From assembly GCA_029946105.1 (NCBI GenBank), contig JAQSDW010000196.1, positions 44,598 through 108,597 on the forward strand: DNA of 64,000 nucleotides, written 5' to 3'. Both the position numbers and the translations under genes were made by a program. This document shows positions 1 through 64,000 of the stretch, one piece after another. Within the stretch, counting starts at the first letter, position 1. Every line of letters begins with the position of its first letter. A model generated the notes under the pieces. The model searched no databases and had not been told where the DNA came from. It was given only the letters and a program-made list of their open reading frames with translations. This DNA is from Reyranella sp. Its GTDB lineage: Bacteria; Pseudomonadota; Alphaproteobacteria; Reyranellales; Reyranellaceae.

Positions 1-53
1 CCGTGCTTGGCCAGGTTCGTCCGTGCCTTTCCGGGATCCCAATCGAACCGCAC
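1..53 (-). CDS. brnT: BrnT-family toxin, N-terminal part (runs off window)
   Basis: Reading the minus strand from a GTG at 53 gives VRFDWDPGKARTNLAKHG and then leaves the window. This matches the start of BrnT toxins, which typically begin with a basic-aromatic strand, W-D-x-x-K and then N-x-x-K-H-G. BrnT is a RelE-fold ribonuclease of type II toxin-antitoxin systems, normally followed by its antitoxin BrnA. A GAGG ribosome-binding sequence lies about seven bases before the GTG, and a strong promoter lies just upstream. Only 17-18 residues are visible, so family assignment rests on this motif and on the autoregulatory-looking promoter. The antitoxin should lie outside the window to the left. 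Confidence 0.7.
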   Translation of the reverse strand, partial: MRFDWDPGKARTNLAKH

Positions 54-71
54 TTGCGCCTCAGTATATGT

Positions 72-99
72 ATATTAATGTACGTACATCAGAGGTCAA
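72..99 (-). promoter_or_regulatory. Sigma-70-type promoter of brnT
   Basis: On the minus strand a TTGACC box (99-94) is followed after 16 bases by TAATAT (77-72), close to the housekeeping consensus. Transcription would start near position 65, about 12 bases before the GTG of brnT. The spacer contains the palindrome at 78-89. Confidence 0.65.
78..89. promoter_or_regulatory. Perfect palindromic operator inside the brnT promoter
   Basis: ATGTACGTACAT is a perfect 12-base palindrome lying in the spacer between the -35 and -10 boxes of the brnT promoter. BrnA-type antitoxins repress their own operon through DNA binding, so this is the natural candidate operator. Binding is inferred. Confidence 0.5.
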
Positions 100-156
100 T
101 TTCAAGGAATTCTGCAAAGTAGATTACACTGCTGCGTTCGTTGCTTGCGCCCTGTG

Positions 157-1914
157 ATGACCATTGCCATCGTCCGGGGTGCACCCTATCTGATTCGGAT
201 GCGTGAATTCCTCCCCGAATCCCGACTGTCAGAGATCATCGAGCAAGCGCGCGGCCAGTCGCCGGCCGATCTTGTCGTGAAGGAAGTCGGTATCCTCGAT
301 CTCACCTCGGGCGAGATTCGCATTGGGGACGTCGCCATCGCCGGCGACCGCATCGTCGGCACCCACGAGCGCTACACTGGCGCCACCGAGATCGACGGCC
401 GCGGACTCACCGCCGTGCCGGGTTTCATCGACGCCCACGTCCATTGCGAATCCACCCTGGTCACGCCGCTGGAGTTCGACCGCTGCGTCGTGCCGCGCGG
501 CACCACCACGGCGATCTGCGATCCGCACGAGATCAGCAACGTGCTGGGCATCGCCGGACTGAAATATTTCCTGGAGTGCGCGGCGGTCACGGTGATGGAC
601 CTGCGCGTCCAGCTTTCGTCGTGCGTGCCGTCGACGCATCTCGAGACTTCGGGCGCCACGCTGGAGGCCGAGGACCTGCTGCCGTTCAAGCATCATCCCA
701 AGGTGCTGGGGCTGGCTGAGTTCATGAACGTGCCGGGCGTGCTGGCGCGCGATCCCAAGGTGCTGAAGAAGCTGGCGGCCTTCTCCGACGTACAGATCGA
801 CGGCCATTCGCCGCTGCTGTCGTCCTACGACCTTAACGCCTATATCGCCGCGGGCGTGCGCAACTGCCACGAGACGACGTCCGCGGAGGAAGCGCGTGAG
901 AAGCTGCGCAAGGGCATGCAAATCCTGGTGCGCGAGGGCACGGTCTCCAAGGATCTGGCCGCGTTGGCCCAGCTGATCACCACCGAGCGCGCGCCGTTCC
1001 TGGCATTCTGCACCGACGACCGCAACCCGCTCGACATCGCCGAGGAGGGCCATGTCGATTACCTGATCCGCGCCGCCATCAAGAAAGGCGTGAAGCCGCT
1101 CAACGCCTATCGCGCTGCCACCTGGTCGGCGGCCCGGCATTTCGGCCTGGTCGATCGCGGCCTGGTGGCGCCGGGCCAGCGCGCCGACCTCGTATTGCTG
1201 GAGGATCTGGAAACCTGTGCGGTGAAGCAGGTGATCTGCCGCGGCGCGCCTGTGACGCCGGACCGCTTTTCCACGCGGCCCGATGTGCCACTGGTCGGGC
1301 TCGATTCGGTGAAGTTGCGGCCCGTCACCGCCGCGACGTTCCGGGTGCCTGCCGGCGCCGGTGGCTCGCCGCCGGTGATCGGCGTGAGGCCGGGTCAGAT
1401 CCTGACGGACCGGCTAGAAATTCCTGTCGCGCGAAGGGACGGCGCGTTCGTGGCCGATGTCGCGAGCGACGTGCTGAAGGTTGCGGTGCTGGGCCGCCAC
1501 AACACCGAAGGCCGGGTCGGCCGCGGGTTCGTCAAAGGCTTCGGCTTTGCGCAGGGCGCCATCGCCTCGTCGATCGGCCATGACAGCCACAATGTCTGCG
1601 TCATCGGCTGCACCGACGCCGACATGGCCGCGGCCGTCAATCGCCTGATCGAGCTGAAGGGTGGCTTCGCGGCCGCGGTCGACGGCAAGGTGGTGGCCGA
1701 GCTGGTGCTGCCGATCGCCGGCCTGATGAGCGACCGGCCGTTCGAAGAGGTGGAGCAGGGGCTGCGCCGCCTGCGCGACGCTGTACGCGCCCTCGGCACG
1801 GCGCTGCACGAGCCCTTCCTGCAGATGGCCTTCCTGCCGCTGCCGGTGATCCCGCACCTCCGCATCACCGACAAGGGCCTGGTCGACGTCGACCGGTTCG
1901 AACTGGTCGGCTGA
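157..1914 (+). CDS. ade: Adenine deaminase
   Basis: Member of the metal-dependent amidohydrolase superfamily that converts adenine to hypoxanthine and ammonia in purine salvage. The protein (585 residues from the ATG at 157) shows the N-terminal composite domain, then the metal-binding PGFIDAHVHCEST motif at about residues 88-100, in which HVH supplies two metal ligands and the CEST continuation is typical of Ade. Further conserved elements are CDPHEISNVLG, the DGHSP segment and FCTDDRNP. The C-terminal third has the Ade-specific domain ending in PLPVIPHLRITDKGLVD. Length fits the family (about 560-600). The start is uncertain: ATG 157 and ATG 199 are both possible and neither has a strong ribosome-binding site. 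It is a single gene, divergent from brnT. Confidence 0.9.
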   Translation: MTIAIVRGAPYLIRMREFLPESRLSEIIEQARGQSPADLVVKEVGILDLTSGEIRIGDVAIAGDRIVGTHERYTGATEIDGRGLTAVPGFIDAHVHCESTLVTPLEFDRCVVPRGTTTAICDPHEISNVLGIAGLKYFLECAAVTVMDLRVQLSSCVPSTHLETSGATLEAEDLLPFKHHPKVLGLAEFMNVPGVLARDPKVLKKLAAFSDVQIDGHSPLLSSYDLNAYIAAGVRNCHETTSAEEAREKLRKGMQILVREGTVSKDLAALAQLITTERAPFLAFCTDDRNPLDIAEEGHVDYLIRAAIKKGVKPLNAYRAATWSAARHFGLVDRGLVAPGQRADLVLLEDLETCAVKQVICRGAPVTPDRFSTRPDVPLVGLDSVKLRPVTAATFRVPAGAGGSPPVIGVRPGQILTDRLEIPVARRDGAFVADVASDVLKVAVLGRHNTEGRVGRGFVKGFGFAQGAIASSIGHDSHNVCVIGCTDADMAAAVNRLIELKGGFAAAVDGKVVAELVLPIAGLMSDRPFEEVEQGLRRLRDAVRALGTALHEPFLQMAFLPLPVIPHLRITDKGLVDVDRFELVG

Positions 1915-1934
1915 CCCCTTCGCCCCTTCGGCCA

Positions 1935-1957
1935 CCTCCCCCGCAAGCGGGGGGAGG
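1935..1957. repeat. REP-like GC palindrome (intact copy)
   Basis: CCTCCCCCGC, a two-base loop, then GCGGGGGGAGG forms a near-perfect hairpin 20 bases after the ade stop codon. A second copy with the same arms lies 13 bases further on and is split by the insertion sequence. Such paired palindromes behave as extragenic repeats or as transcript-end hairpins. No T-run follows. Confidence 0.6.
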
Positions 1958-1970
1958 AATCAGATTTTCT

Positions 1971-1987
1971 CCTCCCCCGCCTGCGGG
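1971..1987. repeat. Left half of a REP-like palindrome split by the insertion sequence
   Basis: The left part is CCTCCCCCGC, CT, GCGGG. The right part resumes at 3194 as GCGGG followed by GGAGG. Removing the element and one GCGGG copy restores CCTCCCCCGC-CT-GCGGGGGAGG, a palindrome with perfect 10-base arms. The last five bases, 1983-1987, are the left target-site duplication. Confidence 0.7.
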
Positions 1988-3193
1988 TGTATGGACCGGA
2001 GAGAAGGGTAACGGCCGTTCGGAGACATGGTGAACACTCTTAGGGAGTGGAACCATGAGGTTTTCGATGCCGTTCCAAGGGAAAGCGGAAGGCCGTGAGG
2101 AGGCCTGCCGGTTGGCGCTCAGGGCCGGAGCCAATCGGCGCGAACTGTGCCGGCGTTTCAAGATCAGCCCGAGGATTCTGTACAAGTGGCTGGATCGCTA
2201 CCAGGCGCTCGGGGCGATCGGATTGACCGAGAGATCGCGTCGACCGCATCGCTCGCCGTTACGGACGGTTGCCGAGGTGGAAGCCGCCGTGCTTGCCGTG
2301 CGCCGCGAGAACCCGGTGTGGGGCGGCCGCAAGATCGCCGCCAGCCTGCGCCGGCAAGGCCAGTCCCCGCCGGCGCCTTCGACCGTGACGGCGATCCTGC
2401 GCCGCAACGGCGAGCCGATGACGGCCCCCGGTCAGAAGGCGTGGAACGACGTCGCCCTGGGCCATGGACGGCTGCACCCGCTGACTGTGGTCGATGATCA
2501 CTCACGCTACACCGTGGTGCTTGAGGCTGCCGACAACCAGCGCCATCGGATCGTTCAGAACGCCACGCAGGCGGCCTTCGAACGCTACGGCCTGCCCGAT
2601 GTCATCCTGACCGACAACGGCAGCCCGTGGGGCGACACCGCCGGGCAGAGGCTGACCAAGTTCGGCGTCTGGCTGATCGAGCACGGCGTGGCGCCCTGGC
2701 ACAGTCCGCCGCGTCACCCGCAGAACCATGGCAAGAACGAGCGCTTCAACCGCACGCTCAAGGCCGAGCTGCTCGCAGGCCGCACCTTCGACGATCTCGA
2801 CCAGGCCCAACGGGCCTTCGATGTCTGGCGCCACCGCTACAATCACCATCGGCCACATGACGCGCTGGCCCTCGCCGTACCTGCCGACCGCTACCGGCAG
2901 AGCCCACGATCCTTCAACCCCCTCGTCGAACCCTTCGATTATCCACCGGGCGACAGCCTGCGCCGCGTCGATACCGCCGCACGCTTCAGCTTCCTGGGCA
3001 GATCCTTCAAGGCTTCCAAGGCGCTCATCGGCAAGCAGATCGCCGTACGACCGACCGAACGCGATGGCGTCTTCGATCTCGTCTTCCGCCACGTAATCGT
3101 CAGATCAATCGACCTGCATCAATAAACTGAGCTAATCTGAAATGTGTTCACCATGTCCCCGAACACACGTTCACCATGTCTCCGGTCCGTACA
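1988..3193 (+). mobile_element. IS481-family insertion sequence, 1206 bp
   Basis: The ends are TGTATGGACC (1988 on) and, read inward from the other side, TGTACGGACC (3193 back). The inverted similarity runs for about 50 bases. Each end holds two copies of a 15-base box GGAGACATGGTGAAC spaced by 8 bases: at the left 1998-2012 (degenerate) and 2021-2035, at the right 3169-3183 and 3146-3160 in reverse. These are probably transposase binding sites. The flanks carry the direct repeat GCGGG (1983-1987 and 3194-3198), a 5-bp target duplication. The single gene inside is an IS481-type transposase. The target is the centre of a REP-like palindrome. Confidence 0.9.
2055..3125 (+). CDS. IS481-family transposase, possibly defective
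   Basis: 356-residue transposase with an N-terminal helix-turn-helix (about residues 15-60, CRRFKISPRILYKWLDRY), a second winged domain and a DDE integrase core. Visible core motifs are HPLTVVDDHSRY, the second catalytic Asp in ILTDNGSPW, and the Glu in KNERFNRTLKAE, followed by YNHHRPHDAL and the usual C-terminal tail. In relatives the first catalytic Asp sits in a W-x-x-D-[FY]-K-G-[HE] segment about 15 residues before HPLT. Here the corresponding stretch is only KAWNDVALGHGRLHPLT, and it appears to lack roughly 20-25 residues. The frame is otherwise open, so an in-frame deletion is the simplest reading. The WND Asp might still serve. Confidence 0.85.
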   Translation: MRFSMPFQGKAEGREEACRLALRAGANRRELCRRFKISPRILYKWLDRYQALGAIGLTERSRRPHRSPLRTVAEVEAAVLAVRRENPVWGGRKIAASLRRQGQSPPAPSTVTAILRRNGEPMTAPGQKAWNDVALGHGRLHPLTVVDDHSRYTVVLEAADNQRHRIVQNATQAAFERYGLPDVILTDNGSPWGDTAGQRLTKFGVWLIEHGVAPWHSPPRHPQNHGKNERFNRTLKAELLAGRTFDDLDQAQRAFDVWRHRYNHHRPHDALALAVPADRYRQSPRSFNPLVEPFDYPPGDSLRRVDTAARFSFLGRSFKASKALIGKQIAVRPTERDGVFDLVFRHVIVRSIDLHQ

Positions 3194-3256
3194 GCGGGGG
3201 AGGTGCCCCGAAGGGGCGGAGGGGGTGCTCCTCACGAAATCGTTATTCTGAAATAA

Positions 3257-3286
3257 TTGCAAGTTTAGCAGGATATGTGCTATATT
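3257..3286 (+). promoter_or_regulatory. Promoter-like sequence in the AT-rich stretch
   Basis: TTGCAA (3257-3262), 18 bases, then TATATT (3281-3286). It stands out from the GC-rich surroundings. A start near 3293 would give a transcript ending at the hairpin 3323-3357. Confidence 0.4.
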
Positions 3287-3292
3287 TCTGCT

Positions 3293-3357
3293 ATCGTCGC
3301 CGCGACATGCATCTACAGTGCGGGCCGCCCGGGTCACCGATCCGGAGCGGCCTTTTT
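3293..3357 (+). ncRNA. Candidate small RNA of about 65 nt
   Basis: A promoter-like pair of boxes and a factor-independent terminator are separated by only about 65 bases, with no open frame between them. This is the arrangement expected of a small regulatory RNA, or of an attenuated leader whose downstream gene is lost. No known RNA family was recognised. Confidence 0.3.
3323..3357 (+). terminator. Factor-independent terminator-like hairpin
   Basis: GGCCGC (3323-3328) pairs with GCGGCC (3347-3352), supported by inner CGG/CCG pairing, and is followed directly by TTTTT (3353-3357). Plus-strand orientation. Confidence 0.5.
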
Positions 3358-3664
3358 GGCAACCAGAACCATAGCCAGTGCTTACCGGGGCCCGGTCTGT
3401 GCTGGCCCGAACCTTTGACCATGCCCCGGCCGGCGCATTCGCCGGCTACGCTCCAATCGAGGAGGAGGGGCCGTCCCGCGGTCATGTGCCGTGCGTAGCA
3501 ACGAATGGCTGCCCTCGCTGGAGACCGTCCAGTGGCAGGGTGGACCGAAGACGCGAGAAAACGCGTCCCAATATGGACTTAGACGGTCTGCTGCGGCTCT
3601 CGGACTGCAGGTCGATGTTCCGATGTCACACGTCCCTGTCACAGAAAATGTCTCAACTTGGTAT

Positions 3665-3713
3665 GACACGGCCGGTGTGACACGAGCTGTCACGACAGGG
3701 TGCCGGCCGTGTC
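3665..3713. repeat. Large inverted repeat downstream of the binding-protein gene
   Basis: GACACGGCCGG (3665-3675) and CCGGCCGTGTC (3703-3713) are perfect 11-base arms. Nested inside is a second inverted repeat, GTGACA and TGTCAC. The structure starts 12 bases beyond the stop codon of the family-5 binding protein, so it could end or stabilise that operon's transcript. No T-run follows on the minus strand. Confidence 0.5.
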
Positions 3714-3725
3714 CCGAAAGGTGGT

Positions 3726-5318
3726 CTACTTGTCCATCCAGACGTCCTCGAAGCGGGAGCCGTTGTAGAGGCTGTTCACCATCGGCCGGAAGCCCTTGAC
3801 GTAAGGGTGCCAGCAGCTCCCCGAGGCGTTCCACATGATGACCGGCCGGGCGCCGTCCTCGAGCAGCTTCTGGTCGATCTGGTGGACGATCTGGCGGCGC
3901 TTCTCGAGGTCGGTCTCGCGCGACTGGACCGGGAACAGCTTCTCGATCTCGGGGTTGCAGTAGCCGGTGTAGTTGCGCTCCGACTTGCAGGCGAAGTTCT
4001 CGAAGTACATCTGGTCGGGATCGTCGACGCCGGCCCCGGTGGTGTTGAGACCGATCGAATAGTCCTTGCGCGCCACCTTGGCGAACCACAGCGAGGTGTC
4101 GACGAGTTCGAGTTCGCCCTCGAGGTAGACCTCCTTGAGCTGGTCGATCAGCAGCACCGCCGGATCGCGGTAGAGCAGGTGGTTGCGGGTGGCGACCTTG
4201 AGCTTGAGCTTCTTGTCGGGCCCGTAGCCCAGCTTCTTCATGATCTCGCGCGCCTCGGCGCGGTTCTTCTGCACATCGGGACCGTAGCCCGGGATGGTAT
4301 CGTACATTGCCTTGGGCAGGCCCCAGACGCCATTGGGCGCCGGCTCCATGACGCCGCCGATATCGGCCTCGCCCTGGTTGATGATGTCGATGAAGGTCTT
4401 GCGGTCGAGACTGAGCAGCATGGCGCGGCGGACGTCGGGATTATCGAACGGCGGCGCCTCGCGATTGACGATCAGGTTGGTGTTGTTGTTCATCGACGCC
4501 ACTTCGCAGATCGCCTTGGGCGACTGGGTCTTCATGTCCTTGAGCAGCGGGATGGTGACGGCATAGGGCGCGGTCATGTCGTAGCGGTTGGTGACGAAGC
4601 CCAGGATCGCGGTGGCGCGGGCCGGCACGATCGAGAAATCGATGCCGTCGAGGTAGGGCTTGCCCTTCTTGAAGTAGTCGGGGTTGCGCGTGAGCCGAAC
4701 GATTTCCTTCTGCTTCCAGTCGGCGATCTTGAACGGGCCGGTGCCGATCGGCTTGGTTCGCATGTCGGCGGTGGAGACGTGGCAGGGATAGACCGGGCTA
4801 TAACCGGAGGCGAGCAGCACCAGCAGTGAGGGCTGCGGCTGGCCGAGATGGAAGGTCGCCTCCAGGTCGCCGTTGGTCGTGACCTTCTCCAGGTTCCAAT
4901 ACCAGGACTTTCGCGGGTTCTTGCGCAGCTTCAGGGTCTCGCTACGGCCGGTCAGCATGTCCCAGGTGCACTGCACGTCCTTGGCCGTGAACGGCTTGCC
5001 ATCGTGCCATTTCACGCCGGGCTTGAGCTTGAAGGTGAGCTGCTTGCCGTCGGCGCTCCAGGCCCAGCTTTCGGCGAGATCGGGCCGGATGGTCGAGAGG
5101 CTGTTCTGCGGGATCTGCTGGTCGAACAGCACCAGGTTGTTGTAGAGGCCCATGAAGGGCACGACGGTCGAGGTCGTCGCCTCCTCGTGGATCGAGGCGC
5201 TGGGCGGATTGTCCTGGAAATACATTTTGAGCGTGCCGCCGCTCTTCTGGGCGAGCGCCGGTGTTGCCGCGAGGCCCAAGGCCGTAATGGCGCACAACAT
5301 TCCCATCGGAAACCGCAT
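3726..5318 (-). CDS. ABC transporter family-5 extracellular solute-binding protein
   Basis: 530-residue periplasmic binding protein of the peptide/nickel class (SBP_bac_5). A Sec signal peptide is evident, with a hydrophobic core and an ALA-Q cleavage site after residue 23. Family hallmarks follow: GGTLKMYF at the mature N-terminus, the LAESWAWSADGKQLTFKLKPGVKWHDGKPF block at about 80-115 and VRRAMLLSLDRKTFI near 300. A good AGGAGG ribosome-binding site precedes the ATG. It is the last gene of the phn-type operon, separated from phnE by 84 bases. The PhnD gene already supplies a binding protein for that transporter, so this one may serve another permease encoded elsewhere. The substrate cannot be read from sequence. 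Confidence 0.9.
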   Translation of the reverse strand: MRFPMGMLCAITALGLAATPALAQKSGGTLKMYFQDNPPSASIHEEATTSTVVPFMGLYNNLVLFDQQIPQNSLSTIRPDLAESWAWSADGKQLTFKLKPGVKWHDGKPFTAKDVQCTWDMLTGRSETLKLRKNPRKSWYWNLEKVTTNGDLEATFHLGQPQPSLLVLLASGYSPVYPCHVSTADMRTKPIGTGPFKIADWKQKEIVRLTRNPDYFKKGKPYLDGIDFSIVPARATAILGFVTNRYDMTAPYAVTIPLLKDMKTQSPKAICEVASMNNNTNLIVNREAPPFDNPDVRRAMLLSLDRKTFIDIINQGEADIGGVMEPAPNGVWGLPKAMYDTIPGYGPDVQKNRAEAREIMKKLGYGPDKKLKLKVATRNHLLYRDPAVLLIDQLKEVYLEGELELVDTSLWFAKVARKDYSIGLNTTGAGVDDPDQMYFENFACKSERNYTGYCNPEIEKLFPVQSRETDLEKRRQIVHQIDQKLLEDGARPVIMWNASGSCWHPYVKGFRPMVNSLYNGSRFEDVWMDK

Positions 5319-5402
5319 TCTTCTTTCCTCCCTGCTTCGATTTGCAGAGAGGATGAACGGTCCGGCGCGGCCCGTCGAGACGGCTCCGCCGCGGTGCTCC
5401 GC

Positions 5403-6197
5403 TTAGCGGATCATGGCCCTGAGCTTGGACGACACCAGGTCGGTGGCCAGCACGAGGACCAGGATCACGATCACGCAGGCCGCGGTGTCCTCGTAGGCGA
5501 ACAGCTTCATCGAGCTGATCAACTCGAAGCCGATGCCACCGGCGCCGACCATGCCGAGCACGGTGGAGACGCGGATGTTGGTCTCGAAGCGGTAGAGCAC
5601 CACGCCGATCCAGGTCGGCAGGACCTGCGGCAGCACGCCGAACACGATGCGCTGCAAGGTGCCGGCGCCGGCGGCGCGGAGCGCATCGAGCGGGCCTTCG
5701 TCGATCTCCTCGATGGCTTCGGCGAAGAATTTGCCCAGCATGCCGGCGCCGTGGAGTGCGATCGCGAGCACGCCGGCGAAGGGGCCGAGGCCGACGGCGG
5801 CGACGAAAATCAGCGCCAGGATGATCTCATTGATGCCACGCATCACGTTCAGCACCTGGCGCAGGCCGTGGAACACCCAAGCATAGGGCGAGAGGTTACG
5901 CGCGGCGAAGAAGCAGACCGGCAGCGCCAGCACGATGCCGAGCAGCGTGCCCCAGAGTGCGATCTGCACCGTCTCGACGGCGGGCTTCACCAGCTTCTGC
6001 ATGAAGGCGAAGTTGGGCGGCAGCATGCGGCCGATGAAGTCGGCGATCCACGGCAGGCCGTCGATGAAGCCGGTGATGCTGAGATGCGTGCCCTCGGCCG
6101 ACCACACCAGCACGGCGAGCGAGACGCCGAGGATGGGGGCCAATATCCACCAGCCGAGCGGGCCGCGGGGTTTGTTGACGACGAATTGCAGGGACAT
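5403..6197 (-). CDS. phnE: Phosphonate-type ABC transporter permease PhnE
   Basis: 264-residue inner-membrane permease with an N-terminal membrane helix (about 15-35) and a BPD_transp_1 domain with several further helices. The EAA-type cytoplasmic loop reads EIDEGPLDALRAAGAG, and the following IVFGVLPQVLPTWIGVVLYRFETNIR block is characteristic of PhnE. The C-terminal GMVGAGGIGFELISSM stretch is also conserved in PhnE/PtxC permeases. The phnC stop lies three bases upstream of its ATG, so the two are co-transcribed. It is expected to form the membrane channel for PhnC and PhnD. Confidence 0.92.
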   Translation of the reverse strand: MSLQFVVNKPRGPLGWWILAPILGVSLAVLVWSAEGTHLSITGFIDGLPWIADFIGRMLPPNFAFMQKLVKPAVETVQIALWGTLLGIVLALPVCFFAARNLSPYAWVFHGLRQVLNVMRGINEIILALIFVAAVGLGPFAGVLAIALHGAGMLGKFFAEAIEEIDEGPLDALRAAGAGTLQRIVFGVLPQVLPTWIGVVLYRFETNIRVSTVLGMVGAGGIGFELISSMKLFAYEDTAACVIVILVLVLATDLVSSKLRAMIR

Positions 6198-6200
6198 GAA

Positions 6201-7028
6201 CTAGGCCCTTTCTTCGGCGGCGGAGGCGATGACGGCTTCGGCGGCGATGCGGCGGCGCTCGGTCAGGCGCTGGGCGGCGTCGAGCACATTGGGATCGTCG
6301 AGGCCGGGATAGATGCTGCGGATCACGTCGCCGCTCACACCCGAGGGCGGGCCGTCATAGACGACCTGGCCGGCCGAGAGACCGACGACGCGCTCGGCGA
6401 ACTCCAGCGCATAGTCGATCTGGTGCAGGTTGCAGAGCACGGCGATGTTCGATTCCTTGCAGCTCTTCTTCAGGTACGTGAGCACGGTGCGCGAGGTCTT
6501 GGGGTCGAGGCTGGCGACCGGCTCGTCGGCCAGCATGAACTTGGGCTGCTGTGCCAGCGCGCGGGCGATGCCGACGCGCTGCTGTTCGCCACCCGACAGC
6601 GCATCCGCGCGGCTCTTCGCCTTGTGGGACATGGCGACCTGCTCGAGGCAATGCATCGCGATCCGCACGTCGGCTTCGGGAAAGAGCTGCAGGCTGCTCA
6701 GGATGGGGGAGAGATCGGCCATGCGGCCGACCAGTACGTTCTTCAGCACGCTGAGGCGCTTCACCAGATTGTGCTGCTGGAAGATCATGGCGACGTTGCG
6801 CCGGAGCAGGCGCAAGTCGCGGCGGTTGGACGACAGCGACGTGCCGTCGACCACGATGTCGCCGGCCGTCGGGTCGATCAGCCGGTTGATGCAGCGCAGC
6901 AGCGTCGACTTGCCGGCACCCGACGGTCCCAGCACGACGACGAACTCGCCGGGCCGGATCGACAGGCTGACGTCGCGGAGCGCCTGGTGCTCGCCGTAGG
7001 ATTTGGCGAGGCCCTTTATTTCGATCAT
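6201..7028 (-). CDS. phnC: Phosphonate-type ABC transporter ATP-binding protein PhnC
   Basis: 275-residue ATPase. Walker [10 protein letters not shown] lies at 35-43, the Q-loop FQQHNLV at about 83-89, the ABC signature LSGGEQQR at 144-151, Walker B MLADEP at 165-170, and the switch His follows in LCNLHQID. The helical segment between the Q-loop and the signature, with [12 protein letters not shown] and FPEADVRIA, is typical of PhnC rather than other uptake ATPases. It lies between phnD and phnE with short gaps (24 and 3 bases), consistent with one operon energising import of a phosphonate or related oxyanion. Confidence 0.93.
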
Positions 7029-7052
7029 GCGCGGCCTCCCGGCTGTCGCCCG

Positions 7053-7916
7053 TTACTTCTGCTTCTTGAGATCGATGTTGGCGAGCTTGGCCGTCTCGCG
7101 GACGATGTCATAGGCCTGGTCGTTGGTTTCCTTGAAGCCGTTCAGCTTGCCCTGGTCGGACCAGTTGAGGCCCTTGATGTCGAGGAACGCGGCCTTCACC
7201 TTGGCCTTCATCTCGGGCGAAAGGTCCTTGCGCCACACCATCGGCGACTCCGGGATGGGTGCCGACTCCCACACGACCTGGATCTGGTCGGCCTTGATGT
7301 GGCCCTTGGCGATGGCGGCATCGAGGATGCGGTCGGCGATGGTGGCGGCGTCGACCTTGCCGTTGGCGACGGCCAGCGCATTGGCGTCATGGGCGCCGGT
7401 GAAGAGCACTGTCTTGAAGTCGCGCTTGGGATCGATGCCGGCCTTGATCAGGCCCGCCAGCGGGAAGGCGTAGCCCGAGGTCGAGGCGGGATCGACGAAG
7501 GCGAAGTTCTTGCCCTTGAGATCGTCGAGGGTTTTGATGCCGCTCGACTTCAACGCGATGATCTTGCTGTGATAGTAGGTGCGGCCGGCCTTGGCGGTCT
7601 CGGCGATGGCGAAGGCCTCCACCGGGGTCACGGTGGTGGCCAGCACATAGGAGAACGGCCCGAGGTAGGCGATGTCGAGGTGCTTGGCACGCAACGCCTC
7701 GATGACGCCGTTGTAGTCGGTGGCGACGAAGCCCTGGACCTTGTAGCCAGAGTTCTTCTCGACCGCGTCGAGGATGTCCTTGCTCTGCGCCAGCATGGCC
7801 CGCGAGTCCTCGGACGGGATCAGCCCGACCTTGAGCACCTGCTGGGCGTGGACGATCGATGGTGTTGTAAGCGCGGTGCTGGCGACGAAGAGTCCGAAGG
7901 TGCGACGTGTAATCAT
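7053..7916 (-). CDS. phnD: Phosphonate/phosphite-type ABC transporter binding protein PhnD
   Basis: 287-residue periplasmic binding protein. The N-terminus MITRRTFGLFVAS with a hydrophobic stretch and a VHAQ cleavage site (about residue 25) looks like a signal peptide with a twin-arginine flavour. The mature part has the PhnD/TauT fold pattern: LKVGLIPSEDSRAM, then VIEALRAKHLDIAYLGPFSYVLA, then FAFVDPASTSGYAFPLAGL, the loop that in relatives contacts the ligand. It lies between the iron alcohol dehydrogenase and phnC. The ligand could be a phosphonate such as aminoethylphosphonate, or phosphite. The adjacent catabolic dehydrogenase favours a phosphonate. Confidence 0.92.
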   Translation of the reverse strand: MITRRTFGLFVASTALTTPSIVHAQQVLKVGLIPSEDSRAMLAQSKDILDAVEKNSGYKVQGFVATDYNGVIEALRAKHLDIAYLGPFSYVLATTVTPVEAFAIAETAKAGRTYYHSKIIALKSSGIKTLDDLKGKNFAFVDPASTSGYAFPLAGLIKAGIDPKRDFKTVLFTGAHDANALAVANGKVDAATIADRILDAAIAKGHIKADQIQVVWESAPIPESPMVWRKDLSPEMKAKVKAAFLDIKGLNWSDQGKLNGFKETNDQAYDIVRETAKLANIDLKKQK

Positions 7917-7936
7917 GTTTTCCTCCCGTTTGTTTT

Positions 7937-9049
7937 TTATGCAGCCAGTTCGGCGACGAGACTTTCGCGTCGCCCGATGAAATTCTTTCCGCGATCGCCC
8001 GCCAGGGCGTCGTCGATCAGGCGTGACCAGTCGGCCGCCTTGATGCCGTGCTGGGTGGCGTCAGGCGAGACGCCGAGTTTCTGCAGGAAGGCTTCCAGCC
8101 GCGCGGCGCCCGCGGCGAGGTCGGGTCCGAAGATGCGGCGCAAGGCGGCGTCGCAGACGGCATCGCAGCCGGCCACGGCGCGCATCACCATGGGCAGGCT
8201 AAAGGAACAGGCGATGCCGTGCGGCACGCCGTGATGCAGCGTCAGATGGTAGGAGAGCGCATGGGCCAGCGCCGTGCGCGTGTTGGAAAAGGCAAGGCCG
8301 GCAAACAGGCTGGCCCGCGCGAGGCGGGTGCGCAGTGCCTCGTTCTTGAGATCGTCGGCCAGCAGCGGCAGGGCGTCGAGCACCTCGCGCGCGGCGACCT
8401 CGGCCAGCGAGCCTGACACCGGATTGGCGTTCACGTTCCAGATGCTCTCCAGCGCGTGGCTGAGCGCATCGAGGCCGGTGCTGATGGTGATCGCGCGCGG
8501 CAGGCCCGTGGTCAGCAGCGGATCGACCAGTGCCGCCTCGGGATAGAGCGTGTCGCGGGCGAGCGAGTATTTCTTCATCGCCCCGGTGTCCCATACCGTG
8601 GCCCACGAGGTGACCTCACTGCCGGTGCCGGCCGTGGTCGGCACGGCGATGATCGGCGTACGGCCAAGCGCTTCCCCCCCGATGCCGGTCTGCAGGTGAT
8701 AGCGAACCTTGTCGAAATCGCCCGATGCGGCGGCCAGGACCTTGGCTGCATCCATCACCGAACCACCACCCAGCGCCACGATCGCCTCGACCGGGCGCGC
8801 CGCGGCGGCATAGGTCCGGCAGGACTCGGCGAGGCCAATGAAATCCGGATTGGGGCCGATGTTGCGCACCATGACCGCCGGCTCGCCGGCCAGCACCACC
8901 ACGCGGCGCGTCAGATCGGCGAAGACGCCGCCGCCATTGGCATCGTCGTAGGTCACCAGGCAATAGGCCCGGCCGGCCAGCATCTCGCCCAGCGTCTCGA
9001 AGACGCCAGCGCCGAACTTCACGTCGACCGGATTACGGTAGCGCCACAT
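7937..9049 (-). CDS. Phosphonate-associated iron-containing alcohol dehydrogenase (PsrA-like)
   Basis: 370-residue group III (iron-dependent) alcohol dehydrogenase, read from the ATG at 9049; an upstream in-frame extension to 9121 would cut into the regulatory region. The NAD-binding GGGSVMDAAK motif is at about 94-103, followed by PTTAGTGSEVT. The metal site is formed by Asp and His in TGLDALSHALES and His in HHGVPHGIACSFSLP. Relatives that sit beside phn transporters are classed as phosphonate-metabolism Fe-ADH (PsrA). The likely role is NAD(P)H-dependent interconversion of an alcohol and aldehyde derived from a phosphonate. It is the first gene of the operon and divergent from the LysR regulator, which supports joint control. 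Confidence 0.88.
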   Translation of the reverse strand: MWRYRNPVDVKFGAGVFETLGEMLAGRAYCLVTYDDANGGGVFADLTRRVVVLAGEPAVMVRNIGPNPDFIGLAESCRTYAAAARPVEAIVALGGGSVMDAAKVLAAASGDFDKVRYHLQTGIGGEALGRTPIIAVPTTAGTGSEVTSWATVWDTGAMKKYSLARDTLYPEAALVDPLLTTGLPRAITISTGLDALSHALESIWNVNANPVSGSLAEVAAREVLDALPLLADDLKNEALRTRLARASLFAGLAFSNTRTALAHALSYHLTLHHGVPHGIACSFSLPMVMRAVAGCDAVCDAALRRIFGPDLAAGAARLEAFLQKLGVSPDATQHGIKAADWSRLIDDALAGDRGKNFIGRRESLVAELAA

Positions 9050-9074
9050 CCGCGCTTTCTCCCGATATTGCTTG

Positions 9075-9087
9075 TTGTTGGTGACAA
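9075..9087. promoter_or_regulatory. LysR-type T-N11-A box in the divergent promoter
   Basis: TTGT, TGGTG, ACAA forms a dyad with the T-N11-A pattern of LysR-family binding sites. It lies between the divergent start codons at 9049 and 9153, the position expected for control of both the phn operon and the regulator itself. Confidence 0.5.
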
Positions 9088-9152
9088 TCTTCCGGCCGGG
9101 TCTCACATTTATCCAATTCAAAGGTTCTTCAAGTCACATTGAGAAAATCAAT

Positions 9153-10073
9153 ATGAGGTACACCCAGCTCCGTTCCTTCCATGCCGTCGCCCAGCGGATG
9201 AGTTTCACCGCCGCGGCGCGCGAGCTCGGCGTCAGCCAGCCCACCATGACCACCCAGGTGAAGTCGCTCGAGGAGGAATTCGGCGTCGAGCTGTTCGTCC
9301 GGCGCGGCCGGCGCATCGAGCTCACCGAGACCGGCGACGGCCTGCTCGATATCACCCGCCGGCTGTTCTCGGACGAAAAAGAGGCGGCGGACTACCTCAA
9401 CGAGACGCGGGGGCTGAAGACGGGCCATCTGCGCGTCGGCGCGGTGGGTCCCTATCATGTCACCGACATGCTGGCCGCTTTCAATGCACGCTATCCCGGG
9501 ATCTACGTCTCGGTGACGGTCGGCAATTCACGCGACACGTTGCGCGACCTTCTGGACTACCGCACCGACGTCGCCGTGCTGGCGCATGTCGATCCCGACA
9601 CAAGGCTGATCGCGATCCCCTATCGGCGGCACAAGGTCGTGGTCATGTGTCCCGTCGATCACGCCTTCGCCCAGCGCCGCACGCTGCGTGCCCGCGACAT
9701 GGAAGGTCAGCGCCTGATCGTGCGCGAGGCGGGCTCGACGACGCGGCGCGCCTTCGACCAGGCGATGCGCGAGAAGGACGTACGGCCCAAGGTCGTGATG
9801 GAGATCGGCAGCCGAGAATCGATCCGCGAGGCAGTGGCCAAGGGGATCGGGCTCGGGGTCGTGTCCGAGGCCGAGTTCATCCCCGATTCGCGCATTCATG
9901 CCCTGCCGGTGACGGACGTGGAGATCTACACCTACGCCCATGTCGTCTATCTCAAGGAACGGCAGAACGCGCGGTTGGTGCGCGCCTTCCTCGATGTGCT
10001 GAGCGGCCTGCTCGCGATCGGTGCGGTCAGCCGGCCATCCAGCCGCCGTCGACCATCAGGTTCTCGCCGGTGA
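9153..10073 (+). CDS. LysR-family regulator of the phosphonate cluster
   Basis: 306-residue LysR-type regulator starting at ATG 9153 (MRYTQLRSFHAVA). The N-terminal winged helix covers about residues 1-60, with FTAAARELGVSQPTMTTQVKSLE as the recognition region. The co-inducer domain follows from about residue 90 (GHLRVGAVGPYHVTDMLAAF). It resembles the aminoethylphosphonate-associated LysR group. It is divergent from the iron-ADH/phnDCE operon with 103 bases between start codons. The 3' end overlaps the 3' end of the convergent SDR gene by 47 bases, and its last 20 or so residues are arginine- and serine-rich, which may reflect this read-through rather than a conserved tail. Confidence 0.9.
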   Translation: MRYTQLRSFHAVAQRMSFTAAARELGVSQPTMTTQVKSLEEEFGVELFVRRGRRIELTETGDGLLDITRRLFSDEKEAADYLNETRGLKTGHLRVGAVGPYHVTDMLAAFNARYPGIYVSVTVGNSRDTLRDLLDYRTDVAVLAHVDPDTRLIAIPYRRHKVVVMCPVDHAFAQRRTLRARDMEGQRLIVREAGSTTRRAFDQAMREKDVRPKVVMEIGSRESIREAVAKGIGLGVVSEAEFIPDSRIHALPVTDVEIYTYAHVVYLKERQNARLVRAFLDVLSGLLAIGAVSRPSSRRRPSGSRR

Positions 10074-10785
10074 TGAAGGTCGCCTCGTCCGACGCCAGGA
10101 AGAGCGCCGCGTTCGCCACGTCCTCGGAACGGCCGAGCCGCGGCAGCGGCGTGCGGGCATGGGAATAGTCGAGCCAGCGCGGCTCGACGGCGCGCCCGGT
10201 CTTGCCGGTCAGGATCTTGCCCGGCGCTACGGCGTTGCAGATGATGCTGTCGCGGCCGTAGTCCGCCGCGATCTGGCGCGTGAGATAGACCACGCCCGCC
10301 TTCGAGGTGCCGTAGGACACGTCCTCGGGCGAGGATATCATGCCGTGCTGTGAGGAGATGTTGACGATGCGCCCGCGCGCCTCGTGGCGGATCTCCTGGG
10401 TCAGCATCTGGCGCACGGCGGCGCGGCACATCAGGAAGACGCCGGCGAGATTGACCGCCATCACGCGGTTCCATTCTTCCAGGCTGGTGTCGGTCAACTT
10501 CTTGCCGATGCGGATGACGGCATCGTTCACCACGATATCGAGCCGGCCCGTCGGCAAGGCAGCGCGTCGCACCGCCTCGTCGACGTCCTTCTCGTTCGAG
10601 ACGTCACCCTGGAAGAAGGGTACGTCCAGAATCTTGTGCGTGGGCTCGCCGCCTTCGACCACCGCCTCGGTGATGTCCATCAGCAGCAGTGTAGCGCCTT
10701 CAGCCAGGAACCTGGTCGCGATGGCGCGGCCGATGCCTGAGGAGGCGCCGGTGATGAGGGCGGTCTTGCCGGCGAGACGTGTCAT
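10027..10785 (-). CDS. Short-chain dehydrogenase/reductase
   Basis: 252-residue classical SDR. The NAD(P)-binding TGASSGIG motif is at about 13-20 and the catalytic YGTSK at about 157-161, preceded by the NISS serine region. The FLASDEATFITGENLMVDGGWM ending is typical of the FabG-like group. It is the last gene of a seven-gene minus-strand operon, with 9 bases separating it from the preceding SDR. The substrate is unknown. VVNDAVIRIG stands where the usual NNAG motif would be, so the Asn-Ala-Gly element is altered here. Confidence 0.88.
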   Translation of the reverse strand: MTRLAGKTALITGASSGIGRAIATRFLAEGATLLLMDITEAVVEGGEPTHKILDVPFFQGDVSNEKDVDEAVRRAALPTGRLDIVVNDAVIRIGKKLTDTSLEEWNRVMAVNLAGVFLMCRAAVRQMLTQEIRHEARGRIVNISSQHGMISSPEDVSYGTSKAGVVYLTRQIAADYGRDSIICNAVAPGKILTGKTGRAVEPRWLDYSHARTPLPRLGRSEDVANAALFLASDEATFITGENLMVDGGWMAG

Positions 10786-10794
10786 CTGCCGCCG

Positions 10795-11595
10795 TCAGCC
10801 TCGCCGGACACTCGCGCCGCCATCCACCGGCAGGGTGACGCCAGTGATGAAGCTCGCCTCGTCGGACGCAAGGAACAGGGCGGCATTCGCCACGTCCCAG
10901 CCGGTGCCCATCTTCTTGCCGAGCGGCACCTTGGCGTCGCGCTCGGCCTCGACCTCGGCGCGCGTCTTCTTGAAGGTGCGGGCGCGGGTGTCGACAGCCA
11001 TCGGCGTGTTCATCAGGCCGGGCAGGATGACGTTGGCGCGGATACCGTAGGCGGCGTTCTGGTAGGCGAGCTGCTCGGTGAAGGACACCATCGCGGCCTT
11101 GGTCGCCTTGTAGGCGACATAAGGATAGGTGGTGATCACGGCCATCGAGGAGATGTTGATGATGGCGCCGCTCTTCTGGGCGCGCATGATCGGGATCACG
11201 TGCTTGGCGGCCAGGATGCAGCTCTTGAGATTGATCGCCACGCAGCGGTCGAATGCCTCCTCGGTGATCTCGAGCAGCTCGGCGTCACCACCCGAGAGGC
11301 TGACGCCGACATTGTTGTGCAGGATGTCGATGCGGCCCCAGCGGCTGTGCGCATCGGCCACCATGGCCTTGATCTCGGCTTCCTTGGTGACGTCGGCCTT
11401 GAAGGCCATCGCCGTGCCCTGGTTGGCGCCGATCATCTCGACCGTCTCCTGGGCCGATTTGAGATTGTGGTCGACGCACAGGACCTTGGCGCCTTCGCGC
11501 GCGAAGGTGAGGGCCGTCGCACGGCCGTTGCCCATGCCTTCGCCGGGGCTCTGGCCGGCGCCGACGACGATGGCGACGCGATCTTTGAGGCGCAT
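10795..11595 (-). CDS. Short-chain dehydrogenase/reductase
   Basis: 266-residue SDR. The glycine-rich motif is extended (GAGQSPGEGMGNGRA), as in a subgroup that also includes the SDR at 12165-12980. NNVG takes the place of NNAG, and the catalytic YKATK is preceded by NISSM. The C-terminus ITGVTLPVDGGAS is typical. The gene starts one base from the stop of the upstream carboxymuconolactone-type gene, so they are translationally close. Having two members of the same unusual SDR subgroup in one operon suggests successive oxidations of related substrates. Confidence 0.88.
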   Translation of the reverse strand: MRLKDRVAIVVGAGQSPGEGMGNGRATALTFAREGAKVLCVDHNLKSAQETVEMIGANQGTAMAFKADVTKEAEIKAMVADAHSRWGRIDILHNNVGVSLSGGDAELLEITEEAFDRCVAINLKSCILAAKHVIPIMRAQKSGAIINISSMAVITTYPYVAYKATKAAMVSFTEQLAYQNAAYGIRANVILPGLMNTPMAVDTRARTFKKTRAEVEAERDAKVPLGKKMGTGWDVANAALFLASDEASFITGVTLPVDGGASVRRG

Positions 11596-11596
11596 G

Positions 11597-12151
11597 TCAG
11601 GACACTCCCGGAATCGGATACTGCTTCAGGACTTCTTTGTAGTGGGGCTCGTTGTCCATCTTCATGGTGGCGAGCACGCGCACGACCGCGCAGTAGAATG
11701 CGATGGTGAGCACGAGATCGGTCATGTGCTCGTTGCTGAGGTCCTTCTTGATCTCGGCGAAGGTGGCGTCGGACATGGCGAGATCGCGCACCATCTCGCG
11801 CGCGCCCTTCAGGATCACCCGGGCCAGCGGCTCGAGTTTGGAAGTCTTGCCTTCGGTCTCAAGGAAAAGGTTCTGGATGTCCTCGTCGGTGACGCCGAAT
11901 TCCTTGCCGATCTTCACGTGGTGGGTGAACTCGTATTCCGACTTCTCCATCCAGCCGACCTGGAGGATGGCGAGCTCGCGCAGGCGCGGATTGAGCGTGC
12001 TCTTGTTGCGGATGTAGCCGCCGACGCCATGGAAGGCGCGCGCCATGCCGGGCGAATTGACGAGCAGCCGCGTGAGATTGATCGGCCGCTTGAGCAGCTC
12101 CTTGTGTTCGGGCGGAAGCTGATCGGCATCGAGATAGGGCAGGCGGGCCAT
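11597..12151 (-). CDS. Carboxymuconolactone decarboxylase-family protein
   Basis: 184-residue protein from ATG 12151 (MARLPYLDADQLP). It has the CMD/AhpD-like helical domain with LRELAILQVGWMEKSEYEFTHHVKIGKEFGVTDEDI at about 60-95, where the HH pair corresponds to the conserved family histidine. The CxxC pair of AhpD peroxidases is absent, which argues against a peroxidase and for a lactone decarboxylase-like or unknown role. It lies between SDR genes in the operon. The equivalent position in other catabolic operons often holds such single-domain CMD proteins of unproven function. Confidence 0.82.
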   Translation of the reverse strand: MARLPYLDADQLPPEHKELLKRPINLTRLLVNSPGMARAFHGVGGYIRNKSTLNPRLRELAILQVGWMEKSEYEFTHHVKIGKEFGVTDEDIQNLFLETEGKTSKLEPLARVILKGAREMVRDLAMSDATFAEIKKDLSNEHMTDLVLTIAFYCAVVRVLATMKMDNEPHYKEVLKQYPIPGVS

Positions 12152-12164
12152 CTTGTTCGTCTCC

Positions 12165-12980
12165 TCACTGAGCTGCTGAATCGCGTTCCGGGCCCTGCAG
12201 CGTGACGCCGCCGTCGACCACCAGCACGTGGCCGGTGATGTAGCGGGCGTGGTTGCTGAGCAGGAAGCGCACGGCATGGCCGATGTCCCAGCCGGTGCCC
12301 TCGATCTTGAGCACCGAGGCCTTGGCGCGCTGGGCGCGGTTGGCCTCGCTCATGCCGTTGCCGCGATTGACCATCGGCGTGTACATCGGGCCGGGGCAGA
12401 TGCAGTTGACCCGGACGTGGTCGCGGCCGTGATCGACCGCCATCGCCTGCGTGAGTCCGATGACCGCCGCCTTGGAGACCGTGTAGGTCGTGAGGCCGCG
12501 TGGCCGCAGCGCCGAGATCGACGAGATGTTGACGATGGCACCGCCCTTGGCCGTCTTGATCATGGCCGGGATCGCATGCTTGGAGAGCAGGAACATCGTC
12601 TCGACGTTCACTTGCATCACGCGCCGGTATTCCTCGGGCTTCTCGTCGACCACGCTGCCGCGGCTGCCGATGCCGACGTTGTTGTCGAGGAAATCGAGCC
12701 GGCCCCAGCGGTCGACCGCGGCATCGACCAAACGCTTGCATTCGGCTTCCTGGGTGACGTCGCCGGCATGTGCCGCCGCCGTGCCGCCTTCGGCCTTGAT
12801 CATCTCGGCCGTGCGTTCGGCGAGTTTCAGATCGAGGTCGGCCACCAGCACCTTGGCGCCGGCGCGCGCCAGCAGAATTGCTGCTGCCCGGCCGTTGCCG
12901 ATACCGTCGCCGACTGCGCCGCCGCCGGAAATGATCGCAACCTTGCCGGACAGGCCGGCGTCGTCCTCGGGACCCTTCAT
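12165..12980 (-). CDS. Short-chain dehydrogenase/reductase
   Basis: 271-residue SDR from ATG 12980 (MKGPEDDAGLSGKVAII). It has the same extended nucleotide-binding loop as the SDR at 10795-11595 (GGGAVGDGIGNGRAAA), then NNVG, the NISSI serine and the YTVSK catalytic motif. It ends ITGHVLVVDGGVTLQG. An AGGAG-like sequence lies shortly before the ATG. Longer upstream starts would intrude on the lactonase gene and are rich in Arg/Pro without homology. It belongs to the seven-gene operon. Confidence 0.88.
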   Translation of the reverse strand: MKGPEDDAGLSGKVAIISGGGAVGDGIGNGRAAAILLARAGAKVLVADLDLKLAERTAEMIKAEGGTAAAHAGDVTQEAECKRLVDAAVDRWGRLDFLDNNVGIGSRGSVVDEKPEEYRRVMQVNVETMFLLSKHAIPAMIKTAKGGAIVNISSISALRPRGLTTYTVSKAAVIGLTQAMAVDHGRDHVRVNCICPGPMYTPMVNRGNGMSEANRAQRAKASVLKIEGTGWDIGHAVRFLLSNHARYITGHVLVVDGGVTLQGPERDSAAQ

Positions 12981-13005
12981 CTCATTCTCCTCGGGGCAAT
13001 CGCCC

Positions 13006-13845
13006 TCATGGCAATCCGGCGCCGGGCACGTCGACCCGCATGGTCTCGATGCGGCCCTCGAGCGTCTTCGCCGTGGTTGGCCCGCTCTTCGAATTGGTGA
13101 CGACGAACAGGGTGCGTCGATCCTTGCCACCCAGCATGCAGGCATAGGCGCCGCGGGGTGCGAGATCGAGACTGTGCGTGATCTTGCCGCCTTCGAGCAC
13201 GCGCAGCACGCGGCGGCCGAACGGATCGCTGACCCAGATCGCGCCCTCCTCGTCGAGGCAGATGCCGTCGGGGAAGCAGCCTTCGATGGTGGCCCAAGTG
13301 CGGCGATTGGAGAGCGAGCCGTCGGCCGCGACGTCGAATGCCGTGAGGCGATGGGCGAAGGTCTCGCCTACGATCATGGTCTTGCCGTCGGGCGTGATCA
13401 CGGTGCCGTTGGGAAACAGGAGATCGTCGGCCGCCTTGTGCACCGAGCGATCTGTGTCGACGCGGATCAGGCAGGTCGTGCGCTCTGCCTCGCCGGCATG
13501 GCGGTCGAAGCCGAAATTTCCGACGTAGGCGCGGCCCTTGGCGTCGACGATCATGTCGTTGCAGTGGCCGGTCGCCAGCGACCCCAACTCAGCCTCGACC
13601 GAGAGCTTGCCGCCCGAGAAACGCATCAGGCGACGGTCGGTCATGCTCACGATCAACATCGTTCCGTCGGGCCGCCAGCCCAGCCCCGACGGTTGGCCCG
13701 GCACTTCGACGATTGTCTCGGCCTTGCCGCTCTCGTCGACCGTCCGAACCTGGTGGACATAGAAGTCGGAGAAGTAGAGGCGGTCGTTCCGCCAGCGCGG
13801 CCCCTCGCCGAAGGAGAGACCGGTAAGGAGCGGTTCGAGTTTCAT
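13006..13845 (-). CDS. SMP-30/gluconolactonase-family lactonase
   Basis: 279-residue six-bladed beta-propeller protein. The N-terminal metal-ligand Glu is in SFGEGPRW (about residues 11-18). Conserved Asn and Asp ligands follow in VVTNSKSG-type and PDGICLDEEGAIWVSD segments. This family hydrolyses sugar or other lactones with a divalent metal. In an operon of dehydrogenases it plausibly opens a lactone formed by an SDR or the class III ADH. It sits between a metallo-hydrolase and an SDR with gaps of 10-25 bases. Confidence 0.86.
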   Translation of the reverse strand: MKLEPLLTGLSFGEGPRWRNDRLYFSDFYVHQVRTVDESGKAETIVEVPGQPSGLGWRPDGTMLIVSMTDRRLMRFSGGKLSVEAELGSLATGHCNDMIVDAKGRAYVGNFGFDRHAGEAERTTCLIRVDTDRSVHKAADDLLFPNGTVITPDGKTMIVGETFAHRLTAFDVAADGSLSNRRTWATIEGCFPDGICLDEEGAIWVSDPFGRRVLRVLEGGKITHSLDLAPRGAYACMLGGKDRRTLFVVTNSKSGPTTAKTLEGRIETMRVDVPGAGLP

Positions 13846-13855
13846 TGCCTCTTCC

Positions 13856-14734
13856 TCACTTCACGACATCCCAGTCGATGCGGAAGCTGTCGCCCTGCGG
13901 CTGGATGTAGCCTGCATTGGCGCCGGGGAAGTGGGCGGGACAGAGAAGAGAGTTGGTTTCGACGCAATCCTCAAGGAGCTGGCGGCGGCTCTTGGCCGAC
14001 ATTTCCTGGTCCCAGCAGAACTGGCTCGACCAGTCGGGATGATAGACCTGGATCGGGTGATGCATGATGTCGCCCGAGAAGCAGGCCTGCTTGCCGGCGT
14101 CCTTCAGGTTGATGGCGATCGATCCCGGTGTATGGCCGGGATAGTCCTTGATGGTGAGCATCGGATCGGGTTGGTGGTCGCTCTCGATCATGATGGCGCG
14201 GCCGGCCTCGACGATGGGCAACACCGAATCGTCGAACGACCCGTCATTGACGCCGTCCTTGGTCTTGCGCTCATTGTCCCAGTGCGCGTACTCGCGCTTG
14301 GCGAACAGATAGCGCGCATTGGGAAATGTCGGCACCCAGCGGCCATTCTCGAGCTTGGTGTTCCAGCCCACGTGATCGATATGCAGATGCGTGCACATCA
14401 CGAAGTCGACCGACTCGGGCGGACAGCCGCAGGCGCGGAGGCGATTGAGGAACGGCGTGTCGAGCTTGTTCCAGGCTGCGTTGTGGCGCTGCTTGTCGTT
14501 GCCGAGGCAGGTGTCGATCAGGATTGTGTGGCGGCCGGTCTTCACGACCCAGGTGTGCACGGAGCCCACGAGGCGATCGGAACCCGCCTCGACATGATCG
14601 GGCACCATCCAGCCCTTCTGCGCGTCGAAGGCCTGCTGGTCGAACTTGGGGAACATGCGGTTGGGCCGGAAGCCTGCGGCGCATAGTTCCTCGACCTTCT
14701 CGACGGTGGCGCCACCGATCTTGCGAACCGTCAT
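13856..14734 (-). CDS. MBL-fold metallo-hydrolase
   Basis: 292-residue metallo-beta-lactamase-fold hydrolase from ATG 14734 (MTVRKIGG), with an AGGAAG ribosome-binding site. The zinc motif THLHIDHVGW gives H116, H118, D120 and H121. Further ligands are in DYPGHTPGS and FSGDIMHHP. The fold with an N-terminal extension of about 50 residues and a CxxH-like AHFPGANAG near the end resembles AttM/AhlD-like or quinolone-type hydrolases, but no substrate can be assigned. In this operon hydrolysis of a thioester or lactone is most likely. It is next to the class III alcohol dehydrogenase, a pairing that recalls S-formylglutathione-type thioester chemistry. Confidence 0.87.
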   Translation of the reverse strand: MTVRKIGGATVEKVEELCAAGFRPNRMFPKFDQQAFDAQKGWMVPDHVEAGSDRLVGSVHTWVVKTGRHTILIDTCLGNDKQRHNAAWNKLDTPFLNRLRACGCPPESVDFVMCTHLHIDHVGWNTKLENGRWVPTFPNARYLFAKREYAHWDNERKTKDGVNDGSFDDSVLPIVEAGRAIMIESDHQPDPMLTIKDYPGHTPGSIAINLKDAGKQACFSGDIMHHPIQVYHPDWSSQFCWDQEMSAKSRRQLLEDCVETNSLLCPAHFPGANAGYIQPQGDSFRIDWDVVK

Positions 14735-14745
14735 GGCGCTTCCTC

Positions 14746-15858
<1,113 letters not shown>

Positions 15859-15941
15859 GCGAACGCCCCCAAGCTTGCGAAGCGGGGAGCCTAGAGCAGG
15901 GAAGCGGCTCCAGTCCATGCCACCTCGGTCATCGTGCGGAA

Positions 15942-16232
15942 TTAGAGATCGTCAGGCCAAAGCTGAGCGCCGTGCTGGATTGTCAGCAATTCGATGTCAT
16001 CGGCACGAATCCGATAAGCAACAATGTACGGTGTCCCGACGACGACCAACTCGCGCGTGCCGCGAATGCGTCCCGGGCGACCGCGCCCAGGTGCTTTGCC
16101 TAGTCGTTGAACAGCTAGAGCAATGGTCCCGACAACCCGCGCCGCGGCGGTGGGATTGTCGGCTTCAATGTACGCGCCGATTTCTTCAAGGCGACGCCTG
16201 GCGCGCCTCGTCCAGCGGACGACGCGCTTCAC
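15942..16232 (-). CDS. RelE/ParE-family toxin
   Basis: 96-residue basic protein beginning with GTG at 16232. The pattern VRWTRRARRRLEEIGAYIEADNPTAA is typical of the ParE/RelE fold, and the C-terminal strand reads IVAYRIRADDIELLTIQHGAQLWP. ParE relatives poison DNA gyrase while RelE relatives cut mRNA. The visible residues do not decide which applies. It overlaps the antitoxin stop codon by four bases (GTGA), so translation is coupled and the antitoxin is made first. Confidence 0.88.
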   Translation of the reverse strand: MKRVVRWTRRARRRLEEIGAYIEADNPTAAARVVGTIALAVQRLGKAPGRGRPGRIRGTRELVVVGTPYIVAYRIRADDIELLTIQHGAQLWPDDL

Positions 16233-16474
16233 CGCCGACGCTTGCGCTGGGTGTACTTGGCGATGGTTGCGGCCACTTCGGCATCAGTGGCGAAGTCGCC
16301 CTGGTCAGCTTCGCGCAAGCCCGCTTCGATGTCGGCGAGCTGCCATGCCTCGCGTGTCACGAAATCGCCGATTGCCTGGGCCGCCACATAGGACCGTGAC
16401 CGGTCCAGCTTCGCGGCGAGCGCGTCCAGCTTCTTTGCTACATCGTCGGGCAATCGAATGGTAAATGCCGACAT
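16229..16474 (-). CDS. CopG/ribbon-helix-helix antitoxin
   Basis: 81-residue protein with the ribbon-helix-helix signature at its N-terminus: MSAFTIRLPDDVAKKLDALA, then DRSRSYVAAQAIGDFV. The C-terminal part (about 45-80) is acidic then basic and would wrap the toxin. It is the first gene of the pair, with a GGAG ribosome-binding site, and is expected to repress the operon through the palindrome at 16485-16519. Confidence 0.88.
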   Translation of the reverse strand: MSAFTIRLPDDVAKKLDALAAKLDRSRSYVAAQAIGDFVTREAWQLADIEAGLREADQGDFATDAEVAATIAKYTQRKRRR

Positions 16475-16484
16475 GGTTCACTCC

Positions 16485-16519
16485 GGTTCAATTTGATCCA
16501 TTTTGGACCAAATTGAACC
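16485..16519. promoter_or_regulatory. Operator palindrome of the toxin-antitoxin operon
   Basis: The left arm GGTTCAATTTGATCCA (16485-16500), three T bases, and the right arm TGGACCAAATTGAACC (16504-16519) pair with one mismatch in 16. It starts 10 bases upstream of the antitoxin ATG, and half-site GGTTCA occurs once more at 16475-16480. This is the expected binding site for the ribbon-helix-helix antitoxin. Confidence 0.75.
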
Positions 16520-16529
16520 ATCATTCCAG

Positions 16530-17495
16530 TCAAGCCGTCAAACGAGCCAATTCCGTCTTCGCGGCCTTGTACTGATCAACAAGCCGCTGGCAGAGCTCGG
16601 CGGCGGCGGGGATGTCCTCGATGTTCCCGACGCCGTGGCCCGCCGTATAGATGTCCTTCCAGCGCTTCTTGTTCTCCTGCGCGGCCACGATCTTGCCCGG
16701 TAGGGTCGTGCGCAGCACGTCGAGGTCGACGCCGGCCGCTAGCAGGCTGGGTGTCAGCCAGTTGGCCGGCGCACCGTCGATCGAGGCGGTGAGGAAGACG
16801 TCGGTCGCGCGGGTCGCGAGGATCATGTCCTTGTGCGCGGCGGCCGCCATCGCCTCCTGGGTCGCGATGAAGCGCGTGCCGATATAGGCGAGGTCGGCGC
16901 CCATCGCCTCGGCCGCCAGCACGTCGCGGCCGGTGGTCTGGCCGCCCGCCAGCACGACGGCAAAGTGATCGCCCAGCTGGCGCACCTCGTTCATGAGGGC
17001 GAAGGGATTGATGGTGCCGGTATGGCCGCCGGCACCGCCCGCCACGGCGATCACGCCGTCGACGCCGGCCTCCAGCGCCTTCTCGGCATGGCGGCGGTTG
17101 GCGATGTCGTGCAGCGCCACCGCGCCCCAGCCATGGATGCGCTTGATGGCGTCGCCCGGTGCGCCTTTCGACGTCAGCACCACCGGCACCTTGTATTTCT
17201 CGACCAGCTCGAGGTCGCCGGCGTAGCGCGGGTTGGAGGCGTGGACGACCAGGTTCACCGCCCAGGGTGCCGGCTTCCTGCCCGAGTCTTCGAGGCGCTT
17301 CATGCCGTCCTGCATCTCGTCGAGCCAGGCCTGGAACTCCTCGCGGCTGCGCGTGCCGTGGGCGGGGAAGCTGCCCATGACTCCTTCGGCGCAGCAGGCG
17401 AGCGTCAGCGCGGGATTGGACACCAGGAACATGGGGGCGGCGATGGCGGGGATCGCCATGCGCTCCATCAGTTTCTTCACTTCAGCGCGCGCCAT
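16530..17495 (-). CDS. Nitronate monooxygenase (2-nitropropane dioxygenase family)
   Basis: 321-residue FMN-dependent TIM-barrel enzyme of the NMO family, which oxidises alkyl nitronates. Family features are the N-terminal IPAIAAPMFLVSNPALT, the central AGGAGGHTGTINPF flavin-contact motif with its histidine at about 163, the following VLAGGQTTGRDVLAAEAMGADLAYIGTRF phosphate-binding region, and the C-terminal GHGVGNIEDIP. The stop codon lies three bases from the downstream-transcribed neighbour, so it is co-transcribed with the two CoA-transferases. Some members of this family act on other substrates, so nitronate oxidation is a family-level inference. Confidence 0.88.
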   Translation of the reverse strand: MARAEVKKLMERMAIPAIAAPMFLVSNPALTLACCAEGVMGSFPAHGTRSREEFQAWLDEMQDGMKRLEDSGRKPAPWAVNLVVHASNPRYAGDLELVEKYKVPVVLTSKGAPGDAIKRIHGWGAVALHDIANRRHAEKALEAGVDGVIAVAGGAGGHTGTINPFALMNEVRQLGDHFAVVLAGGQTTGRDVLAAEAMGADLAYIGTRFIATQEAMAAAAHKDMILATRATDVFLTASIDGAPANWLTPSLLAAGVDLDVLRTTLPGKIVAAQENKKRWKDIYTAGHGVGNIEDIPAAAELCQRLVDQYKAAKTELARLTA

Positions 17496-17498
17496 GGC

Positions 17499-18626
17499 TC
17501 AGATCTCTCCAACAGTGGGCGTCGTCGAGGTGACGCCTGCTTCGGCCAGTTTCTTCAATTGTGCGTCGTCGTAGCCCAATAGCTCGCGCAGCACTTCGCT
17601 GGTGTGCTGGCCGAGATCGGGTCCGGGACGCTCGATGCTGATGCCCTTGCCGCCGAGACGATAGGGCAGGCCCTTGACTAGGCCGCCGCGTTCGTCACGC
17701 ACGAGGGTGACGCCCTGCAGCGCCATGTTGCCGAGAAGATCGTTGCCGTCGTTGCAGGGCGCGGCGGCAATGGCGCGCGCTAGGAGCGCTGCAACCGCGG
17801 CGGTGCTGTCGTGACCGATGCAGAAGGCTTCGAGCGTAGCATCGGGCCGGTCGAGGGTGACGGCGATCCAGCGTCCATCCTCGCAGAGATAGGCATCCTG
17901 CTGGGCCACACCTTCTTCGCGGTTTCCGCGCCGGTCGTTGGGTCGCGCCGGATCGGCCGAGGCCGCCAGGATTTCCTCGCCCAAGGTGAAGGACGCGACC
18001 TCGCGCTGCGAGAAATCGAGGAACGCGCCTTTGCCGGTGCGACGCGCCTCCATGACGGCCGTGATCACGATGCCGGTGGCGAACAGCGAGACAATCTGGT
18101 CGGGGTAGTTCACGTCCATGCCGGAGATGCGCGGCTCCTCGCCCTCGTAGCCGGTGAGGGAGGCGATGCCGGAGGTGGCATCGAGCGTGCTGCCGAACGA
18201 GACGTTCATGCGTTCCGGCCCGGTGTCGCCCTGGCTCGATATGGCCGCGAACACGAGGCGCGGGTTGGCGGCGCTCAGGTCCTTGTAGCCGAGGCCGGCA
18301 CGGTCGAGCACGCCACGGCGGAAGTTCTCGACAACGACGTCGCAATGGGCCGCGAGCTCGCGGATGACGCGCTGTCCCTCGGGCGCCTTGAGGTTGAGTG
18401 CCAGGCCGCGCTTGTTGCGGTTGGTGAAGCGGAACTGCGGCGAGCGGTTCCACCAGCCGTCGTTGTCATCGGGTTTGCCGACGATGCGGAAGGGATCGAG
18501 ATAGGCGCCCGATTCGATCTTGATCACGTCGGCGCCGAGATCGGCCAGCATGGCCGAGGTGTTGGCGCCGGCCGTCAGCAGGCCGAAGTCGAGGACGCGG
18601 ATACCGCTGAGGGGACGCGCGCTCAT
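17499..18626 (-). CDS. CaiB/BaiF-family CoA-transferase
   Basis: 375-residue class III CoA-transferase from ATG 18626 (MSARPLSGIRVLDFG). The N-terminal GIRVLDFG...LADLGADVIKIES block, the FTNRNKRGLALNLKAPEGQ segment and the VVENFRRGVLDRAGLGY motif are typical. The catalytic Asp is probably in the GMDVNYPDQ loop at about 167-175. Its start overlaps the stop of the upstream CoA-transferase by four bases (ATGA). Two adjacent CaiB-like subunits may form a heteromeric enzyme or act on different acids. Confidence 0.88.
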   Translation of the reverse strand: MSARPLSGIRVLDFGLLTAGANTSAMLADLGADVIKIESGAYLDPFRIVGKPDDNDGWWNRSPQFRFTNRNKRGLALNLKAPEGQRVIRELAAHCDVVVENFRRGVLDRAGLGYKDLSAANPRLVFAAISSQGDTGPERMNVSFGSTLDATSGIASLTGYEGEEPRISGMDVNYPDQIVSLFATGIVITAVMEARRTGKGAFLDFSQREVASFTLGEEILAASADPARPNDRRGNREEGVAQQDAYLCEDGRWIAVTLDRPDATLEAFCIGHDSTAAVAALLARAIAAAPCNDGNDLLGNMALQGVTLVRDERGGLVKGLPYRLGGKGISIERPGPDLGQHTSEVLRELLGYDDAQLKKLAEAGVTSTTPTVGEI

Positions 18627-19717
18627 GCGGCCAACTCCGGAGCTGGTTGCGGCGCGAACGACCGGCCGTTCCACTGCACGGGCAGTTGCGGCAGACGCAA
18701 GGTGCCCTCAGTCGAATGCGCCATGTCGGCCAGGAATCCGCGCGCGACATACTGTTCGGTCTGGAGCAGCTCGGCCGGCGAGAAGGTCGGACCGAAGGGC
18801 ACGCCTTTGGCCTGCGCCGTTGTCTGGATCTCGCTTCGCGTCTTGTTGGCGAACCACGGCGTGATGATCTCGTACAGTTCGGCGATGTTCTGGCGGCGGC
18901 CGGCACGGGTGCTGAACTTCGTATCGGCGAGCCGAGGATCGCCGATCAGGGCGCGCGTCGCCGGCCACTGCGTGACAGTGTAGACGACGGCCACGTGGCC
19001 GTCGCGGCAGGGCACGATCTGGAATTCCGAGTTCCTGCCTTCGCGGCCGGGGGAGACGCCGCCAGCGTCGGCGCCGGATACGGCTTTCCAGTTCACCCAT
19101 TGCATCACTTCGGCCAGCGACACGCGGACAGGCGGCGCGGGCTGGCCGGCATCACGGGCGGCGAGTGCCGCGGTGAGGCCGGTGAAGGCGGTGAGGCCCG
19201 CGGCGTAGGAGGCCTGATGGCCGCCCAACCGCAGCGGCTTGCGTTCGGGCTCGCCCACCATGTGCAGCAGTCCACCCAGCGCCAGGATGGTGAATTCGCT
19301 GATCGGCCGGTTGGCTGCATTCATCTCGGCCGGAAACGCCGCGATCTCGATCGGCGTCGCGCGCGCGGCGCGCAGCAGCGGCGCCGACGCGGCCGGTTCC
19401 TCGAACAGCACGGCGTCGGCCTTGTCGAGCAGGGCCTTCAGCGCGGCGCGGCCGGCGTCGCCGCCGAGATCGAGCACCAGCGAGCGCTTGGAGGTGTTGA
19501 GGAACTGGAAGAGCGCGCTTTCGCCCTGCGGCAGGAATGGCGGGGCGCGGCGGACCGGATCGCCGCCGGGCGGCTCGATCTTGAGCACCGACGCGCCGAG
19601 GTCGGCCGCGATCTTGGCCGCGAGCGAGGTCGCCAAACGCAGGCAGAGCGGCACATCAGTGTCGTTCACCTCGAGGATCGTAAAGCGTGCCAGCGGCAGG
19701 GCGGTATCGTCGTTCAT
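18623..19717 (-). CDS. CaiB/BaiF-family CoA-transferase
   Basis: 364-residue paralogue of the downstream CoA-transferase. It retains the LGASVLKIEPPGGDPVRR motif and the FLNTSKRSLVLDLGG segment of the family. However, the middle is diverged: no clear catalytic Asp loop corresponding to GMDxxY is visible where the sequence reads GADAGGVSPGREGRNSEFQ. It could therefore be a non-catalytic partner subunit of the gene at 17499-18626. It is divergent from the flavin oxidoreductase gene with 60 bases between them. Confidence 0.82.
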   Translation of the reverse strand: MNDDTALPLARFTILEVNDTDVPLCLRLATSLAAKIAADLGASVLKIEPPGGDPVRRAPPFLPQGESALFQFLNTSKRSLVLDLGGDAGRAALKALLDKADAVLFEEPAASAPLLRAARATPIEIAAFPAEMNAANRPISEFTILALGGLLHMVGEPERKPLRLGGHQASYAAGLTAFTGLTAALAARDAGQPAPPVRVSLAEVMQWVNWKAVSGADAGGVSPGREGRNSEFQIVPCRDGHVAVVYTVTQWPATRALIGDPRLADTKFSTRAGRRQNIAELYEIITPWFANKTRSEIQTTAQAKGVPFGPTFSPAELLQTEQYVARGFLADMAHSTEGTLRLPQLPVQWNGRSFAPQPAPELAA

Positions 19718-19777
19718 CTTCCATATCGTGGCGTGTGCTAGTGTGCCGGTCTACGGACGATTTTCGGCGGGGATTTC

Positions 19778-20992
19778 ATGGCACAGACGGGCAATCACAA
19801 GGGGCTCACCTTCGGCATCTTCCTGGCGCCGTTCCACCGTGTCGGCGAGAACCCGACGCTCGGCATGGCGCGCGACATGGAGCTGCTCGAGTGGATCGAC
19901 GAGCTGGGCTACGACGAGGCTTGGATCGGTGAGCACCATTCCGCTGGCTGGGAGACCATTGCCTCGCCGGAAATCTTCATCGCCGCCGCCATCGAACGCA
20001 CGCGCTACATCCGCCTCGGCTCGGGCGTGACCAGCCTGCCGTATCATCACCCGCTGATGGTCGCGAACCGCTTCGTCCAGCTCGACCATATGTCGCGCGG
20101 ACGAACGATGCTCGGCTGCGGCCCGGGCGCGCTGCCGTCCGACGCCTACATGATGGGCATCGAGCCTTCGACCCAGCGGCCGCGCATGGAGGAGTCGCTG
20201 GCCGCCATCATGGCGCTGCTGAAGTGCGAGGAGCCGGTCACGATGAAGACCGACTGGTTTGAGCTCAAGGAAGCGCGGCTGCATCTGGCGCCCTACAGCT
20301 ATCCGCATTTTCCCATCGCCTGCGCCAGCACCATCACGCCCTCGGGCATGATCGCTGCCGGCAAGCATGGCCTCGGCGTGCTGTCGATCGGCGCCGGCAT
20401 TCCGGGTGGACCGGAGATGCTGGGCAAGCAGTGGGGCATCTACGAGGAGACCGCGGCCAAGCACGGCCTCAAGGCCGATCGCTCGAAGTGGCGCGTCGTC
20501 GTGAACACGCATGTGGCCGAGGATGACGAGCAGGCGCTGCGCGAGGTCCATGCCGGCGAACGCCGCGAGACCGTGACCTATTTCGAGGACACGCTGGGCC
20601 GCCCGCCGGGCCGCGCCGACGATCCGCTGCGCGAGGGTGTGAAGATGGGAACAACGCTCGTCGGCAATCCGGACACCGTGGCCAAGGGCATCGAGCGGCT
20701 GCTGGGTTATTCCAACGGCGGCTTCGGCGGCGTGCTGTTCCGTGCCCACGAATGGGCGAGCCGCGAAAGCATCCTGCGCTCCTACGAGCTGTTTGCGCGC
20801 TACGTGATGCCGCGCTTCCAGGGTTCGCTCGATACCATCGTCAACTCGAACCAGTGGGCCAAGGATAACCGCAAGGGCATCTTCGGCCCCAACGTCGCCG
20901 CCGTGAAGAAGGCATTCACCGACGCCGGCCGTGAAGCGCCCGAGGAGTTCCGGGCCCGCACGCCCGGTGCGCGTGACGTTGCCGGCGACTAA
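19778..20992 (+). CDS. Luciferase-like (LLM) flavin-dependent oxidoreductase
   Basis: 404-residue flavin-dependent monooxygenase of the bacterial luciferase superfamily. The TIM-barrel start GLTFGIFLAPFHRVGEN, the EHH segment at about 48-50 (WIGEHHSAGWE), LGSGVTSLPYHHPLMVANRFVQLDHMSRGR and the GTTLVGNPDTVAKGIERLL motif are all family hallmarks. Such enzymes use reduced FMN and O2 to oxidise aldehydes, thio- or aromatic compounds. The substrate is unknown. It is divergent from the CoA-transferase/nitronate monooxygenase operon, so co-regulation is plausible. Confidence 0.88.
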   Translation: MAQTGNHKGLTFGIFLAPFHRVGENPTLGMARDMELLEWIDELGYDEAWIGEHHSAGWETIASPEIFIAAAIERTRYIRLGSGVTSLPYHHPLMVANRFVQLDHMSRGRTMLGCGPGALPSDAYMMGIEPSTQRPRMEESLAAIMALLKCEEPVTMKTDWFELKEARLHLAPYSYPHFPIACASTITPSGMIAAGKHGLGVLSIGAGIPGGPEMLGKQWGIYEETAAKHGLKADRSKWRVVVNTHVAEDDEQALREVHAGERRETVTYFEDTLGRPPGRADDPLREGVKMGTTLVGNPDTVAKGIERLLGYSNGGFGGVLFRAHEWASRESILRSYELFARYVMPRFQGSLDTIVNSNQWAKDNRKGIFGPNVAAVKKAFTDAGREAPEEFRARTPGARDVAGD

Positions 20993-21557
20993 GGACGACT
21001 GGCTGGCGCGTTGGCTGCCGCTTATCAGTGAGCGCGCGGCGGGTCTTCCCATTCTCGAACTGGGCTGCGGCGGCGGTCGCGACAGCAAGGTACTGGTCGC
21101 AGCCGGACACAGGCTCGTCGGCATCGATCTGTCGGCCAAGGCGATCGGCAATGCCCGGACGCGCGTACCGTCGGCTGAGTTCCATTGCCAGGACATCCAG
21201 TCGCCGTGGCCAGTGACGCGTGCCGGCGTGGTCGTCGCCAGCCTGTCGCTGCACTACTTCCCCTGGCCGGAGACGGAAGCGTTGGTGGCCCGCATCCATG
21301 AAGTGCTCAAGCCGTCGGGCGTGTTGCTGTGCCGGCTCAATTCGACCAACGACCATCACTTCGGTGCGAGCGGTCATCCGCCGATCGCGGAGAATTACTA
21401 TCTCGTCGACGGAGAGCCCAAGCGCTTCTTCGACCGCGCTGCCGTCGATCGTCTGTTCGCCAGGGGCTGGCGCGTCCTCCACAACGAAGAAGGGGTGATC
21501 GCGCGATACGATCACCCCAAATCGGTCTGGGAAACGATCCTCGAGAGGATCGACTAG
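20967..21557 (+). CDS. Class I SAM-dependent methyltransferase
   Basis: About 196 residues from a GTG at 20967, overlapping the end of the flavin oxidoreductase gene; GTG 20973 and an ATG at 20931 are alternatives. Motif I, ILELGCGGGRDS, is near residues 30-40 and is followed by VGIDLSAKAIGNAR. The VVASLSLHYFPWPETEALV stretch and RIHEVLKPSGVLLCRLNS fit motifs IV-V of the class I fold. The HYFPWPET segment resembles small-molecule methyltransferases of the Tam/UbiE-like type. The overlapping start indicates co-translation with the oxidoreductase. Confidence 0.82.
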   Translation: MRVTLPATKDDWLARWLPLISERAAGLPILELGCGGGRDSKVLVAAGHRLVGIDLSAKAIGNARTRVPSAEFHCQDIQSPWPVTRAGVVVASLSLHYFPWPETEALVARIHEVLKPSGVLLCRLNSTNDHHFGASGHPPIAENYYLVDGEPKRFFDRAAVDRLFARGWRVLHNEEGVIARYDHPKSVWETILERID

Positions 21558-22396
21558 AACTGCTTCTTCGTTCCCGGCTCGGCGTCGATCACCTGGATCG
21601 ACGTCTGGCCCAGCGCCGCCTTGTACTCGGCCGGCGTGCCGCGCAGGAACGGGTTGCTGGCGTAATGCATCGGCCACGCCATCTTGGGTTTGATCAGCTC
21701 CTTGGTGGCGTAGGCCGCGTCCTTCGGGCTCATCACATAGTGGCCGCCGATCGGGATCAGCAGCAGGTCGGGCTTGTAGTACTCGCCGATCATCTTCATG
21801 TCGCCGAACAGGCCGGTGTCACCCATATGGTAGATCTTGAAGCCGTTCTCGAGTTCGATGATGAATCCGACCGGCTCGCCGGCGGGATAGCTGGTGTCCT
21901 TGCCGGTCGCCGGATCCTTCAGGATCATCTCCGAGGAGTGCTCGGCATGGACCTGGGTGATCTTGACGCCGGGGAACGGCTCGATCGTGCCGCCCTTGTT
22001 CATGCGCGGCACCAGGTTGGCCGGCATCATGCCGAGCGTCGCCAGCCACTGGTTGAGGCCGGCCGGGGCCCAGATCGGCACGTTGTTCGTCTTCGCGATC
22101 TCCATGGCATCGCCCAGATGATCGCCATGGCCGTGCGTCACCAGGATCAGGTCGACCTTGCCGATCTTGCTGAGGTCCTTCAGTTCGGGCGGGATCTTGG
22201 TGGCGCCCATGATCCAGGGATCGATCATGATCACCTTGCCACCGGGCGTGGTGAGCTTGAAGGCGGCCTGGCTGTACCACAGCAGTTCGGCCTTGCCCTG
22301 CGCATTGGCGGCGCCCGCGAACGCCAGGCCCGCGAACGCCAGGCCCGCGAACGTCAGACAAGCCGCGGTGATGACGGAAAGAAGACGGAAGATCAT
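21554..22396 (-). CDS. Secreted metal-dependent hydrolase (UPF0173-like MBL fold)
   Basis: 280-residue exported metallo-beta-lactamase-fold hydrolase. The signal peptide contains a repeated segment: TFAGLAFAGLAFAGAANAQ, produced by a 15-base tandem repeat. The mature part has the THGHGDHLGDA zinc motif, VHAEHSSEM, and YHMGDTGLFGDMK, with DLLLIPIGGHYVMSPKDAAYA near the end. This is the pattern of UPF0173/L-ascorbate-6-phosphate lactonase-like proteins. The stop codon overlaps the methyltransferase stop by four bases (convergent). Physiological substrate unknown. Confidence 0.87.
   Translation of the reverse strand: MIFRLLSVITAACLTFAGLAFAGLAFAGAANAQGKAELLWYSQAAFKLTTPGGKVIMIDPWIMGATKIPPELKDLSKIGKVDLILVTHGHGDHLGDAMEIAKTNNVPIWAPAGLNQWLATLGMMPANLVPRMNKGGTIEPFPGVKITQVHAEHSSEMILKDPATGKDTSYPAGEPVGFIIELENGFKIYHMGDTGLFGDMKMIGEYYKPDLLLIPIGGHYVMSPKDAAYATKELIKPKMAWPMHYASNPFLRGTPAEYKAALGQTSIQVIDAEPGTKKQF
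22314..22357. repeat. 15-bp tandem repeat in a signal-peptide coding region
   Basis: The unit CCCGCGAACGCCAGG occurs at 22314-22328 and 22329-22343, with a third, slightly changed partial copy at 22344-22357. It encodes the repeated AFAGL in the signal peptide of the metal hydrolase, keeping frame and hydrophobicity. Confidence 0.75.
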
Positions 22397-22522
22397 GAGC
22401 TGTGCCCCCAGTTCGTTTCGCAGAGCCTAGCACCATTTTTCGCGGCGAAAGAGCGCACTTTCCTGTGAGCTCCCAATCGCCCAACATGTGCACCGCACAA
22501 TGACCAGGGGGATGGCCCACCA

Positions 22523-23695
22523 ATGAGCATCAAGGGCAAAGCCTATATTGCCGGCATCTACGAGCATCCGACACGGCTCGCCAAGGACATCTCGCTGGCG
22601 CAAATCCACGCCCAGTGCGCCAAGGGCGCGCTCGAGGATGCCGGCCTCACCAAGGACGACGTCGACGGCTATTTCTGCGCCGGCGACGCGCCCGGCCTCG
22701 GGCCGATGTCGATGGTCGAGTACATGGGCCTGAAGCCGCGCCACGTCGATTCGACCGACACCGGCGGCTCGTCCTACGTGCTCCATGTCGGCCACGCGGC
22801 CGAGGCGATCGCCGCCGGCAAGTGCAAGGTGGCGCTGATCACGCTGGCCGGACGGCCGCGCGCCGAGGGCATGGCAACCGGCACGGTGCCACGCTCGCGC
22901 GGCGGCACGCCGACGCCGGACGAACCGTTCGAGTTCCCCTACGGGCCGACGGTGGTGAACATGTACGCCATGTGCGCCATGCGCCACATGCATGAGTTCG
23001 GCACCACGTCCGAGCAACTTGCCTGGATCAAGGTCGCGGCCTCGCACCATGCCCAATACAATCCGCATGCGCTGCTGCGCGACGTGGTCACGGTCGAGGA
23101 GGTGGTGAATTCGCCGATGATCTCCGATCCGCTGCACCGGCTCGACTGCTGCGTCATCACCGACGGCGGCGGCGCGATCGTCGTGGTGGCCCCGGAGATC
23201 GCGGCCAAGCTCAAGCGGCCCAAGGTCAAGCTGATCGGCGCCGGCGAGTTCGTGAAGACCCAGATGGGCGGCAAGGTCGATCTCACCTATTCTGGCGCGC
23301 GCTTCAGCGGTGCGGCGGCCTTTGCCGAGGCCGGCGTGAAGCCCGCCGACATCAAGTACGCCTCGATCTACGACAGCTTCACCATCACGGTGCTGATGCA
23401 GCTCGAGGACCTCGGCTTCTGCGAGAAAGGAAAAGGTGGCGCGTTCGTATCAGACGGCAACCTGATCGCGGGCCAGGGAAAACTGCCGTTCAACACCGAC
23501 GGCGGCGGGCTCTGCAGCAATCATCCGGGCAATCGCGGCGGCCTCACCAAGGTGCTGGAGGCCGTCCGGCAGCTGCGCGGCGAGGCTCATCCCGCCGTGC
23601 AGGTGACGAACTGCAATCTCGCCGTCGCGCACGGCACCGGCGGCTCGCTCGGCCTGCGTCACGGCAGCGCCACCGTCATTCTGGAGAGGGAGTAG
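22523..23695 (+). CDS. Thiolase-like protein (SCP2/lipid-transfer type)
   Basis: 390-residue thiolase-fold protein of the non-Cys type. The region where classical thiolases have their nucleophilic Cys reads STDTGGSSYVLHVGHAAEAIAAG (about 77-99), with Ser residues instead. The later conserved elements are present: AHHAQYNPHALLRDVVTVEEVVNSPMISDPLHRLDCC, a GxN-like SNHPGNRGG, and the CNLAVAHGTGGSLGLRHGSATVIL block with its His. It is followed after three bases by a DUF35 Zn-ribbon gene. Similar thiolase-DUF35 pairs act as retro-aldolases in steroid side-chain removal (Ltp2-ChsH2), so a C-C lyase is a reasonable guess. Confidence 0.86.
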   Translation: MSIKGKAYIAGIYEHPTRLAKDISLAQIHAQCAKGALEDAGLTKDDVDGYFCAGDAPGLGPMSMVEYMGLKPRHVDSTDTGGSSYVLHVGHAAEAIAAGKCKVALITLAGRPRAEGMATGTVPRSRGGTPTPDEPFEFPYGPTVVNMYAMCAMRHMHEFGTTSEQLAWIKVAASHHAQYNPHALLRDVVTVEEVVNSPMISDPLHRLDCCVITDGGGAIVVVAPEIAAKLKRPKVKLIGAGEFVKTQMGGKVDLTYSGARFSGAAAFAEAGVKPADIKYASIYDSFTITVLMQLEDLGFCEKGKGGAFVSDGNLIAGQGKLPFNTDGGGLCSNHPGNRGGLTKVLEAVRQLRGEAHPAVQVTNCNLAVAHGTGGSLGLRHGSATVILERE

Positions 23696-23698
23696 ACC

Positions 23699-24094
23699 AT
23701 GGCCGAAGCCAAGGAACGCAAGTTGCCGGCGCCGGCCGTCAGCCAGGAGACCGAGGCCTATTGGGCGGCCGCCGCCGAGGGCAAGCTGCTGGTGCGCAAG
23801 TGCACGGGCTGCGGCCAGGCCCATCACTATCCGCGCACGATCTGTCCGTTCTGCTTCAGCGACAAGACCGAATGGATCGAGGCGTCGGGCAAGGGCACGC
23901 TCTATTCCTACAGCGTCATGCGCCGCGCCCCGGTGCCTTACGCCATGGCCTACGTCACGCTGGCCGAAGGCCCGCGCATGGTGACCAACATCGTCGACTG
24001 CGACTTCGACAGACTGAAGTGCGAGCAGCCGGTGAAGCTGGTCTTCAAGCCGACCGACGGCGGTCCGCCACTGCCGATGTTCACGCCGGCCTGA
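23699..24094 (+). CDS. Zn-ribbon OB-fold protein (DUF35)
   Basis: 131-residue protein with a rubredoxin-like Zn-ribbon, Cys at 35, 38, 49 and 52 (CTGCG and CPFC), followed by an OB fold (TLYSYSVMRRAP, AYVTLAEGPRMVTNIVDC). DUF35 partners bind acyl-CoA and complete thiolase-like or hydratase enzymes. The three-base gap from the thiolase-like gene and the shared direction support a two-subunit complex. The 3' end overlaps the convergent FAD hydroxylase gene by 14 bases. Confidence 0.9.
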   Translation: MAEAKERKLPAPAVSQETEAYWAAAAEGKLLVRKCTGCGQAHHYPRTICPFCFSDKTEWIEASGKGTLYSYSVMRRAPVPYAMAYVTLAEGPRMVTNIVDCDFDRLKCEQPVKLVFKPTDGGPPLPMFTPA

Positions 24095-25514
24095 TCGGCA
24101 ACGCCGCGAGACCCGCGTCGAGTTCGGCGCGGTCGCGGGCAATGGCGTAGACGTATCGATCGGGCCGCAGGATCGCGGCCCGACTCCCGTGCTGTGCCAG
24201 CCAGTCGAGACCGACGCCGGGCAGCAGCACCGCTTCGCTCCGCACGCTTTCCAGAAGAGCCGCTTCGCCGACAACGGCAAAGTGCTGCCCGATCGCCTCG
24301 TCCATCAGGCGTCCGTCGGCGAGGCGCGGCTGCGGGAAGAGCGCCCCCACCGGCGGCTCCACGCCGAGGCCGCATCCGGGTCCGAGCTGCGGCTGGGGAA
24401 AGTCGAAGATCGTGCTGCCTTCAGCGAAGCGCGCATTGCGCGCGGCAATCTCCGCCGGATCGGTCGCCTGGATGACGCTGCCCAGCCGCACCGCCAGTTC
24501 GATGAAAGCGCGTGCATGGGGCAGGCGCTCGCTCTCGTAGGTATCGAGCAGGGAATCTGGTGCGTCGTCCTTCACGACGGCGGCAAGCTTCCAGGCGAGG
24601 TTGGCGGCGTCGCGCATGCCGGTGCACATGCCTTGCCCCAGGAAGGGCGGCGTCTGGTGACAGGCATCGCCGGCGAGCAGCAGCCGGCCCTTGCGCCAGC
24701 CTTCCTGCACGAGCGAGTGGAAGGTGTAGACTGCCGAGCGCTCGATCCTGGCATCCCCCGGTCCGAGCCAGCGGGCGATCATCGGCCAGAAGACGTCCGG
24801 CTCGATCAGGCGGGCGGGATCGTCACCCGGCATCAGCATGATTTCCCAGCGCCGGCGGTCTCCGTTCACGTTCACCAACGTCATCGGCCGGGCCGGATCG
24901 CAGAATTGCAGAGAATAAGGGGGTAGCGCCCGGGTGCGCGAACTCTCCGGATCGGTCAGGACATCCACCACCAGCCAGAGTTGATGCAGGCCGAGGTCGA
25001 CCTGCCGGCTGCCGATGGCGGCACGTACGAGCGAGCGGGCACCGTCGCAGCCGACGACGAAACGCGCCGAGAGTTCGTCGACGGAGGTGAGGTCCCGGCC
25101 AAGATGAACGCGCACGTGGTCGAAGCGTCCGAGGCCTTCGCGCAGGATCGTTTCGAGGACGGGCTGATGGAAGTACCAGCTTCCCGACCAGCCGTTGGGT
25201 CCCGGCTGGTCGCTGCCGCGGCGGATCATCAGGGTACGGCCGGATGGTTCCTCGTAACGCGCGCCGTGCGGCGAAGGCCGCGTCGCGGCGGCAATGCGGT
25301 CGGCGAGGCCTGCCGACTGGAAGATGCGCATGACCTCGCCGTCGAAATGCACGGCACGCGGCAAGGCATAGACCTCGCGCTCCCGGTCGTAGATGTCGAC
25401 CGAGAGCCCGGCCTGGCCCAGCAGGTTGGCCAGCAGGGCGCCGACCGGCCCGCAGCCGACAATCGCGACGTCTGTTGGGGCTACATCGGCGCTCAGGAGT
25501 TGAGTGCCTCCCAC
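24081..25514 (-). CDS. FAD-dependent aromatic hydroxylase (MhpA-like)
   Basis: 477-residue class A flavoprotein monooxygenase. The N-terminal Rossmann motif IVGCGPVGALLANLLGQAGL is at about 18-37, the DG motif GCDGARSLVRAAIG near 155-168, and the GD motif LLAGDACHQTPPFLGQGMCTGMRDAANLAWKL near 280-310. The first part resembles 3-(3-hydroxyphenyl)propionate hydroxylase MhpA and related enzymes. The start overlaps the end of the molybdopterin subunit gene by 22 bases on the same strand, so they are co-transcribed. The substrate is most likely an aromatic or heteroaromatic compound. Confidence 0.87.
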   Translation of the reverse strand: MGGTQLLSADVAPTDVAIVGCGPVGALLANLLGQAGLSVDIYDREREVYALPRAVHFDGEVMRIFQSAGLADRIAAATRPSPHGARYEEPSGRTLMIRRGSDQPGPNGWSGSWYFHQPVLETILREGLGRFDHVRVHLGRDLTSVDELSARFVVGCDGARSLVRAAIGSRQVDLGLHQLWLVVDVLTDPESSRTRALPPYSLQFCDPARPMTLVNVNGDRRRWEIMLMPGDDPARLIEPDVFWPMIARWLGPGDARIERSAVYTFHSLVQEGWRKGRLLLAGDACHQTPPFLGQGMCTGMRDAANLAWKLAAVVKDDAPDSLLDTYESERLPHARAFIELAVRLGSVIQATDPAEIAARNARFAEGSTIFDFPQPQLGPGCGLGVEPPVGALFPQPRLADGRLMDEAIGQHFAVVGEAALLESVRSEAVLLPGVGLDWLAQHGSRAAILRPDRYVYAIARDRAELDAGLAALPIRPA

Positions 25515-27829
25515 ACGCGCTCGGGCGTCGCCGGCATATTGATGTGCTTGCCGCCCAGCGCGTCGACGATGGCGTTCATCACCGAGGGCAGCGAGCCCGC
25601 GCAGCCCGCCTCGCCGCAGCCCTTGGCGCCCAGCACGTTGGTCTTGGCCGGCACCGAGTGATAGTCGATCTTGAAGAACGGCGTGTCGGCCGCACGCGGC
25701 AGGGCGTAGTCGGTGAAGCTGCCGGTCAACAGCTGGCCCTCTTCGCTGTAAACCACGTGCTCGAACATCGCCTGGCCGATGCCCTGCACGACGCCGCCAT
25801 GGCTCTGGCCTTCGACCAGCAGCGGATTGATGACCGTGCCGAAGTCGCCGACCATGGTGTACTTCACCACTTCGACGACGCCGGTATCGGGATCGATCTC
25901 GACTTCCGCGACATGCGTGCCGTTGGGAAAGGCCGACGGCGCCGCCTCGTGGACGTGGCTGACGTCGAGCGTGTCGGGCACGCCCTCGGGCAGCTTCATG
26001 CCGCCGCGCAGACGCTCTGCAAGCTCCATGATGCCGATGCCGCGGTCGGTGCCGACGATGGTGAAGCGGCCGGCCTGGAATTCGATGTCGGCGGCCGAGG
26101 CTTCGAGCGCCACGCCTGCGATCTGCTTGCCCTTGTCGATCACCTTGTCGGAGGCTTCGACGATCGCGGCCCCGGAGGCCATGATCGACTTCGAGCCGCC
26201 GGTGCCGCCGCCCGCGATCAGCAGGTCGCTATCGCCCTGGACCAGTTTTATCTTCTTGAACGGGATGCCGAGCTTGGTGGTCAGCACCTGGGCGAAGGCC
26301 GACCAGTGGCCCTGTCCGTAGTCGAGCGTGCCGGTGATGATGGTGACGTCGCCATTGGGCTCGAAGCGGATACCGCCCATCTCGTTCGTCGGCGGCGCCG
26401 TCACTTCGAGATAATCGCCGATGCCCATCCCGCGCAGCTTGCCGCGCGCCTTGCTCTCGGCCTTGCGGCCGGCGAAGCCGTCGACGTCGGCGAGCTTCAG
26501 CGCCTTGTCGAGCAGGATGGTGAACTCGCCCGAATCGTAGACCGTGCCCGAGGCGGTCTTGTAAGGCATCTCCTCCGGCTTGATGTGGTTGCGCTTGCGC
26601 ATCTCGACCTGGTCGAGGCCCATCTCGCGCGCCGCGGTGTCGATCAACCGCTCCATGAAGTAGTTGGCCTCGGGTCGGCCGGCGCCACGATAGGCGCCAA
26701 TCGGCGAGGTGTGGGTGAAGCAGACCTTGGTCGCGACCTCGATCAGCGGCGTGCGATAGATGGCGGCAAGGTTGCGGGTGACGCCGAGCGCGCCCATGGC
26801 CGCGCCGACGTTCGAAAGGTAGCCGCCGAGATTGGCGTAGCCGGTAAGGCGCACGGCGAGGAAGGTGCCGTCCTTGTCGAGGGCAAGCTCGGCGTCGAAA
26901 TCGTGGTCGCGGCCGTGCTGGTCGGAGAGGAAGCTGCCGCTGCGGTCGTCGGTCCACTTCACCGGACGACCGAGGATCTTGGCGGCATGGAACATGCCGG
27001 CATACTCGGGATAGGGCGAACCCTTCATGCCGAACGAGCCGCCGACATTGCCGGTGAGGATGCGCATCTGCGCCGGCTTGACGCCGAGCAGTGCTGCCAT
27101 CTGGTGCTTGAGCCCGAACACGCCCTGATTGCCGGCCTGGAAGGTGTAGCGGTCGCTCGCCTTGTCGTAGGACGCCATCGCCGAGCGCGGCTCCATGGCG
27201 CAGACGACGATGCGGTTGCTGACCAGGCGCAGGCGCGTGACGTGCGCCGCCCTGGCGAAAGCCTCCTCGACCTTGGGCGCGTCGCCGTAGTGATAGTCGG
27301 CGCAGACATTGCCGGGTACGTCGTCGAACACCACGGGCGCGCCGGGCCGGGCGGCCTCGCGCGCTTCGGTGACGGCGGGCAGGGCCTCGATGTCGAGCAC
27401 GACCGCTTCGGCTGCGTCCCTGGCCTGTGCCTGCGTCTCGGCTACGACAAAGGCCACCGGGTCGCCGACGAAGCGCACCTTGTCGGTGGCGAGCGAATAG
27501 CGCGTCGGCGTCTTCATCGGCGAGCCGTCGCGCTGCGGCACCATCATCACCGTCTTCAGCGCGCCGTAGCCCGCGGCGTTGAGGTCGGCGCCGGTCCAGA
27601 CGCTGAGCACGCCCGGCATCCCGCGCGCTTCCTCGGCATCGACGCCCTTGATGATCCCGTGCGCCATCTGGCTGCGCACCATCACGCAATAGGCCTGGTT
27701 CTCGAGGCTGACGTCGTCGCTGTAGCGGCCCTCTCCCTTCAGCAGGGCCGGGTCCTCGTTGCGCGGCACGGGCTGGCCGACGCCGAATTTCATCAAATCG
27801 AGATTATCCGCTGCGAAAGGCGCGTTCAT
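25493..27829 (-). CDS. Xanthine dehydrogenase-family molybdopterin-binding subunit
   Basis: 778-residue large subunit of the molybdenum hydroxylase family from ATG 27829 (MNAPFAADNLDLMKFG). The N-terminal RYSDDVSLENQAYCVMVRS and GVLSVWTGADLNAAGYG segments, VGGSFGMKG near residue 260-268, IGAYRGAGRPEANYFMERL, and VLGAKGCGEAGCAGSLPSVMNAI near the C-terminus (the Glu of KGxGE is the catalytic base) are all family motifs. No [2Fe-2S] or FAD subunit gene is adjacent, which is unusual for a CoxL/XdhB-type enzyme. It is followed by the FAD hydroxylase and divergent from hydantoinase B. The substrate is probably an N-heterocycle, aldehyde or CoA ester. Confidence 0.9.
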   Translation of the reverse strand: MNAPFAADNLDLMKFGVGQPVPRNEDPALLKGEGRYSDDVSLENQAYCVMVRSQMAHGIIKGVDAEEARGMPGVLSVWTGADLNAAGYGALKTVMMVPQRDGSPMKTPTRYSLATDKVRFVGDPVAFVVAETQAQARDAAEAVVLDIEALPAVTEAREAARPGAPVVFDDVPGNVCADYHYGDAPKVEEAFARAAHVTRLRLVSNRIVVCAMEPRSAMASYDKASDRYTFQAGNQGVFGLKHQMAALLGVKPAQMRILTGNVGGSFGMKGSPYPEYAGMFHAAKILGRPVKWTDDRSGSFLSDQHGRDHDFDAELALDKDGTFLAVRLTGYANLGGYLSNVGAAMGALGVTRNLAAIYRTPLIEVATKVCFTHTSPIGAYRGAGRPEANYFMERLIDTAAREMGLDQVEMRKRNHIKPEEMPYKTASGTVYDSGEFTILLDKALKLADVDGFAGRKAESKARGKLRGMGIGDYLEVTAPPTNEMGGIRFEPNGDVTIITGTLDYGQGHWSAFAQVLTTKLGIPFKKIKLVQGDSDLLIAGGGTGGSKSIMASGAAIVEASDKVIDKGKQIAGVALEASAADIEFQAGRFTIVGTDRGIGIMELAERLRGGMKLPEGVPDTLDVSHVHEAAPSAFPNGTHVAEVEIDPDTGVVEVVKYTMVGDFGTVINPLLVEGQSHGGVVQGIGQAMFEHVVYSEEGQLLTGSFTDYALPRAADTPFFKIDYHSVPAKTNVLGAKGCGEAGCAGSLPSVMNAIVDALGGKHINMPATPERVWEALNS

Positions 27830-27907
27830 GGGAACCCATTTCAAAAGAGGGGAAATTAGACCTCGACTATAGCGCACGCGGGCATGCGCTGTGCTAGTGA
27901 TTCAGGC

Positions 27908-29605
27908 ATGTCCAACCTCGATCCCGTCACCTTGACCGTCATCCAGAACGGCCTGATCCAGGTCTGTAACGAAATGGACTTGGCTTTCGTCCGGGCGGCT
28001 TTCTCGCCGGTGATTTCCGAGGGCATGGACCGCTCCGACGGTATTTACGACGCAACCGACGGTTCCTTGATCGCACAGGGCGAACTGGGACTGCCGGTCT
28101 TCGTCGGCACCATGCAATTTTCGACCCGTGCCGTCATAGAGCGGGTGAAGAGCCACTATGCAGGAAAGGTGGAACCGGGCGACGTCTTCATCGTCAACGA
28201 CCCCTACCTCGGCGGCACCCATCTGATGGACGTGCGGTTCGTCAAACCGTTCTTCCATAAGGGCGAGCTGTTCGCCTGGCTCGCCAACACCGGCCACTGG
28301 CCCGATGTCGGTGGCATGGTGCCCGGGGGCTTTTCGGCCAGCGCCACCGAGGTTGAGCAGGAGGGCCTGCGCATGCCGCCGGTGAAGTTCTTCAAGAAGG
28401 GCGAGATGGATCAGGAGATCCTCTCGATCATCCTCAGCAACATCCGCATCGCCGACCAGCGCATCGGTGACATAAAGGCCCAGGCCGCGGCCCTCACGAC
28501 GGGCGAAGTGCGGCTGACGGCGCTGATCGATCGCTATGGCGCCGATGTCGTGCGGGCGGCGATCGCCGAAATGCGTCATCGCGCCGAGCGTCAGATGCGG
28601 GCCAAGATCTCGGGCATTCCTGATGGCGTCTACGAAGGAACGTCACTGGTCGACAGCGACGGCGTGGTCGACGAGCCGCTCACGATCCGCATGAAGGTGA
28701 CGAAAAAGGGCGAGACCCTCACCTTCGACATGACGGGCTCGAGTTCGCCCTGCCGTGGGCCGATGAACAGCGTCATCGCCACGACCAAGTCGGCGATCTA
28801 TCTCGCCATAAAGCACATTTTTCCCGACGTGCCGATCAATGCCGGCACCTTCGAACCGCTGCAGATCGTCGAGCCCGAGGGCACGTTCCTTTATGCGAAG
28901 TATCCGCGGCCGGTCTCGGGCTGCGCGGCCGAAGTAAGCCAGCGCATCGCCGAGGCGGTGTTCGCGGCACTTACGCATGCTATTCCCGACATTCTGTTCG
29001 CGGCACCTGCCGGTACGTCGGGCAATCTCGGCGTCGGCGGCTTCGATCCCGAGCGCAACCGCAGCTACATCATGTATCTCTTCACCGGCGGCGGTTACGG
29101 TGGCTTCCAGGGTGGCGATGGCCTCAGCAACGGCTGTTCGACCATCGGCATCTCCAAGATGCCGCCGGTCGAGGTGCTGGAGCAATTCTATCCGATCCTG
29201 TTCGAGGAGTTCTCGCTGCGCGAAGGCTCGGGCGGCGCCGGCGAATTCCGTGGCGGCTTCGGCATCAACTACGCCATCAAGCTCCGGCGCGGTGAGGCAC
29301 GGGTCTCCATGGTGATGGACCATGGCCGCACCGGCCCGCAGGGTGCGCGGGGTGGTGCCGCCGGCGGCGTCAACACGGTGGCCGTGATACAGGGCGGCAA
29401 GACCTACCATCCGCCGCATCTTTCCAAGGATCAGGATATCGAGATCGGCGTCGGCGACGTCGTGCGCGTGTCGACGCCGGGTGGCGGTGGCTTCGGCGAT
29501 CCCGCGAAGCGCGATCCTCTATCGATCACTCGCGATGTCGCGCGCGGCTACTACACCAGCGAACAGGCGCGCGAGAAATTCGGCCTGCGGCCTGCCGCGG
29601 AATGA
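27908..29605 (+). CDS. Hydantoinase B/oxoprolinase-family protein (HyuB-like)
   Basis: 565-residue HyuB-type subunit from ATG 27908 (MSNLDPVTLTVIQNG). Family motifs are FSPVISEGMDRSDGIYDA, GDVFIVNDPYLGGTHLMDVRF, NTGHWPDVGGMVPGG and the C-terminal LREGSGGAGEFRGGFG followed by GGGGFGDP. HyuB normally works with HyuA in ATP-dependent hydrolysis of hydantoins, 5-oxoproline, or carboxylation of ketones. No HyuA gene is present in this window, so either a separate partner exists or the gene acts alone. It is divergent from the molybdopterin subunit, with 78 bases between start codons. Confidence 0.9.
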   Translation: MSNLDPVTLTVIQNGLIQVCNEMDLAFVRAAFSPVISEGMDRSDGIYDATDGSLIAQGELGLPVFVGTMQFSTRAVIERVKSHYAGKVEPGDVFIVNDPYLGGTHLMDVRFVKPFFHKGELFAWLANTGHWPDVGGMVPGGFSASATEVEQEGLRMPPVKFFKKGEMDQEILSIILSNIRIADQRIGDIKAQAAALTTGEVRLTALIDRYGADVVRAAIAEMRHRAERQMRAKISGIPDGVYEGTSLVDSDGVVDEPLTIRMKVTKKGETLTFDMTGSSSPCRGPMNSVIATTKSAIYLAIKHIFPDVPINAGTFEPLQIVEPEGTFLYAKYPRPVSGCAAEVSQRIAEAVFAALTHAIPDILFAAPAGTSGNLGVGGFDPERNRSYIMYLFTGGGYGGFQGGDGLSNGCSTIGISKMPPVEVLEQFYPILFEEFSLREGSGGAGEFRGGFGINYAIKLRRGEARVSMVMDHGRTGPQGARGGAAGGVNTVAVIQGGKTYHPPHLSKDQDIEIGVGDVVRVSTPGGGGFGDPAKRDPLSITRDVARGYYTSEQAREKFGLRPAAE

Positions 29606-30129
29606 GCCTGTTGCGCCGACAGGCGATGGCCCTGCCTCTGGCTGTGGTCGCGGTGGGAGAGGCCGCAGCCCAGACCGGCTGGATCGTGGTGCAGGACAAC
29701 GACAATGCTTTCCTGGTCGATATGCCGGGAAGGCCCATCTACAGGGCGATCGACACGACGACGCCCGCCGGCACGCACTTCGTCTATCATTCCTACAGTC
29801 TCGAATATCGCCGGCTCTCCTTCGTGGCGCAGACGGCACTCTATCCCGTCGAAGTCGACGTCTCGCGGCCGCGTGCCAACCTGCAGATCGCGCTCGACGA
29901 CCGCGCCCAGCGCCTCGAGGGCGGCAAATGGAGCAAGGTTGACTGGCGCGACGTGCAGGGCGCCACTGCCGTCGAATCGATCGGCCCGATCGCCGGCGGC
30001 AGCGCGCTGCGCCAACTCTCGCTGCTGAAAGGCCGCCGCTTCGTGTCGCTGGGCTATCTGGCGCCAGCCGACGCGATGCGCGCGCCCGAGGCCGAACGCT
30101 TCTTCCGCTCGCTGAGGCTCACCGCATGA
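29602..30129 (+). CDS. Exported protein of unknown function
   Basis: 175 residues. A signal peptide is evident at the N-terminus (RRQAMALPLAVVAVGEAAAQ, cleavage near residue 24). The rest is an alternating beta-strand-rich sequence with FLVDMPGRPIYRAIDT and GGSALRQLSLLKGRRFVSLGYL and no recognised motif. No Cys remains in the mature part. It overlaps the upstream hydantoinase gene by four bases and the downstream asparaginase by four bases (ATGA), so it belongs to that operon. Function not identified. Confidence 0.75.
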   Translation: MSLLRRQAMALPLAVVAVGEAAAQTGWIVVQDNDNAFLVDMPGRPIYRAIDTTTPAGTHFVYHSYSLEYRRLSFVAQTALYPVEVDVSRPRANLQIALDDRAQRLEGGKWSKVDWRDVQGATAVESIGPIAGGSALRQLSLLKGRRFVSLGYLAPADAMRAPEAERFFRSLRLTA

Positions 30130-31148
30130 CATTGCCGCGCATAAAAGTCCTGGCCCTGGGCGGCACCATCGCCACGCGCCCCGACGCGTCGGGCGCCATG
30201 CAGATGGGTCTGGGCGCCGACGATCTCGTGGCGGCGGTGCCAGCTCTGGCGACGCTGGCTGCGATCGATGCCGAGACGGTGTCGAGAGTGGGTAGCCATT
30301 CGCTGAGCTTCGACCAGATCCATGCGCTGGCAGCCAAGATCGCCGGGCTCGACGTCGATGGCGTGATCGTGACCCAAGGCACCGACACGCTCGAGGAGAC
30401 GGCCTTCCTGCTCGACCTGCTGCTCGATCGCAACATTCCGGTGATCGTGACCGCCGCCATGCGCAACCCGGCGCTCACCTCGCCCGACGGACCGGGCAAC
30501 CTGCTGGCCGCCGTCCGTGTCGCCTGCGATCCCTGGGTGCGAGAGCATGCGCGGGCGCTGGGCGCGATGGCGGTGATGCTGGACGAAGTTTTCGCTGCGT
30601 CCGATGTGTTGAAGGTCCATCCGACCCGGCTCAATGCTTTCGCTTCGCCGCAGACTGGACCGCTTGCGGCGCTGGTCGAGGATCGCGTGGTGCCGCTCGC
30701 CTTGCCGGTGCGCGAAGCGATCACGAACGCGCGTGCCCGGATCGGCGACGTATCGGGCGCCCGCGAGCAACCCGTGGCGCTCTTCTGGATGGGGCTCGAC
30801 GAGCCGGGCTTCATGCTGGAAGCAATGCTCGATCATCGCGACCAGTTCGGCTACCGCGGCGTCGTGCTGGGGGCGATGGGCGGCGGTCACGTGCCGGAGC
30901 GCATCGCGCCGCTGGTGGCGCAACTCGCGGGCGCGCTGCCCACGGTCGTGTCACCGCGTGCGGGTGCCGGCGGGCCGATGTTGCGCCAGACCTACGGCGG
31001 TCCGAGTTCGGAGATTGCGCTGCGCAAGGAGGGCCTGATCTGGGGTGGCCGCCTGCAACCGCTCAAGGCGCGCGTGCTGTTGGAAACTTGCCTGCGCGGC
31101 GGGCTCGATCGCGCAGGCATCGCCCAGGTCTTCAACGCCTGGGGCTAG
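30126..31148 (+). CDS. Asparaginase-family amidohydrolase
   Basis: 340-residue type II-like bacterial asparaginase. The first nucleophile motif LGGTIATR gives Thr14. The second motif VTQGTDTLEET supplies Thr86-Asp87 at about 83-92. The remaining conserved stretch is TAAMRNP-type, followed by the family SPDGPGNLL. No signal peptide is visible, so it is probably cytoplasmic. Coupled by four-base overlaps to the preceding gene and, convergently, to the DUF983 remnant. It could act on asparagine or on another amide arising from hydantoin breakdown, given the preceding HyuB-like gene. Confidence 0.88.
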   Translation: MTLPRIKVLALGGTIATRPDASGAMQMGLGADDLVAAVPALATLAAIDAETVSRVGSHSLSFDQIHALAAKIAGLDVDGVIVTQGTDTLEETAFLLDLLLDRNIPVIVTAAMRNPALTSPDGPGNLLAAVRVACDPWVREHARALGAMAVMLDEVFAASDVLKVHPTRLNAFASPQTGPLAALVEDRVVPLALPVREAITNARARIGDVSGAREQPVALFWMGLDEPGFMLEAMLDHRDQFGYRGVVLGAMGGGHVPERIAPLVAQLAGALPTVVSPRAGAGGPMLRQTYGGPSSEIALRKEGLIWGGRLQPLKARVLLETCLRGGLDRAGIAQVFNAWG

Positions 31149-31542
31149 GCGAGCTGGCCGCGTGCATGCTTCGCCTCGGCGAAGCCGTGCATGCCCATGT
31201 ACCACTGCATCGCGACGATCAGTCCCTTCAGCGGCTGCAGCAGGCCGAGCGAGAGGCCGAGGATCAACGGCGCCCAGATCGCGGCGTGCAGCCAATAGTT
31301 CGGCATGAAGGCGATCTCGACATACATCGCCAGCGGCACGACCAGATGGCCGACCAGAATGATGGTCAGGTAGGCGGGAAAATCGTCGGCCCGGTGATGG
31401 TGGAACGGCTCGCCGCATTTGTCGCAAGCGTCGGCCACCTTCACGAAGGCGCGGAACAGATGGCCCTAGCCGCAGGCGGACACCGGCCCAGCAGGCCCCG
31501 CATCAGGTAGAGGCCACCTTTCTCCGTTTGCACCGTCGACAT
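31145..31542 (-). pseudogene. DUF983 membrane protein, broken by frameshift and amber stop
   Basis: Reading from the ATG at 31542 gives MSTVQTEKGGLYLMRGLLGRCP, then the frame is lost. Inserting one base into TGTCCGCCTGCGGC (about 31480) would restore the expected CPACG zinc motif, but the next codon is TAG in place of the usual Lys or Gln before GHLFRAFVKVADACDKCG. After that the sequence is intact to the stop: CDKCGEPFHHHRADDFPAYLTI, two membrane helices and the C-terminal tail. So two separate lesions lie within about 10 bases. The intact homologue would be about 131 residues with CxxC pairs and two helices. Only the downstream 100 residues (from 31444) form an open frame. Confidence 0.8.
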
Positions 31543-31568
31543 CACATTCTCCCTTCCTCGCCGCCGCT

Positions 31569-31594
31569 TGTATGTCCTTACAATTAGGCATACA
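31569..31594. promoter_or_regulatory. Dyad operator upstream of the MocR-type regulator
   Basis: TGTATG (31569-31574) and CATACA (31589-31594), perfect 6-base inverted arms separated by 14 bases. It ends 25 bases upstream of the regulator's ATG. MocR regulators bind such paired half-sites near their own promoters. Confidence 0.55.
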
Positions 31595-31619
31595 TTCAAG
31601 GCTGAAGAGAGGATATTGT

Positions 31620-32996
31620 ATGGATTGGGCCCCTACATTGGGCGACCAGCCCGGGCCGGTCTACGCGGGCATCGTCGAGGCGTTGACCCGTGATGTCGCC
31701 TCGGGCCGGCTCCATCGCGGCCAGCGGCTGCCGACGCATCGCGCGCTGGCCAAGGCTCTGGGCGTCGATCTCACCACGGTGACGCGCGCCTACAACGAGG
31801 CGCGGCGGCGTGGTCTCACCGAAGCGCGGGTCGGGCAGGGGACCTTCGTCGCCGAAAGCCGCGTGCACGCGCCGCGGGCGGCGGCGGCCGGGGTCGACTT
31901 CGACCTGTCGATGAACCTGCCACCCGAGCCGGTCGAGGCCGATCTGGAGGGCAGGGTGGCGCGCGGTCTCGCCGGCCTGCAGCGCGATTACGGCATCTCC
32001 GATTTCCTGAGCTATCAGCAGGCGGGTGGCAGCGAAGCCGACCGCGGCGTGGCGGCCGACTGGCTGCGCCGCCGCGTCCGCACCGCCGAGGCGAGCCGAC
32101 TGGTGGTGTTTCCGGGCACGCAGACGGCGCTCACCGGATTGTTGCTGGCGCACGCAAGGCCCGGCGATGTCGTGCTGGCCGATCACCTGACCTATCCCGG
32201 CTTCAAGGCCGCGGCCGCAGCGCTCGGCGTGCGTCTCGTCGGCGTGCCGTCGGATGGCGAGGGCATGATCCCGGCCGCGCTGGAAGAAGCCTGCCGTCGG
32301 CACGCGCCGAAGGCGGTGTATCTCATCCCGACGATCCATAATCCGACGACGCTCACGATCACGCCGGCCCGGCGCGAGCAGCTTGCCGCGGCAATTCGCC
32401 GAAACGACGTGTTGCTGTTCGAAGACGATGCCTACGGCAGCCTCGATCCCAAGGTCCAGCCGATCGCCACCTTGATTCCGGAGCGCAGCTATCTGGCGGT
32501 CAGCCTGTCGAAGTGCATCGCGCCGGGCCTTCGGGTGTCGTTCCTGCTCACGCCCGATCGCACCGCCGCCGCCATGCTCGGCAATGCGCTGCGCACGGTG
32601 GCGCAGATGCCGGTGCCGCTGATGGTCGCACTGGTCATGCGATGGCTGGCGGATGGCAGTGCCGATGCCATTATCTCCGCCATCGCAGCCGAGGCTGCGG
32701 CAAGACAGAAGCTGGCGGCAAAGGCACTTTCGGGTCAGACTTATGCAGCACATCCGAAGGGACACCATGTCTGGCTCACCTTGCCATCGACCTGGACCCG
32801 GGCCGAGTTCGCAGCGCATGTCCAACGACAGGGGCTTGCCGTGGTGACCAGCGACAGTTTCAGCGTGGATGGCGAGCCTCAGCACGCGATCCGCATTGCG
32901 CTGGGGGCCGCGCGTAGTCGCTCGGAGCTGGTGGGTGCGCTCGATGTGCTGACCGTTGCGCTCAAGTCACCGGCCTTCGCGTCTCGTATCGTATGA
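31620..32996 (+). CDS. MocR-type GntR/aminotransferase transcriptional regulator
   Basis: 458 residues from ATG 31620 with an AGAGAGGA ribosome-binding site. The N-terminal GntR winged helix (about 1-80) contains GQRLPTHRALAKALGVDLTTVTRAYNEARRRGL. The C-terminal aminotransferase-I fold binds PLP: Asp270 in FEDDAYG and the Schiff-base lysine K298 in SLSKCIAPG. It is followed directly (10 bases) by cioA, so it is the likely regulator of this oxidase, possibly in response to an amino acid or PLP. The palindrome just upstream suggests autoregulation. Confidence 0.9.
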   Translation: MDWAPTLGDQPGPVYAGIVEALTRDVASGRLHRGQRLPTHRALAKALGVDLTTVTRAYNEARRRGLTEARVGQGTFVAESRVHAPRAAAAGVDFDLSMNLPPEPVEADLEGRVARGLAGLQRDYGISDFLSYQQAGGSEADRGVAADWLRRRVRTAEASRLVVFPGTQTALTGLLLAHARPGDVVLADHLTYPGFKAAAAALGVRLVGVPSDGEGMIPAALEEACRRHAPKAVYLIPTIHNPTTLTITPARREQLAAAIRRNDVLLFEDDAYGSLDPKVQPIATLIPERSYLAVSLSKCIAPGLRVSFLLTPDRTAAAMLGNALRTVAQMPVPLMVALVMRWLADGSADAIISAIAAEAAARQKLAAKALSGQTYAAHPKGHHVWLTLPSTWTRAEFAAHVQRQGLAVVTSDSFSVDGEPQHAIRIALGAARSRSELVGALDVLTVALKSPAFASRIV

Positions 32997-33006
32997 GGTG
33001 AACGTC

Positions 33007-34425
33007 ATGTTCGAAGCCTTCGACGCGATCGTGCTGGCCCGGGCGCAGTTCGCCTTCACCGTCTCGTTCCATTTCATCTTTCCGTCCTTCTCGATCGGAC
33101 TCGCCAGCTACCTCGCCGTGCTCGAGGGGCTGTGGCTGTGGACCGGCCGGCAGATCTATCTCGACCTGTTCAAGTACTGGCTGAAGATCTTCGCGCTGGC
33201 CTTCGGCATGGGCGTGGTCTCGGGCATCGTCATGGCCTACCAGTTTGGTACCAACTGGGCGGCTTTCTCCGATAAGGCAGGACCGGTCATCGGGCCGCTG
33301 ATGGCCTACGAGGTGCTGACCGCCTTCTTCCTCGAGGCGGGCTTCCTGGGCGTCATGCTGTTCGGCATGAACCGCGTCGGCCGCACCTTGCATTTCGTCG
33401 CCACGCTGGCGGTCGCGGTCGGCACATTCATTTCCGCCTTCTGGATCCTCTCGGCCAACAGTTGGATGCAGACACCGACGGGTTTCGCCATGAACGCGGG
33501 CGGCCAGTTCGTCCCCGTCGATTGGCTGGCCGTGATCTTCAATCCGTCGTTTCCCTACCGGCTGGTCCATACGGTGTTCGGCGCCTATCTCACCACGGCA
33601 TTGGTCGTTGGTGCAGTCGGTGCCTGGCATCTCTTGCGCGAGCGCACGAATGATGGTGCGCGCGTCATGTTCTCCATGGCGATGGGCATGATCACCGTGG
33701 TGGCGCCGCTGCAGATCCTGGCCGGCGACCAGCATGGGCTGAACACGCTCGAACATCAGCCGGTCAAGGTCATGGCCATGGAAGGTCACTTCCAGAGCTA
33801 TCCCGACGGCGCGCCGCTCATCCTGTTCGGCTGGCCCGACAAGGCCGCGGCCAAGACGCTCTATGCGGTCGAGATCCCCAAGGCCTCGTCGCTGATCCTG
33901 AAGCACTCGCTCGACGCACCGCTCAAGGGGCTCGACTCGGTCGACCGCAAGGAGTGGCCGCCGGTGGCCATCGTCTTCTGGGCTTTCCGCATCATGGTCG
34001 GCATGGGGATGCTGATGCTGGCGCTTGCCGCCTTCAGCCTGCTCGCGCGCGTAAGGGGCCGGCTCTACGAGTGGCCGCTGCTGCATCGCTTTGCCCTCGT
34101 CATGGGACCGGCGGGCTTCGTGGCGGTGATCGCCGGCTGGGTGACGACCGAGGTCGGGCGCCAGCCCTATACGGTGCATGGCCTGCTGCGCACCGCCGAT
34201 TCGGCCTCCAGGCTCGATGCGCCGGCGGTCGCGGCCTCGCTGCTGGCATTCGTCGTGGTCTACTTCGTCGTCTTCGGCGCTGGCGTCTTCTACATTCTGA
34301 AGCTGATGAGCCATCCGCCGCACCGCGGCGAGCAGGGCCCGAGCCGCGGTGAGCCGGTGCGCGCGGGTGGCCTCACGCCGTCGCCCGTCGTGGCCGAGCA
34401 GCTGGCGACCGGCAGGGAGGCCTGA
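33007..34425 (+). CDS. cioA: Cytochrome bd-type quinol oxidase subunit I (CioA)
   Basis: 472-residue heme subunit of a bd-type terminal oxidase that reduces O2 with quinol. The N-terminal heme-ligand region is RAQFAFTVSFHFIFPSFSIGL (His22). The quinol/heme-b595 elements GMGVVSGIVMAYQFGTNW, ETxxFLEAGFLGVMLFG and the GRQPYTVHGLLRTADS motif are present. The short Q-loop and lack of long insertions match the cyanide-insensitive CioA type. Up to nine membrane helices are predicted by hydrophobicity. A cioB gene follows after two bases. Confidence 0.93.
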   Translation: MFEAFDAIVLARAQFAFTVSFHFIFPSFSIGLASYLAVLEGLWLWTGRQIYLDLFKYWLKIFALAFGMGVVSGIVMAYQFGTNWAAFSDKAGPVIGPLMAYEVLTAFFLEAGFLGVMLFGMNRVGRTLHFVATLAVAVGTFISAFWILSANSWMQTPTGFAMNAGGQFVPVDWLAVIFNPSFPYRLVHTVFGAYLTTALVVGAVGAWHLLRERTNDGARVMFSMAMGMITVVAPLQILAGDQHGLNTLEHQPVKVMAMEGHFQSYPDGAPLILFGWPDKAAAKTLYAVEIPKASSLILKHSLDAPLKGLDSVDRKEWPPVAIVFWAFRIMVGMGMLMLALAAFSLLARVRGRLYEWPLLHRFALVMGPAGFVAVIAGWVTTEVGRQPYTVHGLLRTADSASRLDAPAVAASLLAFVVVYFVVFGAGVFYILKLMSHPPHRGEQGPSRGEPVRAGGLTPSPVVAEQLATGREA

Positions 34426-34427
34426 TC

Positions 34428-35435
34428 ATGCCCTTCGCGCTCGACCTGCCCGTCATCTTCGCCTTCATCATCGCCTTTGCGATCTTCGCCTATGTCGTGA
34501 TGGACGGTTTCGACCTCGGCATCGGCATCCTGTTCATGGCCATCCCGGCCGGCCGCGAGCGCGACAGCGCCATGAATTCGATCGCGCCGGTGTGGGACGG
34601 CAACGAGACCTGGCTGGTGCTGGGCGGCGGCGGGCTGCTGGCGGCCTTTCCGCTCGCCTACGGCATGATCCTCTCGGCACTCTATGCGCCGATCATCGCC
34701 ATGCTGCTGGCCCTGGTGTTCCGTGGCGTCGCCTTCGAGTTCCGCTGGCGCGATCCCGCGCACCGCGCCTTCTGGGATGCAGCCTTCAGCATCGGCTCGG
34801 TGGTGGCGACGCTCGCCCAGGGCATCACGCTGGGCGGCCTGCTGCAGGGCGTCGCGGTGGCGAACCGCGAATATGCCGGCGGCTGGTTCGACTGGCTGTC
34901 GCCGTTCAGCGTGCTGGTGGGCGTAAGCCTCGTTGTCGGCTACGCGCTGCTGGGCGCCACCTGGCTGATCATGAAGAGCGAGGGCACGCTGCAGGATCGC
35001 TGCTATGGGCTGGCGCTGCGGCTGGGCATCGCCGTGATCGTCGCCATGGCGGCGGTGAGCGCCTGGACGCCGTACCTGCGCGAGGCCTATTGGCTGCGCT
35101 GGTTCGCCTGGCCGCAGGTGCTGTTCACGGCCCAGGTGCCGCTGCTGGTGGTGATCACCTCGGCCGTCTTCTTCTTCAGCCTGCGCCGTCGCCACCACTA
35201 CACGCCGTTCCTGATGACGCTCGGCCTGTTCACCCTGGGGCTCCTCGGCCTCGGTATCAGCCTCTATCCCTACGTCGTGCCGCCGTCGGTCTCGATCTGG
35301 GATGCCGCCGCGCCCAACGTCAGCCTGAAGTTCATGCTGCCCGGCGTTCTGGTGATGGTGCCGATCATCCTTGCCTACACCGGCTATTCGTACTGGGTGT
35401 TCCGCGGCAAGACCGGCCATGAAGGCTACCACTGA
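34428..35435 (+). CDS. cioB: Cytochrome bd-type quinol oxidase subunit II (CioB)
   Basis: 335-residue membrane subunit, with eight or so hydrophobic helices. The family motif DGFDLGIGILFM is at about 25-36, followed by SIAPVWDGNETWLVLGGGGLLAAFPLAYGMI, with conserved RxxFEFRWRD and the SLYPYVVPPSVSIWDAAAP segment. Coupled to cioA. The terminal residues MKATTEVR of the downstream small gene, if the upstream ATG were used, would overlap its end. Confidence 0.93.
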   Translation: MPFALDLPVIFAFIIAFAIFAYVVMDGFDLGIGILFMAIPAGRERDSAMNSIAPVWDGNETWLVLGGGGLLAAFPLAYGMILSALYAPIIAMLLALVFRGVAFEFRWRDPAHRAFWDAAFSIGSVVATLAQGITLGGLLQGVAVANREYAGGWFDWLSPFSVLVGVSLVVGYALLGATWLIMKSEGTLQDRCYGLALRLGIAVIVAMAAVSAWTPYLREAYWLRWFAWPQVLFTAQVPLLVVITSAVFFFSLRRRHHYTPFLMTLGLFTLGLLGLGISLYPYVVPPSVSIWDAAAPNVSLKFMLPGVLVMVPIILAYTGYSYWVFRGKTGHEGYH

Positions 35436-35457
35436 GGTGAGACCGTCGGAGGGTTTG

Positions 35458-35559
35458 ATGCCGAAGGGGCGCCAGCTGCTGTGGTTCGTGGGCCTGTGGG
35501 CCGGCGGCGTCAGCGTGACCGCGCTGGTGAGCTACGGCATCAGGCTGTGGCTGCGCTAG
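35458..35559 (+). CDS. DUF2474-type small membrane subunit of the bd oxidase
   Basis: 33 residues, too short for most gene finders: MPKGRQLLWFVGLWAGGV and then a hydrophobic run to the end, one membrane helix. The ATG at 35458 has a strong GGAGGG site five bases before it; an upstream ATG at 35419 would overlap cioB. Short one-helix proteins of the DUF2474 type follow cioAB in many proteobacteria and are the CydX-like third subunit. Spacing of 22 bases from the cioB stop supports this. Confidence 0.8.
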   Translation: MPKGRQLLWFVGLWAGGVSVTALVSYGIRLWLR

Positions 35560-35630
35560 GCGCCGGCCGCATGCATTCGTCGCAGCTCGCGGCCTTGCGC
35601 GCCCGCCTGCGTCGCCGATAGGTTCCGGCC

Positions 35631-36461
35631 ATGCTTGCGTTCCTCGGCGACGCCTACTCGATGGCCTACGGCCTCGTGAATTCGATGGTGCTGCGCCTCA
35701 TGTTTCCGGGCGCAGTGTGCCTAGCCTATCTGCTCTTCGAGATGCTGCTGCCGCACAGCCGGAACTCGCTCAGGTCCTATGTCCGGTCCGCCTGTTTCAT
35801 GGCCGCATCGGTCGCCATCAACACCTTCGTGCTCGAAGCCGCGATGGTCCTGGTCGACACCAAGAAGATCGCGCCGCTGGCGATCCTCGACCTGTCGCCG
35901 CTCACCACGTCGGAGTCTTGGCCGCTGAAGGTCGCCGGCTGGCTGGCGGCGTCGTTCGTGCTGTCGATGGCCAGCAACGGCTTCTATTACTGGCTGCATC
36001 GCGCCCAGCACCGCTTCGCCTGGCTGTGGCGCTTCCATCGTGTGCACCATTCGATCACCGAGATGAGTGCGACCAGCAGCTATCACCATTTCACCGAGGA
36101 TCTGTTCCAGTTCACGGCCGTCACCGTGCCCATGTCCTTCCTGCTCGGTGTCGAGTCCGGTCCGGTGCCGTGGATCGTTCTCACCGTCGCCAGTACCCAT
36201 GCCTACTTCGTCCACTCCTCGGCGAACATCAACATCGGGCCGCTGCGCTACGTGATCGGCGACAACCGGTTTCATCGCATCCATCACTCGCTCGAGGAGC
36301 GGCACTTCGACCGCAACTTCGGCACGATTACGCCACTGTGGGATGTCCTGTTCGGAACCGCCTGTTTTCCGAAGGCCGGCGAGTGGCCCAAGGTCGGGCT
36401 GGCGGATGTCCGCGAGCCCAGGACCATGCGCGAATATCTGCTCATGCCTTTCCAGCCCTGA
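35631..36461 (+). CDS. Sterol desaturase/fatty acid hydroxylase-family membrane protein
   Basis: 276-residue integral-membrane di-iron oxygenase. Histidine boxes are visible: WLHRAQHRFAW, FHRVHHS and RFHRIHHS. These supply metal ligands of the fatty acid hydroxylase family. Four hydrophobic segments surround them. The position just downstream of cioAB but with its own 71-base leader gives no firm clue to substrate. Members act on lipids, sterols or carotenoids. The function of this one is unknown. Confidence 0.88.
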   Translation: MLAFLGDAYSMAYGLVNSMVLRLMFPGAVCLAYLLFEMLLPHSRNSLRSYVRSACFMAASVAINTFVLEAAMVLVDTKKIAPLAILDLSPLTTSESWPLKVAGWLAASFVLSMASNGFYYWLHRAQHRFAWLWRFHRVHHSITEMSATSSYHHFTEDLFQFTAVTVPMSFLLGVESGPVPWIVLTVASTHAYFVHSSANINIGPLRYVIGDNRFHRIHHSLEERHFDRNFGTITPLWDVLFGTACFPKAGEWPKVGLADVREPRTMREYLLMPFQP

Positions 36462-36485
36462 TGCGGCCAACCCTGACGCGGGCCC

Positions 36486-36839
36486 TCAGGTCGTGCGTCT
36501 GTTCGGCCGGCAGTTGAAGGCGAGCGGGCGTGCACTGCCGCCGATCTCGCGCAGGGTGGCAAGATCGTCGCGGCCGGCCCATTCGTTGGTCGTGTCGACG
36601 TAGCGGAAGCCCTGGTCGGTCGCCTGGTATTCGAGGCGCCAGGTCCTGCCGTCGAGCGTCACCGAGGCGCGGTTCTTGGCGTAGACCACCGCCACTTCCT
36701 TGCGGCCATCGCAGAGGTAGGCGATGCCCTGTGGCGTCGGATCGTCGGGCGCCGGCCGGGGGATCAGGTTGGTCTGGGGTTGCTGTTCGGCGGTGCAGCC
36801 GGCCAACAGGGCAATCGCTATAATCGACAGGCGCTTCAT
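36486..36839 (-). CDS. Lipoprotein with MliC-like domain
   Basis: 117 residues from ATG 36839. The lipobox LLAGC places the lipidated Cys at about residue 15 (MKRLSIIAIALLAGC). The mature part YLCDGRKEVAVVYAKNRASV and the ending ARPLAFNC match membrane-bound C-type lysozyme inhibitors (MliC), with two Cys expected to form a disulfide. Probably an outer-membrane or inner-membrane anchored lysozyme inhibitor. It converges with the sterol desaturase gene and is divergent from the hydrolase gene, 47 bases apart. Confidence 0.78.
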   Translation of the reverse strand: MKRLSIIAIALLAGCTAEQQPQTNLIPRPAPDDPTPQGIAYLCDGRKEVAVVYAKNRASVTLDGRTWRLEYQATDQGFRYVDTTNEWAGRDDLATLREIGGSARPLAFNCRPNRRTT

Positions 36840-36886
36840 CCTGCGCTTTCCTCCCATGGGCTGCACCTAAAGGAAATCGAGGGGAC

Positions 36887-37687
36887 GTGCAAATGCCACT
36901 CTTCAAACTGCGTGATGGCGCCGAGCTCCACTATGAAAAGAACGGCAGCGGCCCGCCCTTGTTCCTGGTGGCGGGCCTGGGCGGCGACGGTCGCTTCTGG
37001 GACGCCAATGTGGCCGAATTGGCCAAGCGCTTCACCGTCGTCGTGCACGATCACCGCGGCACGGCACGCAGCACGCTGTCGAAGATCGCCTACAGCATCG
37101 AGCAGATGGCCGACGATGCGCTGCAGCTGATCGAAGGGCTGGGCTACGATAAGGTGCACTGGTGCGGCCATTCGACCGGCGGCGCCATGGGCCAGGTGCT
37201 GGCCATCGACCATCCCGGCCGCATCGACCGCTTGGTCCTGAGTTCGACCTGGGCCAAGGCCGATGCTTTCTTCCGTCGCCTCTTCGAGGTCCGCTCCTTG
37301 ATGCTGCGTGAACTGGGCCCGGAGGCCTATCTGAAATCGAGCGCGCTGGCGCTCAACATGCCGTCCTGGGTACGCGACCACGATGCCGACCTTGTGGCGG
37401 CCGAGGCCAAGGCCCTGGAAACCATCCCGGTGCCGGAAATCGTGCTGTCGCGTATCGCCGCCATCATCGCCCATGACCGGCGCGACGGGCTGCAGAAGGT
37501 GCGGGCGCCCACCCTGGCGATCTGTGCCCGCGACGACACCGTGACGCCGCTTTACTTCACCGAAGAGCTGGTCCGCCTGATCCGGGGCGCCCGCGCCTGG
37601 GTGCTGGCGGACGGCGGACATGCATATCCGAACGTGCACGGCGCGGAGTTTCGTCGTGTAATGACCTCCTTCCTGTTGGAGTCCTGA
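36887..37687 (+). CDS. Alpha/beta hydrolase
   Basis: 266-residue alpha/beta hydrolase with the nucleophile elbow GHSTGG, the oxyanion region VAGLGGDGRFWD, and the catalytic His in GGHAYPNVHG. An acidic residue is expected in the CARDDTVTP segment. The organisation resembles carboxylesterase/enol-lactonase-like enzymes such as PcaD or RutD. Start ATG 36887 (MQMPLF) or 36893 (MPLF) are both possible. A GGGGAC site lies just before. The M20 peptidase gene follows after five bases, so hydrolysis of an amide or ester linked to a peptidase step is plausible. Confidence 0.87.
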   Translation: MQMPLFKLRDGAELHYEKNGSGPPLFLVAGLGGDGRFWDANVAELAKRFTVVVHDHRGTARSTLSKIAYSIEQMADDALQLIEGLGYDKVHWCGHSTGGAMGQVLAIDHPGRIDRLVLSSTWAKADAFFRRLFEVRSLMLRELGPEAYLKSSALALNMPSWVRDHDADLVAAEAKALETIPVPEIVLSRIAAIIAHDRRDGLQKVRAPTLAICARDDTVTPLYFTEELVRLIRGARAWVLADGGHAYPNVHGAEFRRVMTSFLLES

Positions 37688-37692
37688 TACCC

Positions 37693-38868
37693 ATGAATAT
37701 CGAGCCCAAGATCGCCGCCTTCGCCCACGAGCTGACCGCCATCCGGCGCGACATCCACGCTCACCCCGAACTCGGCTTCGAGGAGGAGCGGACCAGCACC
37801 ATCGTGGCGCAGAAGCTGAAGGAGTGGGGCCTCGAGGTGACGACGGGCATCGGCAAGACCGGCGTCGTCGGCACCATCAGGGTCGGCAACAATCCGCGCG
37901 CGATCGGCTTGCGCGCCGACATGGATGCCCTGCCGATGGACGAGCTCAACACCTTCGATCATCGCAGCACGCACAAGGGCCGCATGCATGCCTGTGGCCA
38001 TGACGGCCACACCACCATGCTGCTGGGCGCCGCCAAGTATCTTTCGGCGACGCGCAACTTCGACGGCACCGTGCACCTCATCTTCCAGCCGGCCGAGGAA
38101 GGCCGCGGCGGCGCCGAGGCCATGGTCAAGGATGGGCTGTTCGACAAGTTTCCCTGCGAACAGATCTTCGGCATGCACAACAGGCCGAAGCTCGACGTTG
38201 GCAAGTTCGCCATCCGCTCGGGCCCGCAGATGGCCGGCGGTGGCCTGTTCGACATCCACATCACCGGCAAGGGCGCGCATGGCGCGCGGCCCGAGACCGG
38301 CATCGACCCGGTGATCATCGCGACGCAGATCATCTCGGCGCTGCAGAGCGTGGTGTCGCGCAACGTGGCGCCGCTCGATTCGGCGGTGATCTCGGTGACG
38401 CAGATGCATTCCGGCGACGCCTACAACGTCATCCCGCAGGAGGCCGTCCTGCGCGGCACGGTCCGCGCCTTTCGCAAGGAGACCATGGCGCTGATCAAGG
38501 AGCGCATCGAAACCATTTCGGCAGGCATCGCCCGGACGCTGGGCGGCAGCGCCAAGGCCGACGTGCGCATCGCCTTCCCGCCGCTGGTCAACGACAAGGA
38601 CGCGGTCAAGTTCATCGCCGACGTGGCGGAGACGATCGTGGGTTCGGAGAACATGAACCGCGAGGGGCCGTACGTGATGGCCTCGGAGGACTTCTCCTAC
38701 ATGCTGGAGAAGGTGCCGGGTGCCTTCATCAACATCGGCAACGGTGGCGGCGAGGGCGGCTGCGAGGTGCACAATCCCAGCTACGACTTCAACGACGAGA
38801 TCCTGACGCTGGGCGCCACGCTGTGGTCGCGCGTGGTCGAAACCAAGCTTGCGAAGGATGCCCGATGA
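37693..38868 (+). CDS. M20-family amidohydrolase/aminoacylase
   Basis: 391-residue peptidase family M20D protein. Metal ligands are seen in RMHACGHDGHTTML, in the E-rich FQPAEEGRGGAEAM and in the C-terminal HNPSYDFND region. The IGLRADMDALPM motif and the GAHGARPETGIDPVIIA dimerisation segment complete it. Family members hydrolyse N-acyl amino acids, hippurate or indole-acetyl conjugates. It follows the alpha/beta hydrolase after five bases and is probably co-transcribed. Substrate not determined from sequence. Confidence 0.92.
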   Translation: MNIEPKIAAFAHELTAIRRDIHAHPELGFEEERTSTIVAQKLKEWGLEVTTGIGKTGVVGTIRVGNNPRAIGLRADMDALPMDELNTFDHRSTHKGRMHACGHDGHTTMLLGAAKYLSATRNFDGTVHLIFQPAEEGRGGAEAMVKDGLFDKFPCEQIFGMHNRPKLDVGKFAIRSGPQMAGGGLFDIHITGKGAHGARPETGIDPVIIATQIISALQSVVSRNVAPLDSAVISVTQMHSGDAYNVIPQEAVLRGTVRAFRKETMALIKERIETISAGIARTLGGSAKADVRIAFPPLVNDKDAVKFIADVAETIVGSENMNREGPYVMASEDFSYMLEKVPGAFINIGNGGGEGGCEVHNPSYDFNDEILTLGATLWSRVVETKLAKDAR

Positions 38869-38907
38869 GGAGAGCCCCGATGAGGCGCGCAGAATGAGAA
38901 CCACACC

Positions 38908-39435
38908 ATGACGGATACCACCAGCGCCCGGCACTGGCTGCTTCGGGACCTGCCCTATGCTCTGATGCTGGTGCTGGCGGTGGGCGGCATCGTGCTCACC
39001 AGCTTTCGCGGCCCGACGACTTACTACTACTGGATGGCTCTTGCGCCGATCTATGGGCTGATCTGCGTGATCTCGGGATGGGGCAAGCTCCAGACCGGCG
39101 CCGAGCGCATGCAGCTGGCGCTGACCCAGGCGCTACACTGGTTCGCCCTGGTGGCGGCGATGTGGCTGATGTTCCTTCCCGAGGTGCGCGGCGTCATCAA
39201 CGACAACGCGACCAGCCTCGCCCTGCTGATTCTGCTGGCGCTCGGTACTTTCCTGGCCGGCGTGCATGCGCGGGTATGGCGGATCAGCCTGGTTGGCGTT
39301 TTTCTGGCGATGTCGGTGCCGGCGGTGGCATGGATCCAGGAGTCGGCCGTGCTGCTGCTGGTCGGCGGCGTGCTGGCAGTTGCAGTCGTCGCGGTCTTCT
39401 GGTGGCTGTGGCGACGCGAGACGGGACGGCCGTGA
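38908..39435 (+). CDS. Integral membrane protein of unknown function
   Basis: 175 residues with about five hydrophobic helices: LMLVLAVGGIVLT, MALAPIYGLICVISG, ALHWFALVAAMWLM, LALLILLALGTFLAGV and VLLLVGGVLAVAVVAVFW. It ends in an Arg-rich tail RRETGRP. No catalytic motif is visible. It overlaps the next gene by four bases (GTGA), which suggests co-translation. Function not recognised. Confidence 0.82.
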   Translation: MTDTTSARHWLLRDLPYALMLVLAVGGIVLTSFRGPTTYYYWMALAPIYGLICVISGWGKLQTGAERMQLALTQALHWFALVAAMWLMFLPEVRGVINDNATSLALLILLALGTFLAGVHARVWRISLVGVFLAMSVPAVAWIQESAVLLLVGGVLAVAVVAVFWWLWRRETGRP

Positions 39436-40028
39436 GTGGGATCGTTCTCTGGAGCGATTATGTAAGTCCCTACGCCTTCGTCGCCAAGGCGTGGGCCTAT
39501 GCGCTCGAGGCCGACTACGACATCCCCGTCCTGTGGCGGCCCTACACGCTCGACATCGCCTCGTTCCAGGGCTCGGTGGCCGAGCGCGATGCCCATCACT
39601 GGCGCCGCGTGCGCTACGCCTACATGGACGCGCGGCGCTATGCCAACAAGCAGGGCCTCACCCTGATGGGGCCAAAGAAGATCTTTTATGCCCGCCCGAT
39701 CAATGCCGGCATGCTCTATGCCCAGGAGCACGGCATCTTCCGCGGCTACAACGATCGTGCGTTCGATCTTTTCTGGCGGCGCGAACTCGACCCCGAAAGC
39801 CCCGAGGCAATTGCCGCGATACTCGTCGCGGCGGGCGCCCCGGCAGGCTTCGAGGCCTTCCTCGCCGGCAGCGGTGGGATCGAGCACGACCGCCTGCGCG
39901 GCGAGGCCGAAGCCTCGGGCGTATTCGGCGTGCCGACTTTTTCCTTCGACGGCGAACTGTTCTGGGGCGGCGACCGGATCGGCCTGCTGTGCGAACGGCT
40001 CGACGAGAAGGGTGTGAAGCGGCGCTAG
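39432..40028 (+). CDS. DsbA-fold 2-hydroxychromene-2-carboxylate isomerase-like protein
   Basis: 198 residues beginning with GTG at 39432, overlapping the preceding membrane-protein gene by four bases. The thioredoxin/DsbA fold start VLWSDYVSPYAFVAKAWA, in which the Ser-Pro of the HCCA isomerase group replaces CxxC, and the cis-Pro GVPTFSFDGELFWGGDRI motif are visible. Family members are kappa-class GST-like isomerases acting on aromatic catabolites or unknown substrates. It lacks redox cysteines at the active site. The 3' end overlaps the convergent HPF-type gene by four bases. Confidence 0.87.
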   Translation: MSGIVLWSDYVSPYAFVAKAWAYALEADYDIPVLWRPYTLDIASFQGSVAERDAHHWRRVRYAYMDARRYANKQGLTLMGPKKIFYARPINAGMLYAQEHGIFRGYNDRAFDLFWRRELDPESPEAIAAILVAAGAPAGFEAFLAGSGGIEHDRLRGEAEASGVFGVPTFSFDGELFWGGDRIGLLCERLDEKGVKRR

Positions 40029-40411
40029 GCTCCGGGTGGACGGTCGAGCGTGCGGTCGACGCGCTCGTGCAGGGTCTTCACGGCGCCGCGCTGCTTCTGT
40101 GCCCGCTCCTTGAGCAGCCGCTTGGCCCGGCGAAAGGAGTCGTTGACCGCGAATTGCGGGCTGGAGAAGCGGTCGTCGGCCTGCGGCGTATGATCGATGT
40201 TGATGTCGATGCCGCCCGGCAGCGTCATGTGGATGTTGGCGCTGAAAAGGCCACTGGTGCGGTGATGCTTGTCGGGAATCTTGATCACGACATGGCAGGC
40301 GGTCATTCGGCCGTACAGTTGTTCCAGGGTCTCGACATGTCCGGTGATCATCTGGCTCAACGCATCGCTGGCGTCGCCGCCCTGAAAGCTGATCTTGAGG
40401 GGTGTTTCCAA
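40025..40411 (-). CDS. HPF/RaiA-type ribosome-associated protein
   Basis: 128 residues with the S30AE fold of hibernation-promoting factors: METPLKISFQGGDASDAL, HVETLEQLYGRMTACHVVIKIPDKHHRTSGLFSANIHMTLPGGIDI and VNDSFRRAKRLLKERAQKQRG. This group binds the ribosomal decoding region in stationary phase or cold. The variant without the long C-terminal dimerisation domain is common in alphaproteobacteria. Convergent to the isomerase gene. Confidence 0.88.
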   Translation of the reverse strand: METPLKISFQGGDASDALSQMITGHVETLEQLYGRMTACHVVIKIPDKHHRTSGLFSANIHMTLPGGIDINIDHTPQADDRFSSPQFAVNDSFRRAKRLLKERAQKQRGAVKTLHERVDRTLDRPPGA

Positions 40412-40535
40412 GTCGATCCTCCCTGCGATGCTTCAACGTCCATCATTGAACGTGGGGCGTACAGAGCGGGTTGCAAGCGGCGACCAGGGAACTTTCGCCG
40501 GCAGGGCCGCTAAGCAGATGCGAGAGGGAGAAGGC

Positions 40536-40808
40536 CTAGTCGCCCGCGGCGGCGCGGGGTTGCGGCGTGAGACCAGTCGTCGTGAGACCCGGCGGCGTGC
40601 GCACGACCCGGTGCGCCACCATGCGGTGGTGGAGTCCCCGTACCGTATCGCTTCCGCGGGTCAGGCAAAGCCATGGGAAGAAACCATGCACGAAGCAGGC
40701 GAGCGCGCCGACCAGCATGCGGCCGCCGAAGCCGAAAGCCATGGCCATGTGCTGGAAGTAGGTCTCATTGACCGAGGCGGGGTGATCGGTGAAGCGGCGG
40801 ATCATCAT
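40536..40808 (-). CDS. DUF6356 small membrane protein
   Basis: 90-residue protein with the pattern MMIRRFTDHPASVNETYFQHMAMAFGFGG and then a hydrophobic helix (MLVGALACFVHGFFPWL). GSDTVRGLHHRMVAHR follows. This matches DUF6356 proteins, small membrane proteins common in alphaproteobacteria without known function. The C-terminal part after about residue 70 is Pro/Thr-rich and may not be conserved. The first Met may be the second codon. Confidence 0.82.
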   Translation of the reverse strand: MMIRRFTDHPASVNETYFQHMAMAFGFGGRMLVGALACFVHGFFPWLCLTRGSDTVRGLHHRMVAHRVVRTPPGLTTTGLTPQPRAAAGD

Positions 40809-40863
40809 TGGATTTTAGCGGCCGCTGCAGGAAACGGCTTGCTACCTTTGCGCCATCGAGCCC

Positions 40864-40883
40864 AGAATTGAGGAACCAATTCT
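40864..40883. promoter_or_regulatory. Palindromic operator of the Lrp/AsnC regulator
   Basis: AGAATTG (40864-40870), six bases, CAATTCT (40877-40883): perfect 7-base inverted arms, 12 bases upstream of the regulator ATG at 40896. Lrp/AsnC proteins often repress their own gene through such sites. Confidence 0.55.
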
Positions 40884-40895
40884 AAAGGACCGCCG

Positions 40896-41375
40896 ATGGC
40901 CGCGAAATTGTCGCTGGATTCCTTCGACAAGAAGATTCTGGATTGCCTGCAGGACAATTCGGACATGCCGCTCGCCGAGATCGCCCGCCGCGTCGGGCTG
41001 TCGACGACGCCGTGCTGGCGCCGCATCAACCGGCTGCAGGAGCAGGGCATCATCCGTGCCCGAGTGGCCCTGCTGAACCGCAAGGCGGTGAACGCCGGGG
41101 TGACGGTGTTCGTGGCGGTGCGCACCGCCCATCACACGGCCCAATGGCTCGGCCGCTTCGCCAAGGCCGTGGCATCGTTTCCCGAAGTGATCGACTGCTA
41201 CCGCATGAGCGGCGAGATCGACTACCTGATCCGCCTCGCTCTGCCGGACATCGAGGCCTACGACGGCTTCTACAAGCGGCTGATCGCCAAGATCGACCTC
41301 AGCGACGTCACCTCGATGTTCGCCATGGAGGAAATCAAGTCCACCACGCGGCTCCCGCTCAATTACCTCCCCTAG
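40896..41375 (+). CDS. Lrp/AsnC-family transcriptional regulator
   Basis: 159 residues. The winged helix-turn-helix region is LDSFDKKILDCLQDNSDMPLAEIARRVGLSTTPCWRRINRLQEQG (about 5-52). The RAM ligand domain follows (VAVRTAHHTAQWL, YRMSGEIDYLIRLALPDIEAYDGFY, EEIKSTTRLPL). Length fits the family. It precedes the phosphoglycerate-dehydrogenase-like gene by 62 bases in the same direction, and may control it. The amino acid it senses is unknown. Confidence 0.9.
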   Translation: MAAKLSLDSFDKKILDCLQDNSDMPLAEIARRVGLSTTPCWRRINRLQEQGIIRARVALLNRKAVNAGVTVFVAVRTAHHTAQWLGRFAKAVASFPEVIDCYRMSGEIDYLIRLALPDIEAYDGFYKRLIAKIDLSDVTSMFAMEEIKSTTRLPLNYLP

Positions 41376-41436
41376 CCTCCGGCTGACCCCGGCTCTAGGA
41401 TCGCCCCGGTTCGATCCAAGAAATGCAGGGGAAACG

Positions 41437-42432
41437 ATGACCACGGTTCCGAATACGGGCAAGAATCGCAAGAAAGTACTGATCGTCGGCCGCATGCCGC
41501 AGGCCGGTATCGACGTCCTGAAGAAGCGCGACGACGTCGATTTCCAGATCCTGAGCGACGACACGGTGCCGAGCCTGCACCCCGCCCTGAAGGACGCCAA
41601 TGCGGTGACCCTGGGCGGCACGGCGTTCCGCCAGGCCGAGCTCGACGCTGCGCCCGGCATGATGGTGGTGGCCCGCCTCGGCGTCGGCTTCGACGCGGTC
41701 GAGATCCCCGCGCTCAACAAGCGCAGGATTCCGCTCATGACCACGGGCATCGCCAATTCCGTGTCGGTAGCCGAGCACGCGATGTACATGCTGCTGGCTT
41801 CGGCCCGGTTGGTGAAGAAATACGACCGCTTCGTGCGCGAAGGCGGCTGGGGCCAGCGGTTGGCCGACCTACCGGCCGATCTTTCCGGCAAGTCGATCCT
41901 GGTGGTCGGCATGGGCCGCATCGGCTCGCGCACGGTCAAGCGTTGCGTCGCCTTCGAGATGGACGTCTCCGTGCTCGATCCCAACATCTCCGAGGCCGAG
42001 ATCAGGAAGGCCGGCGCCACCAAGGTCACCGATCTCAAAGCCACCCTGCCCAAGGTCGATTTCGTCTCGGTCCATTGCCCCAAGGCGCCCGAGACGATCG
42101 ACATGTTCAATACCCAGACCCTGGCGTTGATGAAGCCCGATGCCTTCCTGGTGAACACCGCGCGTGGCGGCATCATCAACGAGGACGCGCTCTATACTGC
42201 CCTCAGCACCGGCAAGCTGCGCGGCGCCGGTCTCGACGTGCTCGACAAGGAGCCGCCGGATCCCGCCAACAAGCTGTTCAGCCTGGAGAACGTGATCTTC
42301 AGTCCGCACATGGCCGGCGTCACCAAGGAAGCGAGCGATCGCATGGCGGTGACCGCCATCGAAAACATCCTGAGTGTCTTCGACGGCCGCCCCAACGCTG
42401 CCCATTGCGTGAACAAGGAAGTGCTGGGCTAG
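41437..42432 (+). CDS. D-isomer 2-hydroxyacid dehydrogenase
   Basis: 331-residue D-2-hydroxyacid dehydrogenase of the SerA/LdhA fold. NAD-binding VVGMGRIGSRT is at about 150-160. The catalytic Arg is in NTARGG, the Glu in DKEPPD and the His in FSPHMAG. The N-terminal domain begins KVLIVGRMPQAGIDVL. It follows an Lrp/AsnC regulator and converges with the selenoprotein gene, whose stop lies only six bases away. Substrate not determined; glyoxylate, hydroxypyruvate or phosphoglycerate are candidates. Confidence 0.9.
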   Translation: MTTVPNTGKNRKKVLIVGRMPQAGIDVLKKRDDVDFQILSDDTVPSLHPALKDANAVTLGGTAFRQAELDAAPGMMVVARLGVGFDAVEIPALNKRRIPLMTTGIANSVSVAEHAMYMLLASARLVKKYDRFVREGGWGQRLADLPADLSGKSILVVGMGRIGSRTVKRCVAFEMDVSVLDPNISEAEIRKAGATKVTDLKATLPKVDFVSVHCPKAPETIDMFNTQTLALMKPDAFLVNTARGGIINEDALYTALSTGKLRGAGLDVLDKEPPDPANKLFSLENVIFSPHMAGVTKEASDRMAVTAIENILSVFDGRPNAAHCVNKEVLG

Positions 42433-42438
42433 AGCGAC

Positions 42439-42657
42439 CTAGCCGGGCACCAGATTCTCGATTTCGTCGTCGGTCGGAAAGCGGCCGGTCTTGCTGCGGG
42501 TGTATTTGAGCGTGCCGTCGACGGTGACGTCGAACTGGCCGGATCTACCGATGCGCAGCTCGATGTCGGCTGCGCCCAGCTTTTCGAGGCGTTCCCTCAC
42601 ACGGAGGGCCTGCGGCTTGTAGCCTCAAGCGCCGCAATATTCGATCAGGACTTTCAT
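42439..42657 (-). CDS. selW: SelW-like (Rdx family) selenoprotein, TGA read as selenocysteine
   Basis: A 72-residue gene missed if TGA is taken as a stop. Minus-strand translation is MKVLIEYCGA-U-GYKPQALRVRERLEKLGAA, followed by DIELRIGRSGQFDVTVDG and TLKYTRSKTGRFPTDDEIEN-LVPG, ending in TAG. Residue 11 is TGA (42627-42625). The segment YCGAUGYK is the redox CxxU motif of SelW, matching animal SelW almost residue for residue, with a thioredoxin-like fold predicted for the Rdx family. The following 39 bases form a SECIS-like hairpin (see the separate entry). The ATG has only a weak AGCAGG site. The reading frame from ATG to TAG is otherwise open and conserved in character. The gene is convergent with the hydroxyacid dehydrogenase and divergent from an aldo/keto reductase. 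Confidence 0.85.
42586..42627 (-). promoter_or_regulatory. Bacterial SECIS-like hairpin directly after the in-frame UGA
   Basis: Counting from the base after UGA, CCCUC at 17-21 pairs with GAGGG at 27-31, closing the five-base loop CGUGU. The loop thus begins 22 bases after UGA with a G in its second position, within the spacing known for bacterial SECIS elements (16-37). A lower stem forms between GAGGC (the last two bases of UGA plus GGC) and GCCUC at 35-39. The lower stem and UGA lie in the same helix, as in formate dehydrogenase SECIS elements. SelB binding is inferred. Confidence 0.75.
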
Positions 42658-42704
42658 CCTGCTAAGGTGGCGGCGTAGGCTCGCGTCATCAAGGGGGACA
42701 TTGG

Positions 42705-43685
42705 ATGAAATACGGACCGCTCGGCCGCTCGGGCCTGATCGTGAGCAGGATCTGCCTCGGTGGCAATTCGTGGGGCGCCAAGGGCCGGCGCGGCTGGGGC
42801 AAGTTCGACGAGGCCGAGGCGCCGGCCTACTTCAAGCGCGCGCTCGATGTCGGCATCACCTTCTTCGACACCGCCGACAACTACAATCTGGGCCGTTCCG
42901 AGGAGATCATGGGCGCCACGCTCATGAAGATGACGAAGCGCGAGGACATCGTGCTGTCGACCAAGGTCGGCATCCGCATGAGCCTGGTCGCCAACGACGT
43001 CGGTACCGGCCGCAAGCATATCATGGCCTCGATCGACCAGCAGCTGAAGCGCCTGCAGACCGACTACATCGACGTCTACCAGCTCCATCGCCTCGATCCC
43101 CATACGCCTGTCGAAGAGACGATGTATACGCTCGATCAGCTCGTGCGCTCGGGCAAGGTCCGTTACATCGGCGGCTCGACCATGCCGGCCTACAAGTTCG
43201 CGCAGATGATCGCGATCGCCGACTGGAAGGGCTATGCGCGGCCCATTGCCATGCAGAACCTGTACAACATGGTCGCGCGTGAGGAGGAGCGCGAGATGAA
43301 CCGACTCTGCCACGAGCAGGGCGTCGGCCTCATTCCGTATTCGCCGCTGGCGCGCGGTTTCCTCGCCGGCAACCGCAGCCAAAGCGGTGGTGGCACCACC
43401 GAGCGGGCGAAGAACGACGCGCAGGTGAAGGCCGGCACCTACCGGGATTGCGACTGGGAGATCGTGAAGCGTCTGAAGAAGATCGCCAAGAGCAAGGGCG
43501 CGGCGCCGGCCCAGGTGGCGCTCGCCTGGCTGCTGCACAAGCCCTACATGGGCGCGCCCATCATCGGCGCCACCGACCTCGACCAGCTCACCTCGGCCGC
43601 CAAGTCGACCGAGATCGCCCTCACGCCGGAGGAATCGAAGCTGCTCGAGCAGCCCTACGAGTTCCGCGTGTCGCCGGAGAACTGA
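42705..43685 (+). CDS. Aldo/keto reductase
   Basis: 326-residue aldo-keto reductase (TIM barrel) with a GGGGA ribosome-binding site. The catalytic tetrad is visible: Asp in FFDTADNYNLG, Tyr in the same motif, Lys in STKVGI and His in YQLHRLDPHTPVEE. NADP contacts are expected in IPYSPLARGFLAG and the C-terminal IIGATDLDQL. The closest pattern is the Tas/YajO-like group. It lies divergent from the selenoprotein gene, 47 bases apart. Confidence 0.9.
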   Translation: MKYGPLGRSGLIVSRICLGGNSWGAKGRRGWGKFDEAEAPAYFKRALDVGITFFDTADNYNLGRSEEIMGATLMKMTKREDIVLSTKVGIRMSLVANDVGTGRKHIMASIDQQLKRLQTDYIDVYQLHRLDPHTPVEETMYTLDQLVRSGKVRYIGGSTMPAYKFAQMIAIADWKGYARPIAMQNLYNMVAREEEREMNRLCHEQGVGLIPYSPLARGFLAGNRSQSGGGTTERAKNDAQVKAGTYRDCDWEIVKRLKKIAKSKGAAPAQVALAWLLHKPYMGAPIIGATDLDQLTSAAKSTEIALTPEESKLLEQPYEFRVSPEN

Positions 43686-43928
43686 CGCCGGGGGCGCGCA
43701 ACTCCGGTGGCGCGTCTTCTCGGACATGTCTGGCGAGGCTCTAGAGAAGTTGCGATCTGACAATCGACCCGAAACCTTGCGTCACGAAATGTTGGATCGA
43801 GGCTGGGGACTTGTTGGCTAAAGTCTGCGGCCATTGTTCGGTTGGTTGAAGCCGCTTTCTTGGCGTTCGATGGATCACGTTATTGGCTGCACGCCTGGAC
43901 GGTCGTGCCAATGGGAATCAGCGGGAAC

Positions 43929-44099
43929 CTAGTCGTCGCTGTCCCGTGCTTTCGCCTTGAACACGGGAGGTGCCTTCGCCTCTTCCTCTGCCAGCAATTG
44001 CAGCAAAGTGCGGCGCTGGTGTTCATCCGTCGTTATTGCCAGAAGCTTTTGAAATTCCGCTATGTTTTGCTCGCGAACAAACTTCTGTATAAAGGGCAC
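43929..44099 (-). CDS. Small conserved hypothetical protein, possibly 5'-truncated
   Basis: 56 residues from a GTG at 44099: MPFIQKFVREQNIAEFQ, then KLLAITTDEHQRRTLLQLLAEEEAK and a charged tail to TAG. The core NIxxFxKLLxxTTDExxRxTLLxLLAEEEAK is a pattern seen in small proteins of many rhizobia and relatives, with no assigned function. There is no good ribosome-binding site and the frame extends upstream to 44153 without an ATG, so the original start may have been lost. Codon use is less GC-rich than that of neighbours. Confidence 0.55.
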   Translation of the reverse strand: MPFIQKFVREQNIAEFQKLLAITTDEHQRRTLLQLLAEEEAKAPPVFKAKARDSDD

Positions 44100-44242
44100 C
44101 GAGACGCCAAGGTCCGATTGTTCCGTGCGCCTTATATGGCCACTTGTCGAACCTGTTCAAAACAGGACACCAGTTTCAAACTGACCCACTCCCAGTCTGC
44201 AGGTTCAACAGGTTTTTGCTAATATTTCTGTCACGATGGGAT

Positions 44243-44275
44243 ACGCCTGACGGAGAAATCCGCCGGGCGTTTTTT
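44243..44275 (+). terminator. Factor-independent terminator
   Basis: ACGCC (44243-44247) and CGGA (44251-44254) pair with TCCG (44259-44262) and GGCGT (44266-44270), with a GAAA loop and a run of six T (44270-44275). No convincing gene ends immediately upstream on this strand, so it may close a short RNA. Confidence 0.55.
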
Positions 44276-44286
44276 ATGACCCAAAC

Positions 44287-44335
44287 GGCCCAGGAATGGC
44301 CCACGAATGGTCCAGGAATGGCCTGGGAATGGTCC
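44287..44335. repeat. Degenerate tandem repeat with GAATGG core
   Basis: Four imperfect copies of a 12-13-base unit around GGAATGGCC and GAATGGTCC follow one another after the terminator. Function not known. Confidence 0.5.
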
Positions 44336-44500
44336 ACTCCGGCAGTGATTTTCCGAACACTCATCCCGGCCGGAAACGGGCGTCGATGGCACAGTTCGTC
44401 AGGGCGCGATCGGGCAGCCGCATCAAGGGCTTGACCCGGATTTTTGGCACAGGTGGCCGGACACTGCATGGCACAACGAGGCGTGCCGAAAACTGGCCGT

Positions 44501-45700
44501 TCAGCGCCGCTTCATCGCATGCGCGAACCAGAGCGCGAGCAGCGGCAGGAAGATCGCGGCGGCCCAGAACACCGGCGGCGCGCCCCAGCGATCGACGATG
44601 GGGGCGGCGACGGGCACGCCGATCGCCTGGCCCAGAAACAGGCAGAGCGCGAACAGCGCCATGCCGGCGCCGCGCGCCTCGGGCGCCATCTGCGTGCCGT
44701 GGGTCTGCAGCGTGTTGTGGAACATGTAGAACGACACGCCCGAAAGCACGATGGCGGCGAACTCGACTTCGGCTGAAGGTGCCAGCGCCATGCCGGCGAA
44801 GGCGACGCCGAGGCCCGTGCCGCCCCACAGGCAGAGGCCGCGCTCGCCCAGCAGGCGGACGAGGTGGTGTGCCAGCATCACATACATGAAGCCGCCGGCA
44901 CCGAAGGCTGCAACCGCGAGGCCTATCGCGGCGAAGCCCAGGCCGAAGCGTTGATGGAGGTCGGCGCCGACGAAGGTGAACGCGCCCCAGAACGTGCCGC
45001 CCTCCAGCGCCACCACGATGATGACGGTGAGGGCCCATCGGCGGCGCAGCACGCGGATCATCTGGCCCACCATCGAGCCCTCGGCGCGTTCGCCGGGACG
45101 GGCGAGGTCGGGACGGGCGCGCATGACGGCGATCAGGGCGCCTCCGGCCGCCAGATAGAGGGTGGCCAGGACCCAGAAGACCGAGCGCCAGCCCAGCCAG
45201 TCGCCGATCGCGCCACCCAGCGCCGCGCCCGTCATCAGTCCCAGCGTCTGGCCGGTGAGGAAGCGCGCCAGCATCGCCTGGCGCCGCTCGTAGCTCACAT
45301 TGTCGCCCACCCAGGCGATGGCCAGCGGAATGATGGCAGCGCTCGCCGCACCGGTCAGGAAGCGCGCCAGGGTGAGCAGGTCGAGCGTGGCCGCGAGCGC
45401 GCTCAGGATGCAGCAGAGCGCGGCGCCGATGCAGGCGATCGTCACCACCGGCATCTTGCCATAGCGGTCGCCGAACGGGCCATGCACCAGGACGAACACG
45501 CCGTTGGCGAACAGGAAGACCGTGGCCACGATCGAGGCGCCGCCGACGGTGACGCCGAATTCGGCCGCGAGCTGGACCAGAAGCGGGTCGGTCACCCGCA
45601 TGTTGGCGGCCGAGGCAAAGGCCGCGACCGACAGGAACACGATGGCGAGGGTGGGCGCGCGTGGGGGAGCAGGCCGTGGCGCGGCGGCGGATTTGGACAT
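44501..45700 (-). CDS. MFS transporter
   Basis: 399 residues with 12 hydrophobic segments. The MFS motif between helices 2 and 3 reads GPFGDRYGKMPVV (about 70-82), and the second copy of this pattern is seen in LARFLTGAASAAIIPLAIAWVGD. It resembles the DHA1-like efflux group. A long Lys/Pro-rich N-terminus precedes helix 1. It is divergent from terC with 79 bases between. The substrate cannot be read from sequence. Confidence 0.88.
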   Translation of the reverse strand: MSKSAAAPRPAPPRAPTLAIVFLSVAAFASAANMRVTDPLLVQLAAEFGVTVGGASIVATVFLFANGVFVLVHGPFGDRYGKMPVVTIACIGAALCCILSALAATLDLLTLARFLTGAASAAIIPLAIAWVGDNVSYERRQAMLARFLTGQTLGLMTGAALGGAIGDWLGWRSVFWVLATLYLAAGGALIAVMRARPDLARPGERAEGSMVGQMIRVLRRRWALTVIIVVALEGGTFWGAFTFVGADLHQRFGLGFAAIGLAVAAFGAGGFMYVMLAHHLVRLLGERGLCLWGGTGLGVAFAGMALAPSAEVEFAAIVLSGVSFYMFHNTLQTHGTQMAPEARGAGMALFALCLFLGQAIGVPVAAPIVDRWGAPPVFWAAAIFLPLLALWFAHAMKRR

Positions 45701-45736
45701 CTGAGGTGGGCTTAGCGGCTGATCGAAAGAAAGGAA

Positions 45737-45766
45737 AGGCCTCTTGGCACCGTGCCGTGACGGCCT
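45737..45766 (+). promoter_or_regulatory. Leader hairpin immediately upstream of terC
   Basis: AGGCC (45737-45741) pairs with GGCCT (45762-45766), enclosing a second stem GGCA-CCG-TGCC (45746-45756). It ends 13 bases before the ATG of terC and could affect translation or transcription. It does not match the manganese riboswitch core that often precedes terC-type genes. Confidence 0.35.
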
Positions 45767-45779
45767 ATGTTATTGAGTC

Positions 45780-46517
45780 ATGGAAGGATTACTCACTCTC
45801 GCCCGTGACCCCCAGGCTTGGGCGGCGTTGGCCACGCTCGTGATCATGGAAGTCGTGCTCGGCGTCGACAATCTGATCTTCATCTCAATCCTGTCCAACA
45901 AGCTGCCGGAGCATCAGCGCTCCCGGGCGCGCCGGCTCGGAATAGGCTTGGCGGTGTTCATGCGCCTGGGCCTGCTCAGCACGGTGGCTTTCATCGTTCA
46001 GCTCACCCAGCCATTGTTTGCGGTATTTGGCCACGCCTTCTCGTGGCGAGACCTCATTCTGATCGCGGGTGGCCTGTTCCTGATCTGGAAAGCGACGACG
46101 GAGATCCACGACAGCGTGGCCAAGGGCGAAAGCCACAACGCCGGGCCATCGGCCGCGGGTACGGCCAGCGTCACCTTCACCGCCGCCATAGGACAGATTC
46201 TGGTGCTCGATATCGTTTTCTCGCTCGACAGCATCATCACCGCGGTCGGAATGACCGACGACCTGCCGATCATGGTCATCGCTGTCCTGGTGGCCGTGGC
46301 CGTCATGCTGCTCGCCGCGGACCCGCTGGCCCGCTTCATCGGCAACAATCCGACCATCGTAATGCTGGCGCTGGGATTCCTGTTGATGATCGGCGGTACG
46401 TTGCTGGCTGAAGGCATGGGCGTTCACGTGCCGAAGGGCTATATTTACGCAGCGATGGCGTTCTCCGCGCTGATCGAAGGGTTGAACATGATGGCGCGCC
46501 GGGCGCGGGGGAAATAA
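45780..46517 (+). CDS. TerC-family integral membrane protein
   Basis: 245 residues, about seven hydrophobic helices. The family acidic motifs are VLGVDNLIF in helix 1 and [13 protein letters not shown] in the middle, likely metal-ion binding, as in TerC/Alx and YceF-like manganese exporters. The final region [19 protein letters not shown] is typical. The gene is monocistronic, divergent from the MFS transporter and convergent with msrA. Manganese or another metal export is likely from family behaviour. Confidence 0.9.
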
Positions 46518-46542
46518 TGGCGACGTGATGTATCGGCGCTGC

Positions 46543-47142
46543 TCAATGCGTCGATGAAGGACCCCACAGCCGCTCCAGGCGGCGGTCGCGGCCGCATGTC
46601 CAGCGGTAGTAGGTGTAGGCGGTCGGATTCTTGCGGTAGTAATCTTGGTGATAGGCCTCGGCCGGATAGAATTTGGCCGCCCGCAGGACCTCGGTGACGA
46701 TCCGTCCCGGCAACTTGCCTGATTTCTCCAGCGCTGCCTTCGAGGCCTCGGCCAGCGCGCGCTCGCGATCGTCGGTCACGAAGATGGCGGCGCGGTATTG
46801 CGGGCCCTTGTCGCAGAACTGCCCCCCGGCATCCAAGGGATCGATGTTGCGCCAGAAGACTTCCAGCAACTGCTCGTAGCTGACGCGCGCCGGATCGTAG
46901 TCGACCTGCAGGGCCTCGTAGTGGCCGGTGCGGCCGGCCGAGACCTGTTCATAAGTCGGATCGATCTTGGCGCCGCCGGTATAGCCGGAGGTGGTCGCCA
47001 GCACGCCATCGACCTTGTCGAACGGCGGCTCCATGCACCAGAAGCAGCCGCCCGCGAAGATGGCGACGGCGCGCGTCTGAGCTCCGGCCGAAGCCAGGGT
47101 GACCGCGACCAGCAGTGATGCGAGTAACGCCAGCTTCCTCAT
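46543..47142 (-). CDS. msrA: Exported peptide-methionine (S)-S-oxide reductase MsrA
   Basis: 199 residues from ATG 47142 with a Sec signal peptide (MRKLALLASLLVAVTLASAGAQ). The catalytic motif GGCFWCMEPPF places the nucleophilic Cys at 33, plus a second at 36. Other conserved parts are GYTGGAKIDPTYEQVSAG, GHYEALQVDYDP and the C-terminal FYPAEAYHQDYYRKNP. Its ATG overlaps the msrB stop (ATGA), so the two are translated together. Acts in the periplasm to repair methionine sulfoxide. Confidence 0.92.
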   Translation of the reverse strand: MRKLALLASLLVAVTLASAGAQTRAVAIFAGGCFWCMEPPFDKVDGVLATTSGYTGGAKIDPTYEQVSAGRTGHYEALQVDYDPARVSYEQLLEVFWRNIDPLDAGGQFCDKGPQYRAAIFVTDDRERALAEASKAALEKSGKLPGRIVTEVLRAAKFYPAEAYHQDYYRKNPTAYTYYRWTCGRDRRLERLWGPSSTH

Positions 47143-47627
47143 GAGCCTGCCGCCGTCGGCTTGAAGGCCATGGCCACGCCGTTCATGCAGTAGCGCAGGC
47201 CGGTGGGCTTGGGCCCGTCGTTGAAGACGTGGCCGAGATGGCCGCCGCAGCGACGGCAGTGGACTTCGGTCTGCTTCATGAACAGGAACGTTTCGCTGCG
47301 CGTCGCGATGGCGCCCTCGAGCGGCTGCCAGAAGCTCGGCCAGCCGGTGCCGCTGTCGAACTTGGTGGTCGAGGCGAACAGCGCCAGCTCGCAGCCGGCG
47401 CAATGATACGTGCCGGCGCGCTTCTCGCGGTCGAGCGGGCTCGACCCGGGCCGTTCGGTCTGGGCCTGGCGCAGCACCGAATATTGGGTGGGCGTCAGCA
47501 GGCGGCGCCATTCCTCGTCGCTGCGGACCACCTCGAAGACCTCGGCGCGCGCGCCGGGCGAAGCCAGGCCCGCTGCCGCCAGAATGGTGCCCGCCAGGGT
47601 GAATTGTCGCCGGTTTGGCCGGATCAT
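47139..47627 (-). CDS. msrB: Tat-exported peptide-methionine (R)-S-oxide reductase MsrB
   Basis: 162 residues from ATG 47627. The N-terminus MIRPNRRQFTLAGTILAAAG has a twin-arginine motif with a hydrophobic run and a GARA cleavage site (about residue 28). Zinc-binding cysteines are in YHCAGCELALF and VHCRRCGGHLGHVF. The catalytic Cys lies in RYCMNGVAMAF. Coupled to msrA by a four-base overlap. Together they repair both sulfoxide diastereomers outside the cytoplasm. Confidence 0.92.
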   Translation of the reverse strand: MIRPNRRQFTLAGTILAAAGLASPGARAEVFEVVRSDEEWRRLLTPTQYSVLRQAQTERPGSSPLDREKRAGTYHCAGCELALFASTTKFDSGTGWPSFWQPLEGAIATRSETFLFMKQTEVHCRRCGGHLGHVFNDGPKPTGLRYCMNGVAMAFKPTAAGS

Positions 47628-47735
47628 GATCGTCGCTCCTCTCCGCGAAACACTACCAAGATGTGGGGACTGTCCTTCATCAACGGATGTCACTTTGTCG
47701 TGCGGGCGCAAAATGAGCGCGCTAAGCTCGCCACC

Positions 47736-48497
47736 ATGAAACTCAAGGGTCAGGTCGCCATCGTTACCGGCGGTGCCTCGGGCATCGGCGCCGCATCGGC
47801 CCGCCTGTTCGCCGCCGAAGGGGCGAAGGTGGCGCTGGTCGATCAGGATGCCGTCGGGCTGGGCCAGGTCGCGGCCGAGATCGACGGCAAGGGTGGTATC
47901 GCGATGACCATCACCGCCGACGTGAGCTCCGACCTGCAGGCGCGCGAAGGCGTGGCCAGCGTCATGGAAAAATGGGGCCGTATCGACGTGCTGCTGACCG
48001 CCGCGGGCGCCTCGACTGGCGGCACCGTCGACACGATCGAGGAAGCGGCGTGGGATCGCACCTTCGCCATCAACGTCAAGGGCACCTATCTCTGGATCCA
48101 CTACGCAATCGTCCCGATGATCGCCGCCGGGTCGGGCGCCATCGTCACCATCGGCTCGCAGCTCGCGCAATCGAGTCCGGGCAAGAACGCGGCCTACATC
48201 GCCTCCAAGGGCGCCATCGCCTCCCTCACCAAGACCATCGCGGTCGATCACGCGGCCCAGGGCATTCGCGTCAACGCGCTGATGCCGGGCGTCATCGACA
48301 CGCCGATGCCCGCCAAGTCGCTGAAACGCTACGCCGATCCCGAGGCGATGCGCACCTTCTGGAAGCACCGCCATCCCATGGGCCGCATCGGCCAGCCGGA
48401 GGAGGTGGCCAAGGCCGCGCTGTTCCTGGCCTGCGACGATTCATCGTTCGTCACCGGCACGCTGCTGTTCGTCGACGGCGGCTGGACGGCGCACTGA
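47736..48497 (+). CDS. Short-chain dehydrogenase/reductase
   Basis: 253-residue classical SDR from ATG 47736. The TGGASGIG coenzyme motif, VLLTAAGAS in place of NNAG, SQLAQSSPGKNAAYIASKGAI with the YxxxK catalytic pair, and the C-terminal FVTGTLLFVDGGWTAH are visible. It shares one base with the start of the PhyH gene (TGATG) and starts a four-gene operon of SDR, PhyH, deacetylase-like and luciferase-like enzymes. Confidence 0.88.
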   Translation: MKLKGQVAIVTGGASGIGAASARLFAAEGAKVALVDQDAVGLGQVAAEIDGKGGIAMTITADVSSDLQAREGVASVMEKWGRIDVLLTAAGASTGGTVDTIEEAAWDRTFAINVKGTYLWIHYAIVPMIAAGSGAIVTIGSQLAQSSPGKNAAYIASKGAIASLTKTIAVDHAAQGIRVNALMPGVIDTPMPAKSLKRYADPEAMRTFWKHRHPMGRIGQPEEVAKAALFLACDDSSFVTGTLLFVDGGWTAH

Positions 48498-49321
48498 TGA
48501 CCAGGAAACTGACGGCTGGGCAGATCGCGGGTTACGAACGCGACGGCTATATCTGCCCGGTCGACGGCTTCCCGGCCGAACAGGCGCGCGCCTGGCGGGG
48601 CAGGCTGGAAGCTTTCGAACGCGCCGAAGGCCGCAAGATGACGCGCGGCCACAATTTCAAGCCGCACCTGCTTTTCCCCTGGGTCGACGAGATCGTGCAT
48701 TCGCCAGTGGTGCTCGACGCCGTCGAGGACCTGATCGGGCCGGACATACGGCTGTTCCATCTCACGGTCTGGCCCAAGGACGCCGGCAGCGGCGCCTACG
48801 TGAGCTGGCATCAGGATGCGACCTACTTTGCGCTCGATCCGGTGTGCCACGTCACGGCGTGGGTGGCGTTGACCGACGCGCCGGTCGAGTCGGGGTGCAT
48901 GGAGGTCGTGCCGGGCTCGCACAGGCTGGGGCAGCTGCGCCACGCCGAGATGCAGGATCCGGAGAACCTGCTGTCGCGCGGGCAGGCGCTGGCGGTCGAC
49001 GTCGATCGCACGAAGACGGCGTTCATGCCGGTGAAGGCCGGGCAGTACTCGCTGCACCACACCCATCTCGTGCACAATTCGCGGCCCAATCGCTCGAACG
49101 ATCGTCGTATCGGCCTCGGCATCAGCTACATCCCGACCCATGCGCGGTGCACGGCCGCCAATCGCGTGACGGCGATGCTGGTGCGCGGCACCGACAAGTA
49201 TGGCAATTTCGACGACGAGCGCCGGCCGGTGGCCGATGCCGGACCGGAGGAGCGCGCCTTTCATGCCAAGGCGGTCGCGACCTTCCGCCAGATGAACGCC
49301 AGCCTGAACGAGAGGGCCTGA
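48497..49321 (+). CDS. Phytanoyl-CoA dioxygenase-family protein
   Basis: 274-residue Fe(II)/2-oxoglutarate-dependent oxygenase of the PhyH family. The iron triad is formed by His and Asp in SWHQDATYFAL and a distal His in the SLHHTHLVHNSRPN segment, with Arg nearby expected to bind 2-oxoglutarate. Start ATG 48497 follows the SDR stop with one base shared, and its own stop shares one base with the next gene. The substrate is unknown. In this operon hydroxylation of a small, perhaps N- or O-containing compound is suggested by its partners. Confidence 0.87.
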   Translation: MTRKLTAGQIAGYERDGYICPVDGFPAEQARAWRGRLEAFERAEGRKMTRGHNFKPHLLFPWVDEIVHSPVVLDAVEDLIGPDIRLFHLTVWPKDAGSGAYVSWHQDATYFALDPVCHVTAWVALTDAPVESGCMEVVPGSHRLGQLRHAEMQDPENLLSRGQALAVDVDRTKTAFMPVKAGQYSLHHTHLVHNSRPNRSNDRRIGLGISYIPTHARCTAANRVTAMLVRGTDKYGNFDDERRPVADAGPEERAFHAKAVATFRQMNASLNERA

Positions 49322-50247
49322 TGCACACGATCCGTCTGCCCTATCACAACCGCTATGCCTACTCGGCCATCGCTGAGCGCAAGGACTATTCGTGGCCCGA
49401 GGGCAAGCGGCTCGCGATCTATCTCGGCCTCAACATCGAGCACTTCGCCTTCGGTGCCGGCGATGGCCATCTGCTCACCGTCGCCGGCACGCCGCCCGAT
49501 CCGCGCACCTTCGCCTGGCGCGACTACGGCAATCGCGTCGGCGTCTGGCGCTGCCTCGACCTGTTCGACGAGCTCAACCTGCCGGCCGCCCATCTCATCA
49601 ACACCACGGTGTTCGACTATGCGCCGCAGATCGTCGATGCGCTGAAGGCGCGTGGCGACGAGTTCATCGGCCATGGCCGCACCAATGCCGAGCGCCACGG
49701 CCATATGTGGGAGGCCGACGAGAGACGCTTCCTCGAGGAGGTGCGCGACGCCATCGAGAAGGCCAGCGGCAAGCGGCCGCGCGGCTGGATGGCGCCGTGG
49801 ATGGCGTCGACCCATCACACGCCCGACCTCCTGAAGGAGACGGGCTTCGACTTCCTGATGGACTGGCCGGCCGACGACCAGCCGCTGTGGATGAAGACCC
49901 GCTCGGGGCCGCTGATGAGCGTGCCTTATCCGATCGAGATCAACGACAGTCCGCAGGTTCTGGTGCGCCACCATTCGCCCGAGGAATTCCGCGACTTCAT
50001 CATCGGCCAGTTCGAGGAGCTGCTGCGCCAGTCGGCGAAGCAGCCGCTGGTGTGCGGCATCGCGCTCCACACCATGATCGTGGGTCAGCCCTATCGCCTG
50101 CGCATGTTGCGCGAAGCCCTGCAGCACATCGTGAACCACCCGCAGAAGGACAAGGTGTGGTTCACCCGACCCTCGGCGATCTACGATCATTGCGCGGCGC
50201 TGCCGCCGGGGACCATGGTGGGAACGATGGTGCCGCCGCCGGCCTGA
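49321..50247 (+). CDS. Polysaccharide deacetylase-like (PuuE-type) protein
   Basis: 308-residue NodB-fold protein. The segment LAIYLGLNIEHFAFGAG, the FIGHGRTNAERHGHM motif and the GWMAPWMASTHHTPDLLKETGFDFLMDW region resemble the PuuE-type allantoinase/deacetylase group rather than chitin-oligosaccharide deacetylases. The classic TFDD motif is missing. It starts one base after the PhyH stop. The enzyme class is likely to hydrolyse an amide or imide ring. Substrate not assigned. Confidence 0.8.
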   Translation: MHTIRLPYHNRYAYSAIAERKDYSWPEGKRLAIYLGLNIEHFAFGAGDGHLLTVAGTPPDPRTFAWRDYGNRVGVWRCLDLFDELNLPAAHLINTTVFDYAPQIVDALKARGDEFIGHGRTNAERHGHMWEADERRFLEEVRDAIEKASGKRPRGWMAPWMASTHHTPDLLKETGFDFLMDWPADDQPLWMKTRSGPLMSVPYPIEINDSPQVLVRHHSPEEFRDFIIGQFEELLRQSAKQPLVCGIALHTMIVGQPYRLRMLREALQHIVNHPQKDKVWFTRPSAIYDHCAALPPGTMVGTMVPPPA

Positions 50248-50308
50248 GGACCGCCTCGTCTGGTCCGCGGATTGCATCCCTCTGGAAGCATTCGCGGAGG
50301 CGTTCATC

Positions 50309-51616
50309 TTGGCGACGGGAAGTCCCTTTCATCTCGGCTGGTTCCTCGGCAACAGCTACGGGGTGCACGGCTGGAACCAGCCGTGGAGCGGCGTCGACGC
50401 CGACGACTGGACGCAGCCCGATCTGCACATCGAGCTCGCCAAGGGATGCGAGCGGGCCTGCCTCGATTTCCTCCTGCTCGAGGACTCGCTGTTCGTGCCG
50501 GACAATTTCGGTGGGTCGATGGAGTTCTACCTGGCGCGGGCGCTCAGGGCGCCGAAGAACGATCCGTTGCCGCTGGTGCCGTTGCTCGCGCAGGCGACCC
50601 GCCATCTCGGCATCGTGCCCACGATCTCCACCAGCTTCTATCCGCCCTATCTGCTCGCCCGCTTGATCGCCACGCTCGACCTGATGTCGAAGGGTCGCGT
50701 GGGCTGCAACTTCGTCACCTCGACAGCCGAGCGAGCGGCGCAGAACTTCGGCCTCGACGCCCATCTCGACCACGACCTGCGCTACGAGATGGCCGAGGAG
50801 TTCGTCGATCTGGTGGGCAAGCTCTGGTCGTCGTGGGATGCCGACGCGATCGTCAATGACCGAGAGACCGGCATCTTCGTCGACCACACCAAGGTTCGCA
50901 CCATCGACCACAAGGGACGCTTCTTCGCCTCGCGTGGGCCGCTCAACACTGCCCGTCCGCCGCAGGGACGCCCGGTGCTGATCCAGGCCGGCGGTTCGCC
51001 GCAGGGCCGCGAGTTCGCTGCCAGGCATATGGATTGCGTCATCGCGGCCCTCGGAACGGTCGAGGAGATGGCGGCGTTTCGGGTCGACCTCCGCAAGCGG
51101 GTCGCCGCGGCAGGGCGCGATCCCGATAGCTGCAAGCTCTTCTTCGTGGTGACGCCCACACTCGGCGAGACGAACGAGGAAGCGCAGGAACGCAGCCGGC
51201 GCCGCCAGGCCCAGCGTGATGCCATGCCCGAGCTGGCGCTCGCCCAGATGGGCAGCCTGACCGACATCGATTTCTCGACCTTCGACCTCGATGCGCCGCT
51301 GGCCGAGCTCACGACCAACGGCCAGCAGGGCACGCTCAAGCGCTTCCTGGCGCAGGGCCGCACCTTGCGCGAGATCGCCAGCAACTACCGCTTCGGCTTC
51401 GAGGATGCCGTGATCGGCACCGCCGACCACGTGGCGGGCGTCATGGCCGAAGTGATGCAGCAGGTCGGCGGCGACGGCTTCGTCTTCAGCGGGGCGCTGT
51501 CGCGGCGCTACATCACCGAGATCGTCGACGGTGTGGTGCCGGCCCTGCAACGACGAGGCGTGGTTCGCACGGCCTACGAGCACGCCCACTTCCGCGATAA
51601 TCTCTTCGCATTTTGA
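50309..51616 (+). CDS. Luciferase-like (NtaA/SnaA-type) flavin monooxygenase
   Basis: 435-residue flavin-dependent monooxygenase of the NtaA/SnaA/DszA group. The N-terminus FHLGWFLGNSYGVHGWN, then DFLLLEDSLFVPDNFG, the STSFYPPYLLARLIATLDLMSKGRVGCNFVTS block and ARPPQGRPVLIQAGGSPQGREFAARHMD are diagnostic. Members oxidise nitrilotriacetate, EDTA, dibenzothiophene sulfone or pristinamycin precursors with reduced flavin from a separate reductase. It follows the deacetylase-like gene by 61 bases and probably continues that operon. Confidence 0.88.
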   Translation: MATGSPFHLGWFLGNSYGVHGWNQPWSGVDADDWTQPDLHIELAKGCERACLDFLLLEDSLFVPDNFGGSMEFYLARALRAPKNDPLPLVPLLAQATRHLGIVPTISTSFYPPYLLARLIATLDLMSKGRVGCNFVTSTAERAAQNFGLDAHLDHDLRYEMAEEFVDLVGKLWSSWDADAIVNDRETGIFVDHTKVRTIDHKGRFFASRGPLNTARPPQGRPVLIQAGGSPQGREFAARHMDCVIAALGTVEEMAAFRVDLRKRVAAAGRDPDSCKLFFVVTPTLGETNEEAQERSRRRQAQRDAMPELALAQMGSLTDIDFSTFDLDAPLAELTTNGQQGTLKRFLAQGRTLREIASNYRFGFEDAVIGTADHVAGVMAEVMQQVGGDGFVFSGALSRRYITEIVDGVVPALQRRGVVRTAYEHAHFRDNLFAF

Positions 51617-51629
51617 GGTCGACGTTCGC

Positions 51630-52886
51630 ATGTGCTTCTGCCACGAGCAGGTGATGGATTCGCGTTCTCTCGTGGGCTGGCTCGCGGAAGCCGGACTGCG
51701 CAACATGCCGCTGGAGGAGATCGTCGACGGCTTCGGCCACCGGCTGAACGACGCGGGCTTGCGCATCGAGCGCATGTTCGTCGGCATGAACACACTCCAT
51801 CCGATGGTACGCGCCCGCAGCCTGATCTGGGATGCAACCGGTGGCGTCACCCGGCATTTTGAATTCGCCCATGCCGAGATCGAATCGGACGAGGTGCGCC
51901 AGAGCCCCTTCGCCGCGATGCTGCGCGACGGCATTTCAGAACAGCGCTACAGGTTCGACGTGCCCGAGTGTCCGCCCGGCGGCCTGCCCGACCTGCCAGT
52001 CTTCGATGAGCTGCGCCAGGCGGGCATGACCGAATGGATGGGCTGGGTGTCGCCCTTCGGTGAACTGGCACCGGCCGCGGTCGGCAGTGCGACCGAAGTC
52101 GAGCATGCCGAACGTCTGTGGCTCGTCGTCTCGGCCACGACCGACCGGCCAGGCGGGCATCGTGATGCCGACGTCGCGATCCTGCGCGAGATCCTGCCGG
52201 TCTTCGCCGTTGCCGTGAAGGCCGTGACCATGCGCACCATCAGCCATGGGTTGCTGGCCGCCTATCTCGGCAACGATCCCGCGAGCCGCGTCTTCTCGGG
52301 CACCGTGCTGCGCGGCGAGGCGCAGAGCCTGGAGGCGGTGCTCTTCTTCACCGACCTGCAGGGCTTCACGGCACTGGCTGACACCATGCCGGGCAAGGAG
52401 CTGATCGCGCTGCTCGACGATTATTTCGGCTGCATGGTCCAGCCCGTCGTGGAGCGCTCCGGCGAGGTGCTGAAGTTCATGGGCGACGGCATGCTGGCGG
52501 CCTTCGCCGTGATCCTGGACGAGCGTGCCGAAGTCTGCGCCGCCGCCCTCGAAGCTGCGAAGGAAGTGCTGGCACTGGTCAAGGCGCTGAACGCCGAGCG
52601 CACGGCGGCGGGCAAGCCGGTTGCCGCCCTCGACATCTCCCTGCACATCGGTCGCGTCCTCTACGGCAACGTCGGCAGCGACCAGCGGCTCGATTTCACC
52701 GTCATCGGTCCCGCGGTGAATGAAGTTTCGCGCATCGAGAAACTGTGCGAGCCGCTCGACTACAGCCTGCTGATCTCGCAGGCTTTCGCCGAAGCGGCGA
52801 CGCTCAGCCGCGACCGCCTGGTCTCGCTCGGCCGCCACCGTCTGCGCGGCGTCCGCGAAGAGACCGAGCTGTTCGCGCTCGCCTGA
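51630..52886 (+). CDS. Class III adenylate/guanylate cyclase domain protein
   Basis: 418 residues from ATG 51630. The N-terminal 170 residues form a sensor-like domain without recognised motif (two Cys near the start, MCFCHEQV). The C-terminal cyclase domain has FFTDLQGFTALADTM with metal-binding Asp, KFMGDGMLAAF with the second Asp, and DFTVIGPAVNEVSRIEKLC in the substrate region. This is the class III pattern; base specificity is not clear from these residues. It is a soluble signalling enzyme. The end is 13 bases after the flavin monooxygenase gene's stop, so it may be co-transcribed. Confidence 0.88.
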   Translation: MCFCHEQVMDSRSLVGWLAEAGLRNMPLEEIVDGFGHRLNDAGLRIERMFVGMNTLHPMVRARSLIWDATGGVTRHFEFAHAEIESDEVRQSPFAAMLRDGISEQRYRFDVPECPPGGLPDLPVFDELRQAGMTEWMGWVSPFGELAPAAVGSATEVEHAERLWLVVSATTDRPGGHRDADVAILREILPVFAVAVKAVTMRTISHGLLAAYLGNDPASRVFSGTVLRGEAQSLEAVLFFTDLQGFTALADTMPGKELIALLDDYFGCMVQPVVERSGEVLKFMGDGMLAAFAVILDERAEVCAAALEAAKEVLALVKALNAERTAAGKPVAALDISLHIGRVLYGNVGSDQRLDFTVIGPAVNEVSRIEKLCEPLDYSLLISQAFAEAATLSRDRLVSLGRHRLRGVREETELFALA

Positions 52887-52889
52887 GCG

Positions 52890-54053
52890 TCAGCCGGCGT
52901 AGACCGCTTTCTCGAACTCGTAGAACAGCGGCAGCGACTTGGTGTCGGCGAAGGGCAGGATCTGGGTCACGTAGACGCCGCCCAAGCCCTTCTTCTGGTC
53001 GATCCAGTAGTAGGTGTTGGCAAGGCCGGCCCAAGTGAGCGACCCGGCCGAGCGTCCGGTCGGCGCCTCGGCATTGTTGATCATGAACGAGAGGCCCCAC
53101 TGCTTGTCCATGCCGGGGAAGAATTCGGCATCGTTCGACAGCGGCGGCGCCACGGTCTTGAGCAGCGCGACCTTGGTCGCGCCCATGGCGTTCTTCGACA
53201 TCAGGGCCGCCGTCTCGGGCTTCAGGACGGCGCGGCCACGATCCGACCGACCCTCGTTCAGCATCATGCGCACGAACCTGAGATAGTCGCCGGCGGTGGA
53301 ATAGAGGCCGCCGCCACCCATCTCGAACTCGGGTTGCTGCGGCAGTTCGAGGGCGAGGTCCGGCGCCAGCGCGCCGTCGGGTCCGCGATGGTGGATTTTG
53401 GCCAGCCGCGAACGCATCGTCGGCGTGATCAAGAAGCCCGTGCTGTCCATGTCGAGCGGCCCCAGCAGCTCGTCGCGGAAATACTGGCCGAGCGTCTTGC
53501 CGCTCGCCGCCTCGACCATCTTGCCGGCCCAGTCGATGTTGATGCCATAGTCCCAGCGGTCTCCGGGATCGAACAGTAGCGGCGTGGTCAACGCCTTGTT
53601 CTCGCAGCCGGTGATGCCGGGTACGCCCATCGCTTCCTGGTATTTGCCGATATCGGCGTTCCAGATCTCGTAGGAGAAGCCGGCGGTGTGGGTGAGCAGA
53701 TGGCGCAGCGTGATGTCGCGCTTGGGCTTGCGGGTTTTGGGTTTGCCGGCGGCGTCGAAGCCTTCCAGCACGCCGACTTCGCCGAGATAGGGGATCGTGG
53801 TCTTGGCCGGTGCATCGAGCGAGAGTTTGCCGCGCTCGACCTGCTGCATGGCGGCAGCACCAGTGATCGCCTTGGTCATCGAGGCGATCCACGCCACGGT
53901 GTCGGGCGTCATGTCGGCGGCCTCGCCCAGCACGCGCTTGCCGAAGCCGCCCTCGTAGGTCTGGCCCTTGGCATCGGTCGCGACCGCCACGACGCCGGGC
54001 ACGTCGCCCCGGCTCACCGCTTCCTTCAGGACCTTGTCAGCTGCTGCTTTCAT
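52890..54053 (-). CDS. Serine hydrolase of the beta-lactamase/EstB family
   Basis: 387 residues from ATG 54053, which has a strong GGAGGG site. The catalytic SxxK tetrad ASMTKAITG is near residue 60, and the second-motif Tyr is in the WDYGINIDWAG segment. It resembles class C beta-lactamase-like esterases or D-aminopeptidases. No signal peptide is visible. It is in one operon with the oligopeptidase, whose stop lies 28 bases upstream. The substrate is unknown. The C-terminus retains the family GLANTYYWIDQKKGLGGVY. Confidence 0.87.
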   Translation of the reverse strand: MKAAADKVLKEAVSRGDVPGVVAVATDAKGQTYEGGFGKRVLGEAADMTPDTVAWIASMTKAITGAAAMQQVERGKLSLDAPAKTTIPYLGEVGVLEGFDAAGKPKTRKPKRDITLRHLLTHTAGFSYEIWNADIGKYQEAMGVPGITGCENKALTTPLLFDPGDRWDYGINIDWAGKMVEAASGKTLGQYFRDELLGPLDMDSTGFLITPTMRSRLAKIHHRGPDGALAPDLALELPQQPEFEMGGGGLYSTAGDYLRFVRMMLNEGRSDRGRAVLKPETAALMSKNAMGATKVALLKTVAPPLSNDAEFFPGMDKQWGLSFMINNAEAPTGRSAGSLTWAGLANTYYWIDQKKGLGGVYVTQILPFADTKSLPLFYEFEKAVYAG

Positions 54054-54081
54054 GGCGTCCCTCCTGGCTGCTTGCTTTGCT

Positions 54082-56202
54082 TCAGGACAGGCTAGCGCGC
54101 CCATCCGGCGACGTCATGGGGATTGCATTGTCCGCCACACCCACCACCCAGAGCGCAAAGGCATAAACGATCGCCACCTCGTCGAGGCGGCTGAAGCGGC
54201 CGGACGAGCCGCCGTGGCCCGCGCCCATGTTGGTGCGCAGAAGGAGTGGGCCGCCTGACTTCATGGTGGCCCGCAGCCGGGCGACCCACTTCGCCGGCTC
54301 CCAATAGGTGACGCGCGGATCGGTGAGGCCGGCCATCGCCAGGATCGCGGGATAGTCCTGGGCCGCGACATTGTCGTAGGGCGAGTAGGACAGGATGTAG
54401 CGGAACGCCGCCTCGTCGATGATCGGGTTGCCCCACTCGGGCCATTCCGGCGGCGTGAGCGGCAGCTTGTCGTCCAGCATGGTGGCGAGCACGTCGACGA
54501 ACGGCACTTCGGCCACGATACCGGCAAAGAGTTCGCCGGCGCGGTTGGCGATCGCGCCCATCAGCATGCCGCCGGCGCTGCCGCCGTGTCCGACGATGCG
54601 CTTCGCCGACGTGTATTTTAGGGCGATCAGCGCGCGGCCCACGGCGGCGAAATCGTCGAAGGTGTTGGTCTTCTTCTCGCGCTTGCCGTCGAGATACCAC
54701 GACCAGCCCTTGTCCGCGCCGCCACGGATATGGGCGATGGCATAGACGAAGCCACGATCGACCAGCGACAGGCGATTGGCGGAGAAGGAGGCGGGCATCG
54801 TCATGCCGTAGGAGCCGTAGCCGTAGAGCAGGAGCGGGGCGGCGCCGTCGCGAATGAGGTCGCGGCGATGCAGGATCGAGACCGGCACCTCGGCGCCGTC
54901 GTGCGAGACCGCGGTGATCCGTGTCGTCACATAAAGTGCGGGGTCGTGGCCGGACGGGATCTCCTGGCGCTTCCGCAGCGTGCGCGTGCGGCTCACCATG
55001 TCGTAGTCGTAGACCTCGGCCGGCGTCGTCATCGAGGAGTAGGAAAAGCGCATCACCGTCGTGTCGAACTCGTAGCTGCCGGCCATGTCGAGCGAATAGG
55101 CTGTTTCGTCGAAGGCGATGAGGTGCTCGGCGCCATCGCCGAGGTCGCGGATCACGATCGAGGGCAGGGCATTCGCGCGCTCGAGCCGCACGAGATGTCC
55201 GGCAAAAAGCTCGATACCGAGGATATAGGTGCCCGGCCGATGCGGGATCAGTTCACGCCAGTTCTCGCGCCCGGGTGCGGCGAGCGGCGCGGTCACGACG
55301 CGGAAGTCTATCGCGCCACCGTCGTTGGTGAGGATAAAGAGTTCGTCGCCCCGGTCGGCGACGCTGTAACGCACGCCCTTCCCGCGCGGCGCGATCAGGC
55401 GCGGCGTCGCATCGGGCACGGAGAGATCGATCAGGGATTGCTCTGAGGTGTCGTGGTCGCCGCCGCCAATGATGCAGAAGCGGCGGCCCGCACTTTCCTC
55501 GATGCGCGTGAACCAGCCGATATCCTTTTCCTCGTAGACGAGCACGTCGTCGACCTGCGGCGTGCCCAGCCGATGGCGGAAGACTTTCAGTGGACGATGG
55601 TTGTCGTCGACCTGAACATAGAAGAAGAACGTCGAGTCGAGACCCCAGACCATGCTGCCGCTCGTCTGGCTCAGCACGTCGGGCAGGTCCTCGCCCGTAT
55701 CCCAGCGCCTGACGCGGATGGTGAAGAACTCGGAGCCGCGCAGGTCGGCGCTCCAGGCTTCGAGCCGGTGGTCGGGCGAATGACGCGTGCCGCCGAACTT
55801 GAAGTAGTCGGACGTCTTGGCCAGCGCGTCACCGTCGAGGACGATCTGGACGTCGCCACCGGTGCGCGGCGTGCGGCCGATCAACTGGTGCTGGCCGCCG
55901 TCGCGAAACTTCCACACATAGGCGAAGGGCCCGTCCGGCGTGGGCACGCCCGAATCGTCCTCCTTGATGCGGCCACGCATCTCCGCGACCAGCGTCTTCT
56001 GCAGCGCTTCAGTCGGCGCCAGCAACTCCTCGGCATAGGCGTTCTCGGCCTCAAGGTAGGCGCGGATATCCGGATCGAGCAGGGACGGATCGCGCAGCAC
56101 CTGCTGCCACTTCTCGTCCTTCAGCCAGGCATAGTCGTCCGCGACCGTGATGCCATGCAGCGTGCGCGGCGCGGGCCGCCGCGCCGCGATCGGCGGTTTC
56201 AC
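54082..56202 (-). CDS. Prolyl oligopeptidase-family serine peptidase (S9A, oligopeptidase B-like)
   Basis: 706 residues from a GTG at 56202; an ATG at 56259 would overlap the aldolase gene end by 41 bases. The N-terminal beta-propeller shows IAARRPAPRTLHGITVADDYAWLKDEKW. The catalytic domain has GHGGSAGGMLMGAIANR with the nucleophilic Ser, GLTDPRV with the Asp and GAGHGGSSGRF with the His. GAADKGW-type loop residues (HIRGGADKGWSWY) are also typical of oligopeptidase B. It probably cleaves small peptides after basic residues in the cytoplasm. It lies between the serine hydrolase and the aldolase on the same strand. Confidence 0.9.
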   Translation of the reverse strand: MKPPIAARRPAPRTLHGITVADDYAWLKDEKWQQVLRDPSLLDPDIRAYLEAENAYAEELLAPTEALQKTLVAEMRGRIKEDDSGVPTPDGPFAYVWKFRDGGQHQLIGRTPRTGGDVQIVLDGDALAKTSDYFKFGGTRHSPDHRLEAWSADLRGSEFFTIRVRRWDTGEDLPDVLSQTSGSMVWGLDSTFFFYVQVDDNHRPLKVFRHRLGTPQVDDVLVYEEKDIGWFTRIEESAGRRFCIIGGGDHDTSEQSLIDLSVPDATPRLIAPRGKGVRYSVADRGDELFILTNDGGAIDFRVVTAPLAAPGRENWRELIPHRPGTYILGIELFAGHLVRLERANALPSIVIRDLGDGAEHLIAFDETAYSLDMAGSYEFDTTVMRFSYSSMTTPAEVYDYDMVSRTRTLRKRQEIPSGHDPALYVTTRITAVSHDGAEVPVSILHRRDLIRDGAAPLLLYGYGSYGMTMPASFSANRLSLVDRGFVYAIAHIRGGADKGWSWYLDGKREKKTNTFDDFAAVGRALIALKYTSAKRIVGHGGSAGGMLMGAIANRAGELFAGIVAEVPFVDVLATMLDDKLPLTPPEWPEWGNPIIDEAAFRYILSYSPYDNVAAQDYPAILAMAGLTDPRVTYWEPAKWVARLRATMKSGGPLLLRTNMGAGHGGSSGRFSRLDEVAIVYAFALWVVGVADNAIPMTSPDGRASLS

Positions 56203-56218
56203 GAGATGCTCGCCCGGC

Positions 56219-57067
56219 TCAGTAATTGCCAGCCTTGGCGGCGACCTTGGCCGGCGCATCGGCCTTACCGCCCAGCATGCCGCGCATCTCCGCGCCCTTG
56301 GTGTCCCACCAGTCGGCCAGGATGCGCACGTCCCAGCCGATGCAGAAATGCTTCACGCCCATGTCGAGATACTTGGCGGCCTGGCTCGGGTCGCGCAGCT
56401 CGACGCGCGGGTGCAGGCCCTTCTTCAGCGCCATCTCGATGGTCTTCTTCTCGGCCGCCAGCACTTCGGCGTCGTTGTACTGGCCGGTCTTGCCGATGCT
56501 CATCGAGAAGTCCGAAGCGCCAAACTGCACCATGTCGATGCCGGGCACCGACAGGACGGCGTCGAGATCGTCCACGCAGGATTTCTTCTCGACCATGATG
56601 GCGATCACGATCTCGTTCAGCGCATCGACATAGGCGGGCGATCCACCGGTGCGCACCGTGCCGACGTCGCGCCGCATGCCGACACCCAGCCGGCCGCGCC
56701 CGCGCGCGCCCTGGGCCATCGTCGTCTCGGCGCGCACCGCGTCAACCGCTGCCCTGGCGTCCTCGACCGAGCGGATGTCGGCGAACAGCACGCTCTGGAA
56801 GCCCGCGCCGATCGCCCGCATCGCCTGGTGCGTGTACTGGGTCTGCTCGATCTTGATCATGCCCGACATGTTCATGAGCTCGAAGGCGCGGCCGAGATTG
56901 TCGAGGTCGTGCATGGTGAAGGGCGCGTATTCGGCGGTGAACTCGACATAGTCGTACTGCTTGGAGTGACCGATCAGCTCGACCAGGGTCGGCCACGCCG
57001 ACAGGATATGCGTGCCCACGGTGGGCTTGCCGGCGTTGAGACAGTCACGGAGCGGATTGCGACTCAT
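56219..57067 (-). CDS. HpcH/HpaI aldolase-family protein
   Basis: 282-residue class II pyruvate-aldolase fold (HpcH/citrate-lyase-like). The N-terminal GTHILSAWPTLVELIGHSKQYDYVEFTAEYAP segment, the metal-ligand glutamates expected in the IMVEKKSCVDDLDAVLSVPGIDMVQFG and GVKHFCIGWDVRILADWWDT parts are visible. A conserved Asp-Phe-Ser segment reads GASDFSMSIGK. It is divergent from the hydroxyacid dehydrogenase gene with 59 bases between starts. Together they could degrade a hydroxy-oxo acid, producing and then reducing a 2-oxo acid. Confidence 0.87.
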   Translation of the reverse strand: MSRNPLRDCLNAGKPTVGTHILSAWPTLVELIGHSKQYDYVEFTAEYAPFTMHDLDNLGRAFELMNMSGMIKIEQTQYTHQAMRAIGAGFQSVLFADIRSVEDARAAVDAVRAETTMAQGARGRGRLGVGMRRDVGTVRTGGSPAYVDALNEIVIAIMVEKKSCVDDLDAVLSVPGIDMVQFGASDFSMSIGKTGQYNDAEVLAAEKKTIEMALKKGLHPRVELRDPSQAAKYLDMGVKHFCIGWDVRILADWWDTKGAEMRGMLGGKADAPAKVAAKAGNY

Positions 57068-57126
57068 GAAATTTCCCCCTGGGGTCCAGTTCGGGCTAGT
57101 CTCGCATCTTGTGTAGGGGGAGTGCC

Positions 57127-58095
57127 ATGTTTCCGACGAGAGAAAGTCTGACTATCTGTTTCGCGCATGCGGCATATCAAATGAAGGATCGGTTCGACGC
57201 GCGCGATACCGGGATCAAGAGTTTCCAGGTCCGCTCCTACGACGAATTCGTGCAACGGGTCGGCGAAGCCGATGTCGTATCGGTGTCGGGCATGTGGAAG
57301 AACGACATCATTCCGCATGCCGGCAAGCTGAAGTTCATCCAGTCCATCAGCTCCGGAATGGACCAGTATTCCAAGGAATTGCTGGGGGCCAAGGGCATCC
57401 GTCTCGCCAGCGCTGCCGGCGTCAATGCCCGCGCTGTGGCCGAGCATGCCATCGCCCTGATCCTGGCCGTCGCGCGGCGCTTGCCGGAGGCGCGCGACAA
57501 TCAGCACAAGAAGATCTGGCGCGGCATGATTGGCGATCTGACCCAGCGCGAGGACGAGCTCGGCGGCAAGACGCTGCTGGTGGTCGGCATGGGCCGCATC
57601 GGCAGCCATCTCGCCAAGCTCGCCAAGGCCTTCGACATGAAGGTGATCGGCATCCGACGCGATCCCGCCGCCGGCGCCAACGGCGCCGACTCGATCCACG
57701 GCATGGCCGACCTTGTGAAACTCGTGGCCCAAGCCGATTTCGTGGCGCTGACCTGCGCACTGACGCCTGAGACGACGGGCCTGATGAGTGCCGCGGCCTT
57801 CGCCGCCATGAAGCCGTCATCGGTGTTCGTCAACGCGGCGCGCGGCAAGGTGGCCGACGAAGCGGCGCTGATCGCCACCATGAAGGCGGGCAAGATCTGG
57901 GCGGCAGCGCTCGACGTCACCGTCGACGAGCCGCTGCCGGCCAGCTCGCCGCTGTGGGAGATGCCCAACGTCTTCATCACGCCGCACACGGCGGGCGAGA
58001 CGCGTGCCTACGAAGACAATGTCATCGACATCCTGATCGAGAATCTCGATCGCCTGTGGCGGGACGAGAAGACGCTCCGCAACCAGGTTCTCTAG
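57127..58095 (+). CDS. D-2-hydroxyacid dehydrogenase
   Basis: 322 residues from ATG 57127 with a GGGGGAG site. The NAD-binding VVGMGRIGSHLAKLAKA is at about 150-166. The catalytic Arg is in NAARGK, the Glu in VTVDEPLP and the His in TPHTAGETRA. An early element LKFIQSISSGMDQY resembles hydroxypyruvate/glyoxylate reductases. It is divergent from the aldolase gene. Substrate not set. Confidence 0.89.
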   Translation: MFPTRESLTICFAHAAYQMKDRFDARDTGIKSFQVRSYDEFVQRVGEADVVSVSGMWKNDIIPHAGKLKFIQSISSGMDQYSKELLGAKGIRLASAAGVNARAVAEHAIALILAVARRLPEARDNQHKKIWRGMIGDLTQREDELGGKTLLVVGMGRIGSHLAKLAKAFDMKVIGIRRDPAAGANGADSIHGMADLVKLVAQADFVALTCALTPETTGLMSAAAFAAMKPSSVFVNAARGKVADEAALIATMKAGKIWAAALDVTVDEPLPASSPLWEMPNVFITPHTAGETRAYEDNVIDILIENLDRLWRDEKTLRNQVL

Positions 58096-58104
58096 CTAAG
58101 CCGG

Positions 58105-60429
58105 CTACTTCTTCTCTTCCTTGGCCGGTTCGGGCTTTTCACCGATCTTGACCTCGCCCTTGGTGTCGATCGCAACGGGTGCGGTTGGCGGCGTGGCGGC
58201 GGGCACTGGCGGCTGCGGAATAGCAACCTTCGGCTCGACCGTGACCGGCTTCGGCGGCTGGACATTCGGAGTGGCGGCCGGAGCCGGAATTTGCGGCGTC
58301 ACGGCCGCACCCTTGTCCGGTGCCTTGTTGTCGGCCGGCGGCGGCGTCCGGGTTTCTGCCGGATGGGGTGCTGGCGGCGCGGGCTGAGCTGGTTCGGCCG
58401 CCTTGGGGGCTGCAGGCTTCGGTGCTTCCACAGGCTTCGCCGGATCGGGCTTGGCTTGTTGCTGCGGCGCCGGCGCCGGCGTCGGCGGAGTTGCGGGCTT
58501 GATGGGCTCGACGGGCTTCGCAGCTTGCGGCGTCACAGGAGCTGCTTTCGGCGGTTCTGCCGTCGCAGGCTTGGTGGGTGCCGGTACTGCGGGCGCCTGC
58601 GTCGCGGGGGCCGGAGCCGCAGGAGCCGGCGTAACGGCGTTCGGCAGACTCGGCGCCTTGGTGTCGGTCGCCGTCGGTGCCTTGGCTTGCGGCGTGCCCG
58701 GGGCGGGGGCGGCCGGCGCCTTGTCATCCTTGAGCGCCGGCGGAGCGGCGCCGGTGCGCGGCACGAGCGGCGGCGCGGTCTTCTTCACCGGAGTACTGCC
58801 CGTCGCATTTGTCGTCGCAGCCGGCGTGTTGGGTGCCGTTGCAAGCTTGGGGCCCGGCGCGGCGGGCTTCTGCGTTGTAGGCTTGGCCAGCGTCGGCATA
58901 TCGGCGATGGCGGTCTTGGCGACCGGCAGGTTGGCGTTGGCGCCGACCTTGGCCTGTGCTTCCGCCCTGGCCTTGGCATCCGCCTCGGCTTTCGGGTTGG
59001 CCGCCGGTGCAGGCGTTGCTGCCTTCGAATCTGCCGCCTTTGGAGCGGCGGCAGGCGCCGCCGTGGCCGGAGCAGCCACGGCGAGCGATGCCGTGGGCGC
59101 GGGCGGCGCTGCCACCGGGGCCACAGGCGCGGCGGCGATCTGCGCCGGCGAGACCTGCAAGGCGGCGCGTGCGACCGGCTGGGAGTTCACGAACACGGTC
59201 GACGGGATCACCGTCGTGAAGCGCTGGTTCGCCAGGGCCGTATTATTCTGGCCGGCGATGTAGGCCTCGCGGCGTTGCGCCCGCAGCCAACGCTCATCGA
59301 GGGCCTGCTGTTGGACCTGGTTGGAGCTGTTGAGGCGGGTGTAGTAGGCGCGGTCGGTGCTGTAGGACGGCACATAGGCCTCGCGCGGCCCCAGTGGAAA
59401 CCAGCCCACGGGCGCGCTGTTCTGCGCGCCGAGCGATGTGCCGCCGCCGAGCAGCGCCTGGATGAGTTGAACGCCGCCGATGAAATCGACCAGCGCCGGC
59501 GCATAGACCGGCTGCGTCTCGCGCTGCGGCGGTACCCAGACCCACTGATTGTTGCGATTGGCCCAACGGCCATAATGTGATGGCGCATAGCCCCAGGGCT
59601 GGTCGTCGACCCAGGTCCAGCCGTACGGCTTCACATACGTCCAGTGGCCTTCCTTGTAGGGCTGCCAGCCCGACGGCACGGAGCGCGGCGTCCAGACATT
59701 GCCGTACTGGCTGTCGTTGCTCCAGGTTCCGTTGGCGTTGAGGTCCTCGTAGCCGGTAATGCCGGCGGACAGATATTGCGTTGGCAGGTCGTAATTGACC
59801 TGACGGTCGCGTGCGGCCCACGACGCCGGCAGCGCCGGTGACGCGCTGTTGACGGTGCGCATTTGCAGCGCGCCGCTATCACCGAAAACTTCGCCGACCT
59901 GGCCGGCATTGACCGTCAGCATCTGGCCGTTGAGCCCCTGGATCTGCGCGGCGCCCGAGCGCACGCCCAGCCGCGTCGCGTCCTGGGTCGAGCCGGCCTC
60001 GACGTAGTAGTCGCCCTGCTGGCGCAGGTTGATCGTGCCGCGCGGCGTCACGACAGAGTAAGGAATGTTGGGGTTGAGGGAGTAGGTCTTGATGTCGACG
60101 CGGCCCTGGCCGACCTGCAGCTGGGTCTGGTTGTCCTCGATTGCCAGCATGTTGAGCTGGGTGCTGCCATCCATGCGCACGCGCGTTCCCGCGACCGATA
60201 TTTCGCTGCGGGCATTGGGTTCGGTCCAGATCGAATCGCCCGAGGTGAGGGGCGTGTTGATGACGGCCGGGCTCCAGCCCGCCTGCTCGTCGTCGTGGAA
60301 GGAAACCGAGCCCTCGGTATAGGCGAGACGGCCGACCTGCGACGGCGGCTCGTTCAACGCGTAGGCGGCGCCGGCGAAAGCGACCATGCCCACGACCACG
60401 CTAAGCGCGACGCGAAATGATTGACCCAT
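58105..60429 (-). CDS. FecR-domain/DUF6600 protein with proline-alanine-rich tail
   Basis: 774 residues from ATG 60429. A signal peptide is present (MGQSFRVALSVVVGMVAFAGAAYA). The FecR-like part (about 45-200) holds GRLAYTEGSVSF and GQGRVDIKTYSL. A YXX-containing DUF6600 region follows with WTWVDDQPWGYAPSHYGRWANRNNQWVWVPP at about 270-330. From residue 480 to the end the protein is almost only Pro, Ala, Lys, Thr and Val, with repeats such as APAAPAPATQAP, and ends KPEPAKEEKK. The tail is probably extended and may span the cell wall space. Function unknown. The large plus-strand frame opposite this tail is a composition artefact. Confidence 0.85.
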   Translation of the reverse strand: MGQSFRVALSVVVGMVAFAGAAYALNEPPSQVGRLAYTEGSVSFHDDEQAGWSPAVINTPLTSGDSIWTEPNARSEISVAGTRVRMDGSTQLNMLAIEDNQTQLQVGQGRVDIKTYSLNPNIPYSVVTPRGTINLRQQGDYYVEAGSTQDATRLGVRSGAAQIQGLNGQMLTVNAGQVGEVFGDSGALQMRTVNSASPALPASWAARDRQVNYDLPTQYLSAGITGYEDLNANGTWSNDSQYGNVWTPRSVPSGWQPYKEGHWTYVKPYGWTWVDDQPWGYAPSHYGRWANRNNQWVWVPPQRETQPVYAPALVDFIGGVQLIQALLGGGTSLGAQNSAPVGWFPLGPREAYVPSYSTDRAYYTRLNSSNQVQQQALDERWLRAQRREAYIAGQNNTALANQRFTTVIPSTVFVNSQPVARAALQVSPAQIAAAPVAPVAAPPAPTASLAVAAPATAAPAAAPKAADSKAATPAPAANPKAEADAKARAEAQAKVGANANLPVAKTAIADMPTLAKPTTQKPAAPGPKLATAPNTPAATTNATGSTPVKKTAPPLVPRTGAAPPALKDDKAPAAPAPGTPQAKAPTATDTKAPSLPNAVTPAPAAPAPATQAPAVPAPTKPATAEPPKAAPVTPQAAKPVEPIKPATPPTPAPAPQQQAKPDPAKPVEAPKPAAPKAAEPAQPAPPAPHPAETRTPPPADNKAPDKGAAVTPQIPAPAATPNVQPPKPVTVEPKVAIPQPPVPAATPPTAPVAIDTKGEVKIGEKPEPAKEEKK

Positions 60430-60560
60430 GCCATTGCTCCTCGATAGGCTCGCGCGCCCGTCGTCCGACGAGGCATGCCAAACAGAAGAACGCTGGTGTG
60501 ATGCTGCGGTTCCTTGCCGGGGATCGAGTGCCGTCGCAGGCGGGTACAAGGGAGACAATC

Positions 60561-61139
60561 ATGGCCGCAGACCCCAATCGCGTGATCGTCACGGGGGAGA
60601 ACCCATTCATCCGCCTCAGCGAAAAGGACGGCGATCCCAATTCCACCGAGGCGAGCTTCTGGCGCATCCTGTTCTGCCCGGCCGGGCCGGGACACGTGCT
60701 CTATCTCAAGAGCGAGCTGACGCACGGCCACTGGCGCATCTATTCCGACAACATCGCCATGGCGCGCTGGCTGCAGCAGACCGTGCAGGGCATGCTCAAC
60801 CCCGAACTCAAGGACACGTCGATCCCGGTGATCGATGCCGAGTTCGGCCGCTCGGGCGATCCGCGCTATTTCTGGACCGAGCATGTCTCGGCCGCCGATT
60901 CCGAAGTGGCGCTGACCTGGTACGACGCAGGCGATCCGCTGCTGATCCACACCAATCCCAACGAGGCGCCCAATCCGCGGCCCTACGGCGTCTGCACCGT
61001 GCTGATCCCGGTGATGGGCGCCCGGCTGACCGTGGATGGCGTGCAGGCACGTGGCCTGCCGTGGAAGCGCGAACGCGAGGGCAGGCCTTTCAGCACCTGC
61101 GCGCTGGCGTTTTCGGAAAGCTGGACCGAGGGGCGCTAG
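60561..61139 (+). CDS. Conserved hypothetical protein
   Basis: 192 residues from ATG 60561 with a GGGAGA site. The sequence starts MAADPNRVIVTGENPFIRL and continues ASFWRILFCPAGPGHVLYLKSELTHGHWRIYSDNIAMARWLQ. GDPRYFWTEHVSA and GVCTVLIPVMGARLTVDG are further blocks. There is no signal peptide or membrane helix. I do not recognise a family. It is convergent with the luciferase-like gene and divergent from the FecR/DUF6600 gene, so it is likely monocistronic. Confidence 0.75.
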   Translation: MAADPNRVIVTGENPFIRLSEKDGDPNSTEASFWRILFCPAGPGHVLYLKSELTHGHWRIYSDNIAMARWLQQTVQGMLNPELKDTSIPVIDAEFGRSGDPRYFWTEHVSAADSEVALTWYDAGDPLLIHTNPNEAPNPRPYGVCTVLIPVMGARLTVDGVQARGLPWKREREGRPFSTCALAFSESWTEGR

Positions 61140-61150
61140 GTCTTGGCGCG

Positions 61151-62170
61151 CTAGCCTTTGAGGTCGAACGCGCGCGCGAGCTGAGTATAGCTCTCGCGTC
61201 GAACCGCCTCGTCGTGGGTCCAGGTGACGACGGCCATCTCGTCGACGCCGACGCGCTCGGCCAGCTCGCGGATACGGGCGGCGACTTCAGGGCCGGTGCC
61301 GACGAAGGAATCCTTGCGGAACTGTTCCATGCGCGCCTGCTCGTGGACGCTGAGCGGCGCTTGCGCCGCGATATCGGGCGCTTCCAGCGGCACCAGGATG
61401 CCCTTGTCGCGGTTGATGCGGGAGAGGGCGCGCGAGGTGAAGTGGTATTGCGCCTGCTCCATGGTCTCGGCCGCCAGCGCCCAGACGCAGAGCCCGCAAT
61501 GGGGTTCGGGATGGCGCGCGCTCGGCCTGTAAGTGCGCTTGTATAGGTCGATGGCGCGCTCGCCGCCGGCGCCGTCGCTGAAGAACCAGGCGTAGCAATA
61601 GGGCAGGCCGAACAGGGCCGCGACCTGGGCGCCGTAGTCGGAGCTGCCGAGGATCCACACTTCCGGCGCCGTGGCACCCTGCGGGAAAGCCTTTACCGCG
61701 GCGAAGGGATGGCGTTCGACCAGCGGCTCGTCATGCACCCAGGCGATCAGGTCGCGCACGTCGGCGGGAAAATGCTCGGGCCGTTCGTTGGCCGCGGGAT
61801 TGAGGGCGAACGCCGTACGGCCGTCCGAGCCGGGAGCGCGGCCGAGGCCCATGTCGATGCGGCCGGGCGCCAGCGCATCGAGCACGCGGAAGACTTCGGC
61901 CACTTTGAACGGCGCATAGTGCGGCAGCATGATGCCGGCGCTGCCGATGCGGATGCGCTCGGTGGTGGCCGCGATCGCCGCCATCACGATCTCCGGCGCC
62001 GTGCCGACGATGGTCGGGTGATTGTGGTGCTCCGACACCCAGAAGCGCTGGTAGCCCAGTGCCTCGCAGTGCTTTGCCAGCGCCACGGTGTTGCGGATCG
62101 ACAGGTCGTGCGGGCGCCCGGCGACGGCGATCGACTGGTCGAGGACTGAGAGACGGTTGAGTTTTGACAT
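61151..62170 (-). CDS. MsnO8-type luciferase-like oxidoreductase
   Basis: 339-residue luciferase-like monooxygenase from ATG 62170. Motifs include MSKLNRLSVLDQSIAV, YQRFWVSEHHNHPTIVG with the EHH pair, IRIGSAGIMLPHYAPFKVAEVFRVLDALAPGRIDMGLGRAPGSD and GTGPEVAARIRELAERVGVDE. This is the MsnO8/YwcH-like pattern of F420/FMN enzymes without fixed substrate. Convergent with the hypothetical gene by 11 bases. Confidence 0.88.
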   Translation of the reverse strand: MSKLNRLSVLDQSIAVAGRPHDLSIRNTVALAKHCEALGYQRFWVSEHHNHPTIVGTAPEIVMAAIAATTERIRIGSAGIMLPHYAPFKVAEVFRVLDALAPGRIDMGLGRAPGSDGRTAFALNPAANERPEHFPADVRDLIAWVHDEPLVERHPFAAVKAFPQGATAPEVWILGSSDYGAQVAALFGLPYCYAWFFSDGAGGERAIDLYKRTYRPSARHPEPHCGLCVWALAAETMEQAQYHFTSRALSRINRDKGILVPLEAPDIAAQAPLSVHEQARMEQFRKDSFVGTGPEVAARIRELAERVGVDEMAVVTWTHDEAVRRESYTQLARAFDLKG

Positions 62171-62330
62171 CGGCAGCAGAGGTAGGGCCTCGGCGCTACG
62201 CCGGCAAGGTCGCGCTCCTGTAGAGGCTTGCAGTGCGGGCGTCGGCTGCTCGGCTACGGCGGGGAAACAATCCGATATCCCGACCGTTGTGAGCATTGGA
62301 ATTACTGGGTGGAATTACCGGAGGCATCTC

Positions 62331-62771
62331 ATGGCTCGCAACACGTCCCGTGTCGTCGGCATCGACCACATTTCCATCAGGGTCAGCGACTACGAAAAGT
62401 CGAAGGCCTTCTACGCCAGGCTGTTCACTTTCCTGGGGTTCGAGCTGTCGGAAGACTACGGCACCACCATCGGCTGGACCAACGGCCGGACCCGGTACTG
62501 GATCGCGCCGGCGGAGGGACGCAAGACCCATCGCATCGGCGATGTCGGCTTCCATCACTATGCCTTCGAGCTGCGCCGCCGGAAGGATGTCGACGCGCTC
62601 CAGGCGTTCCTCGAGAAGGAGAAGGTGCGGATCGTCGATCCCGCCGCCGAGTATTACGACGACTACTACGCCGTCTTCTTTCTCGACCCCGACGGGCTCA
62701 AGCTCGAAGGCATGAAATACGGTGAATTGACCGCGCGGCGGAACCGCAAGCCTTTGAAAAAGAAGACATAA
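62331..62771 (+). CDS. VOC-family (glyoxalase-like) metalloprotein
   Basis: 146 residues from ATG 62331 (GGAGG site). The VOC fold is visible: HISIRVSDYEKSKAFYARLFTFLGF, HHYAFELRRRKDVDALQAFL and FLDPDGLKLEGMKYGE, giving His at about 13, His and Glu ligands in the second half. It is a single-domain member that may act as lyase, dioxygenase or antibiotic-resistance protein. Convergent neighbours give no clue. The gene precedes ahpC by about 100 bases. Confidence 0.87.
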   Translation: MARNTSRVVGIDHISIRVSDYEKSKAFYARLFTFLGFELSEDYGTTIGWTNGRTRYWIAPAEGRKTHRIGDVGFHHYAFELRRRKDVDALQAFLEKEKVRIVDPAAEYYDDYYAVFFLDPDGLKLEGMKYGELTARRNRKPLKKKT

Positions 62772-62792
62772 TTTCTTCATTGAAATAATTCT

Positions 62793-62807
62793 GCGAATGA
62801 TTTGCAA
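62793..62807. promoter_or_regulatory. Fur/Mur-like dyad upstream of ahpC
   Basis: TGCGAATGATTTGCA matches its own reverse complement at 12 of 15 positions and resembles the TGCAAAT-N-ATTTGCA type of alphaproteobacterial Fur-family sites. It lies 62 bases before the ahpC ATG. Binding is inferred. Confidence 0.4.
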
Positions 62808-62830
62808 TTAGAGGGTGAGACGACATATTA

Positions 62831-62868
62831 GAAACGTTCCAATCTATCTTCCCTTCACGGAGCGTTTC
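62831..62868 (+). promoter_or_regulatory. Hairpin occluding the ahpC ribosome-binding site
   Basis: GAAACGTTCC (62831-62840) and GGAGCGTTTC (62859-62868) form 10-base arms with one mismatch, directly before the ATG at 62869. The right arm contains GGAG, the ribosome-binding site, so folding would hide it. This suggests translational control of ahpC. Confidence 0.45.
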
Positions 62869-63408
62869 ATGCTGACCATCGGTGACAAGTTTCCTTCCTT
62901 CGACCTCAAGGCGGTGGTGAGCACCGATCCCAAGACCGCCTTCACGCAGGTCTCGGACAAGAGCGACAAGGGCAAGTGGAAGATCGTCTTCTTCTGGCCG
63001 AAGGACTTCACCTTCGTCTGCCCGACCGAGATCGCGGCCTTCGGCCGGATCAACAAGGACTTCAACGAGCGCGATGCCGTCGTTTATGGCGTCTCGACCG
63101 ATTCGGAGTTCGTGCATCTCGCCTGACGCCAGAACCACCCCGACCTGAAGGCGCTGCCCTTCGCCATGCTGGCCGATCTCAAGCGTGAGCTGTCGCAGTC
63201 GCTGGGCGTCCTCGACAAGGCCGAGGGCGTCTGCCTGCGCGCGACCTTCATCGTCGATCCCGAGGGCATCATCCGCTTCGTGTCGGTGAACGACCTCTCG
63301 GTCGGCCGCAACCCGCAGGAAGTGCTGCGCGTGCTCGACGCCCTGCAGACCGACGAGCTCTGCCCCTGCAACTGGCAGAAGGGCGATGACGTCCTGAAGG
63401 CCGCGTAA
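62869..63408 (+). pseudogene. ahpC: AhpC-type peroxiredoxin, interrupted by an in-frame TGA
   Basis: A peroxiredoxin of about 178 residues, ATG 62869 to stop at 63408, broken by TGA at 63124-63126 (codon 86). The N-terminal half holds LTIGDKFPSFDLKAVV and FFWPKDFTFVCPTEIAAF with the peroxidatic Cys51. After the TGA the frame continues to its own stop: LKALPFAMLADLKRELSQSLGVL, TFIVDPEGIIRFVSV and DELCPCNWQKGDD with the resolving Cys pair. In relatives, including the mycobacterial AhpC, the interrupted codon is Trp (DSEFVHFQWRAQHNDLK). TGG to TGA by a single change is the simplest cause. The coupled AhpD gene 10 bases downstream is intact. Confidence 0.85.
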
Positions 63409-63418
63409 GGAGGCGACC

Positions 63419-63967
63419 ATGTCGATCGACGTCCTCAAGGACCGGCTGCCCGACTATGCGCGCGACCTGAAGCTCAACCTGTCTAGCCTGGCCGCCGAGC
63501 AGTTGCTGAGCCCGCAACAGAAAGCCGGCAGCTTCATCGCTGCCGCGCTGGCAGCCAATCATGCGCCGACCACCGAGGCTGTGGTCGACATCTATGGCCG
63601 CGAGCTTTCGACCGAAGCGCTCACCGCGGTCAAGACGGCGGCGGCGCTGATGGCGATGAACAACATCTACTATCGCTTCGTGCATCTCGTGCACGCCGCC
63701 GACTACAAGACCTTGCCGGCCAAACTACGCATGACCGCGATGGCCAAGCCCGGCGTCGACAAGGTCGATTTCGAACTGTGGTCGCTGGTGGTCTCGGCCA
63801 TCAACGGCTGCGGCATGTGCCTGGAGGCGCATGAAAGGGTCTGCCGCGAGCATCTTTCGCCCGAGCAGATCCAGGCCGCCGTGCGGATCGCGGCGACGGT
63901 TCACGCCGTTGCCCGCACGCTGTCTGCAGAAGAGGCGCTCGCACCGCAGCTCGCGGTGGCCGCCTAG
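63419..63967 (+). CDS. ahpD: Alkyl hydroperoxide reductase AhpD
   Basis: 182-residue AhpD peroxidase/disulfide reductase. The active-site CGMCLEAHE motif places Cys131, Cys134 and His138, as in mycobacterial AhpD. The helical fold ([41 protein letters not shown]) is typical. A GGAGG site lies before the ATG and it follows ahpC by 10 bases. It would recycle AhpC by a dihydrolipoamide-linked pathway. Its stop codon TAG lies in the first unit of a 14-base tandem repeat. Confidence 0.92.
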
Positions 63968-64000
63968 TCTTGGACGCCTAGTCTTGGACGCCTAGTCTTG
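63961..64000. repeat. 14-bp tandem repeat at the end of ahpD
   Basis: The unit CGCCTAGTCTTGGA appears at 63961-63974 and 63975-63988 and again, incomplete, from 63989 to the window end. Each copy contains a TAG stop, the first being that of ahpD. Confidence 0.8.

Follow-up and report, generated by a model that had tools for sequence, protein, structure and literature searches.

A predicted SelW-like selenoprotein gene with a coding-region SECIS hairpin in Reyranella and allied Alphaproteobacteria

The SelW-like gene and its product

The window, which is the whole 64,000-nt stretch of Reyranella sp. DNA analysed here, contains a short SelW-like gene between an aldo/keto reductase gene and a 2-hydroxyacid dehydrogenase gene (Table 1). 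Re-reading the letters reproduced the frame given in the original prediction, from ATG 42657 to TAG 42439 with a single TGA at codon 11 within YCGAUGYK. The product begins MKVLIEYCGAUGYKPQ, where U marks the predicted selenocysteine (Sec).

Table 1. Features of the SelW locus (positions in the window)
Feature	Position	Strand	Remarks
D-isomer specific 2-hydroxyacid dehydrogenase (PF02826/PF00389)	41437..42432	plus	convergent neighbour
SelW-like gene, 72 residues, predicted Sec at position 11	42439..42657	minus	Rdx and TIGR02174 matches
Predicted bacterial SECIS hairpin	42594..42608	minus	arms 42608-42604 and 42598-42594, loop 42603-42599
C-G-A-U redox motif, codons 8-11	42625..42636	minus	UGA = 42627-42625
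Divergent intergenic region, 47 bp	42658..42704		common to SelW and the aldo/keto reductase
Aldo/keto reductase (PF00248)	42705..43685	plus	divergent neighbour

Alignment to Pfam confirms the proposed membership in the SelW family. With Cys substituted for Sec, the product scores 58.7 bits against Rdx (PF10262; E = 6.5e-16, curated cut-off 22.6) and 44.6 bits against TIGR02174 (cut-off 34.2). An alignment to NF041051 covers residues 3–70 at 70.9 bits; because this score is below the cut-off of 88, the product lies outside that equivalog. At E ≤ 0.001 the gene is the single Rdx match in the 5.62-Mb assembly, and the TGA is its sole internal stop. A sequence search of the PDB returned MIEN1 (2ljk, E = 7.9e-8), mouse SelW (2npb, E = 3.8e-6) and Atu0228. 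The predicted structure (AlphaFold, pLDDT 94.4, pTM 0.83) has a SelW fold that matches solved SelW-like proteins: its best fold matches include the SelW-related 2fa8 (TMq 0.87) and 2p0g, and mouse SelW (2npb) and MIEN1 (2ljk) match with TMq values of 0.65 and 0.71, respectively. A strand (residues 2–8) precedes a helix (residues 14–26) in the model, which puts the C-x-x-U where the first helix begins.

Residues C8, G40, F60 and P61 and the Sec column are among the columns that are invariant across 30 aligned sequences. Conservation also extends 3′ of the TGA. In this part of the gene, differences fall most often at third codon positions (413, 326 and 679 at positions 1, 2 and 3; 55 rows), and the median dN/dS is 0.325 (range 0.082–1.348, 54 rows).

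A constrained hairpin downstream of the UGA

The predicted SECIS hairpin has a 5-bp stem (CCCUC/GAGGG) and the loop CGUGU, in which G is second and is followed by U. The UGA-to-loop distance is 21 nt, and the loop G lies 22 nt after the UGA. Stem, loop sequence, position of the G and the 22-base spacing were all as originally described. The apical 17 nt fold unusually well (−7.5 kcal/mol, z −3.29, 1 of 200 shuffles as good), but the whole 39 nt from the UGA are unremarkable (−13.0 kcal/mol, z −0.77, 44 of 200 shuffles as good). Bacterial SECIS elements have been delimited by a loop of 3–9 nt, a stem of 4–16 bp, a UGA–loop distance of 16–37 nt, a G in loop positions 1–2 and an energy of at most −7.5 kcal/mol (PMC13188914). 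The hairpin is within these limits as they are given in that source, with the bare 17-nt form exactly at the energy limit. An Rfam scan at a permissive threshold found nothing relevant at the hairpin, and its one snoRNA match was far below the gathering threshold.

Energy alone is unconvincing evidence for the hairpin; comparison across relatives is what convinces. Among 59 distinct TGA-containing rows, codons 18–21 are nearly fixed in their synonymous choices: CTC occurs in 59/59, CGT in 53 and CGG in six (CGC in none), GTG in all 57 rows with Val at codon 20, and AGG in all 52 rows with Arg at codon 21. Seven nearby genes of the window use CTC for 72 of 222 Leu codons, and CGC and AGG for 86 and 5 of 136 Arg codons, respectively. 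In the 56 rows that align without an indel, synonymous differences amount to 0.057 in codons 17–21 versus 0.226–0.352 in four other stretches.

The stem itself is paired in 251 of 255 cells across 51 distinct sequences of the UGA plus 42 nt, which are related rows, so that these counts are not independent events. Sliding the 3′ arm by 1–3 positions either way, as a control, leaves 105–152 of the 255 cells paired. Two stem positions have changed on both sides: a C-G pair became G-C in L035, L174 and L175, and a U-A pair became G-C in L172 through Leu18→Arg together with AGG→CGG at codon 21. The four unpaired cells are one C-A mismatch at a single pair (4 of 51 hairpins), carried by genus g3 loci, L118 and L120. 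The hairpin codons are thus frozen beyond what the protein needs, which is a constraint at the RNA level.

Relatives keep TGA at the Sec position

The original prediction named an outcome that would have counted against it, namely Cys homologues with TGC at this codon and a frame that is not conserved after it. The relatives look different: all 89 loci of the SelW group that were read as DNA have TGA at the Sec position, never TAA or TAG. Among 146 related genomes, 61 encode an Rdx match, of which 58 hold one TGA and three hold none; 30 of the 61 were read as loci, in addition to the source genome (L001). Within the family, SelW is present in 54 of 75 genomes, every one with TGA. Scanning named genomes yielded 55 loci, among them those of Reyranella soli, R. 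massiliensis, Enhydrobacter aerosaccus and Vineibacter terrae. Of these, 53 fit the motif and 53/53 read TGA; L123 and L126, which did not fit the motif filter, were left out of the count. Many of the named-genome loci repeat others in the sample, and we therefore also give distinct counts.

A wider sample of 385 genomes across the class yielded 46 Rdx matches: 28 with one TGA, 17 with no stop and one with TAA. Fourteen of the 28 TGA matches and all 18 non-TGA matches were read as DNA. The TGA group scores 43–66 bits and the other Rdx matches 94–117 bits. The 18 non-TGA genes have Cys codons and belong to a different Rdx subfamily; in most of them WLLRA comes directly after the C-x-x-C. In L167 (G410:C179), a Rdx gene of the Cys type, a TAA interrupts the frame just 5′ of the CxxC; this may be a pseudogene or reflect a sequencing error.

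Public protein sets hold the gene largely in truncated form. A search of a 5.8-billion-protein set gave 467 hits, and 112 of the best 120 are 51–57 residues long, most of them beginning at the GTG of codon 20, which lies within the hairpin. A number of these database fragments are named ‘predicted Rdx family selenoprotein’ by their JGI source. The gene had been described as unannotated; this holds only in part, since public sets contain it and partly name it, but most of the entries are cut to 51–57 residues. In this search, any Cys orthologue of full length would score above the fragments. Three full-length proteins do top the best 120 of the 467 hits; at the Sec column P0002 has Trp, P0003 has Cys and P0004 has Gly, and each of the three comes from a single contig. 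Because a sequencing error or a converted U is indistinguishable from a real replacement, we say that SelW orthologues ‘almost never’, rather than ‘never’, have Cys at this column. Another database entry, P0106, is a 115-residue protein in which a flavodoxin domain is followed by the C-terminal part of SelW; it sits on a 1.25-kb contig and is possibly an assembly artefact.

Genomic neighbourhood, gain and loss

Genomes either have the entire SelW gene or lack it altogether. Eleven of 12 SelW-free Reyranella genomes searched contain the aldo/keto reductase, and in 11/11 it lies directly beside the hydroxyacid dehydrogenase; a search of these junctions for SelW-like stretches found none at E up to 1. 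The adjoining neighbours and the lack of a remnant are the basis for this conclusion. As the neighbours stay where SelW is gone, their conservation says little about SelW function. Several of the clean SelW-free junctions (L139–L149) carry an inverted repeat, GCGGCATCGGTCGA...CCGGTGCCGC, at the site. Genes for MsrA (PMSR) and MsrB (SelR domain) lie side by side on the minus strand of the window, a few kb from SelW (46543–47511 and 47139–48374).

The region upstream of SelW depends on context. In the source genome, the 47-bp intergenic region has no Shine-Dalgarno-like sequence before the SelW ATG, and a CCACCTT box lies 6 nt 5′ of this codon. Wherever a divergent aldo/keto reductase lies 46–51 bp away, a CCA[C/T/A]NTT box precedes the ATG by 6–7 nt (43/43), and a pattern search of these 43 distinct upstream regions found a Shine-Dalgarno-like sequence in none (0/43). 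SelW genes in other contexts have a Shine-Dalgarno-like sequence in 20/24 cases and the box in 0/24. A search for a sigma-70-type promoter near SelW found none. An antisense gene and a tiny upstream frame were considered as sources of the CCACCTT box.

Selenocysteine machinery and co-occurrence

The presence of SelW led to the expectation of a complete Sec machinery in the genome, most of which was found. The gene for tRNA-Sec (selC; 71.4 bits, SeC tca by ARAGORN) lies behind selB (454 bits) on contig C80, and selD (297.7 bits) is on C111. The fourth gene, selA, whose absence the original prediction had listed among the outcomes that would refute it, was not found above the cut-off in the source assembly. 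A second match above the tRNA-Sec cut-off (C100, 49.4 bits) proved to be a tRNA-Ser(tga) by ARAGORN, and SelD (L152, G000:C111) is encoded within a 748-residue open frame with an extra N-terminal part. The genome also contains a TIGR01553-type FdhA gene with a single in-frame TGA (G000:C203:2835-5885), predicted to be its second selenoprotein gene; its TIGR01591 FdhA has no TGA.

In the relative G022 the gene order is fdhA, selA, selB. In the source assembly, C203 ends ∼300 bases beyond the last match to the fdh-side genes of G022, and C80 starts 37 bases before selB. As the contigs break where relatives carry selA, the likeliest place for the missing gene is the assembly gap between C203 and C80. 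This position is inferred, and the ends of the two contigs gave no convincing selA piece: the best matches in seven usable frames had E values of 0.03–0.06 over 7–50 residues and are taken as chance. The selA–selB spacing is ∼700–800 bp in many relatives and tens of bases in others.

Across relatives, SelW and the Sec machinery occur together. In the family, 69 of 75 genomes have selA and 72 of 75 have selB; the six genomes lacking selA are draft assemblies by their contig counts. Among the 146 related genomes, selB is present in 55 of 58 with a TGA-containing SelW versus 26 of 88 others (Fisher p = 2e-16, kinship ignored), and outside the family in 3 of 4 versus 6 of 67 (p = 0.005, kinship likewise ignored). 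The three TGA-SelW genomes without a selB match are G041 (60% complete, with UGA-FdhA but no selB), G047 (96% complete, about 770 contigs) and G086 (77% complete). None of the three Cys-type Rdx genomes among the 146 has a selB match.

The 81 genomes with selB divide into 33 with both SelW and a TIGR01553-type FdhA, 22 with SelW alone, 18 with FdhA alone and eight with neither. The FdhA set includes two partial matches without TGA (G057 and G073), and the search scored the best five first-look candidates per genome, so an FdhA may have been missed. The 22 SelW-only genomes are defined against TIGR01553-type FdhA alone, rather than against all selenoproteins. Two of the genomes (G016 and G058) are single contigs with selA, selB and SelW and no TIGR01553 match. 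We tentatively suggest that the SelW of Reyranella and allied Alphaproteobacteria is a Sec-only gene, gained or lost whole and almost never converted to Cys, which in a sizeable part of the group may sustain the Sec machinery instead of FdhA. We regard this as possible rather than probable, because the eight selB genomes with neither gene imply that other selenoproteins exist or that pieces are missing.

Interpretation

Bacterial decoding of UGA by SelB and tRNA-Sec, with a hairpin downstream of the codon, is established. We assign a probability of roughly 0.93 to the reading that the locus is a SelW/Rdx gene, with Sec predicted at UGA codon 11, and that its product is likely a selenol/thiol oxidoreductase. 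The family score, the conservation of TGA and the paired stem changes support the original proposal of a SelW with a Sec position and a SECIS. We infer from these sequence comparisons that Sec is indeed inserted at the UGA: SelB and tRNA-Sec would decode codon 11 with help from the hairpin just downstream. Motif and fold suggest that the small protein would act as a selenol/thiol oxidoreductase through its Cys-x-x-Sec. Sec11 may pair with Cys8 or with the thiol of a substrate in a selenenylsulfide, and glutathione or another cellular thiol could turn it over.

It is scarcely credible that the UGA is an ordinary stop, either in a decayed SelW or in a gene from which only the piece beginning at GTG codon 20 is made. 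In favour of this reading, proteins of 51–57 residues dominate the best 120 of 467 database hits, and the source genome has no Shine-Dalgarno-like sequence before the ATG. However, codons 1–10 and the UGA are conserved along with the rest of the gene, TAA or TAG replaces the UGA in none of the 89 loci, and the frozen synonymous codons and paired changes fit a SECIS. A fragment from codon 20 would also be without Cys8 and the opening strand of the fold, and a decayed gene would not keep its median dN/dS of 0.325. A true SelW selenoprotein gene that is silent in this strain through real loss of selA is very improbable as well. The sub-threshold selA search and the contig ends devoid of selA pieces agree with a loss, but selB, selC, selD and the UGA-FdhA gene are all intact in frame. 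Moreover, selA occurs in all family genomes except the six drafts, and G022 carries it between fdhA and selB, both of which lie near contig ends here.

An unlikely alternative of another kind accepts Sec but questions its use: the protein may not be mainly catalytic, and may instead bind a partner through its CxxU face, as mammalian SELENOW is reported to bind 14-3-3. Next to SelW we saw no gene for an electron donor or a substrate, the neighbours stay in place where SelW is absent, and an interaction of SELENOW with 14-3-3 that involves the U of the motif has been described (PMC8508763). On the other hand, the 30 aligned sequences show no variation at Cys8 or in the Sec column, which would fit a redox pair. 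In PMC1088965 SelW-like proteins are said to have an unclear function, CXXU is taken to suggest a redox role and an interaction with glutathione is noted; neither point decides between partner binding and the oxidoreductase reading.

Comparison with known SelW-like proteins

SelW-like proteins are among the commonest bacterial selenoproteins (PMC1088965, PMC2398784, PMC13188914), and SELENOW-like is listed as predicted with high confidence (PMC13188914). A 2006 survey counted ten bacterial SelW-like selenoproteins and reports that their Cys homologues are very scarce or absent in Sec-using organisms (PMC1794560); ocean samples gave 427 SelW-like selenoproteins and 56 Cys homologues (PMC2398784). 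Our searches of an open-licence library showed no title on SelW in Reyranella among those listed, the one paper that came up for the genus together with selenocysteine was unrelated judging by its title and the opening of its abstract, and ‘Reyranella’ is absent from the main text of PMC13188914, PMC12013277, PMC5029168 and PMC8124441. Since the kind of protein is known and the scarcity of Cys forms was noted in 2006, the host group is a modest addition. The comparative support for a SelW selenoprotein across a group of Alphaproteobacteria is strong, and most entries for this protein in public sets are fragments that lack the active-site half. The clade, in which dozens of sister genomes have SelW or lack it and the SelW-free junction is clean, is suited to asking why Cys so rarely replaces Sec in this protein and what role SelW has in bacteria.

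The gene resembles described bacterial SelW-like selenoproteins in its PF10262 family, its CxxU, its in-frame UGA and its SECIS within the coding region (PMC1088965, PMC2398784, PMC1794560, PMC13188914). It differs in its host, an alphaproteobacterium: the sole selenoprotein of the Sec-decoding Alphaproteobacteria covered by the 2006 survey is FdhA (PMC1794560). That statement is dated by Afipia carboxidovorans, an alphaproteobacterium with three known selenoprotein genes (PMC12013277). The Campylobacter-type SelT/SelW/SelH (seleno)protein model NF041051 aligns over nearly the entire product, yet the score is below its cut-off. Cys-type Rdx proteins such as Agrobacterium Atu0228 (2fa8) share its family and fold; those of the class sample are set apart from the TGA group by C-x-x-C and by their higher Rdx scores. 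Mammalian SELENOW (2npb) and MIEN1 (2ljk) are alike in sequence and predicted fold, but the eukaryotic SECIS lies in the 3′ UTR (PMC1088965), whereas the predicted element here lies inside the coding region just after the UGA.
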